Assembly (NCBI GenBank): GCA_030673895.1
Contig: JAUTCR010000033.1
Span: 1 to 64,000 of the forward strand
Length of the DNA: 64,000 nt
Reading direction: 5' to 3'
DNA from: Verrucomicrobiota bacterium JB023
Lineage (GTDB): Bacteria > Verrucomicrobiota > Verrucomicrobiia > Verrucomicrobiales > Akkermansiaceae
In this document: in pieces, positions 1 through 64,000 of the stretch
Layout: each line of letters opens with the position of its first letter
Numbering within the stretch: the stretch's first letter is position 1
Notes under the pieces: model-generated
The model's input: only the letters and a program-made list of their open reading frames with translations
Database searches by the model: none
What the model was told of the DNA's origin: nothing
Translations under genes and position numbers: made by a program

Positions 1-94
1 AGGCTGAACCTACCCGTTTCGTTTTGGCTCGGCACTTCATGGGGCCAGTGAAGTTTTGTTTGCTTTTCTGATGGTCTTTTTGTCTTATGGTGCG

Positions 95-577
95 ATGAAG
101 AGGGTTTTTCGGTTGGGTATTTTAGCGGTTTGTCTTTGTTCGGTCGCTAGCGGATCCGAGCCGCCGGCGGAGTTTTCCTCTGGTCTGTTCTTGCAAGAAG
201 GTGGCAAACAATTTCGAAGCTCAACGATACTCTATATCATTTTGCAAGTGCCCGTTGATTTTGGTGATCAGGCTGAGGTTGAAGTTGTTGAGGCGAAGAT
301 GAAAGAGGTTGTCGATTATCTCGGTTCTGAGGAGCACTTAAAGGATTCCACCAACGGTTTGTTCTTGAGTCCGCAAGAGCTTCAATTGTTGAAAAAGAAA
401 GTCCAAGTTCGGCAAAGAGAGGGCACTGATCTGGTTAACGTCACTGTTACCATGGGCGATGCCCATCAAAGCCAGATCCTGGCGAAGCGCATCGGGCAAG
501 CCTATGTCAGGAAGGTTGGGCCAGAAGGGGCGAGGATCATGGAATTTCCTAAGGTCGGAGTCCTGATTGAGAAGTAG
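95..577 (+). CDS. Secreted hypothetical protein
   Basis: I do not recognise a named family. From the ATG at 95 the product is 160 aa and begins with a typical signal peptide (MKRVFRLGILAV..., likely cleaved after ASG). In-frame upstream starts exist (TTG 56, ATG 71), but the signal peptide fits the ATG at 95 best. The mature part has a helical middle and a C-terminal segment (VTVTMGDAHQSQILAKRIGQ) that loosely resembles the periplasmic face of polysaccharide chain-length regulators. There are no TM segments apart from the signal, so it is not a complete Wzz protein. It stands alone, 140 bp upstream of the sugar-kinase operon. Confidence 0.55.
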   Translation: MKRVFRLGILAVCLCSVASGSEPPAEFSSGLFLQEGGKQFRSSTILYIILQVPVDFGDQAEVEVVEAKMKEVVDYLGSEEHLKDSTNGLFLSPQELQLLKKKVQVRQREGTDLVNVTVTMGDAHQSQILAKRIGQAYVRKVGPEGARIMEFPKVGVLIEK

Positions 578-716
578 AGCGGGGATCTCCCTGATCCTCG
601 TTTGTGGAAGACTGTTTGGGACTGAGGGCAGAAGCCTGAGACGCCCTTGGCTCCGTCATTAGGCCACGCTTCGCGATTGTCACGTAAGGCCTGGAGCATT
701 TGACTGGGGGTGCCCG

Positions 717-2210
717 ATGTATTTCCTTGGAATTGATACCAGCGCGCGCCGGACCTTGGTGGTGGCTCTGGATTTGGAGCTAGCCAGTGTGGTGGCGCAT
801 TCGTCCGTCGAGCACAACTGGTTGGGTGGCTTGCCAGAGGGCCACGTCGAGCAAGATCCGGCAGGTTGGATCTCGGCAGTGGATCAAGGGGTCCGCGAGT
901 GTGTGGCGAAGCTGGGGCCAGCCGGGCGGGAACGAGTGACAGGAATCGGGGTCAGCGGGCAACCTGGCGGGACGGTCGTCTTGGATGCCAAGAACCGAAT
1001 TCTCCGGTCCGCCAAACTAGCGAGTGACAAATCCCACATGTCGGATGCAGAGGAGTTGGCTTCTCACTTTGGAGGCCCCCCGGGGCTGATTGAACTGGCC
1101 GGGAACGCACTCAATGCGGGGTCTCCGGCGGCCTTCCTGATGGGCTTCAAAAAGCAGCAGCCGGAGAAGTTTGCTGAAATCGCCGCAGTCTTGTTGCCGC
1201 ATGATTTCATCAACTACTGGCTCACGGGGGTGAAGCGGATGGAGTACGGTGACGCCTCGGGCACCGGGCTGATGGATGTCCGGACGCGAAGCTGGTGCCG
1301 CGAGATTGTGGAAGCGATTGATCCGCGCCTGCATGAATGCCTTCCTCCGGTTTGCTCCTCGAGAGGCTCACAGGGGCCGCTGCGACCGGATTTGGCAGAT
1401 AGTTGGAACTTGCCTCGCAATGTGCTGGTGAGTGCGGGTAGCGGGCAGGCGATGCTAGAGGCAATCGGTGCTGGTAATGTGGATGCGGGGGGGGTGACCG
1501 TCACCCTCGGGCCCACGGGCCGGGTCTCGGCGGTGAGTGATGCACCGCTCATCGATCCCCGGGGCGAGGTGGGAGCCTTTTGCGACAGCACGGACAAATG
1601 GATGCCGATGGTGGTCACTGAGGGAGCGACGGACCCTCTGGAGATGGTGAGCCGGACTTTTTCCTGGGATCCCGTGAAGCTCGAGATGGCGGTGCGTGAG
1701 GGGGAATTAGGAGCGGGCGGCTTGATGTTTCTTCCTCAGATCGATGCCGGGGACGGTAGTGGGCCTTCGGCTTTCCTTCATGGCATGAAGCGCGGCAACT
1801 ATACGTCGGTGAATCTCGCGCGGGCTGCGACGGAGGGGGTGGCTTTAGAGTTCGGGCATGGATTGCAGCGCATTGTGGAGCTGGGCTTTGAGCCCCGGCA
1901 GGTCCACGTGGCGGGCGATTGGTCACGCAGTGCAGTATGGCGGCAGATGGTCTCCGATGTGTTGGGGCTGCCCGTGGCTGCGGCCAAGGGGGGTGATGGG
2001 GCTGCTCTCGGGGCGGCCTTGCAGGCGGCGGTCGCCTTCTTCTCGGAAAGTGGAGAGGATCTGACCTACCAGGAGATAGCGGCCTATGCGGCGGAACCTG
2101 CGGAAGGCAGCGGTTGCGAGCCGGATGAGGAGGCGCATGAGCATTATCAAGAGATCTTGTCCCGCCGCCAGTATTTGGCTGAGAGCTTGCGCGGATCCGG
2201 ATTGTTGTGA
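717..2210 (+). CDS. FGGY-family carbohydrate kinase (xylulokinase-like), atypical active site
   Basis: This 497-aa protein has the two-lobed FGGY kinase layout and xylulokinase length. The N-terminal GID (D7) phosphate loop is present, as are PHDFINYWLTG (161-171) and DASGTGLMDV (179-188), both typical of XylB. Two sites that normally define catalysis are changed. The sugar-binding GQMHG motif reads GQPGG (81-85), and the loop GGGDNAA, which holds the catalytic Asp, reads AGSGQAM (240-246), with Gln244 where Asp is expected. Activity on xylulose is therefore doubtful; it may use another substrate or be regulatory. The stop overlaps the GTG start of the next gene (GTGA), so the two are translationally coupled. 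No xylose isomerase lies nearby. Confidence 0.8.
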   Translation: MYFLGIDTSARRTLVVALDLELASVVAHSSVEHNWLGGLPEGHVEQDPAGWISAVDQGVRECVAKLGPAGRERVTGIGVSGQPGGTVVLDAKNRILRSAKLASDKSHMSDAEELASHFGGPPGLIELAGNALNAGSPAAFLMGFKKQQPEKFAEIAAVLLPHDFINYWLTGVKRMEYGDASGTGLMDVRTRSWCREIVEAIDPRLHECLPPVCSSRGSQGPLRPDLADSWNLPRNVLVSAGSGQAMLEAIGAGNVDAGGVTVTLGPTGRVSAVSDAPLIDPRGEVGAFCDSTDKWMPMVVTEGATDPLEMVSRTFSWDPVKLEMAVREGELGAGGLMFLPQIDAGDGSGPSAFLHGMKRGNYTSVNLARAATEGVALEFGHGLQRIVELGFEPRQVHVAGDWSRSAVWRQMVSDVLGLPVAAAKGGDGAALGAALQAAVAFFSESGEDLTYQEIAAYAAEPAEGSGCEPDEEAHEHYQEILSRRQYLAESLRGSGLL

Positions 2211-2878
2211 GTGGTCGGCGACCAGAGGTGCAGGATCCCCCCAAGCAGCGTCGCTTGGGGACCTTGGCAGGGTGGGCGGCCCGCTTACTTGTCGGCACCC
2301 TGAGGGTGGAGACCGTTTCTTATGGTCCGGGGACTGAGTCCAGCCATCCGCGCATCGTTTGCTTTTGGCACAACCGTATCATCGGGGCGCTGGCCGCGAC
2401 GCGGAAGATGAGCCGAATCAAGAAAATCCTGGTCCTAACCAGTGCGAGTCGGGATGGAGCGGCTTTGGCGGCGGCAATGCGTGTTTTTTCCATCGGGGCC
2501 GTGCGCGGATCGTCCTCGCGACGGGGAGCTGCCGCCCTTGTCGCTCTTAAGAAGGCTTTGGCCGAGGGGCAGACCGTTTGCATCACGCCGGATGGTCCAC
2601 GCGGGCCAGCCTATCACCTTCAACCGGGTTTGGTGAAGCTGGCTTCGATTTCTGGAAAGCCTGTTTCTCTCCTTGATATTCAGTTTTCGAGCTATTGGGA
2701 ACTGAAGAGTTGGGACCGCTTCCGCATTCCTAAACCGTTCAGCAAGGTGATCTTGACCTTTCAGGAGGAAATTCGGGTGCCTGCCGACCTCAATGAGGAC
2801 TCCCTCGAGGAATATCGGAAAAGGATGGAGCATCGCCTGCGAGAAGGTTTCAATGGCCGCGATGAAGACCGTGATTGA
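2207..2878 (+). CDS. DUF374 lysophospholipid acyltransferase-family protein
   Basis: The 223-aa protein belongs to the DUF374 branch of the lysophospholipid acyltransferase superfamily, expected at the inner membrane in lipid or lipid A acylation. Visible signatures are CFWHNRIIG (52-60, the H-rich acceptor motif), [18 protein letters not shown] (substrate-binding RGSSSR) and TPDGPRGP. The start is GTG at 2207, overlapping the TGA of the kinase gene. The 3' end overlaps the likely start of folD by 26 bp. The arrangement kinase-DUF374-folD looks like one transcript, although the functions are not obviously related. Confidence 0.85.
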
Positions 2879-3734
2879 TGGCAAGGCTGTCTCCGCCAAG
2901 GTGCTGGAGGAGTGCAAGGGAGAGGTCGAGGCTCTCAAGGCAAAGGGGGTGACGCCCGGACTCGCCGTGGTGCTGGTGGGGAGCGACCCAGCGTCTCAGG
3001 TGTATGTCGGCTCCAAGGTGAAAACCTGTGGTGAGCTTGGCATGTATTCCAAGAAAATCGAGTTGCCGGCAGAGACCTCCCAAGAGGAATTGCTCACCAT
3101 CGTGAACGAGCTGAATGAGGATCCGGCCATTCACGGGATTCTGGTACAATCGCCGCTGCCTTCGCACATGGATGAGGATGCGGTGGTGCGGACTATTGAC
3201 CCGGGCAAGGACGTGGATGGCTTTCATCCAGAGAATGTCGCCAAGCTGGTTTTGGAGGACCCCACCGGTTTTGTGCCCTGCACACCCGCGGGCTGCATGC
3301 GTTTGTTGGAGGAATACGGCATCTCTAGTAGCGGCAAGGAGGCCGTGGTGGTGGGCCGGAGCATGATTGTTGGCAAGCCGATGGGCATGCTTCTATTGGC
3401 CAAAGGGGCTGATGCCACGGTGACCTATGCTCACTCCCGCACGCAAGACTTGGCTGCGGTCTGTCGGCGGGCGGATATCCTTATCGCCGCCGTGGGGCGG
3501 CCGGAAATGATCAAGGCGGACTTTGTGAAAGAGGGCGCCGTCGTCATCGACGTGGGGGTCAATCGGGTCGATGACGCCACCCGTAAGCGTGGCTACCGTT
3601 TGACAGGCGATGTGGCCTACGAGGAGGTCGCGGAGAAGTGCTCGGCGATCACCCCGGTGCCTGGCGGGGTCGGCCCCATGACCATTGCGATGCTCATGAA
3701 GAATACCCTCAAGGCCGCAGCGCAAAGCCAGTAA
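2853..3734 (+). CDS. folD: Bifunctional methylenetetrahydrofolate dehydrogenase/cyclohydrolase
   Basis: FolD interconverts 5,10-methylene-THF and 10-formyl-THF in cytosolic one-carbon metabolism. The catalytic [14 protein letters not shown] (Tyr and Lys), the substrate loop [11 protein letters not shown], the DVDGFHPEN segment, the cofactor motif [13 protein letters not shown] and the C-terminal [13 protein letters not shown] are all present. The reading frame stays open upstream to 2793, but GAAGG lies 7 bp before the ATG at 2853, and a start there gives the usual length (293 aa); the ATG at 2862 is the alternative. It overlaps the end of the DUF374 gene. Confidence 0.95.
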
Positions 3735-3746
3735 ACTGATTGAGCC

Positions 3747-4163
3747 TTAGTCACCCGCATGCCCCAGGGCATGCTGCTTCATCTGGGTAGCCATCAGGTT
3801 GAGCGCATTGGCACGAGTCGGGGCCAAGTGCTCCTTGAGGCCGGTCTTCTCGATGAAGGACATGTCCGCTTGCAGGATGTCATCCGGTTTCTCGCCATCC
3901 AGGACACGGACGAAGAGCGCGATCATGCCCTTGGTGATAAGTGAGTCGGAATCGGCCAGGTAGTGCATCTGCCCGTCGGAGAAGTCGGAGTCGAGCCAGA
4001 CTTGGGATTGGCAGCCTTTGATTAGCTTGTCGGAGCTGATTCGTTCCGCCGGCATGGCGGGGAGCTTCTTGCCCAAGTCGATGACGTATTGATAGCGCTC
4101 GGTCCAGTCTTGGAAGAGGGACAGTTCATCGAGCAACTGCTGTTGTTTTTCTGAGATCGTCAT
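3747..4163 (-). CDS. sufE: SufE family Fe-S cluster sulfur-transfer protein
   Basis: SufE accepts persulfide sulfur from the cysteine desulfurase SufS for Fe-S cluster assembly. The 138-aa product shows the family pattern from the start MTISEKQQQLLDEL, with the acceptor cysteine in KGCQSQVWL and the conserved SDSLITKGMIAL helix. The frame is open 72 bp further upstream, but that extension (FLIFNFQFPTW...) is not SufE-like, so the ATG at 4163 is chosen. The gene is convergent with folD (12-bp gap) and divergent from the squalene/phytoene synthase gene, with 65 bp shared upstream. No other suf genes are in the window. Confidence 0.9.
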   Translation of the reverse strand: MTISEKQQQLLDELSLFQDWTERYQYVIDLGKKLPAMPAERISSDKLIKGCQSQVWLDSDFSDGQMHYLADSDSLITKGMIALFVRVLDGEKPDDILQADMSFIEKTGLKEHLAPTRANALNLMATQMKQHALGHAGD

Positions 4164-4228
4164 GGGCGCAGGGTGGATTCCCCAAGTTGGGAATTGAAAG
4201 TTGAAAATAAGAAAACTGGAATCGGCCC

Positions 4229-5098
4229 GTGTCAACTTCTCGCCCGCAAGAGCTCGGAACCGGCGTGCTCCGGGATGTCTCCCGCTCCTTTTATCTTACC
4301 CTCCGCTGGCTTCCCAAGAAGATGCGGGCGGCCACCAGTGTGGGCTACCTGCTTGCCAGGGCCAGCGATACAATCGCCGATTGCGAGGGGGATAGGGCGT
4401 TGCGCTTGGAGCTTCTGGCGGCCTTTCCCTCGCAGCTGGAGGAGGTCGAGCAAGGTTTTCTCCGCCAGTGCGCCGACTTGGCGGAGGCAGAGGGGGTCAA
4501 GCCTGGCGAGGCCGTCTTGCTGAGGCGCTTGGATGAGGTCTTTGCTTGGTTGCGGGCGCTTGATGAGGGCGAGCAGCGAGCAATCCGCCAAGTGATCGGC
4601 ACGATCACGTCGGGCCAGCGTTGGGATTTGACCTACTTCACGGGCGAGGGGCTCGTCGAGGTTGAGGAGCCGGAGCAGGCGCGGTTGTATTGTTACCAGG
4701 TCGCGGGATGTGTGGGGGAATTTTGGACGGAAGTGGGTTTCCTCGCGGATCCCCGTTTCGCCTCCCGTGATGGCGAGGAGATGAAGCGGCTGGGGCGCCA
4801 ATATGGGGAAGGGCTCCAGCTAATCAATATCTTGCGCGACGAGCAGGAGGATCGGCAGCGCGGACGACGCTATCTACCGGGCCAACGGAAGGATTGGCTG
4901 GCGGAGGCAGAAGAAAAGATGCAATCGGGATTGACCTATGCGCGGGCGGTTCGGGGGTGGCGGGCTCGAGTCGCGACCGTTCTTCCCGCCCTGATTGGTC
5001 GGGAGACTTTGCTTCTGCTCAATGAGCGGGAGGGACCGGTGAAGGTGAACCGAACCGTGGTGAAGAAGTGCCTGCGGCGGGCGATGTTCTTTCGCTGA
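4229..5098 (+). CDS. Squalene/phytoene synthase family protein
   Basis: The enzyme condenses two prenyl diphosphates head to head, giving squalene or phytoene for hopanoids or carotenoids. In 289 aa it has the first Asp-rich motif DTIAD (46-50), the YCYQVAGCVGEFW block and the second Asp-rich motif in GEGLQLINILRDEQED. RSFYLTLRWLP near the N-terminus is the usual substrate-pocket start. The start codon is GTG at 4229. No hpnC/hpnE, crt or shc partner is in the window, so squalene and phytoene cannot be told apart from context. Confidence 0.88.
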   Translation: MSTSRPQELGTGVLRDVSRSFYLTLRWLPKKMRAATSVGYLLARASDTIADCEGDRALRLELLAAFPSQLEEVEQGFLRQCADLAEAEGVKPGEAVLLRRLDEVFAWLRALDEGEQRAIRQVIGTITSGQRWDLTYFTGEGLVEVEEPEQARLYCYQVAGCVGEFWTEVGFLADPRFASRDGEEMKRLGRQYGEGLQLINILRDEQEDRQRGRRYLPGQRKDWLAEAEEKMQSGLTYARAVRGWRARVATVLPALIGRETLLLLNEREGPVKVNRTVVKKCLRRAMFFR

Positions 5099-5159
5099 AG
5101 ACGAAGAGAAGCACCATTTTGACTTACCGGAGACCTCATCGCAATGATATGGGGAGGGC

Positions 5160-5876
5160 ATGAAAGCCGCCCTTCTGCTGACCTTCCTGCTGAGCTCGCT
5201 CTGGTCCCCGGGCGAACAGCGGGAAGTGGAGATCTCGGGGAATCGTTACCGCGTCTTCACGGCTGAACCCGACCGAATCAAAATGGTATGGAGGGATGAG
5301 CAGGGTGTGCCTCTGCGAACCTTCGACCGGGCTCGCGCTCATCTCGAACGCGGTTCCGCCGAAGTTGCTATGCTCATGAATGGGGGCATTTTCGAGCCTG
5401 GCTTGAGACCATCGGGCTGGTATGTCGAGGAGGGAAGGACGCTCGCTGCGCTGAACTTGAGGGATGGGCGAGGTAATTTTTTCCTCAAGCCCAATGGCGT
5501 TTTTGCCATTCTTGGGGAAGGCGAGTCGGCAAAGGCCCGGGTTGTGGAGGCGGGCAAGGCAGGCTCTTTGGCCGCGCCTCACTATGCGGTCCAGTCGGGA
5601 CCTGCGTTGTTGTTAGGCGGGAAGATTCACCCGGCCTTCCGGGAGGGCTCGCCTAACAAGTTGCTGCGCAATGGTGTCGGAGTCGATGACAAGGGGCGGG
5701 TCGTCTTCGTCCTGACTATCGACGACGTGAATCTCTGGACCTTCGCCTCTTGCTTTCGCGAGCTGGGTTGTCAGGAGGCGCTCTTTCTTGATGGTGACAT
5801 CTCCCGTATGGTGATCGAGCCCGACGAGGGCGTGCGAGGCACTGGTTACGCCAGCTTCATTGCAGTGATGAAATGA
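5160..5876 (+). CDS. Secreted phosphodiester glycosidase-family (NAGPA/DUF2233) protein
   Basis: The 238-aa protein begins with a signal peptide (MKAALLLTFLLSSLWS) followed by a NAGPA-type domain. Recognisable elements are AMLMNGGIFEPG (the N-G-G-x-F core), SGWYVEEGR, NGVFAI, AVQSGPALLL, RNGVGVDDKGRVVFVLT and ALFLDGDISRM (FLDGG-like) near the end. Members of this family act on phosphodiester- or GlcNAc-linked glycans outside the cytoplasm; the substrate here is unknown. The stop codon overlaps the ATG of birA (ATGA), so the two are co-translated despite unrelated functions. Confidence 0.82.
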   Translation: MKAALLLTFLLSSLWSPGEQREVEISGNRYRVFTAEPDRIKMVWRDEQGVPLRTFDRARAHLERGSAEVAMLMNGGIFEPGLRPSGWYVEEGRTLAALNLRDGRGNFFLKPNGVFAILGEGESAKARVVEAGKAGSLAAPHYAVQSGPALLLGGKIHPAFREGSPNKLLRNGVGVDDKGRVVFVLTIDDVNLWTFASCFRELGCQEALFLDGDISRMVIEPDEGVRGTGYASFIAVMK

Positions 5877-6622
5877 GTGCCTACGATCAACGCCGTCTCT
5901 TTGCCTCCCTGGGGGAGCGGCTCATCTATCGCGCTGAGACGGGGTCGACGAATGATGAGGCCCTCGATTTTGCCAAACAGGGAGCGGAGGGAGGATTGGT
6001 GATTTTGGCCGGGCGGCAGCGAGCCGGCCGTGGACGTCGGGGGGCGGAGTGGTTTTGTGGCGAGAATGCCGGACTCGCTTTCTCCGTCCTGCTCAGGCCA
6101 GCCTTGGCGCGGCCTCTGTGGCCCCGCTTGGCTCTTGTCGCCGGGCTGGCGGTCGCTCGAGCGATTGAGAGAATGGGAGGCTTGGCCGAGGTGAAATGGC
6201 CCAATGATGTCTTGATGGGCGGAAAAAAAGTCTGCGGTATCCTTGTCGAAAGTGAAATGGATGCCGTTGTGGTCGGGATCGGCATCAACGTTGGCGAAGT
6301 TGCGCTTCCTCCGCGCTTGGCCTCGCAGGCGACGAGCTTAGAGAGCGAATTGGTGCGCGGACCGTCGCGGGAGGATGTCTTGTTAGAAGTGGTGGCTGAG
6401 TTGGATTCCCTGGCGCAGCTCGCTGTGACGGACTTCCGAGCCATCATCGAGATGTTGCGCTCGCGCTGCGCGCTGAGTGGTCGTCGGGTCTCCTATCTTG
6501 CCGCAGGCGAACGCCGGGTAGCGCGATGCCGTGGCTTGGGAGAGGGCGGCGAGCTGTTGATCGAGAGCGGGGGACGGATGGAAAAGCTGGTCCAAGCTGA
6601 TGAAATTCGGCCTTTAACCTGA
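5873..6622 (+). CDS. birA: Biotin--[acetyl-CoA-carboxylase] ligase
   Basis: BirA activates biotin with ATP and attaches it to the biotin carboxyl carrier protein. The 249-aa product holds the catalytic and C-terminal domains only: TGSTNDEA (biotin pocket), the biotinyl-5'-AMP loop GRGRRGAEW, the catalytic KWPNDVLMGGKKVCGILVE region and GIGINV. It has no N-terminal HTH, so it is a monofunctional ligase and not a BirA-type repressor. It overlaps the upstream NAGPA gene by 4 bp and converges on the DUF58 gene. Confidence 0.93.
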   Translation: MSAYDQRRLFASLGERLIYRAETGSTNDEALDFAKQGAEGGLVILAGRQRAGRGRRGAEWFCGENAGLAFSVLLRPALARPLWPRLALVAGLAVARAIERMGGLAEVKWPNDVLMGGKKVCGILVESEMDAVVVGIGINVGEVALPPRLASQATSLESELVRGPSREDVLLEVVAELDSLAQLAVTDFRAIIEMLRSRCALSGRRVSYLAAGERRVARCRGLGEGGELLIESGGRMEKLVQADEIRPLT

Positions 6623-6670
6623 GGAAGAAGCGCTTCCACCCGGGGAAGCAGATTGTGGCGAGGGCTCGAT

Positions 6671-7552
6671 TCAGCTCAAAACTTCAAGGGCCTGGATGGG
6701 GAGCGCCTCGGTATGGAGCGCTTTCTCAAGGTCGAGGTCGGCCGGAATGCGGGAGAGGAGAATTTGGAGCCGCTGTGCGCTCGTCTTCCAAAGGGTGAAG
6801 TGTCGGCGATAGGCTTCGAGGTAGGCTTTGAGGGCGCGAGGCTCGATCCGGTGAGGATGACGGGAGTTGCGCTCTGGATCGACAAATTCATAGTTGCCCT
6901 CCCAGTCCGGATCCGCCTCCGATTGGAGATAGGGGACAAAGAGGAGGGGGGTGCCGTGCCGATGGGTGAGAAAGGTGAGAAGAGGATTGGGATCGCCGGG
7001 GAAGAGGAGGTCGGAGACGAGCACTCGGAAGGCGGAAGCGCGCAGCTGGAGGGCCGAGAGATTGAGCTCGCCAGCGGGATCCTGTGCTTGCACCTCCTGG
7101 GCGATCGGGAGCCAGCGCTGGGAATTGATGGCATCGGCGGGGATTTCCCGGTGTGCGGAGCCGGAGACGAAGTGAATCTTCAGCGAGGCTCCCGCACGGA
7201 GGGACGATTCGGTAAAGAAGGCAATGAGCTCTGCCGTGCGCTGAGCCTTTGTTTCCTCAACGAACATGGAGGGGGAGACGTCGACAATCAGGTCGATGAT
7301 GGGCCGCACCTCCTCGCGATAGAGCTTCATGGTGTATTGCCCCGTGCGGGCGTAGGCCTGCCAGTTGATGTGGCGGGGATCGTCGCCCGGGGCGTAGTCG
7401 CGATGATCCTGGAAATCGAGCGAGGAGCCCGCTCCCGCACCTGAGAACTCGCCCGCCGAACCGCGCCAGACCTTGGAGCGAAGGGGAAGACGCAGTCGAT
7501 TGGAGCAAGCGGCTGCGTTTCGGTGGGCTTGTTTGATTTGTTCCGGTGTCAT
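6671..7552 (-). CDS. DUF58 domain protein (VWA-like)
   Basis: The protein (293 aa) is a DUF58 protein of the kind usually encoded next to MoxR ATPases and VWA/BatA proteins. The signature DFQDHRDYAPGDDPRHINWQ lies at about 46-65, and a VWA-like metal site starts with DVSPSM (91-96). It has no TM segment, so it is cytoplasmic. Its start overlaps the nspC stop by 4 bp (ATGA). No moxR gene is adjacent; the role is unknown, but a chaperone-like assembly function is usual for the family. Confidence 0.88.
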   Translation of the reverse strand: MTPEQIKQAHRNAAACSNRLRLPLRSKVWRGSAGEFSGAGAGSSLDFQDHRDYAPGDDPRHINWQAYARTGQYTMKLYREEVRPIIDLIVDVSPSMFVEETKAQRTAELIAFFTESSLRAGASLKIHFVSGSAHREIPADAINSQRWLPIAQEVQAQDPAGELNLSALQLRASAFRVLVSDLLFPGDPNPLLTFLTHRHGTPLLFVPYLQSEADPDWEGNYEFVDPERNSRHPHRIEPRALKAYLEAYRRHFTLWKTSAQRLQILLSRIPADLDLEKALHTEALPIQALEVLS

Positions 7553-8820
7553 GATGGCAGGTGCGGTAATGGGCCAAGGCGGGAGGCGAAGTCGAACGAG
7601 TCGAAGGATCTGACGACCTCGACGCTTCCGTCATGATGCTGAATCGCGAGGTCGGGATGGGGAACGCCGTTGAACATGGTGGACTTCACGAAGGTGTAGT
7701 GAGCCATGTCATCGAAGACGATGCAGTCCCCGATGGCAAGGGGCCGGGGGAAGCTGTAGTCGCCAATGACATCACCCGCGAGGCAGGACGGACCTCCCAG
7801 TCGATAACGATGGGCCAGCGAATCATCTGCTGGCAGGTAGGATTCCCCGGCGAGGGTGACTGCGGGCCGGGGCGACTCATCTGAAGCGGAAGGGGCCTGA
7901 TCGGCGAGATAAACCTCCGGGCGGTAAGGCATCTCAAGGACGTCGGGCATGTGGCAAGTCGCGGAGACATCGAGAATGGCCTGCTGGACGCCGTCGCTCT
8001 CAAAAAGATCGAGGACGTGCGCGCGGAGGACTCCGGTATGGATGGCCAGAGCCTCTCCGGGCTCCAGCCAAACCCGGATCTGATACGTCGATTGCAGCCT
8101 CTGCAAGAGATTGACCAAGGAGGCCCGATCATAGTCCGGCTTGGTGATCCAATGGCCTCCACCCAGATTGAGGTCGGTGAATTGGGGTGAAGCGAGGAGG
8201 TGGCCGAAGTCTCTATCTACGGCCTTCATCGTCGACTCAAGGTCGCGATAGGGCTGCTCGCAGAGGGTATGAAAGTGAAGGGTGGAGAGACCGCGCATGT
8301 CGGCACCGTCGAGTTGTTCGCTGGTGATGCCCAGTCGCGAGCCGGGCGCGCAGGGGTCGTAGAGAGGGGTCTGCCCGGTGGAGTGGCGAGGATTGATGCG
8401 GATGCCGAAGTGTAAGTCACCGCTGAGATATCGGGGGTGGGCGAGGCAATCCTCGCGGAAGCGCGCCCATTGGGAGAGAGAATTGAAATCGAGGTGGGAG
8501 GATATCTCTAGTAGTTCAGGCAGATGCGCATCAGGATACGCGGGAGAGTAGGTTAGCGTCTCTTTCTGAAAGTGCTCATGGGAGATGCGGGCCTCCCACA
8601 GGCCTGAGGCGCAGCAGCCAGATAGGTAGGGGCGCAGGGAAGGAAAGGTGGGCCAGAGCGAAAAGGCCTTGAGGGCTAGGACGACCCGGGCACCGGAGGC
8701 CTCGGCCACCCCCTGCAAGATGGAGGCATTGCGCTCGAGAGCGGGGAGGGAGACGAGGTATTGGGCCACGTCGAGATTACAGTTCCTTACAAGCTGAGAA
8801 ACAAGTGGTGATTGGGGCAA
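7549..8820 (-). CDS. nspC: Carboxynorspermidine decarboxylase
   Basis: NspC is a PLP enzyme that decarboxylates carboxy(nor)spermidine, the last step of the alternative spermidine pathway. VVLALKAFSLWP carries the PLP lysine, and GLSTLHFHTLCE, LNLGGGHWI and LEPGEALAI are typical. GGPSCLAGDVIGDY near the C-terminus gives the second active-site part with its Cys. The 423-aa reading starts at TTG 8820; family members begin nearer DVAQYLVSLPALERN, so GTG 8769 is a real alternative (406 aa). The partner carboxynorspermidine dehydrogenase is not in the window. Confidence 0.9.
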   Translation of the reverse strand: MPQSPLVSQLVRNCNLDVAQYLVSLPALERNASILQGVAEASGARVVLALKAFSLWPTFPSLRPYLSGCCASGLWEARISHEHFQKETLTYSPAYPDAHLPELLEISSHLDFNSLSQWARFREDCLAHPRYLSGDLHFGIRINPRHSTGQTPLYDPCAPGSRLGITSEQLDGADMRGLSTLHFHTLCEQPYRDLESTMKAVDRDFGHLLASPQFTDLNLGGGHWITKPDYDRASLVNLLQRLQSTYQIRVWLEPGEALAIHTGVLRAHVLDLFESDGVQQAILDVSATCHMPDVLEMPYRPEVYLADQAPSASDESPRPAVTLAGESYLPADDSLAHRYRLGGPSCLAGDVIGDYSFPRPLAIGDCIVFDDMAHYTFVKSTMFNGVPHPDLAIQHHDGSVEVVRSFDSFDFASRLGPLPHLPS

Positions 8821-8841
8821 GTGCCGATTTGCCCCCCTCCC

Positions 8842-9396
8842 TTAATTCAGCCAAGGTTCCGCTGGGCAAAGCGTGAGGAGGTAATGATAGGCCGAGATGG
8901 GGGAGAGCGTCTCCGCCCAAAGCGATTCGTCATGCTCCCGGGCGAGCAATTCCCGGGTGGCTTTGGCCACAAGCCAGCTATTCTGCTCCATCTCGTCATT
9001 AAGCTGGCCGGCGCTCCATCCGGAGTAGCCGACGAAGGCGCGCACCAAGACACCGGGGCGCTTGGTTTGCTCGATCGCTTCTTGCGCGGAAATGCGGACG
9101 GACCAGCCCAGTCGCCCTTCCTTGTCCCACCAGAGGGAGCCGAATGTCAGTTGCTCCTTGGCCACGGGGCCGCCCGCGTGCACCGGGATGCGGGTGAGGG
9201 GGGCAAATTCCTCACCGTTCAAGAAATCACCCACCTTCTTGCCAGTCGGCTGATTCAGGATGAATCCCATCGACCCTTCATCATTGTGATCCGCGAGAAG
9301 GATCACGGACTTGTTGAAGATGCCGTCACGAAGGGAGGGATCCGCCAGCAGCAGAGCCCCAGGTTCGACTGATTGTTGTGAGAGGGAAGGATTCAC
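8842..9396 (-). CDS. YqgE/AlgH family protein (DUF179)
   Basis: The YqgE/AlgH family is a widespread cytosolic family of unclear biochemical role. This member shows the full pattern: PGALLLADPSLRDGIFNKSVILL, then GSMGFILNQP, VHAGGPV, RAFVGYSGWSAGQL and NSWLV. The frame is open to a TTG at 9420, but the GTG at 9396 (MNPSLSQQ...) gives the normal N-terminus and 184 aa. It lies 21 bp upstream of the nspC start on the same strand, so it may lead the yqgE-nspC-DUF58 operon. Confidence 0.88.
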   Translation of the reverse strand: MNPSLSQQSVEPGALLLADPSLRDGIFNKSVILLADHNDEGSMGFILNQPTGKKVGDFLNGEEFAPLTRIPVHAGGPVAKEQLTFGSLWWDKEGRLGWSVRISAQEAIEQTKRPGVLVRAFVGYSGWSAGQLNDEMEQNSWLVAKATRELLAREHDESLWAETLSPISAYHYLLTLCPAEPWLN

Positions 9397-9475
9397 GTTC
9401 CAAATACAACAAGAGAACAAGCTCCGAGGTCAAGCATGGAGGCTCGCGGCGCTCCTGCACCAGGCGAGGGTGGGG

Positions 9476-10306
9476 TTAGAGCGGGCGAGCGTAGGTATTG
9501 CATCGATTGTGCCATCCCTGAAGCCAGCGGCCTTCATTACGCGCTGCCGGAGCATTGCGAACCCGGTTGGCTAGCACTCGCTTGGCGGAGGCGGCAAACT
9601 CGTTCGCCGCAGCCTCACCTGCAGGGACATTCTTCATCCCTTGCAAGACCTGCAGCAGGCCCCAGCCCTGGCCTTGATAGCGTTCGCTGGGGTTGGTTCC
9701 TTCACCTTTGAAGTTGACGTAATCAATCAGGGCATACTGACCCTGCGGCGTGGTGGCCACCTTGTTGTAATTGGCTTGCACGCGCTGGGCATCGGAACCA
9801 GCCGCCCGGAGAATCTTGGGAAGCGAAGCCCGCGACTTCGCAATGATGAAGTCCGTTTGCAGATTCACATTCGAGGCTAGCCAATCGCGGAGGCTACTCA
9901 AAGCGGAGCCATTGAAATCGCGCTGGAAGGACGCCTTGCTCTGCCACGGGCAATCGGCCTGAAGCGCCACGGCGGGAGGATTCGAGCCTTGGCGGCGCGC
10001 GAATTGAACGAATTGCGGAAAGGATTCGGTGAACCGCCCCTCACGTCCGGCAGGATACCAGATGAAGTGACCGATGCCGAGGGAGGGAAAATCTTCTCCA
10101 TCGTTCCACGCCGTCAGCCCGGTCTTGGAGCCACCGGATTCATTTTGCCAGATTTTGCGGCCGATAGCGGCTCGCTGGGAAGCGGTGAGGGTGGATTGCG
10201 TCGTGGCTACGGCGACGGGGGACGATTCTTGGGCGAGCGAGGGCCCCTGTGCCGGGGTGCAGGAGGCGAGAGCGAGGGGGACGAGGAGGAGGGAGCAATA
10301 CTTCAT
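9476..10306 (-). CDS. Lipoprotein with lysozyme-like motif
   Basis: From the ATG at 10306 the 276-aa product opens with a lipoprotein signal (lipobox LASC, about residue 15), so it should be anchored in the envelope. The mature domain has a block NESGG...LTAWNDGEDFPSLGIGHFIWYP. The order Glu, about 10-20 residues, then (S/T)xGIGH is like the Glu...TIGIGH active-site segment of T4-type lysozymes. I do not know a named family for it, and muralytic activity is inference. It is monocistronic; the downstream yqgE start is about 80 bp away. A longer frame to 10369 exists but lacks a sensible signal. Confidence 0.7.
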   Translation of the reverse strand: MKYCSLLLVPLALASCTPAQGPSLAQESSPVAVATTQSTLTASQRAAIGRKIWQNESGGSKTGLTAWNDGEDFPSLGIGHFIWYPAGREGRFTESFPQFVQFARRQGSNPPAVALQADCPWQSKASFQRDFNGSALSSLRDWLASNVNLQTDFIIAKSRASLPKILRAAGSDAQRVQANYNKVATTPQGQYALIDYVNFKGEGTNPSERYQGQGWGLLQVLQGMKNVPAGEAAANEFAASAKRVLANRVRNAPAARNEGRWLQGWHNRCNTYARPL

Positions 10307-10485
10307 GCCAGTGAAGTCAATGCCACCTTGGCGAAGAGTCAAGGAGAGGGAAGGTCTATTCGATGGCACGGGTGGGGCTTTGAAGACTTCCTAAGTCAAA
10401 AAGAAGGTCTGCGCTATTTTTCTAATCTGGTCAGGAGGAATCAGTCAAATTGGGGGGTGATTCGTCGAAATCGCGGTTACTTTTT

Positions 10486-10521
10486 GATTTTCAGGTCGAT
10501 TTAATCCGATTTTCGGTCGAA
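10486..10521 (+). promoter_or_regulatory. Direct repeat upstream of the DUF1549 gene
   Basis: GATTTTCAGGTCGAT (10486-10500) and GATTTTCGGTCGAA (10508-10521) repeat with a 22-bp period, about 50-80 bp before the DUF1549 start. Two helical turns of spacing would suit an activator or sigma-factor site, but no regulator can be named. Confidence 0.3.
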
Positions 10522-10568
10522 AGTGACCTGTTTTCTAAGAAGGCAATTAATCATTCGTAGTTATTTCG

Positions 10569-12485
10569 ATGAAAAACCCCAATGTTCTCGTCACTCTTTT
10601 CTTCACTGCGGTGACCACCGTCTGGGTGGGCGCACAGGGGAGAACGGCTCTCAAGGATGATCCTGAGTATATCAAGAGTGCGGCACTCCGCATTGATAAG
10701 CATGTCGCCGCTCTCTATCGCAGCAAGGAACTCCCGGTGCCCGATGTGGTCGATGATCCCACTTTCCTGAGGCGTAGCTTCCTTGTCGCTGCCGGCCGGA
10801 TACCGAATCTGGAGGAGGCGCGGGCATTTCTCGAGATTGATGATGAGTCCAAGCGCGAAGCTCTCATCTCCTACCTGATGAAGTCCGATGGCTATCGCAG
10901 CCACATGACCAATTGGCTCTTCGATAACATGAGGGTCCAGGAAGAGATGAACCGGGGGAGTGCCTCGCCTTACGTCCAGTTTATCTACGAGGCTGCCCAG
11001 AATAATATGCCTTGGGATGAGCTGGCTCGCAGCCTGGTCGCCTCCAAGGGCTCCATGTGGGAGAAGGGGGAAGGCGCTGTCGGCTACTTCATCCGGGACA
11101 AGGGGATGGAGCTGGACAATCTCTCGAACACGATGCGCATCTTCACCGGCACGCGGATGGAGTGCGCGCAATGCCACGACGATCCCTTCGGCGAATACGA
11201 GCGGATGGATTTCTACCACCTCGCGGCGTTTGTCAGTAACCAGCACGAAATTAACCGGGGCCCTTGGAACAAGGTCTGGCGCGAGGTGCGTGATGCCAAA
11301 AAGGAGCGCGATGACTTCGGTGAATTGGTCCGTTGGCTGGGTGATAACATTCATTACGCCACCTTGGGAGGCGGAGGCCGCGGTCGTATCGAGCTGCCGG
11401 GCGACTATCAGTATCGGGACGGCGATCCCGGGGAAATGATCGGCGGGAAGACGCCCTTCGGCAAACGCATCCGTAGCTCGGATCGCAAGGATTCTGGCTC
11501 TGGCCGGATGGAATTTGCCGAATGGCTCGCGAGTGAAGAGAACCCGCGCTTCAATGCCACCATCGTCAATCGGATGTGGGAGCGGGTCATGGGACGCGCC
11601 ATCTGGGAGCCTGTCGACGAATATGTCGAACCCAAGGACACCATCGCACCGAACCTCGTGGTGGATCTCGTCCGGCTGATGCAGGATCTGGATTATGATC
11701 TGAGGGCCTTCCAGAATGTTCTGCTGCTCACCAAGACCTTTCAATTCGAGGCCAACTCACAAGCCTTTGACGCAGGCATGCCTCAAGCCTTCAACGGCCG
11801 CCAACTTGAGCGGATGACCGCCGAGCAAGTCTGGGATTCGATGGTCACTCTCGTGCGGGGTGATGTCGAGAGTCTGCCCAAGCGCAAGTTCTCCGACACC
11901 ATCTATTATAAGAATCGTCCTGTCCTGCAGGGTGAGATGACCATGGACCAATTGAGCAAGGAGGTCCTCGCCATCAAGAGCCCCGCCGAATACCGCGAAT
12001 ACGTCGAGAATCTGCTTTATCGCTTCAAGCAAGGAGGCGGAGGTAAGAAAAAGAGCAACGACTCCATGATGGGCATGATGAGTTCCGGCGGTCCCCGGGG
12101 ACCGGTGAAGGGCATTGCCCGCGCCTCAGAGCTTCCAAGTCCCGCTCCCGATGGGCACTTCCTTCGCCAATTCGGCCAATCGGACCGTCTCTTGCTCGAC
12201 TCGGCAACCAACGAGGCAAACATGGCTCAGGTGCTCTCGGTCATGAACGGCCATGTGGAGAAGATGGTGGTTAGTAACGATAAGGCGGCCATCTACCAAG
12301 CGCTGGAAGCAGGCAGCAGTGATCGCGACAAAGTTCGCTATCTGTACTACGCCATCCTCGGTCGCCCTCCCGGCGACGAGGAAATGAAAATGCTCATGCG
12401 CGATGTCATCGACGGCAGCCGCGATAGCTATCGCAACCTGGCCTCGGCCCTCTTGGCTACCCACGAATTCCTCTTCATCCAATAA
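10569..12485 (+). CDS. DUF1549/DUF1553 domain protein
   Basis: The protein (638 aa) has a signal peptide, an N-terminal DUF1549 region (about 35-240, ending in the CAQCHDDPFG segment with a haem-like CxxCH) and a C-terminal DUF1553 region (about 320-638, including FNATIVNRMWERVMGR and ATHEFLFIQ). These paired domains are typical of Planctomycetes and Verrucomicrobia and usually sit beside a DUF1501 protein, as here (24-bp gap). The biochemical role is not established. Unlike many homologues it has no N-terminal PSCyt1 cytochrome module. A run of Gly and Lys around 485-495 separates linker and domain. Confidence 0.9.
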   Translation: MKNPNVLVTLFFTAVTTVWVGAQGRTALKDDPEYIKSAALRIDKHVAALYRSKELPVPDVVDDPTFLRRSFLVAAGRIPNLEEARAFLEIDDESKREALISYLMKSDGYRSHMTNWLFDNMRVQEEMNRGSASPYVQFIYEAAQNNMPWDELARSLVASKGSMWEKGEGAVGYFIRDKGMELDNLSNTMRIFTGTRMECAQCHDDPFGEYERMDFYHLAAFVSNQHEINRGPWNKVWREVRDAKKERDDFGELVRWLGDNIHYATLGGGGRGRIELPGDYQYRDGDPGEMIGGKTPFGKRIRSSDRKDSGSGRMEFAEWLASEENPRFNATIVNRMWERVMGRAIWEPVDEYVEPKDTIAPNLVVDLVRLMQDLDYDLRAFQNVLLLTKTFQFEANSQAFDAGMPQAFNGRQLERMTAEQVWDSMVTLVRGDVESLPKRKFSDTIYYKNRPVLQGEMTMDQLSKEVLAIKSPAEYREYVENLLYRFKQGGGGKKKSNDSMMGMMSSGGPRGPVKGIARASELPSPAPDGHFLRQFGQSDRLLLDSATNEANMAQVLSVMNGHVEKMVVSNDKAAIYQALEAGSSDRDKVRYLYYAILGRPPGDEEMKMLMRDVIDGSRDSYRNLASALLATHEFLFIQ

Positions 12486-12509
12486 TCTCACCCCCAATTA
12501 GAAAAACTC

Positions 12510-13823
12510 ATGAACTCTGAATGGAACAAATCTGACGAACTGGGACGCCGCCAGTTCCTTATCAATGCTGCGCGCTCCTACCTGGGGGTGAGCGTGGCTC
12601 CCATGCTGGGCGCGAGCCTGGCTTCTCCCGCAATGGCCCAGGCTGCAACGGGCCGGCGAAAGCCTGCCGAGCACGTGATCTTCCTCAACATGGCGGGGGG
12701 GATGAGCCACCTCGATACCTTCGACCTCAAGCCCGGCCGTGATGTGCAGGGGCCTGTGGAAGGCATTGCGACCAGTGCCGATTACCAGATCTCACAATAT
12801 CTGCCAAAGACCGCGGAAGTGGCGAACGAGATGTGTGTGATCAACTCCATGACCTCGACGCAAGGAGCTCACGAGCAAGGACAATACACCTTGCACAGCA
12901 GCTACAATCCGCGCGGAACCATCGTCCACCCCTCCGTCGGTGCGTGGGTCGTCCGTCTGAAAGGGCGGAAGAACGAGACCCTGCCCGGCTTCGTATCGGT
13001 GGGAGGCAATCCGAAGAACGCGACCTCCGGCTTCATGGGAGCCCAGTATGCGGGCGTGCCCCTCGGGCGTCCTGAGGACGGCTTGAAGGACTCCCAGCGG
13101 GCCCACACCGTGAGCGAGGACGACTTCGATAAACGGCTCGCCATCGCGGATGCGCTCAACAAGCAGTTTCACGAGAAATACAATGTCCCTCAGGTGAAGG
13201 CCTACGAGAGCCTCTACGATGAGGCGGTCAAGCTCATGAAGAGTGCCGACCTCAAAGCCTTCGACATCAATGAGGAAGCTGGTTCGACCCGCTCGAGTTA
13301 TGGGCAAAACCGCTTCGGGCAAGGCTGTCTTCTGGCCCGGCGCCTGGTGGAGACAGGCGTGCGTTTTGTTGAGGTCACCCTCGGTGGCTGGGACACGCAC
13401 TACGACAACTTCACCGCTGTCGAGGCACGCTGTGCCGTGCTCGACCAAGGCTATGCCGCTCTCCTCAAGGACCTGAAGGCGAGAGGGATGCTGGAAAATA
13501 CCCTGGTGGTCATCGCGACGGAGTTTGGTCGTTCGCCCAACATCGTCTCCGAGCATAACAATGGCCGGGACCACCATCCCGCCTGCTTCAGCTGCGTTCT
13601 CGCGGGTGGAGGCGTGGCCGGTGGCATCAAATACGGCAAGTCTGACAAGAACGGCAATCGCCCTGACGAAGACCCCGTCCGCATGCAGGATCTCAATGCC
13701 ACCATCGCTCACGCCATGGGGATCGACCATTCTCAGGTCCTCTATTCGCCCAGCGGGCGACCCTTCCGCATGGGAGGCGCTGAAGAAGAGCTGGGCAAAC
13801 CGGTCACGAGCATCTTTGGCTAA
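12510..13823 (+). CDS. DUF1501 domain protein, Tat-exported
   Basis: The 437-aa DUF1501 protein is a sulfatase/alkaline-phosphatase-fold relative. A twin-arginine signal is visible (GRRQFLINAARSYLG... to AMAQA), so it is exported folded. Family blocks include HVIFLNMAGGMSHLDTFDLKP, QGAHEQGQYTLHSSYNPRG, HPSVGAWV, GWDTHYDN and ATEFGRSP. It is the partner of the upstream DUF1549/DUF1553 gene. The function of the pair is unknown. Confidence 0.92.
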   Translation: MNSEWNKSDELGRRQFLINAARSYLGVSVAPMLGASLASPAMAQAATGRRKPAEHVIFLNMAGGMSHLDTFDLKPGRDVQGPVEGIATSADYQISQYLPKTAEVANEMCVINSMTSTQGAHEQGQYTLHSSYNPRGTIVHPSVGAWVVRLKGRKNETLPGFVSVGGNPKNATSGFMGAQYAGVPLGRPEDGLKDSQRAHTVSEDDFDKRLAIADALNKQFHEKYNVPQVKAYESLYDEAVKLMKSADLKAFDINEEAGSTRSSYGQNRFGQGCLLARRLVETGVRFVEVTLGGWDTHYDNFTAVEARCAVLDQGYAALLKDLKARGMLENTLVVIATEFGRSPNIVSEHNNGRDHHPACFSCVLAGGGVAGGIKYGKSDKNGNRPDEDPVRMQDLNATIAHAMGIDHSQVLYSPSGRPFRMGGAEEELGKPVTSIFG

Positions 13824-13851
13824 GCTTTCAATTTCCCCCCTCCTTGGGAAT

Positions 13852-13880
13852 GGCCGGACCCCGACGGGTTCGGCCGTTTT
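13852..13880 (+). terminator. Rho-independent terminator after the DUF1501 gene
   Basis: A 10-bp stem (GGCCGGACCC / GGGTTCGGCC, one G-T pair) with loop CGAC is followed by GTTTT, 29 bp after the stop. It closes the DUF1549-DUF1501 operon. Confidence 0.75.
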
Positions 13881-13983
13881 CGGGAAAGAGGATAAGACAA
13901 AAAATCTTCCCCTTCGAGTGAAGTTTTTACTTGCACGAAACAGCTCGGGCGAAGAGAGTCGCCGCCCCCAAGGGGACAAACAA

Positions 13984-14058
13984 TCCGGCATAGCTCAGCG
14001 GTAGAGCGGGTGGCTGTTAACCACTAGGTCGTAGGTTCGAATCCTACTGCCGGAGCCA
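13984..14058 (+). tRNA. tRNA-Asn (GTT)
   Basis: The gene folds into a full cloverleaf: acceptor stem TCCGGCA/TGCCGGA, D-arm AGCTCAGCGGTAGAGC, anticodon loop CTGTTAA (anticodon GTT, Asn), T-arm with GGTTCGAATCC, discriminator G and an encoded CCA. Its 3' 31 bp form the left attachment site of the island. The same 31 bp recur at 21722-21752, so the tRNA was rebuilt on integration and should be functional. Confidence 0.95.
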
Positions 14059-15287
14059 TTTTCCCTTTTTTGTCCAGTTGCGACACAGTGCGACTGAAAG
14101 TGACTAAGGCCCTCATCTTCAGAGGGTTTTTTTGTGTCCGGTAGGTCCGGTGATGCGACACGCTGCGACTCGGATTGTCCACCGCCGCCTAAATCGCGTG
14201 ACCCTATGCGTGACCCTAATTTTGGACTCGGCATGTTGGCGATGGCTTCGGCAACAGGCAGGATTGTCGCATCGAGGTAGTTTTTCGATGAAAGGCGAGG
14301 ATCGCTATGACGCATGGCGTACATGGTTACCGACTGGTTTGCGCCTGAAGACTGAAGATGACTCCCGAAAGCATGTCGAAGTGCGTGAAAGTCCGCCTGT
14401 CGCCCCTGAGAGTCCTTGTAAGGGATTCTGGCCTTGAGGAGGTCCTTTTGGATGGCTCTCGAACCGCGAGGGGGATAATCGACCACATGGACATCAGAAG
14501 CCGGACAACTCGCCGCTTTCTTCTCTAAGAGTGTGACCAGATAAGGATGGAGGGGAACCGCTTGGTCCTGTTTGTTTTTCGAGCTATCCGCACGGACCAC
14601 GAGAAAAGGGGTATCTGCCCTTAATCGTATGTCGTCCCATACGAGTCTTTGAATCTCTCCAAGCCGGAGCCCGGAATAGAATGCAATGGCGTAGGCTAGT
14701 GCGTGCTCGTCAGACGAGACGCTAATGAGCCTTTCAAACTCCTCCAGAGTGAGGGCTCGCCTTTTCCTCCGCTCCTTGCCGCGGGTTTCACTTTTGCGAA
14801 GCTTAGCCAGAGGGTTGTTTTCAATGCGCTCTTGGTCGACCAGCCAGTTCAAGAATGAGTTCCAAGCATTCAGATACTCATTGAGGGTTTTCGGAGCCTT
14901 GGAACCGTTTCTAGACCTCCAAACTTGAAAGTCTTTTGGAGCGATGTCGTCGATGAACACCCACGAGCAATCCTCCGAGACGATGCGGAGGGCTCGCTGA
15001 GTGTTTTCGACATACTTGGAACTTCTTCCGCAGTGGTGCAGGTCATCGATGTAAAGCGCGATACAGCTTTTGATGGTTTCTGCACTCTTGGGTTGAACGA
15101 TTTCTAATCCGGCGCGTTTTCGTTGTTCCAACTTCACGATTTCGGCCAGCTTCTTTTCTGCAGCCTGTTTGTCTGAAACACCTAGCGCAATTTGAGTGAC
15201 CTTCGCATCGCCGGGCAATCGATAACGGCCGCTGTAGGTTCTATCTCGTTTGCCGCCTCTTCTTCGTTTGAAGACATTCTGTTGCAT
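13995..15287 (-). CDS. int: Tyrosine recombinase/integrase of the island
   Basis: The 430-aa site-specific recombinase drives integration into and excision from tRNA-Asn. It has an N-terminal arm-binding part (MQQNVFKRRRGGKRDRTYSG), a SAM-like core-binding domain (about 70-170) and the catalytic domain with FYSGLRLGEI (Arg), HALRHAFGSHL (HxxR), MRHSD (His) and NYLD (Tyr nucleophile). The last residues (GSGSRIRTYDLVVNSHPLYR) are read from the antisense strand of the tRNA across attL, so they belong to the host site. On the excised circle the frame would instead run into the tail at 21551-21721. It starts 11 bp after the excisionase-like gene. Confidence 0.93.
   Translation of the reverse strand: MQQNVFKRRRGGKRDRTYSGRYRLPGDAKVTQIALGVSDKQAAEKKLAEIVKLEQRKRAGLEIVQPKSAETIKSCIALYIDDLHHCGRSSKYVENTQRALRIVSEDCSWVFIDDIAPKDFQVWRSRNGSKAPKTLNEYLNAWNSFLNWLVDQERIENNPLAKLRKSETRGKERRKRRALTLEEFERLISVSSDEHALAYAIAFYSGLRLGEIQRLVWDDIRLRADTPFLVVRADSSKNKQDQAVPLHPYLVTLLEKKAASCPASDVHVVDYPPRGSRAIQKDLLKARIPYKDSQGRQADFHALRHAFGSHLQSSGANQSVTMYAMRHSDPRLSSKNYLDATILPVAEAIANMPSPKLGSRIGSRDLGGGGQSESQRVASPDLPDTKKPSEDEGLSHFQSHCVATGQKRENGSGSRIRTYDLVVNSHPLYR
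14028..14058 (+). repeat. attL core (31 bp)
   Basis: The segment from GTCGTAGG to GGAGCCA, covering the T-arm and 3' acceptor end of tRNA-Asn, is identical to 21722-21752. The flanking bases differ on both sides, which sets the length at 31 bp. It also lies inside the integrase reading frame on the other strand. Confidence 0.93.
14079..14217. repeat. Repeat cluster next to attL, possible integrase arm sites
   Basis: TGCGACACAGTGCGACT (14079-14095) recurs as TGCGACACGCTGCGACT (14154-14170), each a pair of TGCGAC hexamers 10 bp apart. GTGACCCTATGCGTGACCCT (14198-14217) recurs with one mismatch near attR (21670-21689). All are within int coding DNA. Their placement on both sides of the circular attP core suggests arm-type recombinase sites. 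Confidence 0.45.
14110..14133 (+). terminator. Plus-strand terminator supplied by the island for tRNA-Asn
   Basis: CCCTC, a 7-nt loop and GAGGG are followed by seven T, about 50 bp downstream of the tRNA and inside the antisense int gene. It would end the tRNA transcript that the island separates from its native terminator at 21758. Confidence 0.55.
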
Positions 15288-15298
15288 GCTCTCAAGGA

Positions 15299-15496
15299 TT
15301 AGGGATTGGCGTGGAGTTCGATGAAGGATTCGACTTCTGATTCACGGAACAGAACCCGCCCTCTAATTTTTATCCTCTCTAGCTCATTGGAGGCGACGAG
15401 TCGCTCGACAGTCCGGCGGCTGACTCCTAGTCGGGCTGCGACTTCTTGAATCCCGAGAAGGCGGCTCGTTTCGGTAGGGGGATTAGTTCTCATCAT
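15299..15496 (-). CDS. Excisionase-like small HTH protein
   Basis: The 65-aa protein is little more than a MerR/AlpA-type (helix-turn-helix 17) DNA-binding domain: LLGIQEVAARLGVSRRTVERLV (helices), a short wing and LFRESEVESFIELH. Such proteins next to integrases usually act as recombination directionality factors. The ATG at 15496 or 15493 overlaps the 3' end of the upstream regulator, and int begins 11 bp downstream, so the three are translationally linked. Confidence 0.8.
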   Translation of the reverse strand: MMRTNPPTETSRLLGIQEVAARLGVSRRTVERLVASNELERIKIRGRVLFRESEVESFIELHANP

Positions 15497-16028
15497 CTTG
15501 GTCAAGTTCGTCAGGGGCGGGTTCATCCTGTTCCCTCAAGTGTGGGCGAAGATAGCATTCAAGCGCTCCCCTCCCCTCTTTGGGAAGATTCTCCCAAATC
15601 TCAGTAAGGTTCTCCAAATCAGCTTGATGGTCGGCATCGCCCTCGCAGGAAGGCTGGAAGGTTGAACGAATGTACTCGAGCTTCGACAGCTGGTCATTTT
15701 GGTCTGCATACCCGAACATGAGCGCTTCAGGAGACGTCGAAACAGCAAGAGCAACGCGGCGTATCATTGGAAGAATCGCTTCAGCAAATCTTGAGAGGTG
15801 AAGCTCGGGCGAGTTGAGAGCTCTAGAAATCGTTGCCGGGCTGAGATCAACTTTGTGGTTCGTCTTCAGCCAATTTGAGATTTCTCGCAGCGTCATCCCT
15901 TCAGACGCCTTTTGAAGATACGGGAAGAGCTGAGTCTGAAGCGGCAATCTCTCGAATGATGAACCGTCGGACTCGGTGACAAGAGCAGCTCCAATATTCG
16001 ATATGGAAACGGAATTGTTTGTGTTCAT
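15483..16028 (-). CDS. HTH-type regulator of the island
   Basis: The 181-aa protein is not from a family I can name. A helix-turn-helix is visible at about 45-75 (MTLREISNWLKTNHKVDLSPATISRALN, of which the second half is the recognition helix region), followed by a helical middle and an acidic C-terminus (DEPAPDELDQDDEN). It is the first gene of the HTH-xis-int block and has four evenly spaced TGAAA sites directly upstream, so it probably controls the operon and itself. Confidence 0.72.
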   Translation of the reverse strand: MNTNNSVSISNIGAALVTESDGSSFERLPLQTQLFPYLQKASEGMTLREISNWLKTNHKVDLSPATISRALNSPELHLSRFAEAILPMIRRVALAVSTSPEALMFGYADQNDQLSKLEYIRSTFQPSCEGDADHQADLENLTEIWENLPKEGRGALECYLRPHLREQDEPAPDELDQDDEN

Positions 16029-16036
16029 TTCGCATG

Positions 16037-16073
16037 TGAAAATACTTTGAAACGGAAATGAAAGAAAGTGAAA
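16037..16073 (-). promoter_or_regulatory. Four phased TGAAA/TTTCA iterons upstream of the HTH regulator
   Basis: On the plus strand TGAAA starts at 16037, 16048, 16059 and 16069, spacing 11, 11 and 10 bp. One helical turn between copies puts all four on the same face of the DNA. The array begins 9 bp before the ATG at 16028, so it covers the ribosome-binding and promoter region and looks like an operator, or possibly replication iterons. Confidence 0.55.
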
Positions 16074-16189
16074 AATGGCGGAAAGGGTCGTTCAGAGGCA
16101 CAGTGAGGCCATTGCCACGGCTCTACCTGGGGCTACGCGCCCCAGACCCGCGCAAGCTGACGCCAGCTTGACCCCGCCCGCTGTCGCTT

Positions 16190-16727
16190 TCGCTGACGCG
16201 TCATTCGGGGGTTCATGACCTTGACGATGGCGAGGATGATGGATGCAGAGTGAAATACTGCCCGGCGCCTTAGTCCGAGGGGCTAGCGGGACTCTTAAGC
16301 ATGCCTTCGTAGATTGAGCTCTAATGTCTAGGTCCATGTCGTACCAATCTTAGTCGGCGGCGATCTTGATGACGCGGGCGAGGTTGGGGGGGAGATACTT
16401 TTCTGGGTCTTGCGGAAGATGATGCCGATCGGGCCGGGCTGCTTGCCGAGGTCCTAGAGGGTGTGAGGGTAGTGGACTTCGAGGTCGTCGCTGCGCCGGC
16501 TAACCAACTCAGGCTATTGAAATTCCTTGGGTATAGGGTTGCCCTTCCCGCCGTTGCGATTGGGCGAAGGGGGGATAGAAGCCCCGCGCGGTCATCTCGT
16601 CGAAGAGCTTGAGGAAGAGCTGTTAGCTGATCTGCTCGACGTAGTCGCCGCTGAAACTGACCCCCGCGTTCTTGAGGACGTGGGCGTAGTTCAAGACTTT
16701 GGAGGCGATGGCTGAAGTGTCGCTCAT
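16190..16727 (-). pseudogene. Decayed type I restriction methylase gene (hsdM 5' part)
   Basis: Conceptual translation from ATG 16727 gives MSDTSAIASKVLNYAHVLK, SGDYVEQIS, FLKLFDEMT, then LEVHYPHTL and LGKQPGPIGIIFRKTQ, and in shifted frames LARVIKIAAD, DLDIRAQ, GAGQYFT and AIVKVMNPR. These are the successive N-terminal HsdM blocks up to just before the SAM-binding motif. There are at least four in-frame stops and two frameshifts, and the methylase core and hsdS are gone. The ATG overlaps the stop of the GIY-YIG gene (ATGA), a trace of former translational coupling. Confidence 0.85.
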
Positions 16728-17521
16728 AGTTTCACCTGTCTGTCTAGGTATCCTTCCGACCGCATTTTCTCAAAGTAGTCAAGTGGATCAGGTGTCTTCT
16801 TGATTGCTTCCTTAAAGGGACAGCCTCCAAGCACAAGCAGTCTGACCCCATGCAAGAGTTCCTCGTAGCCCTGAAACATTGCATTAGCAAAAAGATCCCG
16901 AAGGCGAACATGAGCAGCGAGAGGATCCATCCAGTCATGGCCTGCGATGAACGATTTCAATAGGTAGGTAGCCGTTCTGAGCTGCTCTTCTGTGAATCGA
17001 ATGTTTGCCCCGTTGATCTTGTTCCATTGAGGGATTGCGCCTGTGCAAACCTCGAAAGCTTCAATGAGCGCGCCCTCATAGGTTCTGATCTCTTGGTCAA
17101 CGTCGGCGTTCAGAAGTCGCTTAGCCTCTTCCCGATCCACGAGTTCATAGCGCTTCCTAAGAGATTCAAGCTTCTCTGGATTAGCCTTCTCCCAACGCGA
17201 ACAAGCGGCCTGTGAAAGGGTGGATTGCACCAGAACTGAGTATCCGAGGAGAGCGTTAGTCTTGAAGAAGTCTTCAATTTTGGAGCGCTTGCAGCAAGTC
17301 GGAGGGCAATCCACAAGATCATTGTGTTGGCGGAATCGGGTCGCAAGATCAACGGCTAGCCCGATGTAGAGGATCTCACGAGTCGACGGATCCCAGAAGC
17401 AATATACTCCCGATGATGACCACCCGTAGTTGTCTTTCGCTGATGCGACTTCCTCCAGTGCGTCCGCTAGGAATTCTGCTTTCCCCGCGGAGTAAGTATC
17501 GACAATAACAGTTGCGAGCAT
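16724..17521 (-). CDS. GIY-YIG nuclease-domain protein, third gene of the island cassette
   Basis: The product (265 aa from ATG 17521) carries a GIY-YIG endonuclease domain: SSGVYCFW (GVY at 38-40), ILYIGLAVDLATRFRQHN (YIG 52-54, catalytic Arg62), then YEGALIEAF (candidate metal-binding Glu149) and PQWNKING (Asn167). The C-terminal 90 residues match nothing I know. A TTG start at 17548 would overlap the preceding gene by 8 bp and add 9 residues; either way the genes are coupled. Its stop overlaps the start of the hsdM remnant. The reading frame is fully intact, unlike the restriction genes around it. Confidence 0.8.
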   Translation of the reverse strand: MLATVIVDTYSAGKAEFLADALEEVASAKDNYGWSSSGVYCFWDPSTREILYIGLAVDLATRFRQHNDLVDCPPTCCKRSKIEDFFKTNALLGYSVLVQSTLSQAACSRWEKANPEKLESLRKRYELVDREEAKRLLNADVDQEIRTYEGALIEAFEVCTGAIPQWNKINGANIRFTEEQLRTATYLLKSFIAGHDWMDPLAAHVRLRDLFANAMFQGYEELLHGVRLLVLGGCPFKEAIKKTPDPLDYFEKMRSEGYLDRQVKL

Positions 17522-17540
17522 CTTGCGTAGATTGAAACGA

Positions 17541-18635
17541 TCAGGCAATTGGCTGTAAAGGGATTAGCAACTGGTCTGTAAGCTTACCAAACTCAGGTGG
17601 GAGCTTCGCTGCTTTTACGAGGTAACTGGCAATCAGGAGGGAAAAACGCGCTGCCTGAGGATGCTCTGAACAGAGAGTCTTTGCGAACGCCTGGTCTGCG
17701 TCGTCCACAAAAAAGGACAGGCCTACTTCCTTCAGAATGGAAGGACTATATTGAACCTCTACTGGTGCATCCAGCAGTTGACGGAAGAGTTTCAGGAAAG
17801 CCTCCCACTCTGGGAGGGAAAGGTTCGTCGCGCCGCCTTCTGGGCTTTTGGCCAGTATGCGTTGGTAAAGTTCGTTTCGGTGCTCATAGGCTTCACGCCC
17901 GCCGTAGAGGAGCACCAAGAGAGCATCAGAAAGATCCTCCTGCACATCTGGATGAAAGTGCGCCTTAAAAACCTGGCTGATAATCAGCGCAAGAGATCTT
18001 CCAAAGAGGGCTGCAAAGTCGAAAAACAACGCGACGTGAGCCTTCTTATCAGGATCGAACTCCGGGTGCAATTTTCGTATTTCCGCAAGAGTTTTCCTGC
18101 ACGAATCTGCGGCTGATTCAGCCAACCAATACTCGGATCGAAGAAACGCCAAACCAAGCTGAAGTTTCTCAAATTTTCCGACTGCTGCGAAGTAGTTCTC
18201 CCATATGTCGATCGAGGCGATGTGCCCCAGGGGTCTATCGTAGTCTGGCGACGTTGAACGGGCGTAAAGCTCGAAATCGTCTTCTGTAAGCAACGTCACC
18301 CCTAGTTCATCCGCGAATAGACGATGATCGAGTTCAATCTTCTTCTTCTTGAGGATGCAAAATCCGTGTGCCCCATTGATCTTCTTAAGAAGGCCGGAAA
18401 GCCACATCGCTCGGTTTACCGCTGACTCTTTAGCCTTGGTCTTGCAGTCGAATACCAGAGACCGATATCCTGTAAGAAGATCAGGGATTTCCGCTAGGAC
18501 GTCGAGATCTGTCACAAGAGGGGCATTGGCGTCTACCGCTCGTACGGGCTCAATATCGACTTCCAGTTGCGGCAGCCATCGATTCGCGACCGCGAGTCGA
18601 AGAGCTTTAGATTTTTGATCACGATCTTTCATCAT
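17541..18635 (-). CDS. PD-(D/E)XK-like protein, second gene of the island cassette
   Basis: The 364-aa protein has a probable restriction-endonuclease-fold N-terminus: LPQLEVDIEPV (acidic helix end, Glu25), VTDLDVLAEI (Asp45) and, after 16 residues, LVFDCKTK (Asp63-Cys-Lys65), the (D/E)xK pattern. The remaining 270 residues are mostly helical with LFFDFAALFGRSLALIISQ and resemble no family I recognise. ATG 18635 lies 4 bp after the stop of the 432-aa gene. The nuclease call rests on motif spacing alone. Confidence 0.65.
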   Translation of the reverse strand: MMKDRDQKSKALRLAVANRWLPQLEVDIEPVRAVDANAPLVTDLDVLAEIPDLLTGYRSLVFDCKTKAKESAVNRAMWLSGLLKKINGAHGFCILKKKKIELDHRLFADELGVTLLTEDDFELYARSTSPDYDRPLGHIASIDIWENYFAAVGKFEKLQLGLAFLRSEYWLAESAADSCRKTLAEIRKLHPEFDPDKKAHVALFFDFAALFGRSLALIISQVFKAHFHPDVQEDLSDALLVLLYGGREAYEHRNELYQRILAKSPEGGATNLSLPEWEAFLKLFRQLLDAPVEVQYSPSILKEVGLSFFVDDADQAFAKTLCSEHPQAARFSLLIASYLVKAAKLPPEFGKLTDQLLIPLQPIA

Positions 18636-18639
18636 AGCC

Positions 18640-19938
18640 TTATTTCAGAAAAAGGTTTTCCATCTCTAGCTGCTGATCTTGGGAGAGCTCAACTTTCTCT
18701 CGCTTCACGAGTTCGCCAGAAGCCACTAAGGATTCGATGAAGCTATGGGGCTTCTGAAGTGCTTTTCGAGCTTCATCGTCGACTTCCGCTCCCGAAGAGG
18801 CGCCCGATATGACTAGCTTGTAAGCCATATCCAGAGCCTCTCGATTCTCGGGAGTGTCAATGATTCTTAGTTCACTTCTTCCGTATCCAACAGGAATTAG
18901 CTGGGCAACTCGCATGTGAACGAGTTGCTTGTATTGCTGGCTGGCTTCGCTTGTTGATTTCCCGAGCTTGAGATTGTTTCGGAGTTTGTTGATTAGCGCA
19001 GAGGGATAACGAATCGCATATTTTTGTGGTAAGAATTGCCCTTGCCGGACTGCGGCAACGATGGCCATGGCCTTCTCGTATATGTCCCTTTTGGTGGGTG
19101 AAAGAGCTGCTCCTGCTGGGGTTGGAGTAAACAGGAAGAAGTTCTCTCCGGCATGATCTGTGGAAATACTTGGAGGCTTCACTGCACCATCCTGCGCGAG
19201 ACGCTTTAAAAGCTGGATCTCGCTTGGTGATAGCTTGATGCCCCCTACTTCTTGGTTTTTCTCGATTATAGAAAGAGGGACACCCTGCATCGCTTGGATC
19301 GCTTTCATGAGGTGCTGAATCTCACCCGATCCCTTTCCAGCAACCATATCCGCAAAGATTTCTGCGTTCTCCGAGAAATAGGTTGGGCTCAACGCAATGT
19401 CGCGCCCTCGGGCGCGGTGAACACGAAGATATGATCCTTCTTTGCCAAGGGTAAGCGCCCGCTCAAACAGTTTATGCTCGGCTCCTATTTTTGTCTCTAG
19501 GGCATCGACTTTCTCCGGTGATTTTGACAACCGACAAAGCATGTCTAGTGCGAGCTGTTCAGACTCATTGAAACCTGTCTCAGCCGCGAAAATACCGAGA
19601 GTCGAATACATCGCCTCATAATAAGGAACGTCCGGCACAACGGCCTTTATCGTTCTACCTTCGCTCTGAATCTTCACGAATTCCACTTCCGCGAGAATCT
19701 CGACGATTGACTTAACAGCAGGCCCCGGAATGCCCAGATAGTGACTCGCGACCATCCGAAGGGTTGCAAAATTGACAGTGGGCAAACCCCTGATGTGAAG
19801 GGCAAGGCGGACAGCCATGCCAACGTCTCGCAGGTTGTCAAAATCAGGAACTTCTTTGAATCCCAACCCCGTTTGGATCTCGTGGCATCTTGCAGAAAGC
19901 TCTTCGGGTGGTCGGGTAGTGTATTTAAATTCAGACAT
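18640..19938 (-). CDS. Unknown 432-aa protein, first gene of the island cassette
   Basis: I do not recognise this protein. It is soluble and mostly helical. Segments such as GLPTVNFATLRMVASHYLGIPGPAVKSIVEILAEVEFV (about 51-88) and LSPSEIQLLKRLAQDG look like winged-helix units, each followed by a short beta wing, so DNA binding is plausible. There is no ATPase or nuclease motif. It begins 5 bp after the decayed hsdR piece and ends 4 bp before the PD-(D/E)XK gene, making a tight three-gene unit with it and the GIY-YIG gene. It could be the targeting or sensor subunit. Confidence 0.6.
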   Translation of the reverse strand: MSEFKYTTRPPEELSARCHEIQTGLGFKEVPDFDNLRDVGMAVRLALHIRGLPTVNFATLRMVASHYLGIPGPAVKSIVEILAEVEFVKIQSEGRTIKAVVPDVPYYEAMYSTLGIFAAETGFNESEQLALDMLCRLSKSPEKVDALETKIGAEHKLFERALTLGKEGSYLRVHRARGRDIALSPTYFSENAEIFADMVAGKGSGEIQHLMKAIQAMQGVPLSIIEKNQEVGGIKLSPSEIQLLKRLAQDGAVKPPSISTDHAGENFFLFTPTPAGAALSPTKRDIYEKAMAIVAAVRQGQFLPQKYAIRYPSALINKLRNNLKLGKSTSEASQQYKQLVHMRVAQLIPVGYGRSELRIIDTPENREALDMAYKLVISGASSGAEVDDEARKALQKPHSFIESLVASGELVKREKVELSQDQQLEMENLFLK

Positions 19939-19943
19939 CGGTT

Positions 19944-20252
19944 TTATTCAATGAGCGTTCCTGCGAATGCCGAAGCAAGGGTAGATTGGCGGAGGCGGCT
20001 GGCGCGGGTGATCTTGCGGTCGAGTCCGGCTTCGAGGTGATCGATGGAGGTGGTGTGGGCTTTGACGACATCGATGCGCTTGCCCTCGACGAAGAGGGCG
20101 TAGTCGGCGGGACCCCCGAGCGATTGCTGCTCTCGGACGGCGACATCCGGTGAGGCGGAAAGATTGAGCTCGTTTTTGTTCTGAACGCTCCGGCGCGCCG
20201 ATGCATGTTGGGCGTCGATGTTGATGCGGGCGAATTCTTCGAGTTTGGACAA
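19944..20252 (-). pseudogene. Fragment of type I restriction endonuclease gene (hsdR N-terminus)
   Basis: The 102-codon piece matches the HsdR N-terminal nuclease start: EFARINIDAQ, VQNKNELNLSASPDVAVRE, GGPADYALFVEGKRIDVV. Where HsdR has the catalytic E-A-K triad end, this reads K-A-H, so the nuclease residues are lost. The helicase part is missing, and the last 20 codons are unrelated. It runs up to 5 bp before the 432-aa gene, so it marks the other edge of the cassette. Confidence 0.75.
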
Positions 20253-20318
20253 GGAAAAGGGGAATCGTTGTTGCGAATTTAGTTAGAGATTGTTTCGGTA
20301 GAAGTGAAGGCAATATTC

Positions 20319-20328
20319 TCGCGAGAGA
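20319..20328. other. Palindrome TCTCGCGAGA between hsdR fragment and rep
   Basis: A perfect 10-bp palindrome sits in the 170-bp gap after rep. A nick site for the HUH Rep could lie in this gap, but nothing beyond the palindrome supports it. Confidence 0.25.
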
Positions 20329-20421
20329 ACATTCGGCTTAGTGACCACCGCGAATTCCTGCGGAGTCTGCCTAAGAGGAGGGCGGATTGCTCACTCTTGA
20401 AAGAATGTGTTCCAAATGCTT

Positions 20422-21558
20422 TCAACGAATCGAAAGGGGCAAGATCAAACTTTCTATGGGGCGAGGGTGAACTGGTGAATGGGGGAAGACGATTTCAATA
20501 TTTGCGAGCAGCTGCTTTGGAAGCTCGATGTTCAAGAAGATATCTCCCTGTTTGGGGAGCTTTGGTCGTGCCCAAGAGAGTTTCTTAGCTCGAGCAACCT
20601 TTTTCATGAGGGACACGCCAAGCTTGGCCTTTTCGGGGGTCGGTGCACCGTGGCCTTGGCAGAGGTTTTCCCATGTCCAACTCGGCTCCGATTCTCCAAA
20701 GATTTTCCTCATGACCTTTTTGCGATGGGCAATCTCGGCCTTTCGTTGGCGGAGCTTACGGGCGATGCGATGAAGCTTCACGGCTTCTTGCTGAGGAAGT
20801 TCGGTCACGAGATGCTTGCCATACGGAATGGACTTGCGATTGACATGGCCCCACCAACGGCCCGGATGAAAGGCGGGGTCGCTTTCGTCCGCTTTGCCGA
20901 GATACTTGGCGAAGTAAGCGGCGAAGTGTTTGCGAGGCCTCTGCCAGTTCTTCGAGTGCATATGCCAGCGCAAGTGCTTTGAATCGCGGTTCCCGATGAG
21001 CTTGTTCCATTCGAGCATTAGCCACATGCGGAAATCGGTTTCCTCGTTTTCTCCGATGCCATCGAGGTAGATTAGAAGGTGAGCGTGAAGAGCCCCCCGT
21101 TTCTGAGGTTCCTCTTTCCAATGGGCTCCAATGTGGGACCAACGCTTGCACCATCGACGCTTGAGGGTTTTGAAGGCTTCTTTGAATGCCTCAGGGCCGG
21201 GGTCGTCACCGGGGAGGGTGAGAGCACAGGTCACGGCTGGAGTCTCATAGCGGACTTTAGCAATGTCCTGCAGGAGTCTACGCCGGGACTTTGGTGAGAA
21301 GGTGGTAATCGTTCCTCGGGTTGGGGCGCCTTGGCCTGCCGGTGGAAGAGGTCGTCCCGGGGCGGGGTCAATGATTTTGACGGCATGAGCTCCCTCCCAA
21401 AGATGGACAATGCCTGTTTTCTCTGGGGTGGAGTTATGGCCTAAAGACAAGCAGGCCATCCGCCGCGATGCGGAAGCGCTACCGCGCTCTTCCGCACTCG
21501 CGGCGGGTGGGGCTGATTCTCCCGGGAGGGGTGACGGCTTGCATGCCTGCCTACTCAT
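20422..21558 (-). CDS. rep: Rolling-circle replication initiator (HUH endonuclease)
   Basis: The 378-aa Rep nicks and religates one DNA strand to start rolling-circle replication. Motif order fits the plasmid/phage Rep class: VTCALTLPG (motif 1 strand), QKRGALHAHLLIYL with the metal-binding His158-Ala-His160, and HFAAYFAKYLGK with Tyr215 and Tyr219 (Y..KY..K). A basic C-terminal half (RKLRQRKAEIAHRKK) follows. A strong Shine-Dalgarno (AAGGAGG) lies 6 bp before the ATG at 21558, within the stranded integrase tail. In the integrated state there is only about 160 bp of tail and attR upstream, so expression should depend on excision. Confidence 0.85.
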   Translation of the reverse strand: MSRQACKPSPLPGESAPPAASAEERGSASASRRMACLSLGHNSTPEKTGIVHLWEGAHAVKIIDPAPGRPLPPAGQGAPTRGTITTFSPKSRRRLLQDIAKVRYETPAVTCALTLPGDDPGPEAFKEAFKTLKRRWCKRWSHIGAHWKEEPQKRGALHAHLLIYLDGIGENEETDFRMWLMLEWNKLIGNRDSKHLRWHMHSKNWQRPRKHFAAYFAKYLGKADESDPAFHPGRWWGHVNRKSIPYGKHLVTELPQQEAVKLHRIARKLRQRKAEIAHRKKVMRKIFGESEPSWTWENLCQGHGAPTPEKAKLGVSLMKKVARAKKLSWARPKLPKQGDIFLNIELPKQLLANIEIVFPHSPVHPRPIESLILPLSIR

Positions 21559-21721
21559 CGTTGCCTCCTTCCTTGCTCGCAGAGTAGGCAGAGCGGATGA
21601 TCGCCATCACGGCAGCGCGAAGAGGAGGAGCCAGCCCAGGCCAACTTCGGGCGATTTCCTCCAGCTCAGGTGACCCTATGTGTGACCCTTGCTCTGCAAG
21701 TGGCTGAGCATCTATGGGGGA
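21551..21721 (-). other. Stranded C-terminal coding tail of the integrase
   Basis: Reading the integrase frame through the att core and on leftwards from attR gives an open frame of 56 codons (SPIDAQPLAEQGSHIGSPEL, then EEIARSWPGLAPPLRAAVMA and IIRSAYSASKEGGNDE), ending in TAG at 21553-21551. The ARSWPGLAPPLRAAV pattern looks like the C-terminal helix often found after planctomycete/verrucomicrobial integrases. It has no start of its own. The TAG overlaps the rep start as ATGAGTAG. Confidence 0.75.
21670..21689. repeat. Right-end copy of the GTGACCCT tandem repeat
   Basis: GTGACCCTATGTGTGACCCT differs by one base from 14198-14217 and lies 32 bp inside attR, matching a P-arm site on the circular form. 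Confidence 0.45.
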
Positions 21722-21752
21722 GTCGTAGGTTCGAATCCTACTGCCGGAGCCA
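21722..21752 (+). repeat. attR core (31 bp)
   Basis: A perfect copy of the tRNA-Asn 3' end (T-arm, acceptor 3' strand, CCA) with no upstream tRNA sequence. It marks the right end of the island. Confidence 0.93.
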
Positions 21753-21757
21753 AAATG

Positions 21758-21796
21758 AAGGGCGTGAATCGATGAGATTCACGCCCTTCGCTTTTA
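21758..21796 (+). terminator. Original tRNA-Asn terminator, displaced by the island
   Basis: A perfect 13-bp stem (AAGGGCGTGAATC / GATTCACGCCCTT) with loop GATGA is followed by CGCTTTT. It lies 5 bp after the tRNA 3' end in the ancestral, island-free arrangement. Confidence 0.75.
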
Positions 21797-21980
21797 GCGG
21801 TAGGACGGGCGCAGCTAGACCTTCACCCTCCGCCACCCGAACCGGTAGGGAGGCCTCGCCGAGGTGATTCTCAGCTAGGTTGAATGAATAGGGTTCTCGA
21901 AAAAGAAAGAGAGAAACCTATCTGCTAAAATCAGCCATTCCTATCCCATCCGTAGCCCACTTGACAGGAAGGTATATAGT

Positions 21981-22058
21981 GTGACAGTTCCGTCACCTAG
22001 GCGGGGCGACCCGAGGAAGAAGCGAGAGGCTTCCGATTCCCGGTGGGGCAGAAAGCCC
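21981..22058 (+). promoter_or_regulatory. Hairpin-rich leader of the 242-aa membrane protein gene
   Basis: An inverted repeat GTGAC-N6-GTCAC (21981-21996) is followed by three small stem-loops in a row: CGGG-GCGA-CCCG (22002-22013, a GNRA tetraloop), GAAGC-GAGAG-GCTTC (22019-22033) and GGGC-AGAAA-GCCC (22046-22058). They end 22 bp before the ATG at 22081. It fits no riboswitch consensus I know. The rest of 21797-21980 shows nothing recognisable. Confidence 0.35.
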
Positions 22059-22080
22059 AAGTTCCAAAGGATTAGATGTC

Positions 22081-22809
22081 ATGAATGGTAAGGAGCGAAT
22101 GAGTTTGCAGTCTGTTTTGTTGATTTTGCTTGGATGGAATCTTTTGCTCGCTGCGTCCGCTTTCGTCTTCGAGAGCGTTGAAGGCTTCAGTTTCTTGGGA
22201 TTCGGGGAGGGTAGTTTGGTCACCTTCTATTCCGGATTTCAGCTTCTGCTTCTTTCGTGGATCGCCTTCAAGGTCCTGCAATCGCGTCGGTCGGAAGAAA
22301 AGGCGCTCTGGAAGAGTCCCGCTTTTGTTTGGGTGCTCATTACCTCTGGATTTCTCTTTCTGGCAGCTGACGAATTGCTGGCCTTGCACGAGATGGCTGA
22401 TGGCCTGATTCACGATTCCCTGGGCTTGACGGAGACAGGGCTGACCGACCGCATTGACGATGCGATCATCGGTCTGTTCGGCCTTATCGGGCTGGGGGTG
22501 CTGGTTCTTTACCGGAGCGAATTCACGTCCTTTGGAGGAGCCTATCGCTTTTTCGGCCTCGGCTTCGCGTTTCTTTTCATCATGGTTGGCTTCGACGTAT
22601 TGACGAATCGTAACGATCTCTTGCCGAAGATTGTGGGCGAGGCGCGTTCGGAGAGTCTGTTTCTCACGCTTTCCCACGTTGAGGAGGTCTTCAAATTGTA
22701 TTCCGAGGCGTTCTTTATCCTGGCGTTTACGGTGATTTTCCGTGGTTCGGTGGCCATGGACAGGGATGAGGAGAAGGTTCCCGGCCACGGAGAAGTTGCT
22801 TTGACCTAG
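22081..22809 (+). CDS. Polytopic membrane protein of unknown function
   Basis: The 242-aa protein has five to six predicted TM helices (about 8-30, 46-66, 80-98, 125-143, 155-175, 205-225). Polar motifs fall at membrane edges: ADELLALHEMADGLIHD after helix 3, TDRIDDAI before helix 4 and HVEEVFKLYSEAFF before helix 6. Such conserved Asp/Glu/His sets suggest metal or proton chemistry, but I cannot name the family. The leader DNA is rich in hairpins. It stands alone downstream of the island. Confidence 0.65.
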   Translation: MNGKERMSLQSVLLILLGWNLLLAASAFVFESVEGFSFLGFGEGSLVTFYSGFQLLLLSWIAFKVLQSRRSEEKALWKSPAFVWVLITSGFLFLAADELLALHEMADGLIHDSLGLTETGLTDRIDDAIIGLFGLIGLGVLVLYRSEFTSFGGAYRFFGLGFAFLFIMVGFDVLTNRNDLLPKIVGEARSESLFLTLSHVEEVFKLYSEAFFILAFTVIFRGSVAMDRDEEKVPGHGEVALT

Positions 22810-22973
22810 TGCCGCGGCTTGGCTGGATGCACCGGCGGGATTGCGAGAGCTTCTCGCGAGTCGAAGCAGACTGCTCAAGGTGGTGAAATTGAACAGGTTT
22901 TCTCTTTTTGTTCCGAAGCGAGTTTCTTTTTGGCGTTTTCGGGGAGTTCGCTGTATGAGCTTGTCTCAACTTC

Positions 22974-24020
22974 ATGAAACTCCGCGTCTTCTCATCTGTG
23001 GTTCGCTGTCTTGCTTCCTGCTCTCTCGCCCTCGTCTCGTGGGCTGGAGGAGCAAGTCCTCATCCCGTGTCTGAATCCGGTCCTTGGCTGACATATGAAG
23101 GGGGCGAAGGACCCGGAGCAGGTAAGCACGTGGTCCTCCTCGCTGCGGAGCAGGAGTATCGGGCGGAGCAGGCTTTGCCGATGTTGGCGAAGATCCTTTC
23201 CGAGCGTCATGGTTTCCATTGCACCGTTCTTTTTCTCATAAATGAAGAAGGCTTGGTCGACCCGACTTTGCCGTCTCCTTTCAAGGAAGAAGGGCGAAAG
23301 AGTCTTGTCCCCGGTCTGGAGCACTTGGAGAAGGCGGATGGATTCATCTGGATGTCCCGCTTTCTCCAGCTCAAGGAGGAAGACTTGGACCATCTCTACA
23401 CTTATTTCGATTCTGGTAAGCCAATTGTCGCCCTGCGGACGGCGAATCATGGCCTTTGGAGGGATACCCGGCCTTATCAGGTCAAAGGAAACGAGGTGAC
23501 CCTCGATGAACTCTTGGGAGGAAAATTCCGCGGTCACCATGGGGGGTGGAAGCAGGAAGCGACTTCGGGGCTCATCATCCCCGAGAACCGGGAACATCCG
23601 ATTCTGCGCGGAGTAGAGGACGTCTGGGGCACGACCGACGTCTATCGCTGCCATGTCGATGGCAAGGTGCCGGAAGATTGCACCCCGCTATTGTTAGGAC
23701 AGCCGATGAAATCGCTGGAACGTGATGCTCCCCCGAATACGGAGAAAGAGGCCCTTCCGATTGCTTGGACCAAGACGTGGGTCGGCAATGAGGGTCACCC
23801 GAGTCGCATTTTCCACTTCACGATGGGTTCGGCGAAGGACTTCCAAAACGAAGGGGTGAGACGAATCACAATCAATGGCCTCTTCTGGGGACTTGGTCTC
23901 GAGGACGAGATCAAGGCGGACAACGATATCTCCATTGTGGGCGACTACGAGCCCTTGGAAGATGGCTTCAAATACGAGGAGTTCGGCGTCTATCCCCGCC
24001 CGGTGGAAGACTATCGCTGA
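22974..24020 (+). CDS. ThuA-like domain protein, secreted
   Basis: After a signal peptide (MKLRVFSSVVRCLASCSLAL...) the 348-aa protein shows a ThuA-like, type 1 glutamine-amidotransferase fold: KHVVLLAAEQEYRAEQALPMLAKIL, ADGFIWMSRFLQL, GKPIVALRTANHGL, LGGKFRGHHGGW, HPILRGV and RIFHFTMGSAKDFQNEGVRRITINGLFWGLG. Many such proteins in PVC bacteria are exported and linked to sugar metabolism; the activity is not established. Monocistronic. Confidence 0.85.
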   Translation: MKLRVFSSVVRCLASCSLALVSWAGGASPHPVSESGPWLTYEGGEGPGAGKHVVLLAAEQEYRAEQALPMLAKILSERHGFHCTVLFLINEEGLVDPTLPSPFKEEGRKSLVPGLEHLEKADGFIWMSRFLQLKEEDLDHLYTYFDSGKPIVALRTANHGLWRDTRPYQVKGNEVTLDELLGGKFRGHHGGWKQEATSGLIIPENREHPILRGVEDVWGTTDVYRCHVDGKVPEDCTPLLLGQPMKSLERDAPPNTEKEALPIAWTKTWVGNEGHPSRIFHFTMGSAKDFQNEGVRRITINGLFWGLGLEDEIKADNDISIVGDYEPLEDGFKYEEFGVYPRPVEDYR

Positions 24021-24099
24021 GGTCGAGCGGGACGCGGGGGAAAGGCTCTCGCCGGTTAGGCTGAGCCTTCGTCACTGGTGCTAGGGAGGGAGAGGCCAA

Positions 24100-27000
24100 C
24101 TAGTACTGATAGACGAGCCGGACGCGCGCGAAGCAGCTTGGCGTATCGGGTAATGTGGAGCCCCCGATGACGAGTTCGACTTGTTCCCAATCATCATTGA
24201 GTGGGGTGACGGTAGTTGTTTCGGTCGGGGTGAAGTTTTCGCCATCGGCACAAATCTCCGGGATGTAGTCCACTTGTGAGGCCGTGTTCGTCCGGCGGAT
24301 ATAGGTGTAGGTGATGGACTGCTCACCGGTGCTGGGGTCCGTCTCTGTGATGAGAGTCGGGAGGCCGAAAGGGTCGCCGTTGGCATCGAGCTCCCCAGCC
24401 GTGTAGGAGGGTGAGGCGCTTTCGGTGGGATCGAGATTGAAGGCATATTCCAGCAGGAAGCTGATACCATCAGCATCGCCATCGGACTCTGCGGAGCGTT
24501 CGATGGGAGAGAGTCCGTAGGTGGCCCCGAACTCATCCAAGACGGTATCATCGTTTAAGATGGTGACGGTCAGCGGGTTTGCAGGAAGGTTGATGCCAGT
24601 CGCCTCAGTGACCGTGAGGGTGAAGGTCTCGTCCGCTTCCACGGTTGGATCATCCTGGATGGTTAGGTAGATGGTCTGCGACGTCTCTCCAGCGGGGAAA
24701 TCGAGGACCGCATCGGTGAGCGGCAGGTAGTCGATCCCTTCCTCCGCTGTGTCGGAAGGGGAAGAGGTAAGGGAATAGATCACGCGCTCCACCCCCAGGG
24801 CTGGCTCGGCGAGAGTGAAGGTGACCGGGAGGGCGACAAGGCCCTCGTTAGTGGGGGCGGAAGTGAGGGTGAGGTCGAGGTTTTGGGACGCTGGAGGAGC
24901 GTCGTCATTCACGATGGTGAGGGTGACTTCCTCTTGGGTCAGCTTGAGGGCGAAGGCTTCGGTGAAGCTCATCGTGAAGGTCTCGTTAGGCTCGAAGAGG
25001 GTGTCATCGAGCACGGTGAGCCAGAGGGTTTGCGAGGTCTGGCCGGGAGAGAAGCCGACGTAGCCATTCGCCCACGAGAGGTAATCTTCGCCAGCCACCG
25101 CAGTGCCGTCGGTCAGGTTGAAGATGAGGTATTCATCGCCGTTGGCTGGCTCAGAGAGCTCGAAAGTGACGGGGAAGCCAATCAGACCTTCGTTGACCGG
25201 TGAGCTAGTGATTGTGACCGTATTGGTAGGATTCGCGGGGGCGTCATCGTTGGCGATGGTGAGGCTGAGTGACGTCTGCACCAGCTGCAGCCCTCCGGAT
25301 TCCAAGAAGGTCATCCGCAGGGTCTCGTCCGGCTCGTAGTTCGCATCATCGATGAGGGTGAGCGTGACGGTTTGGCTGATTTCACCCGGCTGGAACTCAA
25401 CGTATCCATTATCCCACGGTTGATAGTCTTCACCCGAGATCGCCGTGTCGTCCTCTAGCTTGAAGATCAGGTATTCGCCGCCCTCCGCCGGTTGGGAGAG
25501 AGTGAACGTTACGGGAAGGCCAATCAGCCCCTCGTTGACAGGCGCTGTCGAGGCGGTGACGGTATTGATTGTGGCACCGGTGCCCGGAATGCCCTCGAAG
25601 ACCGAGGTTGGCAGCCCGGCCTCGTTCGTCAGATTCGCTTGCACCGGATTGGGTGACCATGCGTAGCGGACCGCTGTGGGCTCGGCGATGGAATCCGAGC
25701 TCACTATGACGTTGTTGCCGCTGAGAATGGCAGTGGCTGGCAGCCAGGCCCCGTCCTCGCTCTTCAGCTCGAATCCTGCGGGCGCTTGGCCGTCCCGGGT
25801 GGTGAGGCCAGTGGCGTGATCGAACTCGATGACTAAGGAGGCACCTTGCCGGTAACAGCCACGGTAGATAGGGCCGCTCGGCAGGGGGATGGGCTGACCG
25901 TAATCATAGGCAAGCGCGAGAAGCGACAGCCGGTTGGCGAATGCCGACTTGTTCGCGGGATGGATATCATCGGGGTCACCAATGTCATTGGTGATGGCCA
26001 TGCCGCTTCGAGCCAAGCTCGCGAGAGCCAGGCGCTGCTCATTCTGAACCGTGACCCAGCCAGGGCGCGACTCGGAAACGAAATTCGGCAACTGCACGTA
26101 GTAGAAGGGCAATTCCTCGTTCCAGCGGGCGCGCCAATCCTCAACCAGGCCGATGAATAATTCGCGATAATCATTGGAGCTAAAGCCAAAGGTATTGGCT
26201 TCACCTTGTCCCCAGATGATGCCGCGGAGGCCATAGCCAACGTGAGGGGCGACCATTCCATTATAAAGTTGCCCCCCGAGATTGGCCTCGAACTGCGGAT
26301 CTCCCGTGGGGTATTCGGGCTCCGGACCCTCGGGATTGGCCTGCCACGCATTGTAGGCGTCCCAATAGTCCGCCACCGCTTGTTGCCAATATCCGTAGGC
26401 AGTCTCTTTCTCGCCCAGGACGCCAACGCCTTCGGGGAAGGTGAGCAGCTTTTCCTCGGTGACGAAGCCTTGGATTGGTTGGCCTCCCCAGGCGCAACCG
26501 ATGATGGCGACGGGCACGTCAAGCTCTTCCCGCAGCCGTTTGCCGAAGTAGTAGGGCAGAGCGGCGAAGTCGAAGGTGTCGCCAGGGGTGGCTTTCAGCC
26601 AAGTGCCGTCCAAGAGCGGCTGCGGTTCGGCCCGCGCTTGCTGCACAGGGCGGAAGTAGCGGAGCTGCGGGTCATTCGCATTCTCGACCTCATAAGTATT
26701 TTCCGCCGAGGGGAGGGCTCCAATCTGAAAGTCCATGTTTGATTGCCCGGCACCGAGCCAGACCTCGCCGACCAGGACATCGGAAAAGGTTCGCGTGGTA
26801 CTGCCACTCGTTACGATGAGGGTCTGGCCTTGTGACGAGGCAGGCAGATTGTCCAAAATGACCTCGAAACGGCTGTCGGCATCAGCGATTGCTTCCCAAG
26901 TGCGACCGCCAAAGGTGACCGTGACCTCGCTCCCTGGAGACGCAAAGCCCCAGAGCGGCGCTCCCTTTTCCCGCTGAAGGACCATCCCGTCGCTGAAGAC

Positions 27001-27411
27001 TGAGGTGAAGGTGAGCTCCTCGTCATCATTGACGATGGTGAGAACGATGGGCCCGGAGGGAAGGGTGAGACCAGTCGGCTGGGAGAGTGCGAGCTGGAAG
27101 GTTTCGTCTGCTTCCGGAATCAGGTCATCAATCAAGGTGAGATAAATGGTCTCATTGGTGGAACCAGCCGGGAACTCGACGACGCCATTTGAGAAAGGGA
27201 TGAAATCGGCCTCGGCGGTCGCCGTCCCATCAATCATATCGAAGACAAAACGCTCTCCTCCCGCAGCCGGCTCTGAGAGGGTGAAAGTCACAGGCAGGCC
27301 GATGAGGCCCTCATTGGTGGGAGCGGCTGTGACGCTTAGTTGAGGCGTCGCGCTCAGGAAGGCGGTGGAAAAGAGGAGCAGGCTACAAAAGATGGAGGGA
27401 AGCCGGTTCAT
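24100..27411 (-). CDS. Secreted sialate O-acetylesterase with four Calx-beta domains
   Basis: The 1103-aa secreted protein has a signal peptide, one Calx-beta domain (about 25-132), a sialate O-acetylesterase (SGNH) domain (about 133-630), three more Calx-beta domains (about 635-733, 738-840 and 848-955) and a C-terminal region (960-1103) of the EFGATYGLSP...AFNLDP type common in verrucomicrobial secreted proteins. Catalytic features are GAGQSNMDF (Ser nucleophile), GCAWGGQP, IIWGQGEAN and DIGDPDDIHPANK (Asp/His). Each Calx-beta unit repeats NEGLIGLPVTFTL, DE(T)F and TI(V)NDD. It probably removes acetyl groups from extracellular glycans. It converges with the ThuA gene. Confidence 0.88.
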   Translation of the reverse strand: MNRLPSIFCSLLLFSTAFLSATPQLSVTAAPTNEGLIGLPVTFTLSEPAAGGERFVFDMIDGTATAEADFIPFSNGVVEFPAGSTNETIYLTLIDDLIPEADETFQLALSQPTGLTLPSGPIVLTIVNDDEELTFTSVFSDGMVLQREKGAPLWGFASPGSEVTVTFGGRTWEAIADADSRFEVILDNLPASSQGQTLIVTSGSTTRTFSDVLVGEVWLGAGQSNMDFQIGALPSAENTYEVENANDPQLRYFRPVQQARAEPQPLLDGTWLKATPGDTFDFAALPYYFGKRLREELDVPVAIIGCAWGGQPIQGFVTEEKLLTFPEGVGVLGEKETAYGYWQQAVADYWDAYNAWQANPEGPEPEYPTGDPQFEANLGGQLYNGMVAPHVGYGLRGIIWGQGEANTFGFSSNDYRELFIGLVEDWRARWNEELPFYYVQLPNFVSESRPGWVTVQNEQRLALASLARSGMAITNDIGDPDDIHPANKSAFANRLSLLALAYDYGQPIPLPSGPIYRGCYRQGASLVIEFDHATGLTTRDGQAPAGFELKSEDGAWLPATAILSGNNVIVSSDSIAEPTAVRYAWSPNPVQANLTNEAGLPTSVFEGIPGTGATINTVTASTAPVNEGLIGLPVTFTLSQPAEGGEYLIFKLEDDTAISGEDYQPWDNGYVEFQPGEISQTVTLTLIDDANYEPDETLRMTFLESGGLQLVQTSLSLTIANDDAPANPTNTVTITSSPVNEGLIGFPVTFELSEPANGDEYLIFNLTDGTAVAGEDYLSWANGYVGFSPGQTSQTLWLTVLDDTLFEPNETFTMSFTEAFALKLTQEEVTLTIVNDDAPPASQNLDLTLTSAPTNEGLVALPVTFTLAEPALGVERVIYSLTSSPSDTAEEGIDYLPLTDAVLDFPAGETSQTIYLTIQDDPTVEADETFTLTVTEATGINLPANPLTVTILNDDTVLDEFGATYGLSPIERSAESDGDADGISFLLEYAFNLDPTESASPSYTAGELDANGDPFGLPTLITETDPSTGEQSITYTYIRRTNTASQVDYIPEICADGENFTPTETTTVTPLNDDWEQVELVIGGSTLPDTPSCFARVRLVYQY

Positions 27412-27698
27412 TCGAGGCGAAAATTCGCGGAACTCCCTCTTTGAAGCCAGAAATTTTACAAAAAATGATTATGTCGGAATGGTTAAAATTATAAAGTCGG
27501 GCGTTCAGCCTTGATTTTGTAAGCGTTCGGCAATCTGGCGACTCATTCGTCTAAGAATTGTTTTGTGATAGCTAACTATTTGCTTAGGCCAAACAAAGTG
27601 CAACTTGGCTTGATTGGGCGCTGCTCTCTCGTCATGCGGGCAGAGGAAGCCATCTTTTTTCATTGGAGGGAGAGAGGGGGCCGTTAGTTTGAGATGTA

Positions 27699-29099
27699 AT
27701 GAAACTGACCTTTTGTGGAGCGGCGGGAACGACGACTGGATCGCAGCACTTGTTGGAGGTGAATGGCGTGCGGATCTTGCTGGACTGCGGGCTGTATCAG
27801 GGCCGACGCAAGGATGCTTACGAGGTCAACTGCTGTTTTCCTCACTTCAATCCCGCCAGCATCGACCATGTCGTTCTCTCCCATGCGCATATTGACCACG
27901 CGGGGAATTTGCCAAATCTCTGCACCAAGGGCTTCACGGGCAATATCTACGCCACCTTCGCGACCCGGGACCTTTGCGCGGTGATGTTGCCGGACTCCGC
28001 GCGGATCCAGACGAGCGATGTCCGCTGGCTGAATAAGCACCGCAAGCGCGAGGGGCTGCCGGAGGTGACGCCTCTCTACAATGAGATGGATGCGGAGAAG
28101 TGCCTGCGGCAATTCGTCAACGTGGGATACGACCGGCCCATGATGATCGCCAAGGGTGTGACGCTGACCTTCATCGACGCCGGGCATATTCTAGGAAGTG
28201 CCCAAGTGCTGTTGGAGGTGGAAGACGAGTCGGATGGGAAGACCAAGCGCTTCCTCTTTTCCGGTGATGTCGGGCGGGGCAATAACGACATTCTGCGCGA
28301 TCCCGTGCCCGCTACCGATGTCGACTTTGTCCTCATGGAGAGCACCTACGGGGGGAGGGAGCACGAGCTGGGTACCGGGGCCGATGATGAGGTGGCCGAG
28401 GTGCTCAACCGGGCGCTGAAGCGGGGGGGCAAGGTTCTGATTCCTTGCTTTGCCGTCGAGCGGACCCAGCAGTTGCTTTACGTGCTGCACCAGCTTTTTG
28501 AGGAAAAGAAGATTCCGGAGGTGGATGTCTATGTCGACAGTCCGCTGGCGGTGAATGCGACAGAGATTTTCCGCCTGCATCCGGAGTGCTTCAATGACGA
28601 GGTGTATCAATTTCTGTTCGAGAAGCGGAATCCTTTTGGCTTCGAGGGCTTGGAGCTAATTCGCTCGGTTGACCGCTCGAAGGCCCTCAATCGGCGGGAT
28701 GACCAGTGCATCATCATATCGGCTTCCGGGATGTGTGAAGCCGGGCGCATCCTTCACCACCTGAAGAACGGAATCGAGGATCCCAAGACCACCGTTTTCT
28801 TCGTCGGCTATTGTGCCGAACAAACCTTGGGCTGGAAGCTGCGGGAGGGATGGGACGAGGTGCCAATCTTTGGCAAAAAGTATCAGGTGAAGGCTGCCAT
28901 TGACCGGGTGGATTCCTTTTCTGGCCATGCCGACCACTCGGAGCTGCTCGACTACTTCCACCGCACGACCGGGCCCAAGTCCAAGGTCTGGCTTGTCCAT
29001 GGTGAGTCTTCGCGCTCCGAGGCCCTTCGCGAGGCTCTGGCGAAGGAGCATGATGGTGAGGTGAGCGTCGCGGAGCTGGGCCGGACGGTGGAATTTTAA
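27699..29099 (+). CDS. MBL-fold metallo-hydrolase with beta-CASP domain
   Basis: The 466-aa protein belongs to the beta-CASP metallo-beta-lactamase group, which cleaves RNA and includes archaeal and bacterial CPSF73-like enzymes. Motif 2 is SHAHIDHAG (70-78); motifs 3 and 4 include DAGHILGSAQ and FSGDVGR; beta-CASP motifs include ESTYGGREH, PCFAVERTQQ, VDSPLAV, SASGMCEAGRILHHL, SGHADHSEL and VHGE. It is complete and uses its own ATG. It is 18 bp upstream of a response regulator gene on the same strand. Confidence 0.92.
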   Translation: MKLTFCGAAGTTTGSQHLLEVNGVRILLDCGLYQGRRKDAYEVNCCFPHFNPASIDHVVLSHAHIDHAGNLPNLCTKGFTGNIYATFATRDLCAVMLPDSARIQTSDVRWLNKHRKREGLPEVTPLYNEMDAEKCLRQFVNVGYDRPMMIAKGVTLTFIDAGHILGSAQVLLEVEDESDGKTKRFLFSGDVGRGNNDILRDPVPATDVDFVLMESTYGGREHELGTGADDEVAEVLNRALKRGGKVLIPCFAVERTQQLLYVLHQLFEEKKIPEVDVYVDSPLAVNATEIFRLHPECFNDEVYQFLFEKRNPFGFEGLELIRSVDRSKALNRRDDQCIIISASGMCEAGRILHHLKNGIEDPKTTVFFVGYCAEQTLGWKLREGWDEVPIFGKKYQVKAAIDRVDSFSGHADHSELLDYFHRTTGPKSKVWLVHGESSRSEALREALAKEHDGEVSVAELGRTVEF

Positions 29100-29117
29100 T
29101 TCAAAGGCGGAGCGCGG

Positions 29118-29807
29118 ATGCCGGAGGTACTCATCATTGAAGACGAGCGAGCAATAGCGGACACGCTCGTCTATGCCTTGCAGACGGAAGGCTTCACTCC
29201 ACATCACCGGTTGACTGGAAGGGAGGGGCTGAGCTTCCTGCGGAAGAGAGACTGCGATTTCCTCGTGCTTGATATCGGTCTCCCCGACATCATGGGCTTC
29301 GATGTCTGCCGGGAGGTGAGGGAATTCTCCCAAGTGCCGGTCCTCTTTTTGACGGCGCGTGATTCCGAGGTTGATCAAGTGCTTGGTCTGGAGCTCGGAG
29401 CGGATGATTACGTGACCAAGCCTTTCTCACCTCGGGCCGTTGTCGCCCGCTTGAGAGCGATTCTACGTCGGGCGGATGGGCGACAGGGCGGCTGCCCGGA
29501 GGCCGGAACCTCTCTGCTGGAGCATGACCTCGAGGCCATGGTGGTGCGTTGCCGGGGGGTGGCCCTCAAGCTCACCGCTCACGAGTATAAGCTCTTGGCG
29601 ACCTTGATGGGGCAACCAGATCGGGTCTTCACCCGCGATCAGCTCTTGATGGCGGCATGGGAGGATCCTGGTTCGGCAATGGATCGCACGGTCGACGCGC
29701 ACATCAAGTCACTGCGCTCGAAGATTCGTGCCACTGCGCCCGATTGCTCCGATCCCATTCAGACGAGAAGAGGGCTTGGCTACACCTTCTCACTTGAGGA
29801 GGCGTAG
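29118..29807 (+). CDS. OmpR-family response regulator (orphan, CreB-like)
   Basis: The 229-aa protein has a receiver domain (1-118: acidic pair EDE, phospho-acceptor in VLDIGLPD, Thr in LTARD, Lys in DYVTKPFSP) and an OmpR/PhoB winged helix (about 130-229: LTAHEYKLLATL, AMDRTVDAHIKSLRSKI, RRGLGYTF). It resembles CreB more than PhoB. No histidine kinase is adjacent; the kinase at 34082 already has its own regulator. It follows the beta-CASP gene by 18 bp. Confidence 0.9.
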   Translation: MPEVLIIEDERAIADTLVYALQTEGFTPHHRLTGREGLSFLRKRDCDFLVLDIGLPDIMGFDVCREVREFSQVPVLFLTARDSEVDQVLGLELGADDYVTKPFSPRAVVARLRAILRRADGRQGGCPEAGTSLLEHDLEAMVVRCRGVALKLTAHEYKLLATLMGQPDRVFTRDQLLMAAWEDPGSAMDRTVDAHIKSLRSKIRATAPDCSDPIQTRRGLGYTFSLEEA

Positions 29808-30485
29808 GGCCGAGAGCCCGTTGTCCGGATGGAGGATCTGCCCGGTCAACGGTGCGGATTGTTGAGAGAGGAGAAAGGCGGTCAGGCGCCCGATTTCGGC
29901 AGCTGAAGCGATGCGGTTGAGAGGATGCCGCTCCTCGGCAGCCTTTCGCTTGTTCTCGTCGGTGAGAAAGCGCGAGGCCAGAGGTGTGTCGGTGAGAGAG
30001 GGTGCGATGGCATTGACGCGCAAGGTTGGAGCCAATTCGGCAGCAAGGGAGCGGGTGAGACCCTCGATGGCTCCTTTCGCAGCGGCTACCGAGGCATGGA
30101 AGGGCATGCCCGTCTGGACGGCCACTGAGGAGTAGAGGACGATGGAGCCTTGTCCGGACTTCTTGAGGGCGGGGAGGGCTTGTTGAATGACCTGTAAGGC
30201 GCCGATGGCGTTGATTTGCAGGTCCGTCATTAGATCTTCAGGAGTAAGGCGGGTGGCGGGCTTCAGATTGATGGTGCCCGGGAAGTAGGCCAGACCGTCC
30301 AAGCTGTCCGGGAGTTCCAGCTCCCCGGGAGATTCCGCATCAAAGTCCTGCACCTCGATGCCGAGGTTCTGCAAGTTCTCCTTCGAGCGCGAAGCGGCAA
30401 TGAGATCGTCTCCCTGCTCCTTGAGAGATTCCGCCGTCGCCAGGCCAATGCCTGAGTTGCCGCCAATGAGAAGATAGGTCGCCAT
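29790..30485 (-). CDS. SDR-family short-chain dehydrogenase
   Basis: The protein (231 aa from ATG 30485) is a classical-type short-chain dehydrogenase/reductase: cofactor loop GGNSGIG near the N-terminus, YFPGTIN instead of the usual NNAG, IVLYSSVAVQTGMPFHASVAAAKGA with a Ser pair but His where the catalytic Tyr (YxxxK) is expected, and LRVNAIAPSLTDTPL. A Tyr-less site would be unusual. A long frame extends upstream to 30665 but covers a terminator and is not coding. It overlaps the end of the response regulator gene by 18 bp, convergent. Confidence 0.82.
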   Translation of the reverse strand: MATYLLIGGNSGIGLATAESLKEQGDDLIAASRSKENLQNLGIEVQDFDAESPGELELPDSLDGLAYFPGTINLKPATRLTPEDLMTDLQINAIGALQVIQQALPALKKSGQGSIVLYSSVAVQTGMPFHASVAAAKGAIEGLTRSLAAELAPTLRVNAIAPSLTDTPLASRFLTDENKRKAAEERHPLNRIASAAEIGRLTAFLLSQQSAPLTGQILHPDNGLSALRLLK

Positions 30486-30550
30486 GAGAAAAAATGGACG
30501 GGAATTGGGACCTGTCCAAAGGATTTGCCCAGTGGTTGGCGGCTTCCAGG

Positions 30551-30580
30551 CAAAAAAAGACCCGCAGGTGCAATGCGGGT
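30551..30580 (-). terminator. Rho-independent terminator of the Cys-rich repeat gene
   Basis: Read on the minus strand, GACCCGCA, a 7-nt loop and TGCGGGTC are followed by seven T (30557-30551), 31 bp after the stop at 30611. It separates that gene from the SDR gene downstream. Confidence 0.8.
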
Positions 30581-30610
30581 CCGTTAAGCAGTTGGTGAGG
30601 TCGTCAAGCC

Positions 30611-30949
30611 TTAGGCGATGACAGCTTCTTCCTTGTCGCTGTCGTCCTTCTTGCACTTGTCGCAACCGGCGATGACAGCTTCTTCCTTGTCGCTATCGTC
30701 TTTCTTGCACTTGTCGCAACCAGCGATGACGGCTTCTTCCTTGTCGCAGTCCTTCTTCTTACACTTGTCGCAGTCACCGGCGATGATTGCTTCTTCCTTG
30801 TCGCTATCATCTTTCTTGCACTTGTCGCAACCGGCGATGATCGCTTCCTCTTTGTCGCATTCTTTCTTCTTGCACTTATCGCAGTCACCGGCGAGTGCGA
30901 AGCCAGCAAAGAACAGAGAACCCAAGAGGGTGGTCAGGATTGATTTCAT
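30611..30949 (-). CDS. Small secreted Cys-rich tandem-repeat protein
   Basis: From ATG 30949 the 112-aa product is a signal peptide (MKSILTTLLGSLFFAGFALA) followed by five repeats of 18-19 residues and nothing else. Two repeat types alternate: GDCDKCKKKECDKEEAIIA with three Cys, and GCDKCKKDDSDKEEAIIA with two. Every repeat has a CxxC, and Lys and Asp/Glu fill the rest. Metal binding (zinc or copper) or redox buffering in the periplasm is plausible. It has its own terminator and about 200 bp of upstream DNA shared with the divergent DUF1232 gene. I know no named family. Confidence 0.75.
   Translation of the reverse strand: MKSILTTLLGSLFFAGFALAGDCDKCKKKECDKEEAIIAGCDKCKKDDSDKEEAIIAGDCDKCKKKDCDKEEAVIAGCDKCKKDDSDKEEAVIAGCDKCKKDDSDKEEAVIA
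30614..30889 (-). repeat. Five tandem 54-57-bp coding repeats
   Basis: The repeats of the Cys-rich protein are also near-identical in DNA (for example CTTCTTCCTTGTCGCT recurring on the plus strand), so copy number may vary between strains by slippage or unequal exchange. Confidence 0.85.
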
Positions 30950-31148
30950 AAGTTCGGATTGTTTTTGGTTAAGCGGGTAGTCACCCGAAGATGAAGCTAG
31001 GTTAATTCGACTGAGTTGCAAGGAAGTGAACTGATTTTTGGAAAAAAATCGGATGAGGGCGAGGAGGATGGAAAACCAGCCCAATTTTATAATGCCCTCC
31101 GGAGAAAAAATCCTGTCTAAAAGAGGCATTAGCGATTCCATTAATCTG

Positions 31149-31385
31149 ATGAAAAAAGTCACCATGGCCCTCGTCGGCCTTCTCTCCCTGCTTTACATTC
31201 TGAATCCGACCATGGGGGTCTTCGAACTAATTCCGGACAATTTCCCCGTGATCGGAAATTTGGATGAAGCCGCTGCAACCGCGCTTCTTCTAACGTGTCT
31301 CTCCTATTTCGGAATCGATATTCCGAAGCTTTTTGGCGGAGGGTCGGATAAGGAGAAGCGAAAGGAGACCATCGACGTGGAATAG
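31149..31385 (+). CDS. DUF1232 (YkvA-like) small membrane protein
   Basis: The 78-aa protein (ATG 31149) has the DUF1232 core: LLYILNPTMGVFELIPDNFPVIGNLDEAAATALLLTCLSYFGI, i.e. a helix pair with the P(D/N)xxPxIGxLDE turn. A short charged tail (GGGSDKEKRKETIDVE) follows. The frame is open to 31038, but those residues are basic and not membrane-like. Function of the family is unknown. It ends 56 bp before the large cytochrome/LRR gene. Confidence 0.85.
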   Translation: MKKVTMALVGLLSLLYILNPTMGVFELIPDNFPVIGNLDEAAATALLLTCLSYFGIDIPKLFGGGSDKEKRKETIDVE

Positions 31386-31441
31386 TCTTGTCCGCAGCGG
31401 TAAGACTGGGAAAGGATCGGGCGTAAAGCCACCACACATCC

Positions 31442-33934
31442 ATGTCCGACAATTTCCTCCCAGCGGATCCTCCATCAGATCCCGAGACACCGTTTGCCGT
31501 TGAAGATGAAACCACTGAGAGCCCCGAGCCGAAGAAAAAGAGCGTGGGGCTCACCATCCTGACGTCCCTGCTTTTCCTGGTCTCTCTGGCCATGTTGGTC
31601 ACCCCGTTCTTTTGGGGAATGGAGGAGGGCTTCAAGCCGGACGTCGCCAAGGTCACTCCTTGGCTCGATTGGGCCGGTGATTTGCACGTGCTCGTCCTGC
31701 ACGTTCCCATCGGCATCTACGTTTACATTCTACTGATGGAGATTTTCGGATTGCTCTCCTTCCGTAAATTCAAGCCTCAGCTGACCGGTGCCCTCTTTGT
31801 CGGGGCGATGAGCTCGGTCCTAGCCGTTGTTTCTGGCTATCTTTACTTCATGCAAGGGGACCACGGTGCAGCGCCCTTCAATGCCGATAACCTGATGGGT
31901 ATGCACATGTGGGTCTCGATTCTTTTCGCGGTGCTATTCATTTGCACCTACGTGGCGAAGGTCTGGGCCCGCCTCCATGGCACGCCGTCTCCGGTTTATG
32001 GTTTTCTCTTACTCTTCACCGGGATTGCGCTCGCTTACGGCTCCCATCAGGGCGGCAAGTTGGTGCATCGGGACAAGGATCCGGTAGCGGACTTCATGGC
32101 CTTGGTGAATGAGGAGAAGGAGGCTCCGATCACCACGGGAGCGCAAACTCAGGAGGAATCGGAAGAAAAGCCAACGACCGACATGCTGGTCTATGAGGAT
32201 GTGGTGAAGCCCATCCTCATGGGGAAGTGCTGGGAATGCCACGCCGAGGCGGACCTGAATCCCTTGGGCAGGAAGAAGATTAAGGGCGGATTGGTCATGA
32301 CCGATATCCCGTCCCTCATTCTGGGTGGAGACGATGCTCCGGCGGTCGTGCCCGGAGATGTGGAAGCGAGCGAAATGATCGTCCGCGTGAAGAAGTTGCC
32401 CGATGACGACGGCTTCATGCCGACCGATGACGATCACCTGACCGAGGGAGAAATCCGGATCCTGGAATGGTGGATCAGCTCGCTCGACCCTGAGCAGGAA
32501 AATGGAGGACCCGACCGCAAGGTGGGGGAAATCCCGGGGCATGAAGCCTTGCTGGCGGATATCGAAGCTGTCGAGCCCGTCAATCTTGAGGAAAAAGAGG
32601 AGGTCGGCGAGGAAATCCCTCATGTGGTGGAGCCGACCGAACGCGAGAAGCTCGAGGAGGCGTTGACGCCCATCCTTCAAGCGATGCCTGGGGCAATCCG
32701 GTTCGTTTCCGTGGATTCCGAAGAGCTTGTCTTCAATGCGGCAGGGATCGGGCAAGACTTCACCGACGCCCAGTTGGCCGAGCTGGAGCCGGTGGCCGAG
32801 GCTCTCGTAGAGCTTAATCTGATGGAGACTGCAGTCAGTGACGAGGGAATGAAGACCGTTGCCAAGATGACGAATCTGCGTCGGCTCATGTTGAACGAGA
32901 CGGAGATTGGCGATCAAGGGGTCAAGAACTTCGCCAGCTTGCCGAATCTCGAATCACTGACTCTTTTTGGAGCTCCGGTTGGAGATGAGGGAGTCCGTTC
33001 CTTGGCCGAAACCAAGACCTTGAAGCGTATTTATCTTGATGGCACGGAAGCGAGTGAAGCTGCTGTGGAGGAGCTGCGCGCGGCCCTGCCGGAGGCTAAG
33101 ATTGAGTTCACTCCGCCCGCCATTCCAGAGCCCACGCCCTTTCCGTTCGACTTCAAGCCGGAGATCGATGCTGAAGTCGAACCGGAAGCTATCGAGGGGA
33201 GCGAGCTCCCTGCAGACCCGCTCCAAGAGGATGCAGCGAGCGATATGGAGAGTCCGGACTTGAATGAAGACGCTGCTGCCATCGAAGAGGCAGAACAGGT
33301 GGAAACCGAAGAAGCGATGCCGGTGGAAGAGTCTGCCCAGCCTGCCGAGGAATCCTCCGAGGAGGTCACCGAGATGCCGGAAGGCAGTGAGGAAGAAGAT
33401 GCTGGCTCAGCTTCAGACCCCGAAGATTCCGCCGAGCAAGAAGACACTCCGGCTGAGGAGGAAGTTGTCGAAGAGCTGACGGTGGACGAGCCCGTGATGG
33501 AAGAACCTGCCGAGCCAGCATCTGAGGAAAGCGCGACGAGCCAAGAAGACCAAGCGACAGAAGACCAAGGGGCAGAAGAGCCTGCGGAAGCCACGGAGAG
33601 CGAAGAAATGATCGAGGACGCCGCCGACGCTGAAACTCAGCAGAATGATGAGCAGTCAACCGAGGACGGGGAGCCTGCTGATGAGGCTGGCCCGGCTGAG
33701 GAGCAATTTGAGCCTGAGCCTGCTACTGAAGAAGGCAACTCCACGGAGGACTCTGCTCCAAGTGAGGAGGAAGAGGTGAGTAATGGGGAGCAATCCGAGG
33801 AAGCTTCGCCCGAAGAGGTTCCATCCGAAGACGAGCCTGCTGAGGAAAACGCGGGTGAGGAAAAGGCAGGTGAAGAACCCGACCAGGAAAACGAGGATAT
33901 TCAGCCTGCTGAGGAGGCGCCGGCAGTCGACTAA
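31442..33934 (+). CDS. DUF2231/planctomycete cytochrome c/LRR protein with acidic tail
   Basis: The 830-aa protein has several parts in series: a cytosolic N-terminus; TM helices of a DUF2231-like domain (about 33-205, with HVLVLHVPIG and His-rich turns that can bind haem); a planctomycete-type cytochrome c domain (about 240-350, haem motif CWECH, later GFMPTDDDHL); leucine-rich repeats (about 440-540, TNLRRLMLNETEIGDQGVKNF type); and an acidic low-complexity tail (about 565-830) of Glu, Asp, Ser, Pro and Ala. The mix of haem and LRR domains suggests an envelope electron-transfer or sensing role. The tail is coded in GC-rich repetitive DNA. Confidence 0.85.
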   Translation: MSDNFLPADPPSDPETPFAVEDETTESPEPKKKSVGLTILTSLLFLVSLAMLVTPFFWGMEEGFKPDVAKVTPWLDWAGDLHVLVLHVPIGIYVYILLMEIFGLLSFRKFKPQLTGALFVGAMSSVLAVVSGYLYFMQGDHGAAPFNADNLMGMHMWVSILFAVLFICTYVAKVWARLHGTPSPVYGFLLLFTGIALAYGSHQGGKLVHRDKDPVADFMALVNEEKEAPITTGAQTQEESEEKPTTDMLVYEDVVKPILMGKCWECHAEADLNPLGRKKIKGGLVMTDIPSLILGGDDAPAVVPGDVEASEMIVRVKKLPDDDGFMPTDDDHLTEGEIRILEWWISSLDPEQENGGPDRKVGEIPGHEALLADIEAVEPVNLEEKEEVGEEIPHVVEPTEREKLEEALTPILQAMPGAIRFVSVDSEELVFNAAGIGQDFTDAQLAELEPVAEALVELNLMETAVSDEGMKTVAKMTNLRRLMLNETEIGDQGVKNFASLPNLESLTLFGAPVGDEGVRSLAETKTLKRIYLDGTEASEAAVEELRAALPEAKIEFTPPAIPEPTPFPFDFKPEIDAEVEPEAIEGSELPADPLQEDAASDMESPDLNEDAAAIEEAEQVETEEAMPVEESAQPAEESSEEVTEMPEGSEEEDAGSASDPEDSAEQEDTPAEEEVVEELTVDEPVMEEPAEPASEESATSQEDQATEDQGAEEPAEATESEEMIEDAADAETQQNDEQSTEDGEPADEAGPAEEQFEPEPATEEGNSTEDSAPSEEEEVSNGEQSEEASPEEVPSEDEPAEENAGEEKAGEEPDQENEDIQPAEEAPAVD

Positions 33935-33975
33935 TTCGGTTCACCATTTGCCCCATCGAAAGGGGAATCATGGCA

Positions 33976-34009
33976 GAAGGGAGCTCTTATCCAGAGCTTC
34001 CTTTTTTTT
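33976..34009 (+). terminator. Rho-independent terminator after the cytochrome/LRR gene
   Basis: A stem GAAGGGAGCTC / GAGCTTCC... with loop TTATCCA is followed by eight T, 42 bp after the stop. Confidence 0.75.
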
Positions 34010-34081
34010 GTGCCGGGCGAGGCTTGGTCGTGTTGGTAAGTGCGCTCGAGACGCAGTTCGGATTGGGAGGGTTACCCCTTG

Positions 34082-35368
34082 TTAGGCCAGAGCTTCCTCC
34101 AGGCGTCCGGCATCGGATTGTTTGCTGGCGGCCTGACTCGCAGCCTGCTTTGCCGCTTCTTCGGTGGGGAGGATGATGTCGAAGGAGGTTCGTTGTCCGG
34201 GCTTTGAGCTGACCGAGACCTTGCCGAAGTGCGCTTCCACAGCCCGGCGGACAATAGAGAGGCCTAATCCGGTTCCCTTAATTTCGTTTTGATCGTGGGT
34301 GTGGTGCTTCTCCACGCGGTAGAAGCGGCGGAAAATGAAGGGTAGATCGGCGGAAGGGATGCCTACGCCATCATCGGCGACCCAGATATGAATCTCTCCA
34401 CTGTCGAGTTTTTTGGCGCCAATCTCGACCTTGAGGGAGCTGCTCGGATTTTGCTTGAGAGCATTCTCCACCAGATTGAAGAGCACCTGGGTCCAGTAAA
34501 AGCGATCCCCCACGAGGGTCAGGTCGGCATCATCGAGGATGACCTTCGATTCCGCATTCTGCGCATGAAAGACAGGCTCGAGTCGTTCCAAGACATCAGT
34601 CACGCAACTTTGGAAGAGGAATGGCTCGAGATTGAGCGCGGAGGCTTCTCCCGACTCCAGCTTGGAGATCACGAGCATGTCCTCCACGATGCGGGCGATG
34701 CGTTCGCCGTGTTTTTGCATGACCTTCAGCGCTCGCTTGAGGAACTCCGGGTCCAAATCATCATCGTCTTCCAGCAAATTTTCCAGATACCCGTTGATGA
34801 TGGAGAGAGGCGTCCTCAGCTCGTGGGAAGCATTGGCAACGAAGTCTTTTCTCACTTGTTCGGTTTGGTGTTCGGTTGTCACGTCCCGGATGATGACCCG
34901 GGTGATTTTCTTCGGAGAGTTCCGGTCGAGAGGAGCCGCGTCGATGACCCAAGCCGTCTCACCGCGCCGCTCGGCGGGGCCACGAGGCGAGGCATGCTGG
35001 GGGAGCACAGTGTGGTGAACGGCGCTCTTGCCAGTGCGGAGAGATTCTTCCAAGGCGGTCGTCAGACGGTCATCGAGGAAGACTTCCTTGAAGTTCCTTT
35101 TCAGGAGCAAGCGACCGGCGACGAGGTCAGAGGCTGGCTCATTGGCGAAGCGGATGATGCCATTGGAGTCCACGAGGAGGAAGGCATCGGCGAGGGCATT
35201 GAGCATCCGGTTCTGCTCCCGGCGCATCAGTTTTTTCTGCCGCTTGCTGTCTTCGTGACAAATTTTACGGGTTTTTTGGAGCAGGATTCGTTCTCTTTGC
35301 CAAAGGTAGAGAGCGACGCCAGTGGAGAGGAGGGCCAGGATGGCCACGATGACGGAGGGAGCAGGCAT
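34082..35368 (-). CDS. phoR: Phosphate-regulon-type sensor histidine kinase
   Basis: The 428-aa kinase has one N-terminal TM helix (about 5-22), a PAS domain (about 55-165, LLVDSNGIIRFANEPA), HisKA with phospho-acceptor FVANASHELRTPLS, and HATPase with NLVENALKQ, VADDGVGI, IFRRFYRVEK and GTGLGLSIV. This is the PhoR layout. It starts at ATG 35368 (a TTG 3 bp upstream is possible), directly after the phoB-like stop. The C-terminus is a short Ala/Gln-rich tail. No pst or phoU genes are in the window, so phosphate as signal is inferred from family. Confidence 0.88.
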   Translation of the reverse strand: MPAPSVIVAILALLSTGVALYLWQRERILLQKTRKICHEDSKRQKKLMRREQNRMLNALADAFLLVDSNGIIRFANEPASDLVAGRLLLKRNFKEVFLDDRLTTALEESLRTGKSAVHHTVLPQHASPRGPAERRGETAWVIDAAPLDRNSPKKITRVIIRDVTTEHQTEQVRKDFVANASHELRTPLSIINGYLENLLEDDDDLDPEFLKRALKVMQKHGERIARIVEDMLVISKLESGEASALNLEPFLFQSCVTDVLERLEPVFHAQNAESKVILDDADLTLVGDRFYWTQVLFNLVENALKQNPSSSLKVEIGAKKLDSGEIHIWVADDGVGIPSADLPFIFRRFYRVEKHHTHDQNEIKGTGLGLSIVRRAVEAHFGKVSVSSKPGQRTSFDIILPTEEAAKQAASQAASKQSDAGRLEEALA

Positions 35369-35371
35369 CAA

Positions 35372-36058
35372 TTAGTCGGTGGAAAGGCGGTACCCAACGC
35401 CGCGAACAGTCTCAATCTTTCGCGCGTGGTCACCCAGCTTTTGTCGCAGCCGCTTCATGTGAGTATCGAGGGTGCGCGAGTGCACCTCGTCGGAATAGCC
35501 CCAGATGTTGCGGAGCAGATCATTGCGATCCTGGGCTTTGCCTGGTCGTTCGGCGAGGAAGAGGAGGAGCTTGAACTCGATGGAAGTCAGGTCGACTTCA
35601 CTCTCTTCAAGGTAGAATTTGACGTTGTTCTTATCAAAGCGGAAGGGGCCGGCCTTGACGGTCACCGTGCCGGGCGAGACGTCGGAGCGGCGAAGGATGG
35701 CACCCACGCGGAGGACCAATTCCTTGGGGGAGAAGGGCTTCGTCAGATAATCATCAGCTCCTGCCTGGAGGCCTTGAATGCGGTCCTCGGTCTGAGCCCG
35801 TGCTGTCAGCATGATCACGGGCGTGGTGCTGGTCCGGGAATCGCGCCGGATATCCTTGAAGACTGAGTAGCCGTCCTTGCCTGGCAACATCAGGTCGAGG
35901 ACGATGAGATCCGGCTCATCCCGCAGGGCCATTTCTTGCCCGATTAGGCCGTCCCGAGCGGTGGATACCTCGTATCCTGCGCGCTCGAGATTGTAAGTAA
36001 CCAAATCCGCGACATCGCGTTCGTCTTCAACTACCAGGATTCTTTGCTTCCGAGCCAC
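35372..36058 (-). CDS. phoB: Phosphate-regulon-type response regulator
   Basis: The 228-aa OmpR-family regulator has a receiver (VVEDERDVADLV, VLDLMLPGKDG with the phospho-Asp, TARAQ, DDYLTKPFSP) and a winged helix (LTSIEFKLLLFLAERPG, RTLDTHMKRLRQKLG, VRGVGYRL). It is the upstream partner of the PAS-containing kinase, stop and start 3 bp apart. A divergent 126-bp gap separates it from the parE-like gene. Assigned as phoB by similarity to the PhoB subgroup and the PhoR-like partner. Confidence 0.9.
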   Translation of the reverse strand: MARKQRILVVEDERDVADLVTYNLERAGYEVSTARDGLIGQEMALRDEPDLIVLDLMLPGKDGYSVFKDIRRDSRTSTTPVIMLTARAQTEDRIQGLQAGADDYLTKPFSPKELVLRVGAILRRSDVSPGTVTVKAGPFRFDKNNVKFYLEESEVDLTSIEFKLLLFLAERPGKAQDRNDLLRNIWGYSDEVHSRTLDTHMKRLRQKLGDHARKIETVRGVGYRLSTD

Positions 36059-36184
36059 GTGGGCTTTTAGGTTTCCTTCCTTGTCAACAGGAGTCTTTTT
36101 TTTGTGACGGAATCGTTACTTCGCTTTCATGCCCCGCGCGGCGATTGACGCGGTCGCCCTCGATGATTAGGAACTCTTAAGCAA

Positions 36185-38032
36185 ATGGCGGCAGATTATA
36201 CCGAGGATAGCATCAAGAGCTTGGATTGGCGGGAGCACATCCGGCTGAGGCCCGGCATGTACATCGGGAAGCTGGGTGATGGAGCCACGCAGGATGATGG
36301 GATCTACATCCTGCTCAAGGAGGTCATCGACAACTCCATCGACGAGCACATCATGGGGCACGGGAAGGAGATCCGGATCGATATCGATGAGGAAGGCCGG
36401 GTGGAAGTGCGCGACTTCGGGCGAGGGATTCCCCTTGGCAAGCTTTACGACTGTGCTGCCCAGATTAATACGGGAGCGAAGTATGATAGTGAGGCCTTCA
36501 AGAAATCAGTGGGTCTCAATGGCGTAGGAATCAAGGCCGTCAACGCCTTGAGCGGCTTTTTCGAGATTCAAGCGTGGCGCGACGGGAAGACCAAGGCCAT
36601 CGAATTCAGCAAAGGGGAGGTCGTCGATGAGATGAAGCGAGCTCGCGCGGACAAGGGGCCCAACGGCACCCGGTTGGCCTTCGATGTCGACAAGGAGATT
36701 TTCCCCAAAAGGGTGAAGTGGAAGCTGCCCATCGTGGAGCGGATGTGCCGCTACTACTCTTACCTCAATCCTGGCCTGACTCTCACCTTCAATGGCAAAA
36801 AGTTCCGTTCCAAGCATGGGCTTCTCGACCTCTTGCAGGAGGAGATGGAGGAGGAGCCGCTTTACGCGCCCATCCGCCTGGAGGGTAAGGATATTGAAGT
36901 CGTCTTCACGCACTCGCAAGGGAGCGGGGAGCAGTATTACTCCTTCGTGAATGGTCAGCACACCACGCAGGGTGGGACGCATTTGGCTGCCTTCCGTGAG
37001 GCAGTGGTCAAGACCTTGCGCGATTTTTTCAAGAAACAATGGGAGCCCACCGACATCCGCGAGGGATTGGAGGCGGCGATCAGTGTGCGCATCGAGGAGC
37101 CGGTCTTCGAAAGCCAGACCAAGACCAAGCTGGGTAGCACAAACATGGCGCCCGACGGTGAGACCGTGCGCACCTACATTGGTAATTTCCTCAAGGAGCA
37201 ATTGGATAACTACCTGCACAAGAACAGTGCGGTGGCGGAGGCTCTGCAGAAGCGGATTCTTCAATCCGAGCGCGAGCGGAAGGAAATGAAGGGGCTCAAG
37301 AAGATGTCCCGTGACCGGGCCAAGCAGGCCAAGCTGCACAATAAGAAGCTCCGCGATTGCAAGGCTCACTACAATACCAAGAACAAGAAGCGGGAGGCGA
37401 CAACCCTCTTCATCACTGAGGGTGATAGTGCCAGTGGCTCGATCACCAAGACCCGTGATGTGGAGACGCAGGCGGTCTTTTCCCTCCGGGGTAAACCTCT
37501 CAACACCTTCGGGTTATCCCGGAAGGTCGTTTATGAGAATGAAGAGTTCGCCCTCTTGCAAGCTGCCCTTAATATCGAAAATGGGATGGAGAACCTGCGC
37601 TACAATCGCGTGGTCGTCGCCACCGATGCCGATGTCGATGGCATGCACATTCGCCTGCTGCTGCTGACTTTCTTCCTCCAGTTCTTCCCCGAGATCATTC
37701 GGGAGGGTCATCTCTTCATCCTCGAGACTCCGCTCTTCCGGGTGCGTAACAAGAAGAAGGCGCTTTACTGCTTCGATGAGGCCGAGAAGGAAAGCGCTCT
37801 CAAGGAGCTGGGTAAAAATGCCGAGATCACGCGATTCAAGGGCTTGGGTGAGATTTCACCGGACGAGTTCAAGTTCATGATTGGACCGGAAATGAGGCTG
37901 GATCCCGTGCGCATGGAGGAGGGAAAGAGTCTCAAGGAGCTTTTGACCTTCTACATGGGGAAGAATACCCCGGACCGGCAGGAATTCATCATCGAGAACT
38001 TGCGCGAGGACGTCGACACTGCCGAAGTGTAG
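36185..38032 (+). CDS. parE: DNA topoisomerase IV subunit B-type protein
   Basis: The 615-aa type IIA topoisomerase ATPase subunit starts with a GHKL domain ([51 protein letters not shown]), followed by the transducer and a Toprim domain ([40 protein letters not shown]). The [18 protein letters not shown] opening and short length match Bacteroidetes-type ParE rather than GyrB. The usual partner parC is not adjacent; pssA follows 5 bp later. Confidence 0.85.
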
Positions 38033-38037
38033 CGAGG

Positions 38038-38949
38038 GTGGGGATAAATTTTCTGAATTCCGTCGCGAGTTCGGGGCGGAATTTAGATAGTCTCCGGACC
38101 AACCCGACGCTTCTCTTGAATTCCGAACCAAAAATCTACCTCCTGCCGAACCTGATGACGGCAGGAAATCTCTGCTGCGGATTCTTCGCCGTGCTCACCA
38201 TCTTCAAGGGCATGGGATACGAGGAGTTGGCGGAGGCGCGTCCCTTCTACGAGCAGGCTCTCCTCCTCATCTTCGGCTCCTGCCTCTTCGACCTCCTCGA
38301 CGGTCGCCTGGCCCGGCTAGGTGGCCAAGAGTCTCCCTTCGGACGGGAGTTTGATTCCCTTGCCGATGTGGTCTCCTTTGGGATGGCTCCCGCGCTTTTG
38401 GTCTCCAAGGCGGTGCTCTTCAATCTCGCCTTGCCGGGTAATTTGGAGCGAGTTCAGCCCGGTGTGGGATGGACAATCGCGTTCATTTACCTGCTCTGCG
38501 GAGCGATGCGTCTCGCTCGCTTCAATTGCTTGGCCGCGATGGAAAAGGAAGAAGACGAGGAGGGTGAGGATCTCAATACCTTCCGAGGAATCCCAATCCC
38601 GATGGCGGCTGGCTTCATCGCTTCCCTGACCTTCTTGATCATTCGCTTTAGTGAAAATGACAAGGACCTCGGCGGCTGGAACTATCTTCTCGTATTCGTC
38701 ATGCTGGGTTTGAGTTGGTTGATGATCAGCAACGTGCGTTATCCCAGCTTCAAGCGGATCGATTGGAAGACGCGGGCGAATCTACCAATGCTCTTGGGGG
38801 TCGCCGTCACCATTGCGGTCATCGTGAGGTTTTACTGGATCGCTCCCGCGCTCCTCTTTTTCGGTTACCTGCTTTACGGCTTGTTGAGACCCTTCTTCGG
38901 TCGGCGCATCAGGCGCACTGTGGAAGGCGAGGGGAGTGGCGAGGATTGA
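38038..38949 (+). CDS. pssA: CDP-diacylglycerol--serine O-phosphatidyltransferase
   Basis: PssA makes phosphatidylserine from CDP-DAG and serine in the inner membrane. The 303-aa product has the CDP-alcohol phosphatidyltransferase motif FDLLDGRLARLGGQESPFGREFDSLAD (DGxxAR...GxxxD...D) and about seven TM helices, opening with YLLPNLMTAGNLCCGFFAV. The start is a GTG at 38038, 5 bp after parE; the conserved region begins only at about residue 32, so the exact start is uncertain. Confidence 0.9.
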   Translation: MGINFLNSVASSGRNLDSLRTNPTLLLNSEPKIYLLPNLMTAGNLCCGFFAVLTIFKGMGYEELAEARPFYEQALLLIFGSCLFDLLDGRLARLGGQESPFGREFDSLADVVSFGMAPALLVSKAVLFNLALPGNLERVQPGVGWTIAFIYLLCGAMRLARFNCLAAMEKEEDEEGEDLNTFRGIPIPMAAGFIASLTFLIIRFSENDKDLGGWNYLLVFVMLGLSWLMISNVRYPSFKRIDWKTRANLPMLLGVAVTIAVIVRFYWIAPALLFFGYLLYGLLRPFFGRRIRRTVEGEGSGED

Positions 38950-39108
38950 TAGGGGCGGATCGCCCCGACTTCGGCGATTGTTCGGTTTCGAGAGACTCAA
39001 CCCGACGTTCCACTCTAATTTTAAATTGCCAAAGTGTGCTAAATCGGATTATCTCCGCCCTCCCCGCAAAAAGGGCGGCCCGGCAATGATGCTGGACCGA
39101 AGCGCGCA

Positions 39109-39372
39109 ATGAAAATGAGCGATAAAACTGTTGAACTGAAAGACTACAAGCAGCACGAGAACGATACCGGTAGTGCTGATTTCCAGGTTGCTGTCCTGAC
39201 TGGACGAATCCGTGAGCTGACCGAGCATCTCAAGATTCATAAAAAAGACCACTCGTCCCGCCGCGGACTGTTGAAGATGGTCGCCAAGCGCCGGAAGCTC
39301 CTTGATTACCTCAAGGCTCACTCGGAAGAGCGCTACCAAGCCTGCTTGAAAGGGCTGGAGCTGCGTCGATAA
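39109..39372 (+). CDS. rpsO: 30S ribosomal protein S15
   Basis: S15 binds the central domain of 16S rRNA. The 87-aa product is full length and shows the family core [43 protein letters not shown]. It is followed after a hairpin by pnp, the classical rpsO-pnp order. The ATG at 39115 (third codon) is an alternative start. Confidence 0.97.
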
Positions 39373-39390
39373 TCGAAAATTTTTGGAAAC

Positions 39391-39418
39391 CGCCCCGGTG
39401 GAGAATCTCCCCGGGGCG
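39391..39418 (+). terminator. Hairpin between rpsO and pnp
   Basis: An 8-bp stem (CGCCCCGG / CCGGGGCG) is extended by GGAG/CTCC around an AAT loop, with one bulged T. The T-run after it is weak (ATTTG), so it may be a leaky terminator or an RNase III-type processing site, as in other rpsO-pnp operons. Confidence 0.6.
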
Positions 39419-39500
39419 ATTTGCATGAAAGGGGGTTGTCGTTGGAAGAGGGATTCCCCATCCGGCGAGCGGGTTGTTTGAAGGAAGAAAAGAAGAAAGA

Positions 39501-41675
39501 ATGAACATCGAAAGAATAGAAATCCCGGTCGGCGAAAACCCGATGACGATCGAGACTGGGAAACTGGCCAAATTGGCCGATGGCGCGGTAACCGTGCAAT
39601 GTGGCGAGACCGTTATTTTGGTAACTGCGGTCTCTCAAACCAAAGTGAAAGACGGGCAAAGTTGGTTCCCGCTTTCCGTTGAATACAAAGAAAAGGCATC
39701 CGCAGCGGGTGTCTTCCCCGGTGGCTACTTCAAGCGCGAAGGCCGCCCGACTGAAAAAGAGATTTTGACCTGCCGGATGACCGACCGTCCGCTGCGACCT
39801 CTTTTCCCTAAGGGTTATCTCTACGAGACCCAAATCGTGGCCATCCTTTTGGCTGCGGACGGCATCAATGATGCCGACGTCCTGAGCATGAATGGAGCTT
39901 CTGCAGCTCTTTGTCTTTCTGACATCCCATTCGCCGGCCCAATCGGTGCAGTGCGCGTCGGCCGCGTCAATGGTGAGTTCGTGATCAACCCGACGCACGA
40001 GACCCGTGCCGAGAGTGACCTCGACCTTGTCTACGTGGGTAACAAGACCGACGTCATCATGATCGAAGGGGCTGCCAACGAGATCCCCGAGGCCGACTTC
40101 AAGGCCGCTCTCCGTTTCGCTCAAGACGCGGTGACCCAGATCGTGGAAGCTATCGAGCAGCTCGCTGCCAAGTGTGGCAAGGAGAAGCGTGAATACGAAG
40201 TGACCGTGGCCAAAGAAGACCTCCTGGAGGTGGGCTACGCGGTTGCTGGTGACCGCATCGAGGATGCCATCTATGCTCCCTCCAAGGTGGAGCGTGGCAA
40301 GAAGGTGGGTGCCCTCCGCGACGAGGTCGAGACGGCCATCAAGGAGAAGTATCCCGAGGTCACCGACTTTGAGATCGAGCAAGTCTTCGAATACATTCAG
40401 AAGAAGGCATTCCGCATCTCCATCATGGAGAAGAACAAGCGCGCCGACGGCCGGACGCCCGCTGACTTGCGCCCTCTCTACGCCGAGGTAGGCAGCTTGC
40501 CGCAGGTGCATGGTTCAGCCATCTTCGCCCGTGGGGAAACCATGGCCATGGGCATCGCGACCCTCGCTCCCGGCGACGAACGCCAGTACATGGACAACTA
40601 TTCCGGTGGCGAAGACGAGAAGCGCTTCATCCTCCACTACAATTTCCCGCCGTTCTCGGTGGGTGAGTGTGGCCGCATGGGTGGCATCAACCGCCGTGAG
40701 ATCGGTCACGGAGCGCTCGCCGAGCGTTCCATCGCCCCCGTCATCCCGGACGAGAGCGAGTTTCCTTACGCGATTCGGGTCAGTTCCGAGGTCATGGAGT
40801 CCAATGGCTCGACCTCGATGGCGACGGTCTGTGCCGGCACCATGAGTCTCCTCGACGCCGGGGTGCCGCTCAAGCGTCCGGTGGCCGGGATTTCAGTCGG
40901 TCTGGTTTCTGAATTCGATGAGGCGGGCAACATGTCTTCCTACAAGACCCTTCTCGACATCATCGGTTCCGAGGATTTCTACGGTGACATGGACTTCAAG
41001 CTTTGTGGCACCAGCGAAGGGGTGACTGGCTACCAGCTGGACCTCAAGCTTCCCGGTATCCCGCTCAACTTGCTCGAGGAAGCCATCGACCAAGCCGTTG
41101 GCGGTCGCGGTCTCGTTCTCGCGAAGATGGCCGAGTCCATCACCACGCCTTCCGACCTTGCGGAGAACGCGCCTCGCATCGAGTCCATCAAGATCGATCC
41201 CGAGCGTATCGGCGAGCTTATTGGACCTGGCGGTAAGAATATCAAGGGCATCCAGGCTGAGTCCGGTGCTGATATCAGCATTGAGGATGACGGGACCGTC
41301 CGCATCTACGCGAGCAAGGGCGAAGGCCTGAGCCGCGCCAAGGAGATGATCGAACGCATGTTCAAGGAGATCGAAGTGGGCGAGACCTACACCGGTCGGG
41401 TCGTGTCCACCAAGGACTTCGGAGCCTTCATGGAAGTTCTTCCTGGTAAGGACGGACTCATCCACATCTCCGAGCTTGCCGAGGGTCGCGTCAAGAAGAC
41501 AGAAGACGTGGTCAAGGTTGGTGACTCCATCACCGCCAAGTGCATCGGCATCGATGATAAGGGCCGCGTGAAGATGTCCGTCAAGGCTGCCCAGCGCGAG
41601 AACAAGGAAGAGGAAGCGAAGAAAGCGAACCTCGCCGACATCCCTGAGGAAGAAGAAACCTTCACTCTGGGCTAA
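39501..41675 (+). CDS. pnp: Polyribonucleotide nucleotidyltransferase
   Basis: PNPase degrades RNA 3'-5' by phosphorolysis and is part of the degradosome. The 724-aa product has two RNase PH-like domains (including [18 protein letters not shown] and the second core with [15 protein letters not shown]), a KH domain ([16 protein letters not shown]) and an S1 domain ([27 protein letters not shown]). The ATG at 39501 follows a purine-rich GGAAGAAAAGAAGAAAG ribosome site; the frame is open to 39474, but that part is not conserved. Confidence 0.97.
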
Positions 41676-41713
41676 GGCCTTGCGGGTCATCGACCCGATT
41701 TCCTATTTGAAGA

Positions 41714-41740
41714 AAGCCGGGCCTTCGCTCGGCTTTTTTG
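41714..41740 (+). terminator. Rho-independent terminator after pnp
   Basis: AAGCCGGGC, loop CTTC, GCTCGGCTT and a run of six T follow the pnp stop by about 40 bp, separating it from the convergent serpin-like gene. Confidence 0.8.
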
Positions 41741-41796
41741 CTTTAGGGGAGGGCAGTCTCTCTTTCTTTCTTCTGCTGGTTAGGAGGAAGAGCCGT

Positions 41797-42873
41797 TCAA
41801 AACCGGCTCAGCAGGTCCGGGCTCTGAATACGGACCGCAAAGTAGGGAAGCTTAGCCCCCGTGCGCCACAGGAAGAGGTAGAAGGGGCGATCAAAGTGTA
41901 TTTTTCGCTCAAGAGGAGTTGCCTTGGCCGGAAGGGGACCTCCGAAGGGCTCCAGATGAGACTGGCTTTTCAAGCGAACCTTGGTCCCGGATTCGGTGAG
42001 TTCGAAAGCGACCTGCTCCTCAGCGTTTGCGAGACGCCAAGGAGTCTTTCCGTCGCGAAATACCGGACTCCTGAGTTGTTTCTTAAGTTCGGAGTCTGCG
42101 TGAAACTTCACGTAGGGGATTCGCAGATCGTCCTTGGCGTGAATTCGCGGAAATCGCTCTGCATCCTCCCGAAGATGCGTGAGCTCTTTTTGTTCGAGGA
42201 TCAACTGGCGGCACCGGTCGACGGATGCTCTGAACGAGTTGAGCGATTCATCCATTAGGAGAAAGAGATGCTCGTCGTTTCCCTGCAGGGGGATACCGAT
42301 GGCGGCTCGCTGACCTGCGGCAAAGTCGAGGACTCGCACATGATTAAAATCCGCCGACTTTTTGCCTGTTACGCCGAAGAAGGTCACTTCGGTTTTTCGC
42401 TTCTTCGCATCGGTAAAGGTGAGTCCTTTGGTTTTGCTTTCAAAGAAGGGCTTCCTGAACTGGACAGAGTGGTCGAGAAGAGTCAGCGCGTAGAGGGAAT
42501 GCTCGTTTTTTGGCATGACTGTAATGGGTTCGAAGGCCCCTGGGAAGCGCCCTCGGATGACCTCATTCAGCTGTTTCTCGAACGCTAAGGTCGCCGGGCC
42601 TCCCTTCGCAAAGAAGGAGTCTGGAGGAAGGTTGTCTTCGACCGAATATCTCATCTCCATCACAGACCTCATCAGTGGAAATTGCTCGGGGTCGGTGAGT
42701 CGAAGGTCCGGGTTCCGCTCCATGATTTCCTCCCAGCAGAGCTTGAAGCCGGGGGACCAGTATTCTGATCCTTCCTTCTGATGTTCCGCCCCGACGTCCA
42801 GCTTAAGCTCTACCGCCTTCGTGAAAAGGCAAAGACCGCCGAAAAGGAAGGTGAAGCAAAGATGAGGTTTCAT
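41797..42873 (-). CDS. Secreted diverged serpin-like protein
   Basis: The 358-aa product (ATG 42873) has a signal peptide (MKPHLCFTFLFGGLCLF). The C-terminal 230 residues follow serpin order: LYALTLLDHSVQFRKPF (like VNAIYFKGxWxxPF), TKGLTFTDAKKRKTEVTFF, VRVLDFAAGQRAAIGIPL, then a hinge-like ELTESGTKVRLKSQS (291-305) and the terminal FDRPFYLFLWRTGAKLPYFAVRI (327-349). In inhibitory serpins the hinge after EGT is small residues; here it is K-V-R-L-K, so it is probably not an inhibitor. The first 120 residues are not clearly serpin. It lies 22 bp after proC. Confidence 0.55.
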   Translation of the reverse strand: MKPHLCFTFLFGGLCLFTKAVELKLDVGAEHQKEGSEYWSPGFKLCWEEIMERNPDLRLTDPEQFPLMRSVMEMRYSVEDNLPPDSFFAKGGPATLAFEKQLNEVIRGRFPGAFEPITVMPKNEHSLYALTLLDHSVQFRKPFFESKTKGLTFTDAKKRKTEVTFFGVTGKKSADFNHVRVLDFAAGQRAAIGIPLQGNDEHLFLLMDESLNSFRASVDRCRQLILEQKELTHLREDAERFPRIHAKDDLRIPYVKFHADSELKKQLRSPVFRDGKTPWRLANAEEQVAFELTESGTKVRLKSQSHLEPFGGPLPAKATPLERKIHFDRPFYLFLWRTGAKLPYFAVRIQSPDLLSRF

Positions 42874-42895
42874 GGGGGAGAGTGAATGATTGGCC

Positions 42896-43705
42896 TCAAG
42901 ACTTCCCCAATTCGATGGAGCGCTCGCTGGAGGCGCGGACGGCCTGAATGGCTGCGGAGCGGAAGGCGTTGCTTTCCAAGGCTTCAATGCCGCGGATGGT
43001 CGTGCCGCCCGGGGAGGTAACCATATCTTTCAAGAGACCGGGGTGCAGGCCGGTTTCCTTTACCATCGTTGCTGCTCCCAGGACGGTCTGGGTGGCAAGC
43101 GCGAGGGCCTGATCGCGGGGCAATCCGCTCGCGACGGCCCCATCGGCGAGGGCCTCGATAAAGAGGTAGACAAAAGCGGGGCCCGAGCCAGAGAGACCGG
43201 TCACCGCGTCCATGAGCTTCTCGGGAACGGTGACCACTTGGCCAACCGAGCCGAAAAGACGGCTGGCAAATGCCTCATCGTCTTCTGTCACCCCGATTCC
43301 GGTGGTGAAGGCAGCCGCACCTTGGCCGACGAGGGCGGGGGTGTTGGGCATCGAGCGGATGACACGGGCCTTTCCGGCAGTGTGAGCCTCCAGCTGGGCC
43401 ATAGTCACCCCGGCGGCGACAGAGATGAGCAGCTTCTCGCCATCGCCCGGTGTCGCATCCGCGACTTCAGAGAGAGCCCCCGCGACATCCCCGGGCTTGG
43501 TGCAGAGGAGGATGGCCTCGCTTCCTTCTGCGAGTTCGGAAATGGAGTGCGTGCCGGTAATGCCCTGATCGTGAACGAGCTTTTCGACAGTTGGCCGATG
43601 GATGTCGTAGGCGAGGACGTCTTCCGGCTTTACCGTTCCCGCTCGAATTGCTCCTTCAATGAGCGCTCTTCCCATCCTGCCGCATCCAATTAATCCAATC
43701 TTCAT
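42896..43705 (-). CDS. proC: Pyrroline-5-carboxylate reductase
   Basis: ProC reduces pyrroline-5-carboxylate to proline with NAD(P)H. The 269-aa product has the Rossmann start MKIGLIGCGRMGRAL, the CTKPGDV loop, VIRSMPNTPALVGQGA, LSGSGPAFVYLFIEAL and the C-terminal DMVTSPGGTTIRGIEALE, which covers the full family pattern. It is upstream of the serpin-like gene on the same strand. Confidence 0.95.
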   Translation of the reverse strand: MKIGLIGCGRMGRALIEGAIRAGTVKPEDVLAYDIHRPTVEKLVHDQGITGTHSISELAEGSEAILLCTKPGDVAGALSEVADATPGDGEKLLISVAAGVTMAQLEAHTAGKARVIRSMPNTPALVGQGAAAFTTGIGVTEDDEAFASRLFGSVGQVVTVPEKLMDAVTGLSGSGPAFVYLFIEALADGAVASGLPRDQALALATQTVLGAATMVKETGLHPGLLKDMVTSPGGTTIRGIEALESNAFRSAAIQAVRASSERSIELGKS

Positions 43706-43879
43706 CTCGACCGAAGCATCGGGTCAGGGGAGGAGATCTGTCGAGGGATTCGTCGAAGCAATTGTCATTTTTTGAGAAAAATTTCAATTTCCCACTTGCC
43801 TCGACTCCGCCCTCTGGTAAATACCGCCGCCCTTCGCGTCATCTCAATCGACGCGGAGGGTTTTTAGTCGCGAATTCCC

Positions 43880-44248
43880 ATGGCACGAATTTTTGGTATC
43901 GAAATCCCGAACGAGAAGCGAATCGAAGCTTCTCTTCCCTACATCTATGGCATCGGCCGTCAGACGGCTTCGAAAATCCTTGAGCAGGCGGGGGTCGATC
44001 CTGACCTGCGCACTGGTGAGCTTACGGAGGAGCAATTAGTCCGTATCGCCCAGGTGATTCAAGGTGAGCAAATCCTCATTGAGGGTGACCTTCGCCGGGA
44101 AAAGCAAGCGTCTCTCAAGCGTCTCTCCTCCATCGGTTGTGTCCGTGGCCTCCGTCACCGTCGTGGTCTTCCCGTCCGTGGCCAGCGCACACGCACCAAT
44201 GCCCGGACCCGTAAGGGCAAGAAGAAGACTGTGGGAGCGAAGAAGTAA
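43880..44248 (+). CDS. rpsM: 30S ribosomal protein S13
   Basis: S13 sits in the 30S head and contacts the 50S subunit. The 122-aa product has the full family pattern: [65 protein letters not shown]. It opens the rpsM-rpsK-rpsD operon; its 175-bp upstream gap divides it from the divergent proC. Confidence 0.97.
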
Positions 44249-44270
44249 TTTAATACGACGAATCTGAACG

Positions 44271-44882
44271 ATGTCCGACGAAGAAAACAAGCCCGTTGAA
44301 GAAGAGGCAAAGGCTCCTGAAGCAGCTCCCGTAGCTGAGGAAAAAGCGGAGTCAGCGCCTGCTGCTGAAGAGGCGAGCACGCCTGAGGCGGCTACCGAAG
44401 CCAAGCCCGAAGGAGAAGCGCCTGCAGAAGGTGATGCTCCAGCCAAGCCCGCTCCCAAGAAGGATATCTTTGCTGAAATCCTCGGTGAAGATCCTGCTGA
44501 TGCTCTCAAGGTCCACAAGGCGAAGGGAAGCAAGAACGTCACCAACGGCATCGTTCACGTCAAAGCGACTTTCAACAACACGGTTGTTACCGTCACCGAC
44601 GCCATGGGTAACACTATCGGCTGGTCGAGTGCTGGTAAAATGGGCTTCAAGGGCTCTCGTAAGAGTACTGCCTACGCCGCTCAGGTTGTTTCCCAGGATG
44701 CTTGCCGCCAAGCCATGTCTCATGGCTTGAAGAACGCAGAGGTTCGCGTCAAAGGCCCTGGTGCCGGTCGTGAGTCCGCTGTTCGTGCTGTCCAGACTCT
44801 CGGAATCGAAGTGAGCTCCATCGACGATGTGACTCCAATTCCGCACAATGGTTGCCGTCCTAAGAAAGCCCGTCGCGTCTAA
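44271..44882 (+). CDS. rpsK: 30S ribosomal protein S11 with acidic N-terminal extension
   Basis: S11 lies in the platform of the 30S subunit. Residues about 80-203 are the normal S11 ([75 protein letters not shown]). They are preceded by about 75 extra residues rich in Glu, Ala and Pro, ending in [24 protein letters not shown]. The only plausible start is ATG 44271, 22 bp after rpsM, and the extension is in frame without a break, so it is probably made. Confidence 0.95.
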
Positions 44883-44902
44883 TCTCAACATTTTTCATAC
44901 TA

Positions 44903-45514
44903 ATGGCACGTTACACAGGTCCCCGCGAAAAAATCAGCCGCCGTTTCGGCGTGGCTCTCTTCGGTCCTTCGAAGGCCCTTGAGCGCCGTAATTTCCCTCC
45001 CGGTCAGCATGGCGCGCGGGCAGGTCGCCGCAAGAAGTCCGATTACTCCATCGCTCTCGGTGAGAAGCAGAAGCTCAAGTATCAGTATGGCGTTCTCGAG
45101 AAGCAGTTCCGTGCCTACTATGAGAAGGCCGCTTCCCAGCGTGGCATCACCGGTGACCTGATTCTCCAGATGCTCGAGGGTCGTCTTGACAACGTCTGCT
45201 ACCGCATGGGCTTTGGCAACACCCGCCAAGCTGCCCGTCAGCTTGTCAGCCACGGTCACATTCTCGTTAACGGACATCGCGTCGATGTTCCCAGCTACCA
45301 GGTCCGCCCCGGCGATGTGGTGAAGGTTGCCTCCAAGGCATCTTCCCAGCAGCTTGGCATGCGCGCTCTCGATTTGACTCAGTCAGTTCCCATCAAGGAT
45401 TGGATGACCGTCGATCGTGAAAAACTTGAAGGCACGATTGCCCGTCTGCCCGAAGCTGAAGAGGCAGAGTCCCTCGTCAACGTCCAGTTGGTCGTGGAAC
45501 TCTACTCTCGATAA
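44903..45514 (+). CDS. rpsD: 30S ribosomal protein S4
   Basis: S4 starts 30S assembly and represses its own operon in many bacteria. The 203-aa product has the usual parts: MARYTGPREKISRRFG, RRNFPPGQHGARAGRRKKSDY, EKQKLKYQYGVLEKQFRAYY, and the S4 RNA-binding domain (RLDNVCYRMGFGNTRQAARQLVSHGHILVNGHRVDVPSYQV). There are no zinc-site cysteines. It is the last gene of the operon, before a strong terminator; rpoA and rplQ do not follow. Confidence 0.97.
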   Translation: MARYTGPREKISRRFGVALFGPSKALERRNFPPGQHGARAGRRKKSDYSIALGEKQKLKYQYGVLEKQFRAYYEKAASQRGITGDLILQMLEGRLDNVCYRMGFGNTRQAARQLVSHGHILVNGHRVDVPSYQVRPGDVVKVASKASSQQLGMRALDLTQSVPIKDWMTVDREKLEGTIARLPEAEEAESLVNVQLVVELYSR

Positions 45515-45540
45515 ATTCTCAGAGTTGTTGTTTCCAAAAT

Positions 45541-45570
45541 ACCGGCAGGGTTCGCCCTGCCGGTTTTTTT
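45541..45570 (+). terminator. Rho-independent terminator of the rpsM-rpsK-rpsD operon
   Basis: A perfect 10-bp stem (ACCGGCAGGG / CCCTGCCGGT) with a TTCG tetraloop is followed by six T, 26 bp after rpsD. Confidence 0.9.
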
Positions 45571-45682
45571 ATTGGGCGTAGGGTAAGGAGCTGATGACGA
45601 TACTAAATATTTTCCGGAATCAGGTCGTGGTTTCCTTGCCAGAACCTTGACCGCGAGGCTTTCGTCATTTCCACTCTCCGCC

Positions 45683-47482
45683 ATGCGGTCGCGTGAGTCG
45701 GAGGGTGCGGAAAATACAAAGAAGGATCGGTGGGCGTTTCTTGGCTTTTATCGTTATCTCGGGAATTACAAAGCCGTCTTCATTCCTTCGATGGTCGCCC
45801 TTTTCCTGACGGCGGGCCTTTCACTCGCTTTTCCCTATTTCCTGAGTCAACTCATTGGAGGAACCTCCGGGGGTGTCGAGCTTCTCAGAGATGCTGAAAC
45901 GGTCGATCCGAAGCTAATTCAAGAGGGAATCAACCGCACGATTCTGACCCTTCTGGGGATACTCGCTCTGCAGGCAATCATTTCCTACTGGAGGGTCCGC
46001 GGCTTTATTTTCGCGGGCGAGAGCGCGCTCAATGATGCCCGGCGGGAAGTTTTCTCCCATCTGGTAAGGCTTCCAATTGCTCATTTTGAGCAAAGCCGAG
46101 CTGGCGAGTTGAGTGGTCGGGTGGCGGCTGACCTGGCGGTGATGCGAGAGACGCTACTCACCACCATTCCCCAAATGGTGCGGCAAACGGTGATGCTGAT
46201 CGGCGGACTCTTCTTCGTGTTCTTCTTCTCCTGGAAGCTCGCCCTCTACATGTTGGCGATGATTCCCGTGGTCGTATTAGCCGTCGCCTTCTTCGGTCGC
46301 AAGGTGCGGGGCTATTCCAAGGAGGGGCAAGACGCCTTGGCGGAAAGCTCTGTCGTCATCGAGGAGAGCACACAGGGCATTGCCGAGGTGAAGGCCTTCA
46401 GCAATGAGGCTTTCGAGGAAAAACGCTATGAGGACACGCTGGGCAGCTATCTTGATGTGGTCTTGAAGGGGGCGAAGGTCCGCGCTCGTTTCCTGGCCTT
46501 CATTATCTTTGTGATGTTCGGCACGATCTCCGTCGTGGTCTGGCTGGGGGCGGGGATGCTCGTCAATGGCGCTATCTCCGCGCGCGAGTTCTCCGCATTC
46601 ATCCTATTTAGTGTTTTTGTCGGTGCTTCGCTGGGAACCTTCCCCGAGATTGTGAATCAGATTCAGAAGGCCAATGGGGCGACTGAGAGATTACAGGCAA
46701 TCCTGGGCGAGCCGATTGAAGTGGCCGAAGGTCAGGTCTCCGATGAGGTGCAGGGACGCTTGGAGGCGAGAGGGCTCCGTTTCAGCTATCCTTCCCGCCC
46801 CGAGTTGGAGGTGCTCAAAGGGGTCGATTTCAAGGCTCATGCGGGTGAAAAGATCGCCTTCGTGGGGCCGAGTGGTGGTGGAAAGTCGACCTTGTTTTCC
46901 CTCATCCTCCGCTTTCACGAGGTGGAGCAGGGGGAATTGACGCTGGACGGGCGTCGTCTCGCGGAATGGCCTTTGGCGAGTCTGCGGGGGGCGATGGCTG
47001 TCGTGCCCCAGGACGTTCTTCTGTTTGGCGGAACCATCGCAGAGAACATTGCCTACGGAAAGCCAGGAGCTTCCCTGGAGGAAATTCAGGCTGCGGCGAA
47101 AGAAGCCAATGCCGCCGACTTCATCGAGTCTTTCCCTGAAGGCTACGAGACCAAAGTCGGACCGCGAGGGGTGCGGCTAAGTGGAGGGCAAAAGCAACGG
47201 GTGGCCATCGCTCGTGCGATACTTGCTGATCCCAAAATTTTGCTTCTGGACGAAGCCACAAGCGCCCTCGACTCGGAAAGTGAGAAACTTGTGCAAGATG
47301 CCTTGGAGAAATTAATGGTGGGGCGCACCAGCCTCATCATCGCTCATCGTCTCGCCACGGTGCGGGGTTGTGACCGGATCCATGTCATGCAGGGCGGGCA
47401 GATCGTGGAAAGCGGCTCTCATTCCGACCTCATGGAGGCGCGGGGAACCTATCGCTTGCTTGCGGAGACCCAGCTTCTCTAA
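45683..47482 (+). CDS. ABC transporter, fused permease and ATPase (ABCB/MsbA type)
   Basis: The 599-aa half-transporter has an N-terminal six-helix permease (about 20-320) and an ATPase domain with Walker A GPSGGGKST, Q-loop VVPQDVLLFGG, signature LSGGQKQRVAIARAIL, Walker B ILLLDEATSALD and the switch His in LIIAHRLATV. It would act as a homodimer exporting lipid or hydrophobic substrates; the substrate is unknown. The frame runs up to a TTG at 45647; ATG 45683 is preferred. Confidence 0.92.
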   Translation: MRSRESEGAENTKKDRWAFLGFYRYLGNYKAVFIPSMVALFLTAGLSLAFPYFLSQLIGGTSGGVELLRDAETVDPKLIQEGINRTILTLLGILALQAIISYWRVRGFIFAGESALNDARREVFSHLVRLPIAHFEQSRAGELSGRVAADLAVMRETLLTTIPQMVRQTVMLIGGLFFVFFFSWKLALYMLAMIPVVVLAVAFFGRKVRGYSKEGQDALAESSVVIEESTQGIAEVKAFSNEAFEEKRYEDTLGSYLDVVLKGAKVRARFLAFIIFVMFGTISVVVWLGAGMLVNGAISAREFSAFILFSVFVGASLGTFPEIVNQIQKANGATERLQAILGEPIEVAEGQVSDEVQGRLEARGLRFSYPSRPELEVLKGVDFKAHAGEKIAFVGPSGGGKSTLFSLILRFHEVEQGELTLDGRRLAEWPLASLRGAMAVVPQDVLLFGGTIAENIAYGKPGASLEEIQAAAKEANAADFIESFPEGYETKVGPRGVRLSGGQKQRVAIARAILADPKILLLDEATSALDSESEKLVQDALEKLMVGRTSLIIAHRLATVRGCDRIHVMQGGQIVESGSHSDLMEARGTYRLLAETQLL

Positions 47483-47560
47483 GAAAAATTAAATGTTGTC
47501 ACATCTGACTCGATTTGGGCTGGGAAGACGGCGAGAGGTAGCGATTCTCTGAGGTGAATC

Positions 47561-48490
47561 ATGTCGGCGCTAGCTAATCACCGGGAAGAACAGCCAATGG
47601 AGGCTCAGGCGAATAATATCCTGCCTATGTTGGAGGACCGTGTTCGCTCACTTGAAGAAAGAGGGGCATTTGAGGAGGCGAAGAATGTGCTCGAATCCGC
47701 CGTTGCTCGAGCTCGTAGCACGCAGAATGGCGAGAATGATTTGGTCGGCGGACTCTTGCTCTCGCTGGAGATGAAGGCGGACCTCTGTCTTCGCAATGGC
47801 CGCTTCGATGAGGCCAGGGAGGATTATCTGGAGAGTATCTCGCTCATGGCGGGTCGCAAAGGTGAAGAGGAGACCGTCGCCCGCTTGTTCGGCGCTCTCG
47901 CGTTCCTTGAGGAAACCTGTGAACGGCCTGATGCCGCGATGCAGGCTTATGAGAAGGCTCTTGAACAACTGAAGCGGGTGCGCAGGCCGAATCCCGTCGA
48001 GGTGGTGCGTCTGACCAATAATCTGGCCTTCCTCTATTCCGCGAAAAACGACTTCGATGAGGCGGAAACTCTCTTCCTTAAGTCCCTGAAGCTTGCCCAC
48101 TCCGAGCTGGGTCCTGAGGACGATAATACGACGGGTATCTGCAACAACGTAGGTGCTCTTTATCAGAAGGCGGGTCACCTTGAGCAGGCTCGCGACATGC
48201 ATGTGATGGCTCTGGAGGGCCGCGAGAAAAGCTGCGGGAGCCACCATCCTGACACAGCACAATCGCATGGCAATCTGGCCATCGTTTATGCCCAGGAGGG
48301 GAACGAGGATTTGGCGCGCGAGCACTTCGAAGTGGCCTTCATGACCTATGAAGAACTGGGCGAGGAATGCCGCGAGGATTTTGAGGCGGTGGGCGAGAAT
48401 TTCATCTATTTCCTCGAAGAATTCGGAGACCGGGAAGGGGCGGCCGAGGTCCGTTCCAAGCTGAAGACGGCTCTCTCAAGAAGTGCCTGA
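47561..48490 (+). CDS. Tetratricopeptide repeat protein
   Basis: The 309-aa soluble protein is made of TPR/kinesin-light-chain-like helical repeats from about 35 to 290 (for example RRPNPVEVVRLTNNLAFLYSAKNDFDEAETLF, TTGICNNVGALYQKAGHLEQARDMHVMAL and DTAQSHGNLAIVYAQEGNEDLAREHF). It has no signal peptide. TPR proteins hold protein complexes together; the partner is not evident. It follows the ABC transporter by 78 bp and has GAGGTG 4 bp before its ATG. Confidence 0.85.
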   Translation: MSALANHREEQPMEAQANNILPMLEDRVRSLEERGAFEEAKNVLESAVARARSTQNGENDLVGGLLLSLEMKADLCLRNGRFDEAREDYLESISLMAGRKGEEETVARLFGALAFLEETCERPDAAMQAYEKALEQLKRVRRPNPVEVVRLTNNLAFLYSAKNDFDEAETLFLKSLKLAHSELGPEDDNTTGICNNVGALYQKAGHLEQARDMHVMALEGREKSCGSHHPDTAQSHGNLAIVYAQEGNEDLAREHFEVAFMTYEELGEECREDFEAVGENFIYFLEEFGDREGAAEVRSKLKTALSRSA

Positions 48491-48519
48491 GGCGAGAGGC
48501 GAGTCTTTCATGCTGGGCG

Positions 48520-49293
48520 ATGAGCTGTAACCCGGGTAGGGAACAACGAGTGCGTCGCCTTGGTGTCATTGTGGGGCTTCTCTTACTTTTTGGGTTATTC
48601 GTGGCCTCGCGTGCTCAGGTTGATAGGGGAATGCCGAGTGAAAGCTCCTCAGATTCGAACGACCGCGCGGCGGCCGTACGTAGCCGCATCGAAGGCGCCT
48701 TACGCGCTAGCTTGACCGAAAAAGGGCTCGAATGGGGGGCTCCGGTCTTCATCCGAATCGTCAAGGAGGAGCGTGAGCTTGAGCTTTGGCTCAAGGATGG
48801 AGAGAGGTTCAAGCTCTTCAGAAAGTATCCGATCGCCGGGATGTCCGGACAGCTGGGACCGAAATTAGCGGAGGGAGATCGGCAGGCTCCAGAGGGCTTC
48901 TACTATGTCCCGCCCTCAATGATGCATCCGCGGAGTCGCTATCATCTTGCCTTCAATCTTGGCTACCCCAATGCCTACGATCGGGCGCGGGGGCGCACAG
49001 GCAGCTTCATCATGGTGCACGGAAGCCGTTTTTCGGTGGGTTGTTTCGCAATGACAGATGCGAAAATTGAGGAAATCTACACACTTTGCGATGCCGCGCT
49101 GGAAGGTGGGCAACCTTTCTTCCGGGTCCATGTCTTTCCCTTTCACATGACGGAAGCTCGCATGAAGGCGGTCGGTCAGCATCGATGGAAGGACTTCTGG
49201 TTCAATCTGGAGGAAGGCTATCGTTGGTTTGAGGAGAAGGGAACGCCGCCCGATGTGATTGTCCGGGGAGGGCGCTATGCCTTTCAGGATTAG
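48520..49293 (+). CDS. L,D-transpeptidase (YafK-type), membrane-anchored
   Basis: The 257-aa protein has one N-terminal TM helix (about 11-33) followed by an L,D-transpeptidase YkuD/YafK domain: EGFYYVPPS, HLAFNLGYPNAYDRARGRTGS and the catalytic VHGSRFSVGCFAMTD (His and Cys). Such enzymes cross-link or trim peptidoglycan stem peptides. It begins 29 bp after the TPR gene and could be co-transcribed. Confidence 0.9.
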   Translation: MSCNPGREQRVRRLGVIVGLLLLFGLFVASRAQVDRGMPSESSSDSNDRAAAVRSRIEGALRASLTEKGLEWGAPVFIRIVKEERELELWLKDGERFKLFRKYPIAGMSGQLGPKLAEGDRQAPEGFYYVPPSMMHPRSRYHLAFNLGYPNAYDRARGRTGSFIMVHGSRFSVGCFAMTDAKIEEIYTLCDAALEGGQPFFRVHVFPFHMTEARMKAVGQHRWKDFWFNLEEGYRWFEEKGTPPDVIVRGGRYAFQD

Positions 49294-49424
49294 TCGACGA
49301 AGGGGCGGCAGACGGCGTGCGGATTTTTGCGCGATGCCGTCGTCTTCCCAGTGAAATGAGGCGGGAAACAAGCTAAGAATGGGTGGCAGGATGCCGTATG
49401 AGGCTGTACACTAACGAAGATTGC

Positions 49425-50576
49425 ATGAGGTATGATTTCAATATTCCGCTGACCTTTCGGCATCGGATTTTATTTGAGCGGGATGTCTTTGCACCCGGTA
49501 ATCCTGTATTGGAGGAATTGCTCGAGAAGCGAGCAGGGACCAAGGTATTCGTTTTGGTCGAAAAGGCCCTCGCCGAGATTGATCCCGAGCTTGAGAGCAA
49601 GGCCGTGTCCAAGGCGCGCGAGGTGCTCGGCGGCGACAGCGTGGCATCGCAGGTTTTCGTCGGCGGAGAAGACTGCAAGGTGGACGAGAGCGTTTACAAC
49701 GCGATGTGCGATGCCATTGCGGATGCCGGGATTGACCGTCATTCTTACGTTTTTGCAATCGGGGGCGGCGCCTTTCTTGACGTCGCCGGATTTGCCGCTG
49801 CCACGGTGCACCGAGGGGTGCGTCTGGTCCGCTTCCCCACCACAACGCTTTCCCAGGATGATAGCGGAGTGGGAGTGAAATGCGGGATCAACAAATACGG
49901 GAAGAAGAACTTCATGGGGGCCTTCGCTGTTCCTTATGCGGTGGTCAATGACTTCACCTTCCTCCACACCCAGCCGGAAGATATCCGGCGCGGAGGACTG
50001 GTTGAGGCCGTGAAGGTTGCGCTGGTCAAGGATGCGGCCTTTTTCGCCTGGCTCGAAGATAATGTAGCGGGCTTGAACGCGCTACGCCCTCCCGTCCTGG
50101 AGGAAGCCGTCGAGCGTTCCGCCGTCTTGCATGCTAAGCACATTGCCGAGGGCGGAGATCCCTTTGAGTCCGGGAGCAGCCGGCCTCTCGATTTCGGTCA
50201 TTGGGCAGCGCATAAAATGGAGCAGCTCAGTGATTTCGAATTGAGCCACGCGAAGGCGGTTTCCGTGGGCCTGGCCTTGGATTGTGTCTATTCGGTCAAG
50301 AAGGGGCTGCTCGCTCAAGCCGATGCGGAGCGAATTCTAAAAGTTTTGGAAGGGCTGCAGCTTCCTTGCTGGGACGATTTGCTGGACCAGACCAATGATG
50401 AGGGCCGCCGGACGGTGTTAGCCGGTCTGGAAGAGTTCCGCGAGCATCTCGGGGGCCAATTGACCATTCTGCTCCTCAAGGAGCCGGGAGTCGGAGTCGA
50501 CGTTCACGAGATGGACGAGTCTCTCCTGGAGGAAGCGATCGCCGAGTTGAGAGAACGAGTCCTGCAAGTGGCGTGA
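49425..50576 (+). CDS. EboD-like 3-dehydroquinate synthase-family protein
   Basis: The 383-aa product (from ATG 49425, MRYDFNIPLTFRHRILFERDVF) belongs to the dehydroquinate-synthase superfamily: GGEDCKVDES, AIGGGAFLDVAGFAAAT, RFPTTTLSQDDSGVGVKCGINKYGKKNFMGAF and metal-site His (LHAKHIAEGGDPFE, DFGHWAAHKME). It resembles EboD of the ebo cluster more than AroB. Alternative upstream starts (49383 GTG, 49398 ATG) exist. Its stop overlaps the start of the next gene, an EboF-like phosphodiesterase. Confidence 0.82.
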   Translation: MRYDFNIPLTFRHRILFERDVFAPGNPVLEELLEKRAGTKVFVLVEKALAEIDPELESKAVSKAREVLGGDSVASQVFVGGEDCKVDESVYNAMCDAIADAGIDRHSYVFAIGGGAFLDVAGFAAATVHRGVRLVRFPTTTLSQDDSGVGVKCGINKYGKKNFMGAFAVPYAVVNDFTFLHTQPEDIRRGGLVEAVKVALVKDAAFFAWLEDNVAGLNALRPPVLEEAVERSAVLHAKHIAEGGDPFESGSSRPLDFGHWAAHKMEQLSDFELSHAKAVSVGLALDCVYSVKKGLLAQADAERILKVLEGLQLPCWDDLLDQTNDEGRRTVLAGLEEFREHLGGQLTILLLKEPGVGVDVHEMDESLLEEAIAELRERVLQVA

Positions 50577-51928
50577 TGAGCGAAAACAAGCGGCTGGCAG
50601 TCCTCAATGTAGTCGGTCTCTCCCGGCGTGATCTCCGGCAGATGCCGTTCCTCAAAAAATGGGCGGAGCAACGTGAGACGAGGAGCTTCAAGCCCGAATT
50701 CCCGGCAGTCACCTGCACCGCGCAGTCAACCTACGTGACTGGTCAGGATGTCTCCGAGCACGGCATTGTGGGTAATGGCTGGTATGACCGGGAGGCGGCG
50801 GAGGTGAAGTTCTGGAAGCAGAGCAACCATCTCGTCAAAGGGGAGAAAATTTGGGAAACGCTTCGGAAAAAGCGCCCGGGCTTTCGCTGCGCCAAGTGGT
50901 TTTGGTGGTATAACATGTACTCGAGCGCTGATTACTCGATGACGCCTCGTCCCATGTATCCGGCGGACGGGCGGAAGGTTTTCGATGTTTACGCCCACCC
51001 CCTGACGCTTCGCGATGAGGTGAAAAAGGAGCTCGGGCCCTTTCCGTTCCCTTCCTTCTGGGGACCGAAGGCGGACATCAAGTCGAGTCAATGGATTGCG
51101 GATTCCGCGAAGTGGATCGAGGAGCGTGAGCGCCCTGACTTGAATCTCGTCTATCTTCCTCATCTTGATTACGGGCTTCAAAAATGGGGGCCTGATGCCC
51201 CGGAGATGAAGGCTGAATACGAGCAACTGGATTCATTGCTGGAGTCCTTCATCGGCTTCTTGGAAGCACGAAATGTCGAGGTTGTCGTCCTTTCCGAATA
51301 CGGAATTTCTCCTGTCTCAAAGCCGGTTCATCTCAACCGCCTCTTCCGTCAGCAAGGCTGGTTGCAGATCAAGGACGAGCTGGGTCTCGAGACCTTGGAT
51401 TGTGGGGCTTGCCAGGTCTTTGCGGTCGCTGATCACCAAGTGGCCCACATCTACGTGAAGGATCGTAGTAAAATCGACGAAGTGAGGAGCTTGCTCGAAG
51501 CGACCGAAGGGGTCGCCGAGGTGCGGGAGAATTGGCAGGGCGAAGCCGCAAGGAGAGGAGGCGACTTGGTTGCCGTTGCAGAGCCGGGAGCTTGGTTCAC
51601 TTACTACTTTTGGGAGGATGATGAGGTGGCACCCGACTTCGCGCGGACCATCGATATTCATCGCAAGCCTGGATACGATCCAGTTGAGCTCTTCATTGAT
51701 CCTGCCATCAAGGTTCCTCTTCTTAAGATTGGGAAATTCCTCATCAAGAAAAAGCTTGGTTTTCGCGGTCTGATGGACGTCATCCCACTGGATGCCGGGC
51801 TGGTGAAAGGCTCACATGGCCGGGACGAGGTGCCTGAAGATGAGCAACCCGTTTACATTGGGTCCGGGGCGGAGCGGGTCAAGGTGGCAACAGATGTCCA
51901 CCGGGAGTTGCTGAACTTCTTTGCTTAG
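50576..51928 (+). CDS. EboF-like alkaline phosphatase-fold (nucleotide pyrophosphatase) protein
   Basis: The 450-aa protein (ATG 50576, just past the EboD stop) is a type I phosphodiesterase/nucleotide pyrophosphatase. Visible features: LNVVGLSRRDL, FPAVTCTAQSTYVTGQDVSEHGIVGNGWY (nucleophile Thr region and Asp/His ligands), YLPHLDYGLQKWG and VVVLSEYGISPV. EboD and EboF are the last two members of the Ebo cluster known from cyanobacteria and Bacteroidetes; here they form a two-gene operon without the others. The 3' end overlaps the convergent PEP-CTERM gene by 4 bp. Confidence 0.82.
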   Translation: MSENKRLAVLNVVGLSRRDLRQMPFLKKWAEQRETRSFKPEFPAVTCTAQSTYVTGQDVSEHGIVGNGWYDREAAEVKFWKQSNHLVKGEKIWETLRKKRPGFRCAKWFWWYNMYSSADYSMTPRPMYPADGRKVFDVYAHPLTLRDEVKKELGPFPFPSFWGPKADIKSSQWIADSAKWIEERERPDLNLVYLPHLDYGLQKWGPDAPEMKAEYEQLDSLLESFIGFLEARNVEVVVLSEYGISPVSKPVHLNRLFRQQGWLQIKDELGLETLDCGACQVFAVADHQVAHIYVKDRSKIDEVRSLLEATEGVAEVRENWQGEAARRGGDLVAVAEPGAWFTYYFWEDDEVAPDFARTIDIHRKPGYDPVELFIDPAIKVPLLKIGKFLIKKKLGFRGLMDVIPLDAGLVKGSHGRDEVPEDEQPVYIGSGAERVKVATDVHRELLNFFA

Positions 51929-52764
51929 CGTCGGCGACGGGAGCCTGCTGACAGGGCGAAGATTCCGGTGAGAACTGCTATTGAGGGTTCGGGAATGGCG
52001 GGAGCATTGCCATTCGTCGCAATGATACTCGAGATTTGGCTCTCGTATGCAGAAAGGTCGGCATGGAAAGTTCCGGGAATATCACCAACGTTGCCGACGG
52101 CGACCATGATTCCTCCGAGATACCAACCTTGGTTAGGCCCCACAGTCACCTCGAAATAGGTCGCTCCTCCTGAATCCCCAATCCGGCCTTGTGCTTCGCC
52201 CGCTATCTCTGAATCGTAGGTGGTAAAGAACAAGGCTGTGTCTCTCCCATTAACGGCGAGATTGATACCGGTTGCGGTGATCTCATTGTTTCCCCAGGAT
52301 TTGCCTCCACCAAACCCAATCATCGTCACATCTTCTCCAACCGTGGCATTCCCGATGTCGATTGACGGAAGACCCAAATCGTATTCCAAGCGGTAGAGCC
52401 GCAGGTCGGGATTGGCTGTCCCTCCTGTGCTAGTGATGGTGAACGGGTTATCTAGTTCGAAAATGTAGGAAGGGTCGGCTTGATACTCGTCTCCCGAGTA
52501 AGAAACCGAGGACGAGGTCGCCGAGGGGTTGTCGTCGAAGACATGGTTCGCAGTCAAGACCCAGCCGCCGCCCAGATAAACAGCGGAACCTTGGGTGCCG
52601 ACGACGTTCAAAACGTTGTCCCATGGAGCACCGGTGCCCGGGTCCGAGCTGTGGTCGCCAGCCGAGGTGGCAACGGTGACGCCCCATGACTGAGTGGTAG
52701 CCAATAAGGAAAAAGCGAGTCCGGCGAGTGATGCTGGGCGGAGGGTGAAGGAGCAGGCAAGCAT
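51925..52764 (-). CDS. PEP-CTERM trypsin-like serine protease
   Basis: The 279-aa secreted protein has a signal peptide (to about 27), then a chymotrypsin-like fold with the catalytic set GGWVLTANHVF (His, TANH for TAAH), DLRLYRLEYDLG (Asp) and GRIGDSGGATYF (Ser in GDSGG). The C-terminus is a PEP-CTERM sorting signal: PAIPEPS, a short hydrophobic stretch and GSRRRR. It would be exported and anchored by exosortase. The triad appears complete. It converges on the EboF-like gene and lies 72 bp upstream of the cca 3' end. Confidence 0.85.
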   Translation of the reverse strand: MLACSFTLRPASLAGLAFSLLATTQSWGVTVATSAGDHSSDPGTGAPWDNVLNVVGTQGSAVYLGGGWVLTANHVFDDNPSATSSSVSYSGDEYQADPSYIFELDNPFTITSTGGTANPDLRLYRLEYDLGLPSIDIGNATVGEDVTMIGFGGGKSWGNNEITATGINLAVNGRDTALFFTTYDSEIAGEAQGRIGDSGGATYFEVTVGPNQGWYLGGIMVAVGNVGDIPGTFHADLSAYESQISSIIATNGNAPAIPEPSIAVLTGIFALSAGSRRRR

Positions 52765-52836
52765 GAGACGAAGGAGTGAGGAACTAGGCCAACTTGCTCG
52801 GATTCAGCCGGGAAGAGAAGAAAAACTTATTGAAAA

Positions 52837-54168
52837 TCAAGAAAGGCTTTTCTTTTCGACGAGATCTCGAAGCCGTTCGAGAGCTTCCTCCCGCGTGCTT
52901 AGCTCGCCCTCAAGCTGCTTGGTCTCAATTTCGTTGAGAAGTGGCTTGAACCCCGGACCCGGCTTGAGTCCTAGCGCAATGAGGTCCTTACCGGTGACCA
53001 GAGGGGGAGGGATGATGGGCTCGCGGGCAAACTCCTCAAGCTTCTCCATGAGGAATTCGTAGTTGTCCGTGAAGCCATTCGAGGAAGCGCAGTCGACGCG
53101 ATGCAATTCGAGCTCCAGCGGGAAAGTGGGACGGGCCATGAAGCGTTTGAGCTTGGCGGTACGCATGTCCTGCACATGCATGAACTTCATGTGGCAGGCC
53201 ACCATCTCGCGGACATTGGCAATGGTCTCATTGGAATAGCGCAGACGCCGAAGAATCACCTCCGACATATCGGCCCCTACCGCATCGTGCCCCGAGAAGC
53301 GGATGCGTTGATCTGCTTCGTCCCACTCGTAGGTGGGCGGCTTCCCGATGTCATGGAGCAGGACGGCTAGGCAGAGATCGAGCGGGGCGTCGTCCGGCAG
53401 AAGATCAAGGGCGATCCGGGTGTGATTGAAGACATCGCCCTCGGGATGCCATTGCGGAGGTTGCTCGCAGCCCTCGAGAGGACGGAGTTCAGGGAAAAAC
53501 TGGTCCGCCAAGCCCGAATCGTGGAGCAGCTGAAGCCCCAGTGCGCGCCGGGGAGACGAGATGATGCGGGAGAATTCTTCCCGGATGCGCTCGGGAGCGA
53601 TTTGGGAGAGAAGGGGGGCGTTCCTCTTCACCGCCGCCCAAGTTGCGGGCTCGATCTCGAAGCCTGTCCTGACCGCGAAGCGAATGGCTCGCAGAAGCCG
53701 GAGGGCGTCTTCCTGGAAGCGTTTGTCGGGCTCGCCGATGGCCCGGATGAGGCGATGCTCAAGATCCTCTTGCCCGCCGACATAGTCGATGATCTCCCCG
53801 GTTGACGGATTTTCGAAAAGACCATTGATCGTGAAATCCCGCCTCCGCGCGTCTTCCCGCGCATTAGTGAAAGTCACGGATTCCGGCCGACGGCCATCCT
53901 TGTAGGACCCATCATTCCGGAAAGTGGCGACTTCCACATGATGACCGTCTTGCTTGACGAGGATGACCCCGAAGTGGGCGCCGATGGCGTCGGTGCGGGG
54001 AAAGATTGCCTGCACTTGGGCCGGCGTGGCCGAAGTCGCGAGATCGTAATCCTTTGGCTGTTGGCCCAATAGTTGGTCGCGAACACAACCTCCGGCGAAC
54101 AAGGCCTCGTGACCGGCGGCGGAGAGCCGGGAAGCCACGTCAAAGGAGGTCTGGCGCAAGTCAGGCAT
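52837..54168 (-). CDS. cca: CCA tRNA nucleotidyltransferase (class II)
   Basis: The enzyme builds or repairs the tRNA 3' CCA. The 443-aa product has the nucleotidyltransferase core (FAGGCVRDQLLGQQPKDYDLATSA with the metal Asp pair), EVATFRNDGSY, RRRDFTINGLF, and a C-terminal HD domain (HPEGDVFNHTRIALDLL, AVLLHDIGKP, GHDAVGADM). Start ATG 54168 (MPDLRQTSFDVA). Some members are poly(A) polymerases, which the sequence alone cannot exclude. Confidence 0.88.
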   Translation of the reverse strand: MPDLRQTSFDVASRLSAAGHEALFAGGCVRDQLLGQQPKDYDLATSATPAQVQAIFPRTDAIGAHFGVILVKQDGHHVEVATFRNDGSYKDGRRPESVTFTNAREDARRRDFTINGLFENPSTGEIIDYVGGQEDLEHRLIRAIGEPDKRFQEDALRLLRAIRFAVRTGFEIEPATWAAVKRNAPLLSQIAPERIREEFSRIISSPRRALGLQLLHDSGLADQFFPELRPLEGCEQPPQWHPEGDVFNHTRIALDLLPDDAPLDLCLAVLLHDIGKPPTYEWDEADQRIRFSGHDAVGADMSEVILRRLRYSNETIANVREMVACHMKFMHVQDMRTAKLKRFMARPTFPLELELHRVDCASSNGFTDNYEFLMEKLEEFAREPIIPPPLVTGKDLIALGLKPGPGFKPLLNEIETKQLEGELSTREEALERLRDLVEKKSLS

Positions 54169-54316
54169 CGGAAGGCGTTCAAGCACGGATCTGGGCAAAT
54201 GGCACGAAGTTTTGTCTCCGCCCAAGCGGGCTGATCGCAGGCGGTTCGCGCGGCATCGCTCCCCGATGGGTTGACAGGGCAGGGCGGTTGTCTAATTTTC
54301 GCGGCCCAAAATTATC

Positions 54317-56158
54317 ATGAGCGAAGTGCAACAACATGAGTTTCAGGCCGAGGTCAAACAGCTGCTGGATATCGTTATCCATTCGCTTTACACCGATAAG
54401 GAAATCTTTGTCCGTGAGCTAATTTCGAACGCCTCCGATGCGTTGGAGAAGATGAGGCTCCAGCAATTGAAAGGGGAACCGGTTTTCGATGAAAACCTGC
54501 CTCTCGAAATCAACGTTACCACGGATGACACGGCAAAGACCATCACCATTGCTGACTACGGGATCGGCCTCACGCGGGAAGAGCTGGTCGAGAACCTGGG
54601 CACCATTGCGAAGTCCGGCACCAAGGGCTTCCTTCAGGCGCTCAAGGAGAGCGGGGACTCAGCCGATGTCATCGGCCAGTTCGGCGTCGGGTTCTACAGC
54701 GCCTTTATGGTGGCTGACAAGGTGGAGGTGCTGACCCACTCGTGGCGTCCCGATGCGGATCACCTCCGCTGGGAGAGTGATGGCGCGACAGGCTACTCCA
54801 TTGAAGAAACTGAAGGCCAGCGACGGGGAGCCAAGCTGATCGTCCACCTCAAGGAGGAGTTTGCCGAGTTCGCCACCTCCAGTCGCATCAAGGGCATCAT
54901 TGAGAAGTATTCCAACTTCGTGGGCTTCCCGGTCAATCTGAATGGCGAGCGGGTTAATACCGTCGAGGCGATTTGGCTGAAATCCAAAAGCGATGTGAGC
55001 GAAGAGGAGTATAAGGACTTCTACAAGTTCATCGGCCACGACCATCAGGATCCCCGTTACACGCTCCACTTCTCCGCCGATGCTCCTTTGGTGATCAATT
55101 CGATTCTCTTCGTCCCGGATGACAACATGGAGCGAATGGGCTTCGGGCAAACCGCTCCCGGCGTGGGTCTCTATTGCAAAAAGGTGCTCATCGACGCCGC
55201 CCCCGAGAAGCTGCTTCCAGAGTGGATGCGCTTCGTGAAAGGAGTCATCGATTCTGAGGATCTGCCTCTCAATATCTCCCGGGAATCCATGCAGGACAGC
55301 GCGCTCGTAAAGAAATTGGGCGACGTGATGACCAAGCGCTTCCTCAAGTTCCTCGAGAAGGAGGCGAAGGCCGACGAGGAGAAGTATGCCGAGTTCTACA
55401 AGCGCTTCAGCCGCTTCCTCAAGGAGGGGGTCGTGCAAAGCTACGAACATCAGGAATCGCTCGCGAGCCTTCTGCGCTTCGAGAGCACGATGACCGAGCC
55501 TGGCAAGACCACGACCTTCGCGGAATATATCGATCGGATGAAGGACGGCCAGGATGAGATCTACTACCTCGTCGCCCCGACGCGGGAGGCCATCGAGACC
55601 GGCCCCTATCTGGAGGCCTTCAAGAAGCGTGGTTTGGAAGTCTGCTTCTTCCTCGAATCAGTCGATGACTATGTTTTGGAGACCCTCGGTCAATATAAAG
55701 AGAAGAAGCTGGTCGCCGCGGACCGGGCTGACATCGAACTCGATGATGTAGCAGAAGAAGGCGAGTCCCTCAGCGAGGAATCAACGAAGAGTCTCGTTGA
55801 TTGGATGACCAAGACTCTTTCCGAGAAGGTGGATCGTGTTGATGCCGGCAAGCGTCTGGTGAGCCATCCGCTTGTCGCGCTGACACCCAAGGACGCTCCC
55901 AATGCGCACATGCGGGCCATGATGAAGGCCATGGGAGAAGACGCTCCCGAGGTGAAGGCTCGCCTCGAGATCAATCCCCGGCATAGCCTCATTAAGAAGC
56001 TCTCCGGCTTTCAAACGAAGAAGCCCGAACTGGCGGAGAAGGTGGCCAAGCAGCTTGCTGATAATGCGCTGCTCGCGGCCGGTCTCTCCGACAATCCGGG
56101 CAAAGTTGTTTCCGGGATGAGCGACTTGGTTGAGGAGCTGATGAGCTCCGAATCCTAA
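54317..56158 (+). CDS. htpG: Hsp90-family chaperone
   Basis: The 613-aa HtpG assists protein folding with ATP. The N-terminal GHKL domain (YTDKEIFVRELISNASDALEK, ADYGIGLTREELVENLGTIAKSGT, QFGVGFYSAFMVAD) is followed by a middle domain (RGVVDSEDLPLNISRE-type segment at about 310) and a C-terminal dimer domain. Length and starts fit the family. Upstream 150 bp are shared with the divergent cca gene. Confidence 0.95.
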   Translation: MSEVQQHEFQAEVKQLLDIVIHSLYTDKEIFVRELISNASDALEKMRLQQLKGEPVFDENLPLEINVTTDDTAKTITIADYGIGLTREELVENLGTIAKSGTKGFLQALKESGDSADVIGQFGVGFYSAFMVADKVEVLTHSWRPDADHLRWESDGATGYSIEETEGQRRGAKLIVHLKEEFAEFATSSRIKGIIEKYSNFVGFPVNLNGERVNTVEAIWLKSKSDVSEEEYKDFYKFIGHDHQDPRYTLHFSADAPLVINSILFVPDDNMERMGFGQTAPGVGLYCKKVLIDAAPEKLLPEWMRFVKGVIDSEDLPLNISRESMQDSALVKKLGDVMTKRFLKFLEKEAKADEEKYAEFYKRFSRFLKEGVVQSYEHQESLASLLRFESTMTEPGKTTTFAEYIDRMKDGQDEIYYLVAPTREAIETGPYLEAFKKRGLEVCFFLESVDDYVLETLGQYKEKKLVAADRADIELDDVAEEGESLSEESTKSLVDWMTKTLSEKVDRVDAGKRLVSHPLVALTPKDAPNAHMRAMMKAMGEDAPEVKARLEINPRHSLIKKLSGFQTKKPELAEKVAKQLADNALLAAGLSDNPGKVVSGMSDLVEELMSSES

Positions 56159-56176
56159 ACGCTCGGTATCATCCGG

Positions 56177-57820
56177 TTAGGGAATCATCACTTGGGTCCG
56201 CTCGTCTGTGCTTACGGTCACAGACTTGCGGATCGGTTGACCATCCCGACGGAAGACGACGTCATAGGTTCCTTCGGGAACCTGAATGGCGGTCTCACCT
56301 GACACGCCGGTGGCAACCAAGCGTGTGCCATCATAAATGGAGAATGGGATAGAAGAGGCATTGTCCAGAGCGAGAGAAAGTTCTTCGGCTTGGGTGGCGT
56401 CGTAGTAACGGCCATTGCCGAGCGCGGCCCAGCTCTCGAAGTCCTGGCGGATGTCTTGGTCCTCGATGTTGTAGCCGACGATGTCCACGCGGATGTCCAT
56501 GCCATCGGCGCTCAGGTTCTGGATGACTTGCGCGGGCATGCCGTCGCAGGTCTCCTTACCGTCCGTCAGAAGGACCACGATTCGTTCACCTGGAGCTGAT
56601 GCCAGGTCAGACCGAACCATCTGCAAAGAGTCCGCCAATGGGGTCTTGGCGAGATTGATGGCCTCGATCTCCTTCACGATGGGAGCCATGCCGTCATAGT
56701 CGAAGGGAGACATCGGGATGAGAAGTTCGCTTTCGCAGCTACCTTCCTCGATGTGCCCAAAGGCTCGCAAGGCGACAGGCATGCCGGGGGGGACAGAGGA
56801 CTTCATGAACTCGAGGAGAGTGTCCTTGGCAATGTCGATCCGGTCCTCGCCTGCTTGGTCCTGCAGCATGCTGCCGGAGGCATCGAGAATGATTTCCAAA
56901 GCTGTGTTTTCGCTCAGTTCATAGTCGCCTCGAGCGACAACGGTCAGCTGAGCCATTTCTTCGGGAGCAGGAAGAACCTGCATCCCTGCGGAGGCTAATA
57001 CCTCACCCTGCCGATTGCGGTATTGGACGTCGAAGGGGCCGGCGTCCGAGGGAGCATTGAGCACCGCGCTATTGTAGCCGGGGTTGAGGTAGGCATAGTC
57101 AAGGATCGGCTCGTCGGCTCCTGATGGGACGATGACCACGCGGTCCCGATTCGAGAAGGGTCCGGAGAAAGCGACCTCGAAATTGAGTCTGGCCATCACT
57201 TGGGAAGGCACGGCAAGGTGGGTTTCATCACCACCGGTGACTTGAAGAGGCATGGAGGCAAGAATCTCCTGTCCATCGAGATAAGAGACTTCATAGGTGC
57301 CAGAGGCTGTGGGAGTCGTGAGAATCACGGAGCCACCGGTCGTATTGGCAGGCACGGCTTCACTGGTGAGGACTTCACCGTCAGCGTTGCGGATGGCAAT
57401 CATGCCGTTGCCCGTGGAGATTCCCTTCCAAAGGATGCGGATGTTGGTGTCGGCGACAGCCTCTCTGGCTGTTGACAGCTGAAAGTCAGGGTCGGTGACT
57501 TGGATTCGCTTCGTGGCCAGGATGCCTTCGTCGCCACGGTAGAGAATGGTGTAGAGGCCGGGGAGCGATGGCATGAGGAGGTCAACGTATCCTTCTCCAT
57601 CGCCAGAGAGATCGGCGGGATTGGTGCCCAGAAGTTCGACTCCGGCGGCGGTTCCGATCGTCATTTCGTCGCCCTCGTCACCGGGGCCGGAGTAGGTGAC
57701 CTTGACGGTCTGGTCGACGATGCCGGTCGGAGGGGCCTCGAGATTTGCCTGTTGGGCACAGATCGTTGCTGGTGCGACCAGCGCGGCAGACGCCATGAAT
57801 AGTGACGGGTTGGTTCTCAT
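56177..57820 (-). CDS. Secreted VWA domain protein
   Basis: From ATG 57820 the 547-aa product has a signal peptide (MRTNPSLFMASAALVAPATICA), three bacterial Ig-like domains (about 30-300; each with a pattern like VTYSGPGDEGDEMTIG), then a VWA domain (about 320-500) with intact metal site EIILDASGSM and VVLLTDGKETCDGMP. A final beta-sandwich (RLVATGVSGETAIQVPEGTYDVVFRRD) ends it. Likely an exported adhesion or assembly protein. It converges with htpG. Confidence 0.85.
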   Translation of the reverse strand: MRTNPSLFMASAALVAPATICAQQANLEAPPTGIVDQTVKVTYSGPGDEGDEMTIGTAAGVELLGTNPADLSGDGEGYVDLLMPSLPGLYTILYRGDEGILATKRIQVTDPDFQLSTAREAVADTNIRILWKGISTGNGMIAIRNADGEVLTSEAVPANTTGGSVILTTPTASGTYEVSYLDGQEILASMPLQVTGGDETHLAVPSQVMARLNFEVAFSGPFSNRDRVVIVPSGADEPILDYAYLNPGYNSAVLNAPSDAGPFDVQYRNRQGEVLASAGMQVLPAPEEMAQLTVVARGDYELSENTALEIILDASGSMLQDQAGEDRIDIAKDTLLEFMKSSVPPGMPVALRAFGHIEEGSCESELLIPMSPFDYDGMAPIVKEIEAINLAKTPLADSLQMVRSDLASAPGERIVVLLTDGKETCDGMPAQVIQNLSADGMDIRVDIVGYNIEDQDIRQDFESWAALGNGRYYDATQAEELSLALDNASSIPFSIYDGTRLVATGVSGETAIQVPEGTYDVVFRRDGQPIRKSVTVSTDERTQVMIP

Positions 57821-58093
57821 ACAGAGGCAGCTTTTGCAACGGCAGTGCCATTGGGGGGTAAGGGAGGCCTCGTCCCGCGCGAAGCTTGGCGTAGTAAGGG
57901 GAAGCGGTCGGGGAGGGACCAGCGCATGTATCCGCATGGGGAAGTGTTTCCGTGCAAAACGAATGGAGGTCCGACCCCTCTCGTTGCAAATCTCGGCAGT
58001 GGTGGGGCACGAAGAGAAGGGGGCTGGGCCCAAGCATTGCAGGGCAGTCACTTCTCCTTGCCTCAGCTGCGGGACTGAGATTTTATCTTTCTA

Positions 58094-58456
58094 ATGGCTA
58101 AGAATGTAATGGGTGGCGACCTTGAGCCTTGCTCCATGGATCCTCTTACCGGTTTTTTCCGTGATGGTTGCTGCAACACGTCAGGGGATGACCTGGGGAT
58201 GCACACCGTCTGCGCCGTCATGACCGCTGACTTCTTGGAGTTCTCCAAGAGGAACGGCAACGACCTCTCGACTCCGAGGCCGGAATTCAAATTCCCCGGA
58301 CTGCAGGCGGGAGACCGCTGGTGCTTGTGTCTTGGTCGCTGGTTGGAGGCGCTCAAGGAAAACTGTGCCCCTGAGATTGTCTTGGAGGCCACCCACGCCT
58401 CGGTCTCCGAGTTTGTGGACCGCGAGGTGCTCAAAGCCCACGCCGTGGGCGCATAA
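58094..58456 (+). CDS. DUF2237 family protein
   Basis: The 120-aa protein matches DUF2237: MAKNVMGGDLEPCSMDPLTGFFRDGCCNTSGDDLGMHTVCAVMTADFLEF, NDLSTPRPEFKFPGLQAGDRWCLC, ALKENCAPEIVLEATHASVSEFV. It is the full family length, with several conserved cysteines and acidic residues. Function unknown. It is divergent from the VWA gene, with 273 bp between them. Confidence 0.92.
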   Translation: MAKNVMGGDLEPCSMDPLTGFFRDGCCNTSGDDLGMHTVCAVMTADFLEFSKRNGNDLSTPRPEFKFPGLQAGDRWCLCLGRWLEALKENCAPEIVLEATHASVSEFVDREVLKAHAVGA

Positions 58457-58762
58457 GCGTGAGTCTTGGTGAATCTCGGTAAGTCTCGTAAGGGGGGGGA
58501 AGGCTGCGGACTCGTGGTTCCCGAGCGACCGAAATCGGGCGGTTATTCAACGAAATTAGTTGTCGAAACTTCTTGCCTATAGGGCGAGGAGCCCTATAGC
58601 GGCCACCACGACGCGGAAGCGTCACTTGGGTTCAAAGTCTTTGAGCCCGGCCTTTTCCCGGTCTTTTTCGATGAGAGTGGTGCAGGGCCTCCCCTTGAAA
58701 TCAATCCCCCCATCGATGCGCGACGGCTCACTTCCGTCGACGCGGGACTCTAACAAAATTAA
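58457..58762. promoter_or_regulatory. Gap with inverted repeat before the DEAD-box gene
   Basis: A perfect 9-bp inverted repeat (CTATAGGGC 58577-58585, loop GAGGA, GCCCTATAG 58591-58599) lies about 165 bp before the helicase ATG. There is no T-run, so it is not a terminator. It could be a structured cold-shock-type leader. Nothing else recognisable is in the gap. Confidence 0.35.
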
Positions 58763-60133
58763 ATGAGCATGACCTTTGCGGCCCTTCCGTTGGCCGAACC
58801 CATTCAGCGCGCCCTTGCCGGACGCGGTTACGAAACTCCATCTCCCATCCAGGCCCAAGCCATTCCTCCATTGATTGAGGGGCGCGATCTTCTCGGTTGC
58901 GCCCAGACCGGCACCGGTAAGACCGCTGCCTTCTGCCTGCCCATTCTCCATCGCTTGCAGGAGAACAACCGCCGGCCCAAGGCCAAGAGCGCGCGGGTCC
59001 TGATCCTGACGCCGACTCGTGAACTTGCCACTCAGGTGGGCAAGAGCATGGAGGCATACGGCGAATTCCTCAATATCAAGACCGCGCTCGTCTTCGGTGG
59101 TGTCGGTCAAGGGCCACAAGTTCGGGCTCTGCGCCCCGGGGTGGACGTTCTCGTTGCTTGCCCCGGACGCTTGGAGGACTTGATTGACCAAGGGCATGTG
59201 ACTCTCTCCGGAGTTGAATTCATCGTTCTGGATGAGGCCGACCGGATGCTGGATATGGGCTTCGTTAAGCCCGTCAAACGCATCGTGGCGCAGGTGCCAA
59301 AGCAGCGTCAATCGCTCTTCTTCTCAGCCACCATGGCGCCGAGCGTTCGGGAACTGGCAAATTCGATTCTGAAGGATCCGGTCTCGGTGACCATTGAGCC
59401 TGAAGTGAAAACCTCCGAAAGCGTCAGCCAGCGAGTCTGCTTCATCAAGCGGGAGGACAAGCGTTCGTTGCTCAAGGAGCTTCTCGAGGAGCTGCCCGAG
59501 GGAGAGCTCGCCATCGTCTTTGGTCGCACCAAGTATGGTTCGGACAAATTGGCCCGCTGGATCACCCAACAGGGCATCAAAGCGGAGGCCATTCACGGGA
59601 ACCGCTCGCAGTCCCAGCGGGATAAGACCCTCGACCGCTTCCGCGCGGGCAAGGTGCCTGTCCTCGTCGCCACCGACGTCGCGGCGCGCGGGGTGGACGT
59701 CAAGGCCGTCACTCTGGTGATCAACTTCGATTTGCCCAATGAGCCTGATGCTTACGTTCACCGCATCGGTCGGACCGGACGTGCCGAAGCGACCGGGCAT
59801 GCCGTCTCTTTCTGCTCCGAGGAGGAGGTCGAGTATCTCCGCGATATCGAGCGTCTCATCGAGATGAGCCTGCCGATCGATACCGAGCAAGCTTACCACG
59901 AGCCGAACTACGCGGCGGACCTTGCGCAAATGCATTCCCGTGGCCAACAAGGCAAGAAAGGCCGACGCTCCGGAGGAGGAGGAAACCGCCGGGGTGGTGG
60001 AGGTCAGCGCCGCGGCAATGGAGGCGGAAACCATCGCAACCAAGGCGGTGGCAATCGCAACCAAGGCGGTGGCGAACGGCGTGGCAACAACCAGAACCGT
60101 TCCTCGAACCGACGCCGCCGCGCGAAGGTGTAA
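58763..60133 (+). CDS. DEAD-box RNA helicase (RhlE-like) with RGG tail
   Basis: The 456-aa helicase has Q-motif YETPSPIQAQAIPPL, Walker A AQTGTGKT, TPTRELATQ, VLDEADRMLDMGF, FSATMAP, then TDVAARGVDVK and HRIGRTGRAEATG. The last 70 residues are a Gly/Arg/Asn-rich tail (GGGGNRRGGG type), which binds RNA. It is monocistronic, closed by a strong terminator, with an unusual hairpin in the upstream gap. Confidence 0.93.
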   Translation: MSMTFAALPLAEPIQRALAGRGYETPSPIQAQAIPPLIEGRDLLGCAQTGTGKTAAFCLPILHRLQENNRRPKAKSARVLILTPTRELATQVGKSMEAYGEFLNIKTALVFGGVGQGPQVRALRPGVDVLVACPGRLEDLIDQGHVTLSGVEFIVLDEADRMLDMGFVKPVKRIVAQVPKQRQSLFFSATMAPSVRELANSILKDPVSVTIEPEVKTSESVSQRVCFIKREDKRSLLKELLEELPEGELAIVFGRTKYGSDKLARWITQQGIKAEAIHGNRSQSQRDKTLDRFRAGKVPVLVATDVAARGVDVKAVTLVINFDLPNEPDAYVHRIGRTGRAEATGHAVSFCSEEEVEYLRDIERLIEMSLPIDTEQAYHEPNYAADLAQMHSRGQQGKKGRRSGGGGNRRGGGGQRRGNGGGNHRNQGGGNRNQGGGERRGNNQNRSSNRRRRAKV

Positions 60134-60167
60134 GAGCACCCTTCGACAAAGAACCACCCGATGCATG

Positions 60168-60194
60168 CCCCGCTGATGAAGCGGGGTATTTTTT
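60168..60194 (+). terminator. Rho-independent terminator after the helicase gene
   Basis: CCCCGCT, loop GATGA, AGCGGGG, then TATTTTTT, 35 bp after the stop. Confidence 0.85.
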
Positions 60195-60266
60195 GTGGGG
60201 GTGAATCGGGGGGCCGGAGGTGATCAACCGCTACGGGATTATCTGATTGGAAACCGGGGTGGCTCC

Positions 60267-60319
60267 TACGGTGAAGTTGCGCCGTAAGCCCGGGGGCTCT
60301 CTTGAGGAACCCCGGGGCT
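60267..60319. repeat. Two extra hairpins in the helicase-icd gap
   Basis: TACGG-N10-CCGTA (60267-60286) is followed directly by a long stem AGCCCGGGG / CCCCGGGGCT with one bulged G (60287-60319). They lie between the two terminators; the role is unclear. Confidence 0.4.
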
Positions 60320-60330
60320 GTAGATGCAAA

Positions 60331-60362
60331 AACGCCGTCTTCATCAGTGATGAGACGGCGTT
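60331..60362 (-). terminator. Rho-independent terminator of icd
   Basis: On the minus strand AACGCCGTC, TCATC, loop ACT, GATGA, then GACGGCGTT (one bulge) is followed by TTTGC. It lies 35 bp after the icd stop. Confidence 0.75.
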
Positions 60363-60397
60363 CGTTCGATTCGCCTTCGGGGCGATTCGGGATAGGA

Positions 60398-62608
<2,211 letters not shown>

Positions 62609-62720
62609 TTAAGGGATGAACGGGGAAGAGTCCAGTGAGAGAAGTGATTTGATGCAGGACCCGTTTTGCCGAGAAAAGGAATTGTCAGCGGGACGTGAAT
62701 TTCATTTCTTTTCCGGCAAC

Positions 62721-63038
62721 ATGGCTAACGCGACAAATGTTTTGGCACAGGGGATCGAGATTACCGGATCCATCAAGTTCTCCAACGACATGATCATCGA
62801 TGGCAAGGTGGATGGCAAAATCGAGTCCGACAGCGGTAAGGTGACCATCGGAGAAAATGCCCAGATCATCGGCGACGTGAAAGCCGGCGAGGTCAAGATG
62901 TATGGCAAGGTTGAGGGAACCATCGATTCAGCGCGCTGTGAGCTGAAGACGAAGTCCGAGCTCAAGGGCGACATCAAAACCAAATCACTCTCGATGGAGG
63001 AAGGGGCCGTGCTTTCCGGTCAAACCCAGATTGGTTGA
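62721..63038 (+). CDS. Bactofilin
   Basis: The 105-aa product (ATG 62721) is a bactofilin (DUF583) polymerising cytoskeletal protein: ITGSIKFSNDMIIDGKVDGKIES, VTIGENAQIIGDVKAGEVKMYGKVEGTI, ELKGDIKTKSLSMEEGAVLSGQ. These are the successive turns of a right-handed beta-helix with Gly at each corner. The frame is open to 62616, but the upstream 35 residues are not bactofilin-like. A terminator follows. Confidence 0.9.
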   Translation: MANATNVLAQGIEITGSIKFSNDMIIDGKVDGKIESDSGKVTIGENAQIIGDVKAGEVKMYGKVEGTIDSARCELKTKSELKGDIKTKSLSMEEGAVLSGQTQIG

Positions 63039-63071
63039 GTTTAACTCGCTAGTTTTCAGTAGATAATGGAA

Positions 63072-63098
63072 GCTCGGAGGGACTCTCCGGGCTTTTTT
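63072..63098 (+). terminator. Rho-independent terminator after bactofilin
   Basis: GCTCGGAG, loop GGACT, CTCCGGGC and six T, 34 bp after the stop. Confidence 0.85.
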
Positions 63099-63162
63099 GT
63101 TTTTGGGCTGGCAGAAATCCGCGCTTGCAGATCGTCTGAGAATCAGGCACGGGCGGGCGCGG

Positions 63163-63768
63163 ATGTTGGACGTGAAATTTCCTGAAGGTGGGTTCGAAGG
63201 CTTGGTCTTCGATTTGGACGGCACATTGGTCGATTCGATGCCCGCGCATTTTGAAGCTTGGTGCGAGGCTCTGGAGCGGGCCGGTGCGCCGGGAATCTTT
63301 CCCGAGGACGTATTCTATGCGATGGGCGGACGCCCGACCCGGGATATTGTGGCTGACTTGAATTCAGAGCACGGCCTGTCGCTTAACGCTGGGGCGGTGG
63401 CTCTCTCGAAACGAGACGCCTTTCTCCGTCGCCTCGATCAGGTAACGATCTACGAGGAGGTCGTCGAGTTCGCCCGTCAGTGGCGGGGCAAGGTGCCGAT
63501 GGCCATCGCGACTGGCGGGACCCGCATCGTGGTGGAAAAGACCCTGCAAGTGCTCGAGCTCTCTTCGCTCTTCGATGAGGTCGTCACCGCTGATGACGTC
63601 AGCGCAGGGAAGCCCGCGCCAGATATCTACCTCAAGGCCGCTGAGTTGTTGGGCGTCGATCCAACCAAGTGTGTCGCCTTTGAAGACGCGGCCCCCGGCA
63701 TCATGTCCGCACAGCTGGCCGGCATGGAGGTCATCGCCATTCCTTCCCCCATGCGGGTGATTTCCTAA
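63163..63768 (+). CDS. HAD-family hydrolase (beta-phosphoglucomutase-like)
   Basis: The 201-aa HAD hydrolase (ATG 63163) has motif I VFDLDGTLVDS, the cap start PAHFEAWCEAL, motif II MAIATGGTR, motif III Lys in VSAGKPAPDIY and motif IV VAFEDAAPGIMSA. The spacing fits the beta-phosphoglucomutase/phosphatase subgroup; the substrate is not certain. The frame is open to 63097, but the conserved start is at MLDVKFPEGGFEGLVFDLDG. Confidence 0.88.
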   Translation: MLDVKFPEGGFEGLVFDLDGTLVDSMPAHFEAWCEALERAGAPGIFPEDVFYAMGGRPTRDIVADLNSEHGLSLNAGAVALSKRDAFLRRLDQVTIYEEVVEFARQWRGKVPMAIATGGTRIVVEKTLQVLELSSLFDEVVTADDVSAGKPAPDIYLKAAELLGVDPTKCVAFEDAAPGIMSAQLAGMEVIAIPSPMRVIS

Positions 63769-63775
63769 GCCTTGA

Positions 63776-64000
63776 TCAGAGGCTGACGCGGCAGATTCGC
63801 CAGTCATTCAGAATTTCAGCGCCATTGGCCTCATAGAGGTCGATGGCGTTTTGGTTCCAGTCGAGGACGGACCATTCCGCTCGTCCGCAGCCCCGCTCTT
63901 TCGCGGTGCTGATGAAGGTATCGAGCAGCTGCTTCCCGTAGCCTTTGCCTCGATAATCCGGTCGTACGTAGAGGTCTTCCAGCCACAGTCCGGGCTTGCC
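63776..64000 (-). CDS. GNAT-family N-acetyltransferase, 3' part
   Basis: Seventy-four C-terminal codons run to the window end. They show the GNAT acetyl-CoA site: LWLEDLYVRPDYRGKGYGKQLL (motif A, RGKGYG), then AEWSVLDWNQNAIDLYEANGA (motif B). The gene continues beyond base 64000; the N-terminal part is not seen. It converges on the HAD gene, 7 bp apart. Confidence 0.88.
   Translation of the reverse strand, partial: GKPGLWLEDLYVRPDYRGKGYGKQLLDTFISTAKERGCGRAEWSVLDWNQNAIDLYEANGAEILNDWRICRVSL

Follow-up and report, generated by a model that had tools for sequence, protein, structure and literature searches.

What could be the function of three intact, tightly packed genes that lie among the remains of a type I restriction operon, and do all three belong together? 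The question is raised by a locus within the window (the whole stretch of DNA analysed, 64,000 nucleotides), for which a first-pass annotation had proposed an undescribed defence or DNA-targeting module consisting of three genes, here called A, B and C, that form a single conserved cassette. The data presented below support the idea of such a module for A and B and indicate that C is not part of it.

The island and its decayed restriction operon

The three open reading frames are intact on the minus strand, and the tRNA-borne element in which they had been placed is real: A, B and C are carried by a 7.7-kb integrative element inserted in a tRNA-Asn gene and bounded by perfect 31-bp att repeats. 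The features of this region are the following, L018 and L020 being related loci with the same layout as the window.

13995..15287, minus strand: tyrosine integrase of the element (PF00589, E 3e-17)
14028..14058, plus strand: attachment repeat of 31 bp, inside the 3′ end of tRNA-Asn (tRNA 13984-14058)
15299..15526, minus strand: excisionase-like HTH_17 protein (PF12728, E 1e-13)
15483..16028, minus strand: 181-aa protein, possible HTH regulator on a weak match (PF13565, E 0.029, below cut-off)
16249..16727, minus strand: hsdM remnant, decayed N-terminal part with in-frame stops (tblastn: L020 HsdM, E 1e-20; L018 HsdM, E 2e-15)
16724..17521, minus strand: gene C, GIY-YIG nuclease, outside the conserved pair (starting at ATG, and not at TTG 17548 as in the ORF list)
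17541..18635, minus strand: gene B, 364 aa, predicted PD-(D/E)XK nuclease with an all-helical C-terminal part, 4 nt after A
18640..19938, minus strand: gene A (ORF), 432 aa, probable tandem winged-helix protein, putative DNA reader
19944..20252, minus strand: 102-aa ORF, remnant in which an HsdR N-terminal piece is fused to an HsdS C-terminal piece (PADLOC Specificity_I, E 1.7e-6)
20422..21558, minus strand: rolling-circle-type replication protein of the element (PF23343 REP_ORF2-G2P, E 1.8e-9)
21722..21752, plus strand: second copy of the 31-bp attachment repeat, 100% identical to the first

The decay of the flanking hsdR and hsdM, which had also been noticed earlier, is seen in the hsdM remnant with its stops and in the HsdR-HsdS fusion ORF, which matches the HsdR of L018 (E 5e-4) and the HsdS of L020 (E 1e-3), the HsdR and HsdM of the relatives having been assigned from similarity clusters, tallies and coordinates. 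The ancestral order of this type I restriction operon was hsdR-hsdS-A-B-C-hsdM; the A-B pair would have been installed between hsdS and hsdM and would have stayed intact, like the frame of C, while hsdR, hsdS and hsdM decayed. The GC3 of A, B and C (0.50, 0.52 and 0.53) is lower than that of two neighbouring chromosomal genes (0.72-0.74), so that a foreign origin of the island is likely. Since synonymous sites are saturated in the pairs compared with the window (pS 0.80-0.91, pN 0.21-0.36), only long-term purifying selection can be claimed.

A conserved pair and a local third gene

A adjoins B in 38 of the 39 A-bearing loci examined, which belong to several phyla and include near-copies (L011/L012/L031, L028/L044 and L032/L043, with A 90-100% identical) as well as look-alikes (L025/L026 and L005/L041). 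The order A then B is kept in all 36 related loci besides the window and also in L046; the two genes are separate in the window and in all 36 (in L042 A is itself broken into two ORFs) and the gap between them ranges from -31 to +31 nt in 35 loci, as computed with the longest ORF start. When the search is started from B, A is found alongside in 7/7 plasmid records and also in G066 and G465; no full-length B of this type (type 1) lacking A was found in the plasmid-record and genome searches, and a Streptomycetaceae plasmid (L052) carries a relative of A, 24% identical, without B. The divergence of A is correlated with that of B (r = 0.95 over 28 loci; 0/2000 permutations). The conserved unit is the A-B pair and not the trio.

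The pair is rare, being found with a single-sequence query in 2 of the 387 genomes of the phylum sample and, in a Bacillota sample of 299 genomes, in the seed alone; none of A, B and C has a match among 50,697 phage records. To judge from the record titles, its very different hosts include Bacillota, Actinomycetota, Verrucomicrobia, Armatimonadota, Chloroflexota, Acidobacteriota and Pseudomonadota.

A distant pair, A′B′ (type 2), has the same gene order and motifs, with profile matches to type 1 of E 1e-8 for B and E 6e-10 for A. In five type 2 B′ proteins D44, D62, K64 and E13/E14 are invariant, and A′ lies alongside B′ in 5/5 Pseudomonadota genomes, three of these having contributed to the A′ profile. 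Of 5426 complete E. coli genomes, 22 have a DNA relative; the pair is present in both of those opened, each time within an element carrying an integrase and a relaxase, and its neighbours differ between the two. B′ has no match in the phage database, PADLOC yields one stray match (LmuC, E 0.038) for three type 2 pairs, and an Eco57I-type RM methylase is found near one of them.

As to C, its match to GIY-YIG is weak (PF01541, E 0.0018, below cut-off), as are those of its relatives in L013 and L014, the relatives in L007 and L010 being above cut-off. The residues Y49, Y61-I62-G63, R71, E158 and N176, numbered from the TTG, are invariant (3/3) and correspond to the GVY, YIG, R, E and N already recognised, whose earlier numbering fits the ATG at 17521 and not the TTG at 17548. 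The relatives of C begin with MYGTII or MFGTII, in agreement with a start at that ATG; because their starts fall at the matching site, the apparent overlap of B and C is probably an artefact of the TTG start and the two genes would not overlap. At its other end the stop of C overlaps the hsdM start (ATGA), and the same overlap is made by B in L018, a relative that has no C. PDC-S14, a single-gene candidate of PADLOC, matches the GIY-YIG part of C weakly (E 0.009; E 9e-4 for the relative in L010) and over only about 40 residues.

C is a neat member of the operon in the window genome, contiguous with A and B on the same strand, similar to them in GC3 and coupled to hsdM, all of which would suit a single three-gene system endowed with two nucleases. 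Such a system is highly improbable, since C is not found in 36/36 related A-B loci, 30 of which hold more than 1 kb after B (in the other six only 136-619 nt of contig remain beyond B, which could not accommodate a complete C), A and B are found in 0/7 loci with relatives of C, and C occurs, among 288 genomes of the phylum, only in its own. As the three genes never co-occur in the related loci, the outcome that the first-pass annotation had itself named as fatal to its cassette is the one found; the conserved trio is rejected and A-B-C is retained as a local operon, in which C would have joined the same slot, probably as an added, separate nuclease.

Predicted folds of the two proteins

The B of the window has no match in Pfam, PADLOC, PHROGs or NCBIfam and none was found by sequence among solved structures, while 29 B proteins gave only chance-level matches in a Pfam scan. 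Its D45 and D63-C-K65, first noted in the window, are invariant in 29/29 homologues, and so are E25, D43, R75, W78 and G81; the catalytic D...(D/E)-x-K of the PD-(D/E)XK superfamily is therefore present together with a supporting acidic residue (E25). In the AF2 model (pLDDT 92, pTM 0.92) residues about 3-144 align by VIA with AF1548 (Z 11.8 over 116 residues, rmsd 3.2), VC1899 (Z 11.3) and Can2 (Z 10.8), and more generally with CARF-linked nucleases and restriction enzymes (Z 8-11.8), XisH-type nucleases appearing at Z 7; these alignments barely cover the helical half. Although the Foldseek E-values are weak (best 0.016), the motif conservation and the modelled fold allow B to be assigned with confidence to the PD-(D/E)XK fold, as had been suspected.

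Like B, the A of the window matches nothing in the same four databases, PADLOC-DB 2.0.0 giving 0 families for either protein, and only chance-level matches were obtained for A against solved structures by sequence and for 28 A proteins against Pfam. The AF2 model (pLDDT 80) finds its best Foldseek matches in RPC62 of RNA polymerase III (E 8e-5); the TM-score of 0.17 and an rmsd of about 19 restrict this likeness to the series of domains. Winged-helix-like units are modelled at about 29-124 and 127-276 and align to ArsR, MarR and Cdt1-type domains with Z 5-6.9, values within the common background, above which no single structural match rises. On this model A looks like a tandem winged-helix protein, which lends support to an earlier guess.

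The predicted nature of the two proteins is also compatible with an abortive-infection or toxin-antitoxin-like arrangement, in which A would restrain B and infection would free the latter to degrade host or all DNA. A gene order in which the putative DNA-binding protein precedes the nuclease, a B nuclease domain like that of the Can2, Card1 and Cdn1 effectors, carriage on plasmids and phage contigs and the presence in L052 of A without B, with no full-length type 1 B lacking A, which would fit A as the antitoxin, all speak for it. Yet the sizes of A and B are considerable (about 430 and 365 aa), their divergence is tightly coupled and Pfam detects no ligand-sensing domain; we consider this arrangement unlikely.

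Neighbours, function and known systems

What kind of company does the pair keep? An HsdS gene, identified by Pfam search (30 HsdS genes having been merged from matches by hand), is no more than 10 kb away from A-B in 4 of the 35 genomes or records searched. All four cases belong to the collection scan, in whose 26 genomes 0.15 are expected (P 2e-5); if L018 and L020 are counted once, three cases remain (P 5e-4). In L018 the pair is in one operon with hsdR-hsdS-hsdM. Among the matches listed for sampled flanking proteins, the PADLOC models include type I R-M, pAgo, IetA, mad2, PD-Lambda-2, HEC-06, LmuB and PDC-M51, some models (kinases, AAA, methylases) being such that they may also catch ordinary proteins. 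These tallies refer to 160 hand-picked neighbour proteins with no matched control, most of them from a set of 263 genes, 142 upstream and 121 downstream, lying no more than about 5.5 kb away, and a few from further out; they omit short or doubtful ORFs, everything downstream in L003-L006 and L008, the whole of L011, the loci L009, L012 and L026 and most plasmid and phage-contig genes. ApeA is found by L032. The A of this locus and that of L043 share 96% identity; HsdS is a neighbour in L043 and not in L032. Several loci have plain housekeeping or mobility neighbours, such as UvrB (L034) and an ADP-ribosylglycohydrolase (L019), and no gene annotated for restriction or phage defence lies closer to the pair than about 8 kb in plasmid records L003 and L005.

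The pair is carried on plasmids and, beside an integrase-like gene, on phage contigs; a MobF relaxase gene adjoins it in L005 and its look-alike L041, and integrases or integrase-like genes are near it in L011, L012, L023 and L054, the last being the A′B′ locus of E. coli strain W2-5. These neighbours, along with the XisH-type nucleases in the fold list of B, would be expected if A-B helped plasmids and integrative elements to excise, transfer or replicate. This role is quite unlikely, inasmuch as the carrier elements are unrelated and several have recombination or relaxase genes of their own, the pair is found by type I R-M operons too, and the two E. coli elements opened have different neighbours around the type 2 pair.

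On balance, we lean towards the view that A and B together make up an undescribed defence nuclease of restriction-like type, with A as the reading subunit and B as the cutting one. A would bind incoming DNA and read its sequence, modification or exposed structure, and B would cut it through the N-terminal PD-(D/E)XK domain, its helical C-terminal half probably docking on A or forming a dimer. Integrative elements, plasmids and prophages would spread the pair as their cargo, and it is sometimes found within or near type I restriction operons.

A special case of this same view, possible if somewhat doubtful, is type IV restriction, in which the winged helices of A would sense a modified phage base and B would cut, as in a two-gene version of a DpnI-type enzyme. 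Type I enzymes usually methylate adenine, and a general 6mA trigger would for this reason conflict with the host where, as in L018, the pair shares its operon with a type I system. In favour of this case, the A-B unit itself contains no methyltransferase. Furthermore, winged-helix domains are described as 6mA readers joined to PD-(D/E)XK or GIY-YIG nucleases (PMC11037411) and TgvAB, located in a type I operon, as modification-dependent (PMC11411939).

More speculatively, and with little confidence, A-B could be imagined to found a widespread, unnamed two-protein immune family of at least two branches (types 1 and 2), in which an RPC62-like multi-winged-helix scaffold would detect the state of the invader DNA (opened or modified duplex) and license a PD-(D/E)XK cutter, neither an NTPase or methyltransferase nor a guide or second messenger being involved. 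The scaffold may, in the window, even serve a second, GIY-YIG cutter.

The interest of a restriction-like A-B nuclease is that a pair whose window members match nothing in the databases searched is held together over very large distances, that the catalytic motif of B is testable and that the E. coli relatives make the pair readily accessible to standard laboratory tests. Should its defence consist in DNA cleavage with no methylase or NTPase partner, how the host is spared becomes an answerable question.

Where does the pair stand among known systems? A or B as a type I R, M or S subunit was discarded, no R-M model matching the window proteins and R, S and M being separate neighbours in L018. 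RPC62, whose architecture is a tandem winged helix, resembles A in this series of domains and not through any link to a polymerase. The nuclease domain of B shares its fold with Can2/Card1/Cdn1, VC1899 and AF1548 (Z 8-11.8 over about 110 residues); the aligned domain stands at the C-terminus, behind a CARF domain, in Can2, Card1 and Cdn1, whereas in B it is N-terminal and followed by helices. No paper describing the pair was found by title or abstract start; the E. coli A′B′ unit may be among the 94 E. coli units tested by DefensePredictor, several of which have PD-(D/E)XK domains (PMC13092281). DpnI and FcyTI (PD-(D/E)XK-wH) and the wH-GIY-YIG fusions combine a winged-helix reader with a nuclease (PMC11037411), as A-B would do. 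They are, on the other hand, single-chain fusions, whereas A is a separate, probable tandem winged-helix protein and B has a large helical part; a DpnI-like one-chain architecture was dismissed, the genes being separate in the window and in 36/36 related loci. GmrSD and TgvAB are characterised by the DUF262 and DUF1524 domains, and the Pfam scans gave no match for the window pair and chance-level matches for the 28 A and 29 B proteins. TgvAB differs from A-B in belonging to the GmrSD family, B being a predicted PD-(D/E)XK protein. In its organisation, however, this two-protein type IV restriction system is a close parallel in one respect: its two genes, like A and B, are embedded in a type I R-M operon and are far commoner outside such operons (PMC11411939).

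Carrier element and probable operon of origin

Genes A, B and C, encoding a 432-aa putative tandem winged-helix protein, a predicted PD-(D/E)XK nuclease and a predicted GIY-YIG nuclease, respectively, follow one another in this order on the minus strand of the window, all three being open as claimed in the first-pass annotation; they lie inside an integrative element which, as also claimed, is tRNA-borne:

14028–14058: att repeat copy 1, perfect 31-bp repeat, identical with the 3′ end of the tRNA-Asn gene
16724–17521, minus strand: gene C, intact ORF (start most likely ATG 17521, end 16724)
17541–18635, minus strand: gene B, 364 aa, intact ORF
18640–19938, minus strand: gene A, 432 aa, intact ORF
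21722–21752: att repeat copy 2, perfect 31-bp repeat

The complete element (14028–21752), a small carrier of 7.7 kb whose ends are the two repeats, also contains genes for a tyrosine integrase, an excisionase-like HTH protein and a rolling-circle-type Rep (REP_ORF2-G2P family). The GC3 of A, B and C is 0.50–0.53, as opposed to 0.72–0.74 in two adjoining chromosomal genes. Elsewhere in the window (30611–30886) a 111-nt repeat occurs four times with a spacing of 54–57 nt.

The decayed type I restriction pieces reported around the three genes were found again: the 102-aa ORF immediately before A is an HsdR N-terminal piece fused to an HsdS C-terminal piece, and immediately after C lies an hsdM start, overlapping the C stop as ATGA and followed by stops. 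In a betaproteobacterial MAG (locus L018) whose A is 68% identical to that of the window, the genes run HsdR, HsdS, A, B, HsdM, with the B stop overlapping hsdM in the same way as does the C stop in the window; HsdS was assigned here by Pfam search, HsdR and HsdM by similarity clusters and PADLOC tallies. The remnants, together with the L018 order and stop/start overlap, indicate that the window most likely once had the arrangement hsdR-hsdS-A-B-C-hsdM, of which the restriction genes are now broken and A, B and C still open.

A and B as the conserved pair

A and B constitute a real, widespread gene pair. Homologues were collected from plasmids, viral contigs, the scan of one genome collection (27 loci) and a phylum sample, in which 2 of 387 genomes, that of the window included, were positive. 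Profile scans of the fetched loci placed B directly after A in all 36 A-B loci besides the window and detected C in none of these, 30 of which extend for more than 1 kb after B, the other six stopping 136–619 nt past it; likewise, neither A nor B was detected in the seven loci containing relatives of C. The idea that A-B-C form one conserved system is thus not supported. Overall, B is beside A in 38 of 39 loci examined (L046 among those with both), the only lone A relative being that of a Streptomycetaceae plasmid (L052, 4899–6173); since near copies are present (L011/L012/L031, L028/L044, L032/L043, L025/L026 and L005/L041), the independent cases are fewer than this count suggests. The two genes are spaced within 31 nt in 35 loci (starts taken from the longest ORF), and their pairwise divergences are correlated (r = 0.95, 28 loci; 0 of 2000 permutations).

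In L042 (9878–11264) B is open and A is broken into two overlapping frames. A Jeotgalibacillus contig (NZ_PREZ01000009.1) bears two 21-kb A-B stretches (L025 and L026) about 83 kb apart, with identical called genes at identical coordinates, representing either a recent duplication or an assembly artefact. The relatives of C (L007, L010, L013–L017) make up a small family of lone GIY-YIG genes on plasmids and viral contigs; the start M[FY]GTI is conserved in the copies looked at, and in L017 the gene is near an integrase-like gene.

Homologues sharing 61–68% identity with window A occur in MAGs assigned to Betaproteobacteria, Verrucomicrobia subdivision 3, Fimbriimonadaceae and Syntrophorhabdus, but the A of L002, which belongs to the same order as the window's host, shares only 41%; this pattern implies horizontal transfer. 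The pair is also plasmid-borne and, in two related phage contigs, lies beside an integrase-like gene.

Predicted folds and a second branch

The AF2 model of B (pLDDT 92, pTM 0.92) has a predicted nuclease fold, residues ~3–144 matching the PD-(D/E)XK domains of AF1548 (Z 11.8), VC1899 (11.3), Can2 (10.8) and Card1 (8); Foldseek alone gave a best E of only 0.016. The motif is retained, K8, E25, D43, D45, D63, C64, K65, R75, W78, G81, H104, R180, H200, G245, G246 and Y338 being invariant in 29 of 29 sequences. For A (AF2 model with pLDDT 80, pTM 0.68), Foldseek ranked chains of RPC62 highest, with an E of 8e-5 but a TM-score of 0.17, and VIA indicated separate winged-helix-like units at about 29–124 and 127–276, with Z ≤6.9 and no individual match rising above background.

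The B profile matched 5 of 398 Pseudomonadota genomes, two having full-length window-like (type 1) copies, the seed genome included, and three a distant B′ preceded by an A-like gene of 416–425 aa. Profile comparison relates this second branch (type 2, A′B′) to type 1 for both B (E 1e-8 over 241 columns) and A (E 6e-10 over 330 columns), and B′ has D42, D44, D62, K64, R74 and G80 at matching places. When 396 Pseudomonadota genomes were scanned with a B′ profile, five proved to have type 2, and a type 1 B was matched as well (E 3e-5); A′ adjoins B′ in all five, three of which had contributed to the A′ profile. On a Mesorhizobium plasmid the type 2 pair is near an Eco57I-type RM methylase. Of the 5426 E. 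coli genomes, 22 carry a match at the DNA level (65–66% identity, 38% of the query); in both loci opened (L053 and L054, each 8294–10598) A′B′, annotated as two hypothetical proteins, is near integrase and relaxase genes in differing surroundings, with hxs genes in one and an ABC-three-component system in the other.

Neighbourhoods, probable function and precedents

A search of 35 genomes or records for HsdS (PF01420) gave hits no further than 10 kb from A-B in four of them (L018, L020, L030 and L043). In the collection scan, with about 30 HsdS genes in 26 genomes, 0.15 would be expected near A-B (Poisson P 2e-5); counting once L018 and L020, which share the layout of the window, leaves three cases (P 5e-4). 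L032, whose A is a near copy of that of L043, lacks the HsdS neighbour of the latter. PADLOC models matched in the flanks (160 hand-picked proteins, without matched control) were type I R-M, pAgo, IetA, mad2, PD-Lambda-2, HEC-06, LmuB and PDC-M51. Pfam search of ten neighbours yielded ApeA (L032), an integrase (L023), an AAA-M41 protein (L039), UvrB, an ADP-ribosylglycohydrolase and a DUF6538 protein, four of the ten having no match. In Roseomonas DNA (L005, 3299–10381; L041, 5299–12381) a MobF relaxase gene is directly followed by A-B, overlapping and operon-like.

With moderate confidence, A-B is most likely a defence nuclease; it probably operates as a two-subunit restriction-like enzyme in which A, bound to B as its partner, would read the DNA and B would cut it. 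No description of the pair was found in the literature searches, the DefensePredictor supplementary tables lying outside their scope, and by the tests made A and B belong to neither of the two nearest families. The nearest precedent for the anatomy, a gene pair within a type I operon, is TgvAB, a two-protein type IV system whose two genes are embedded in such an operon and mostly occur outside type I operons (PMC11411939); for the parts, the nearest precedent is offered by the wH-nuclease fusions, which read 6mA (PMC11037411).
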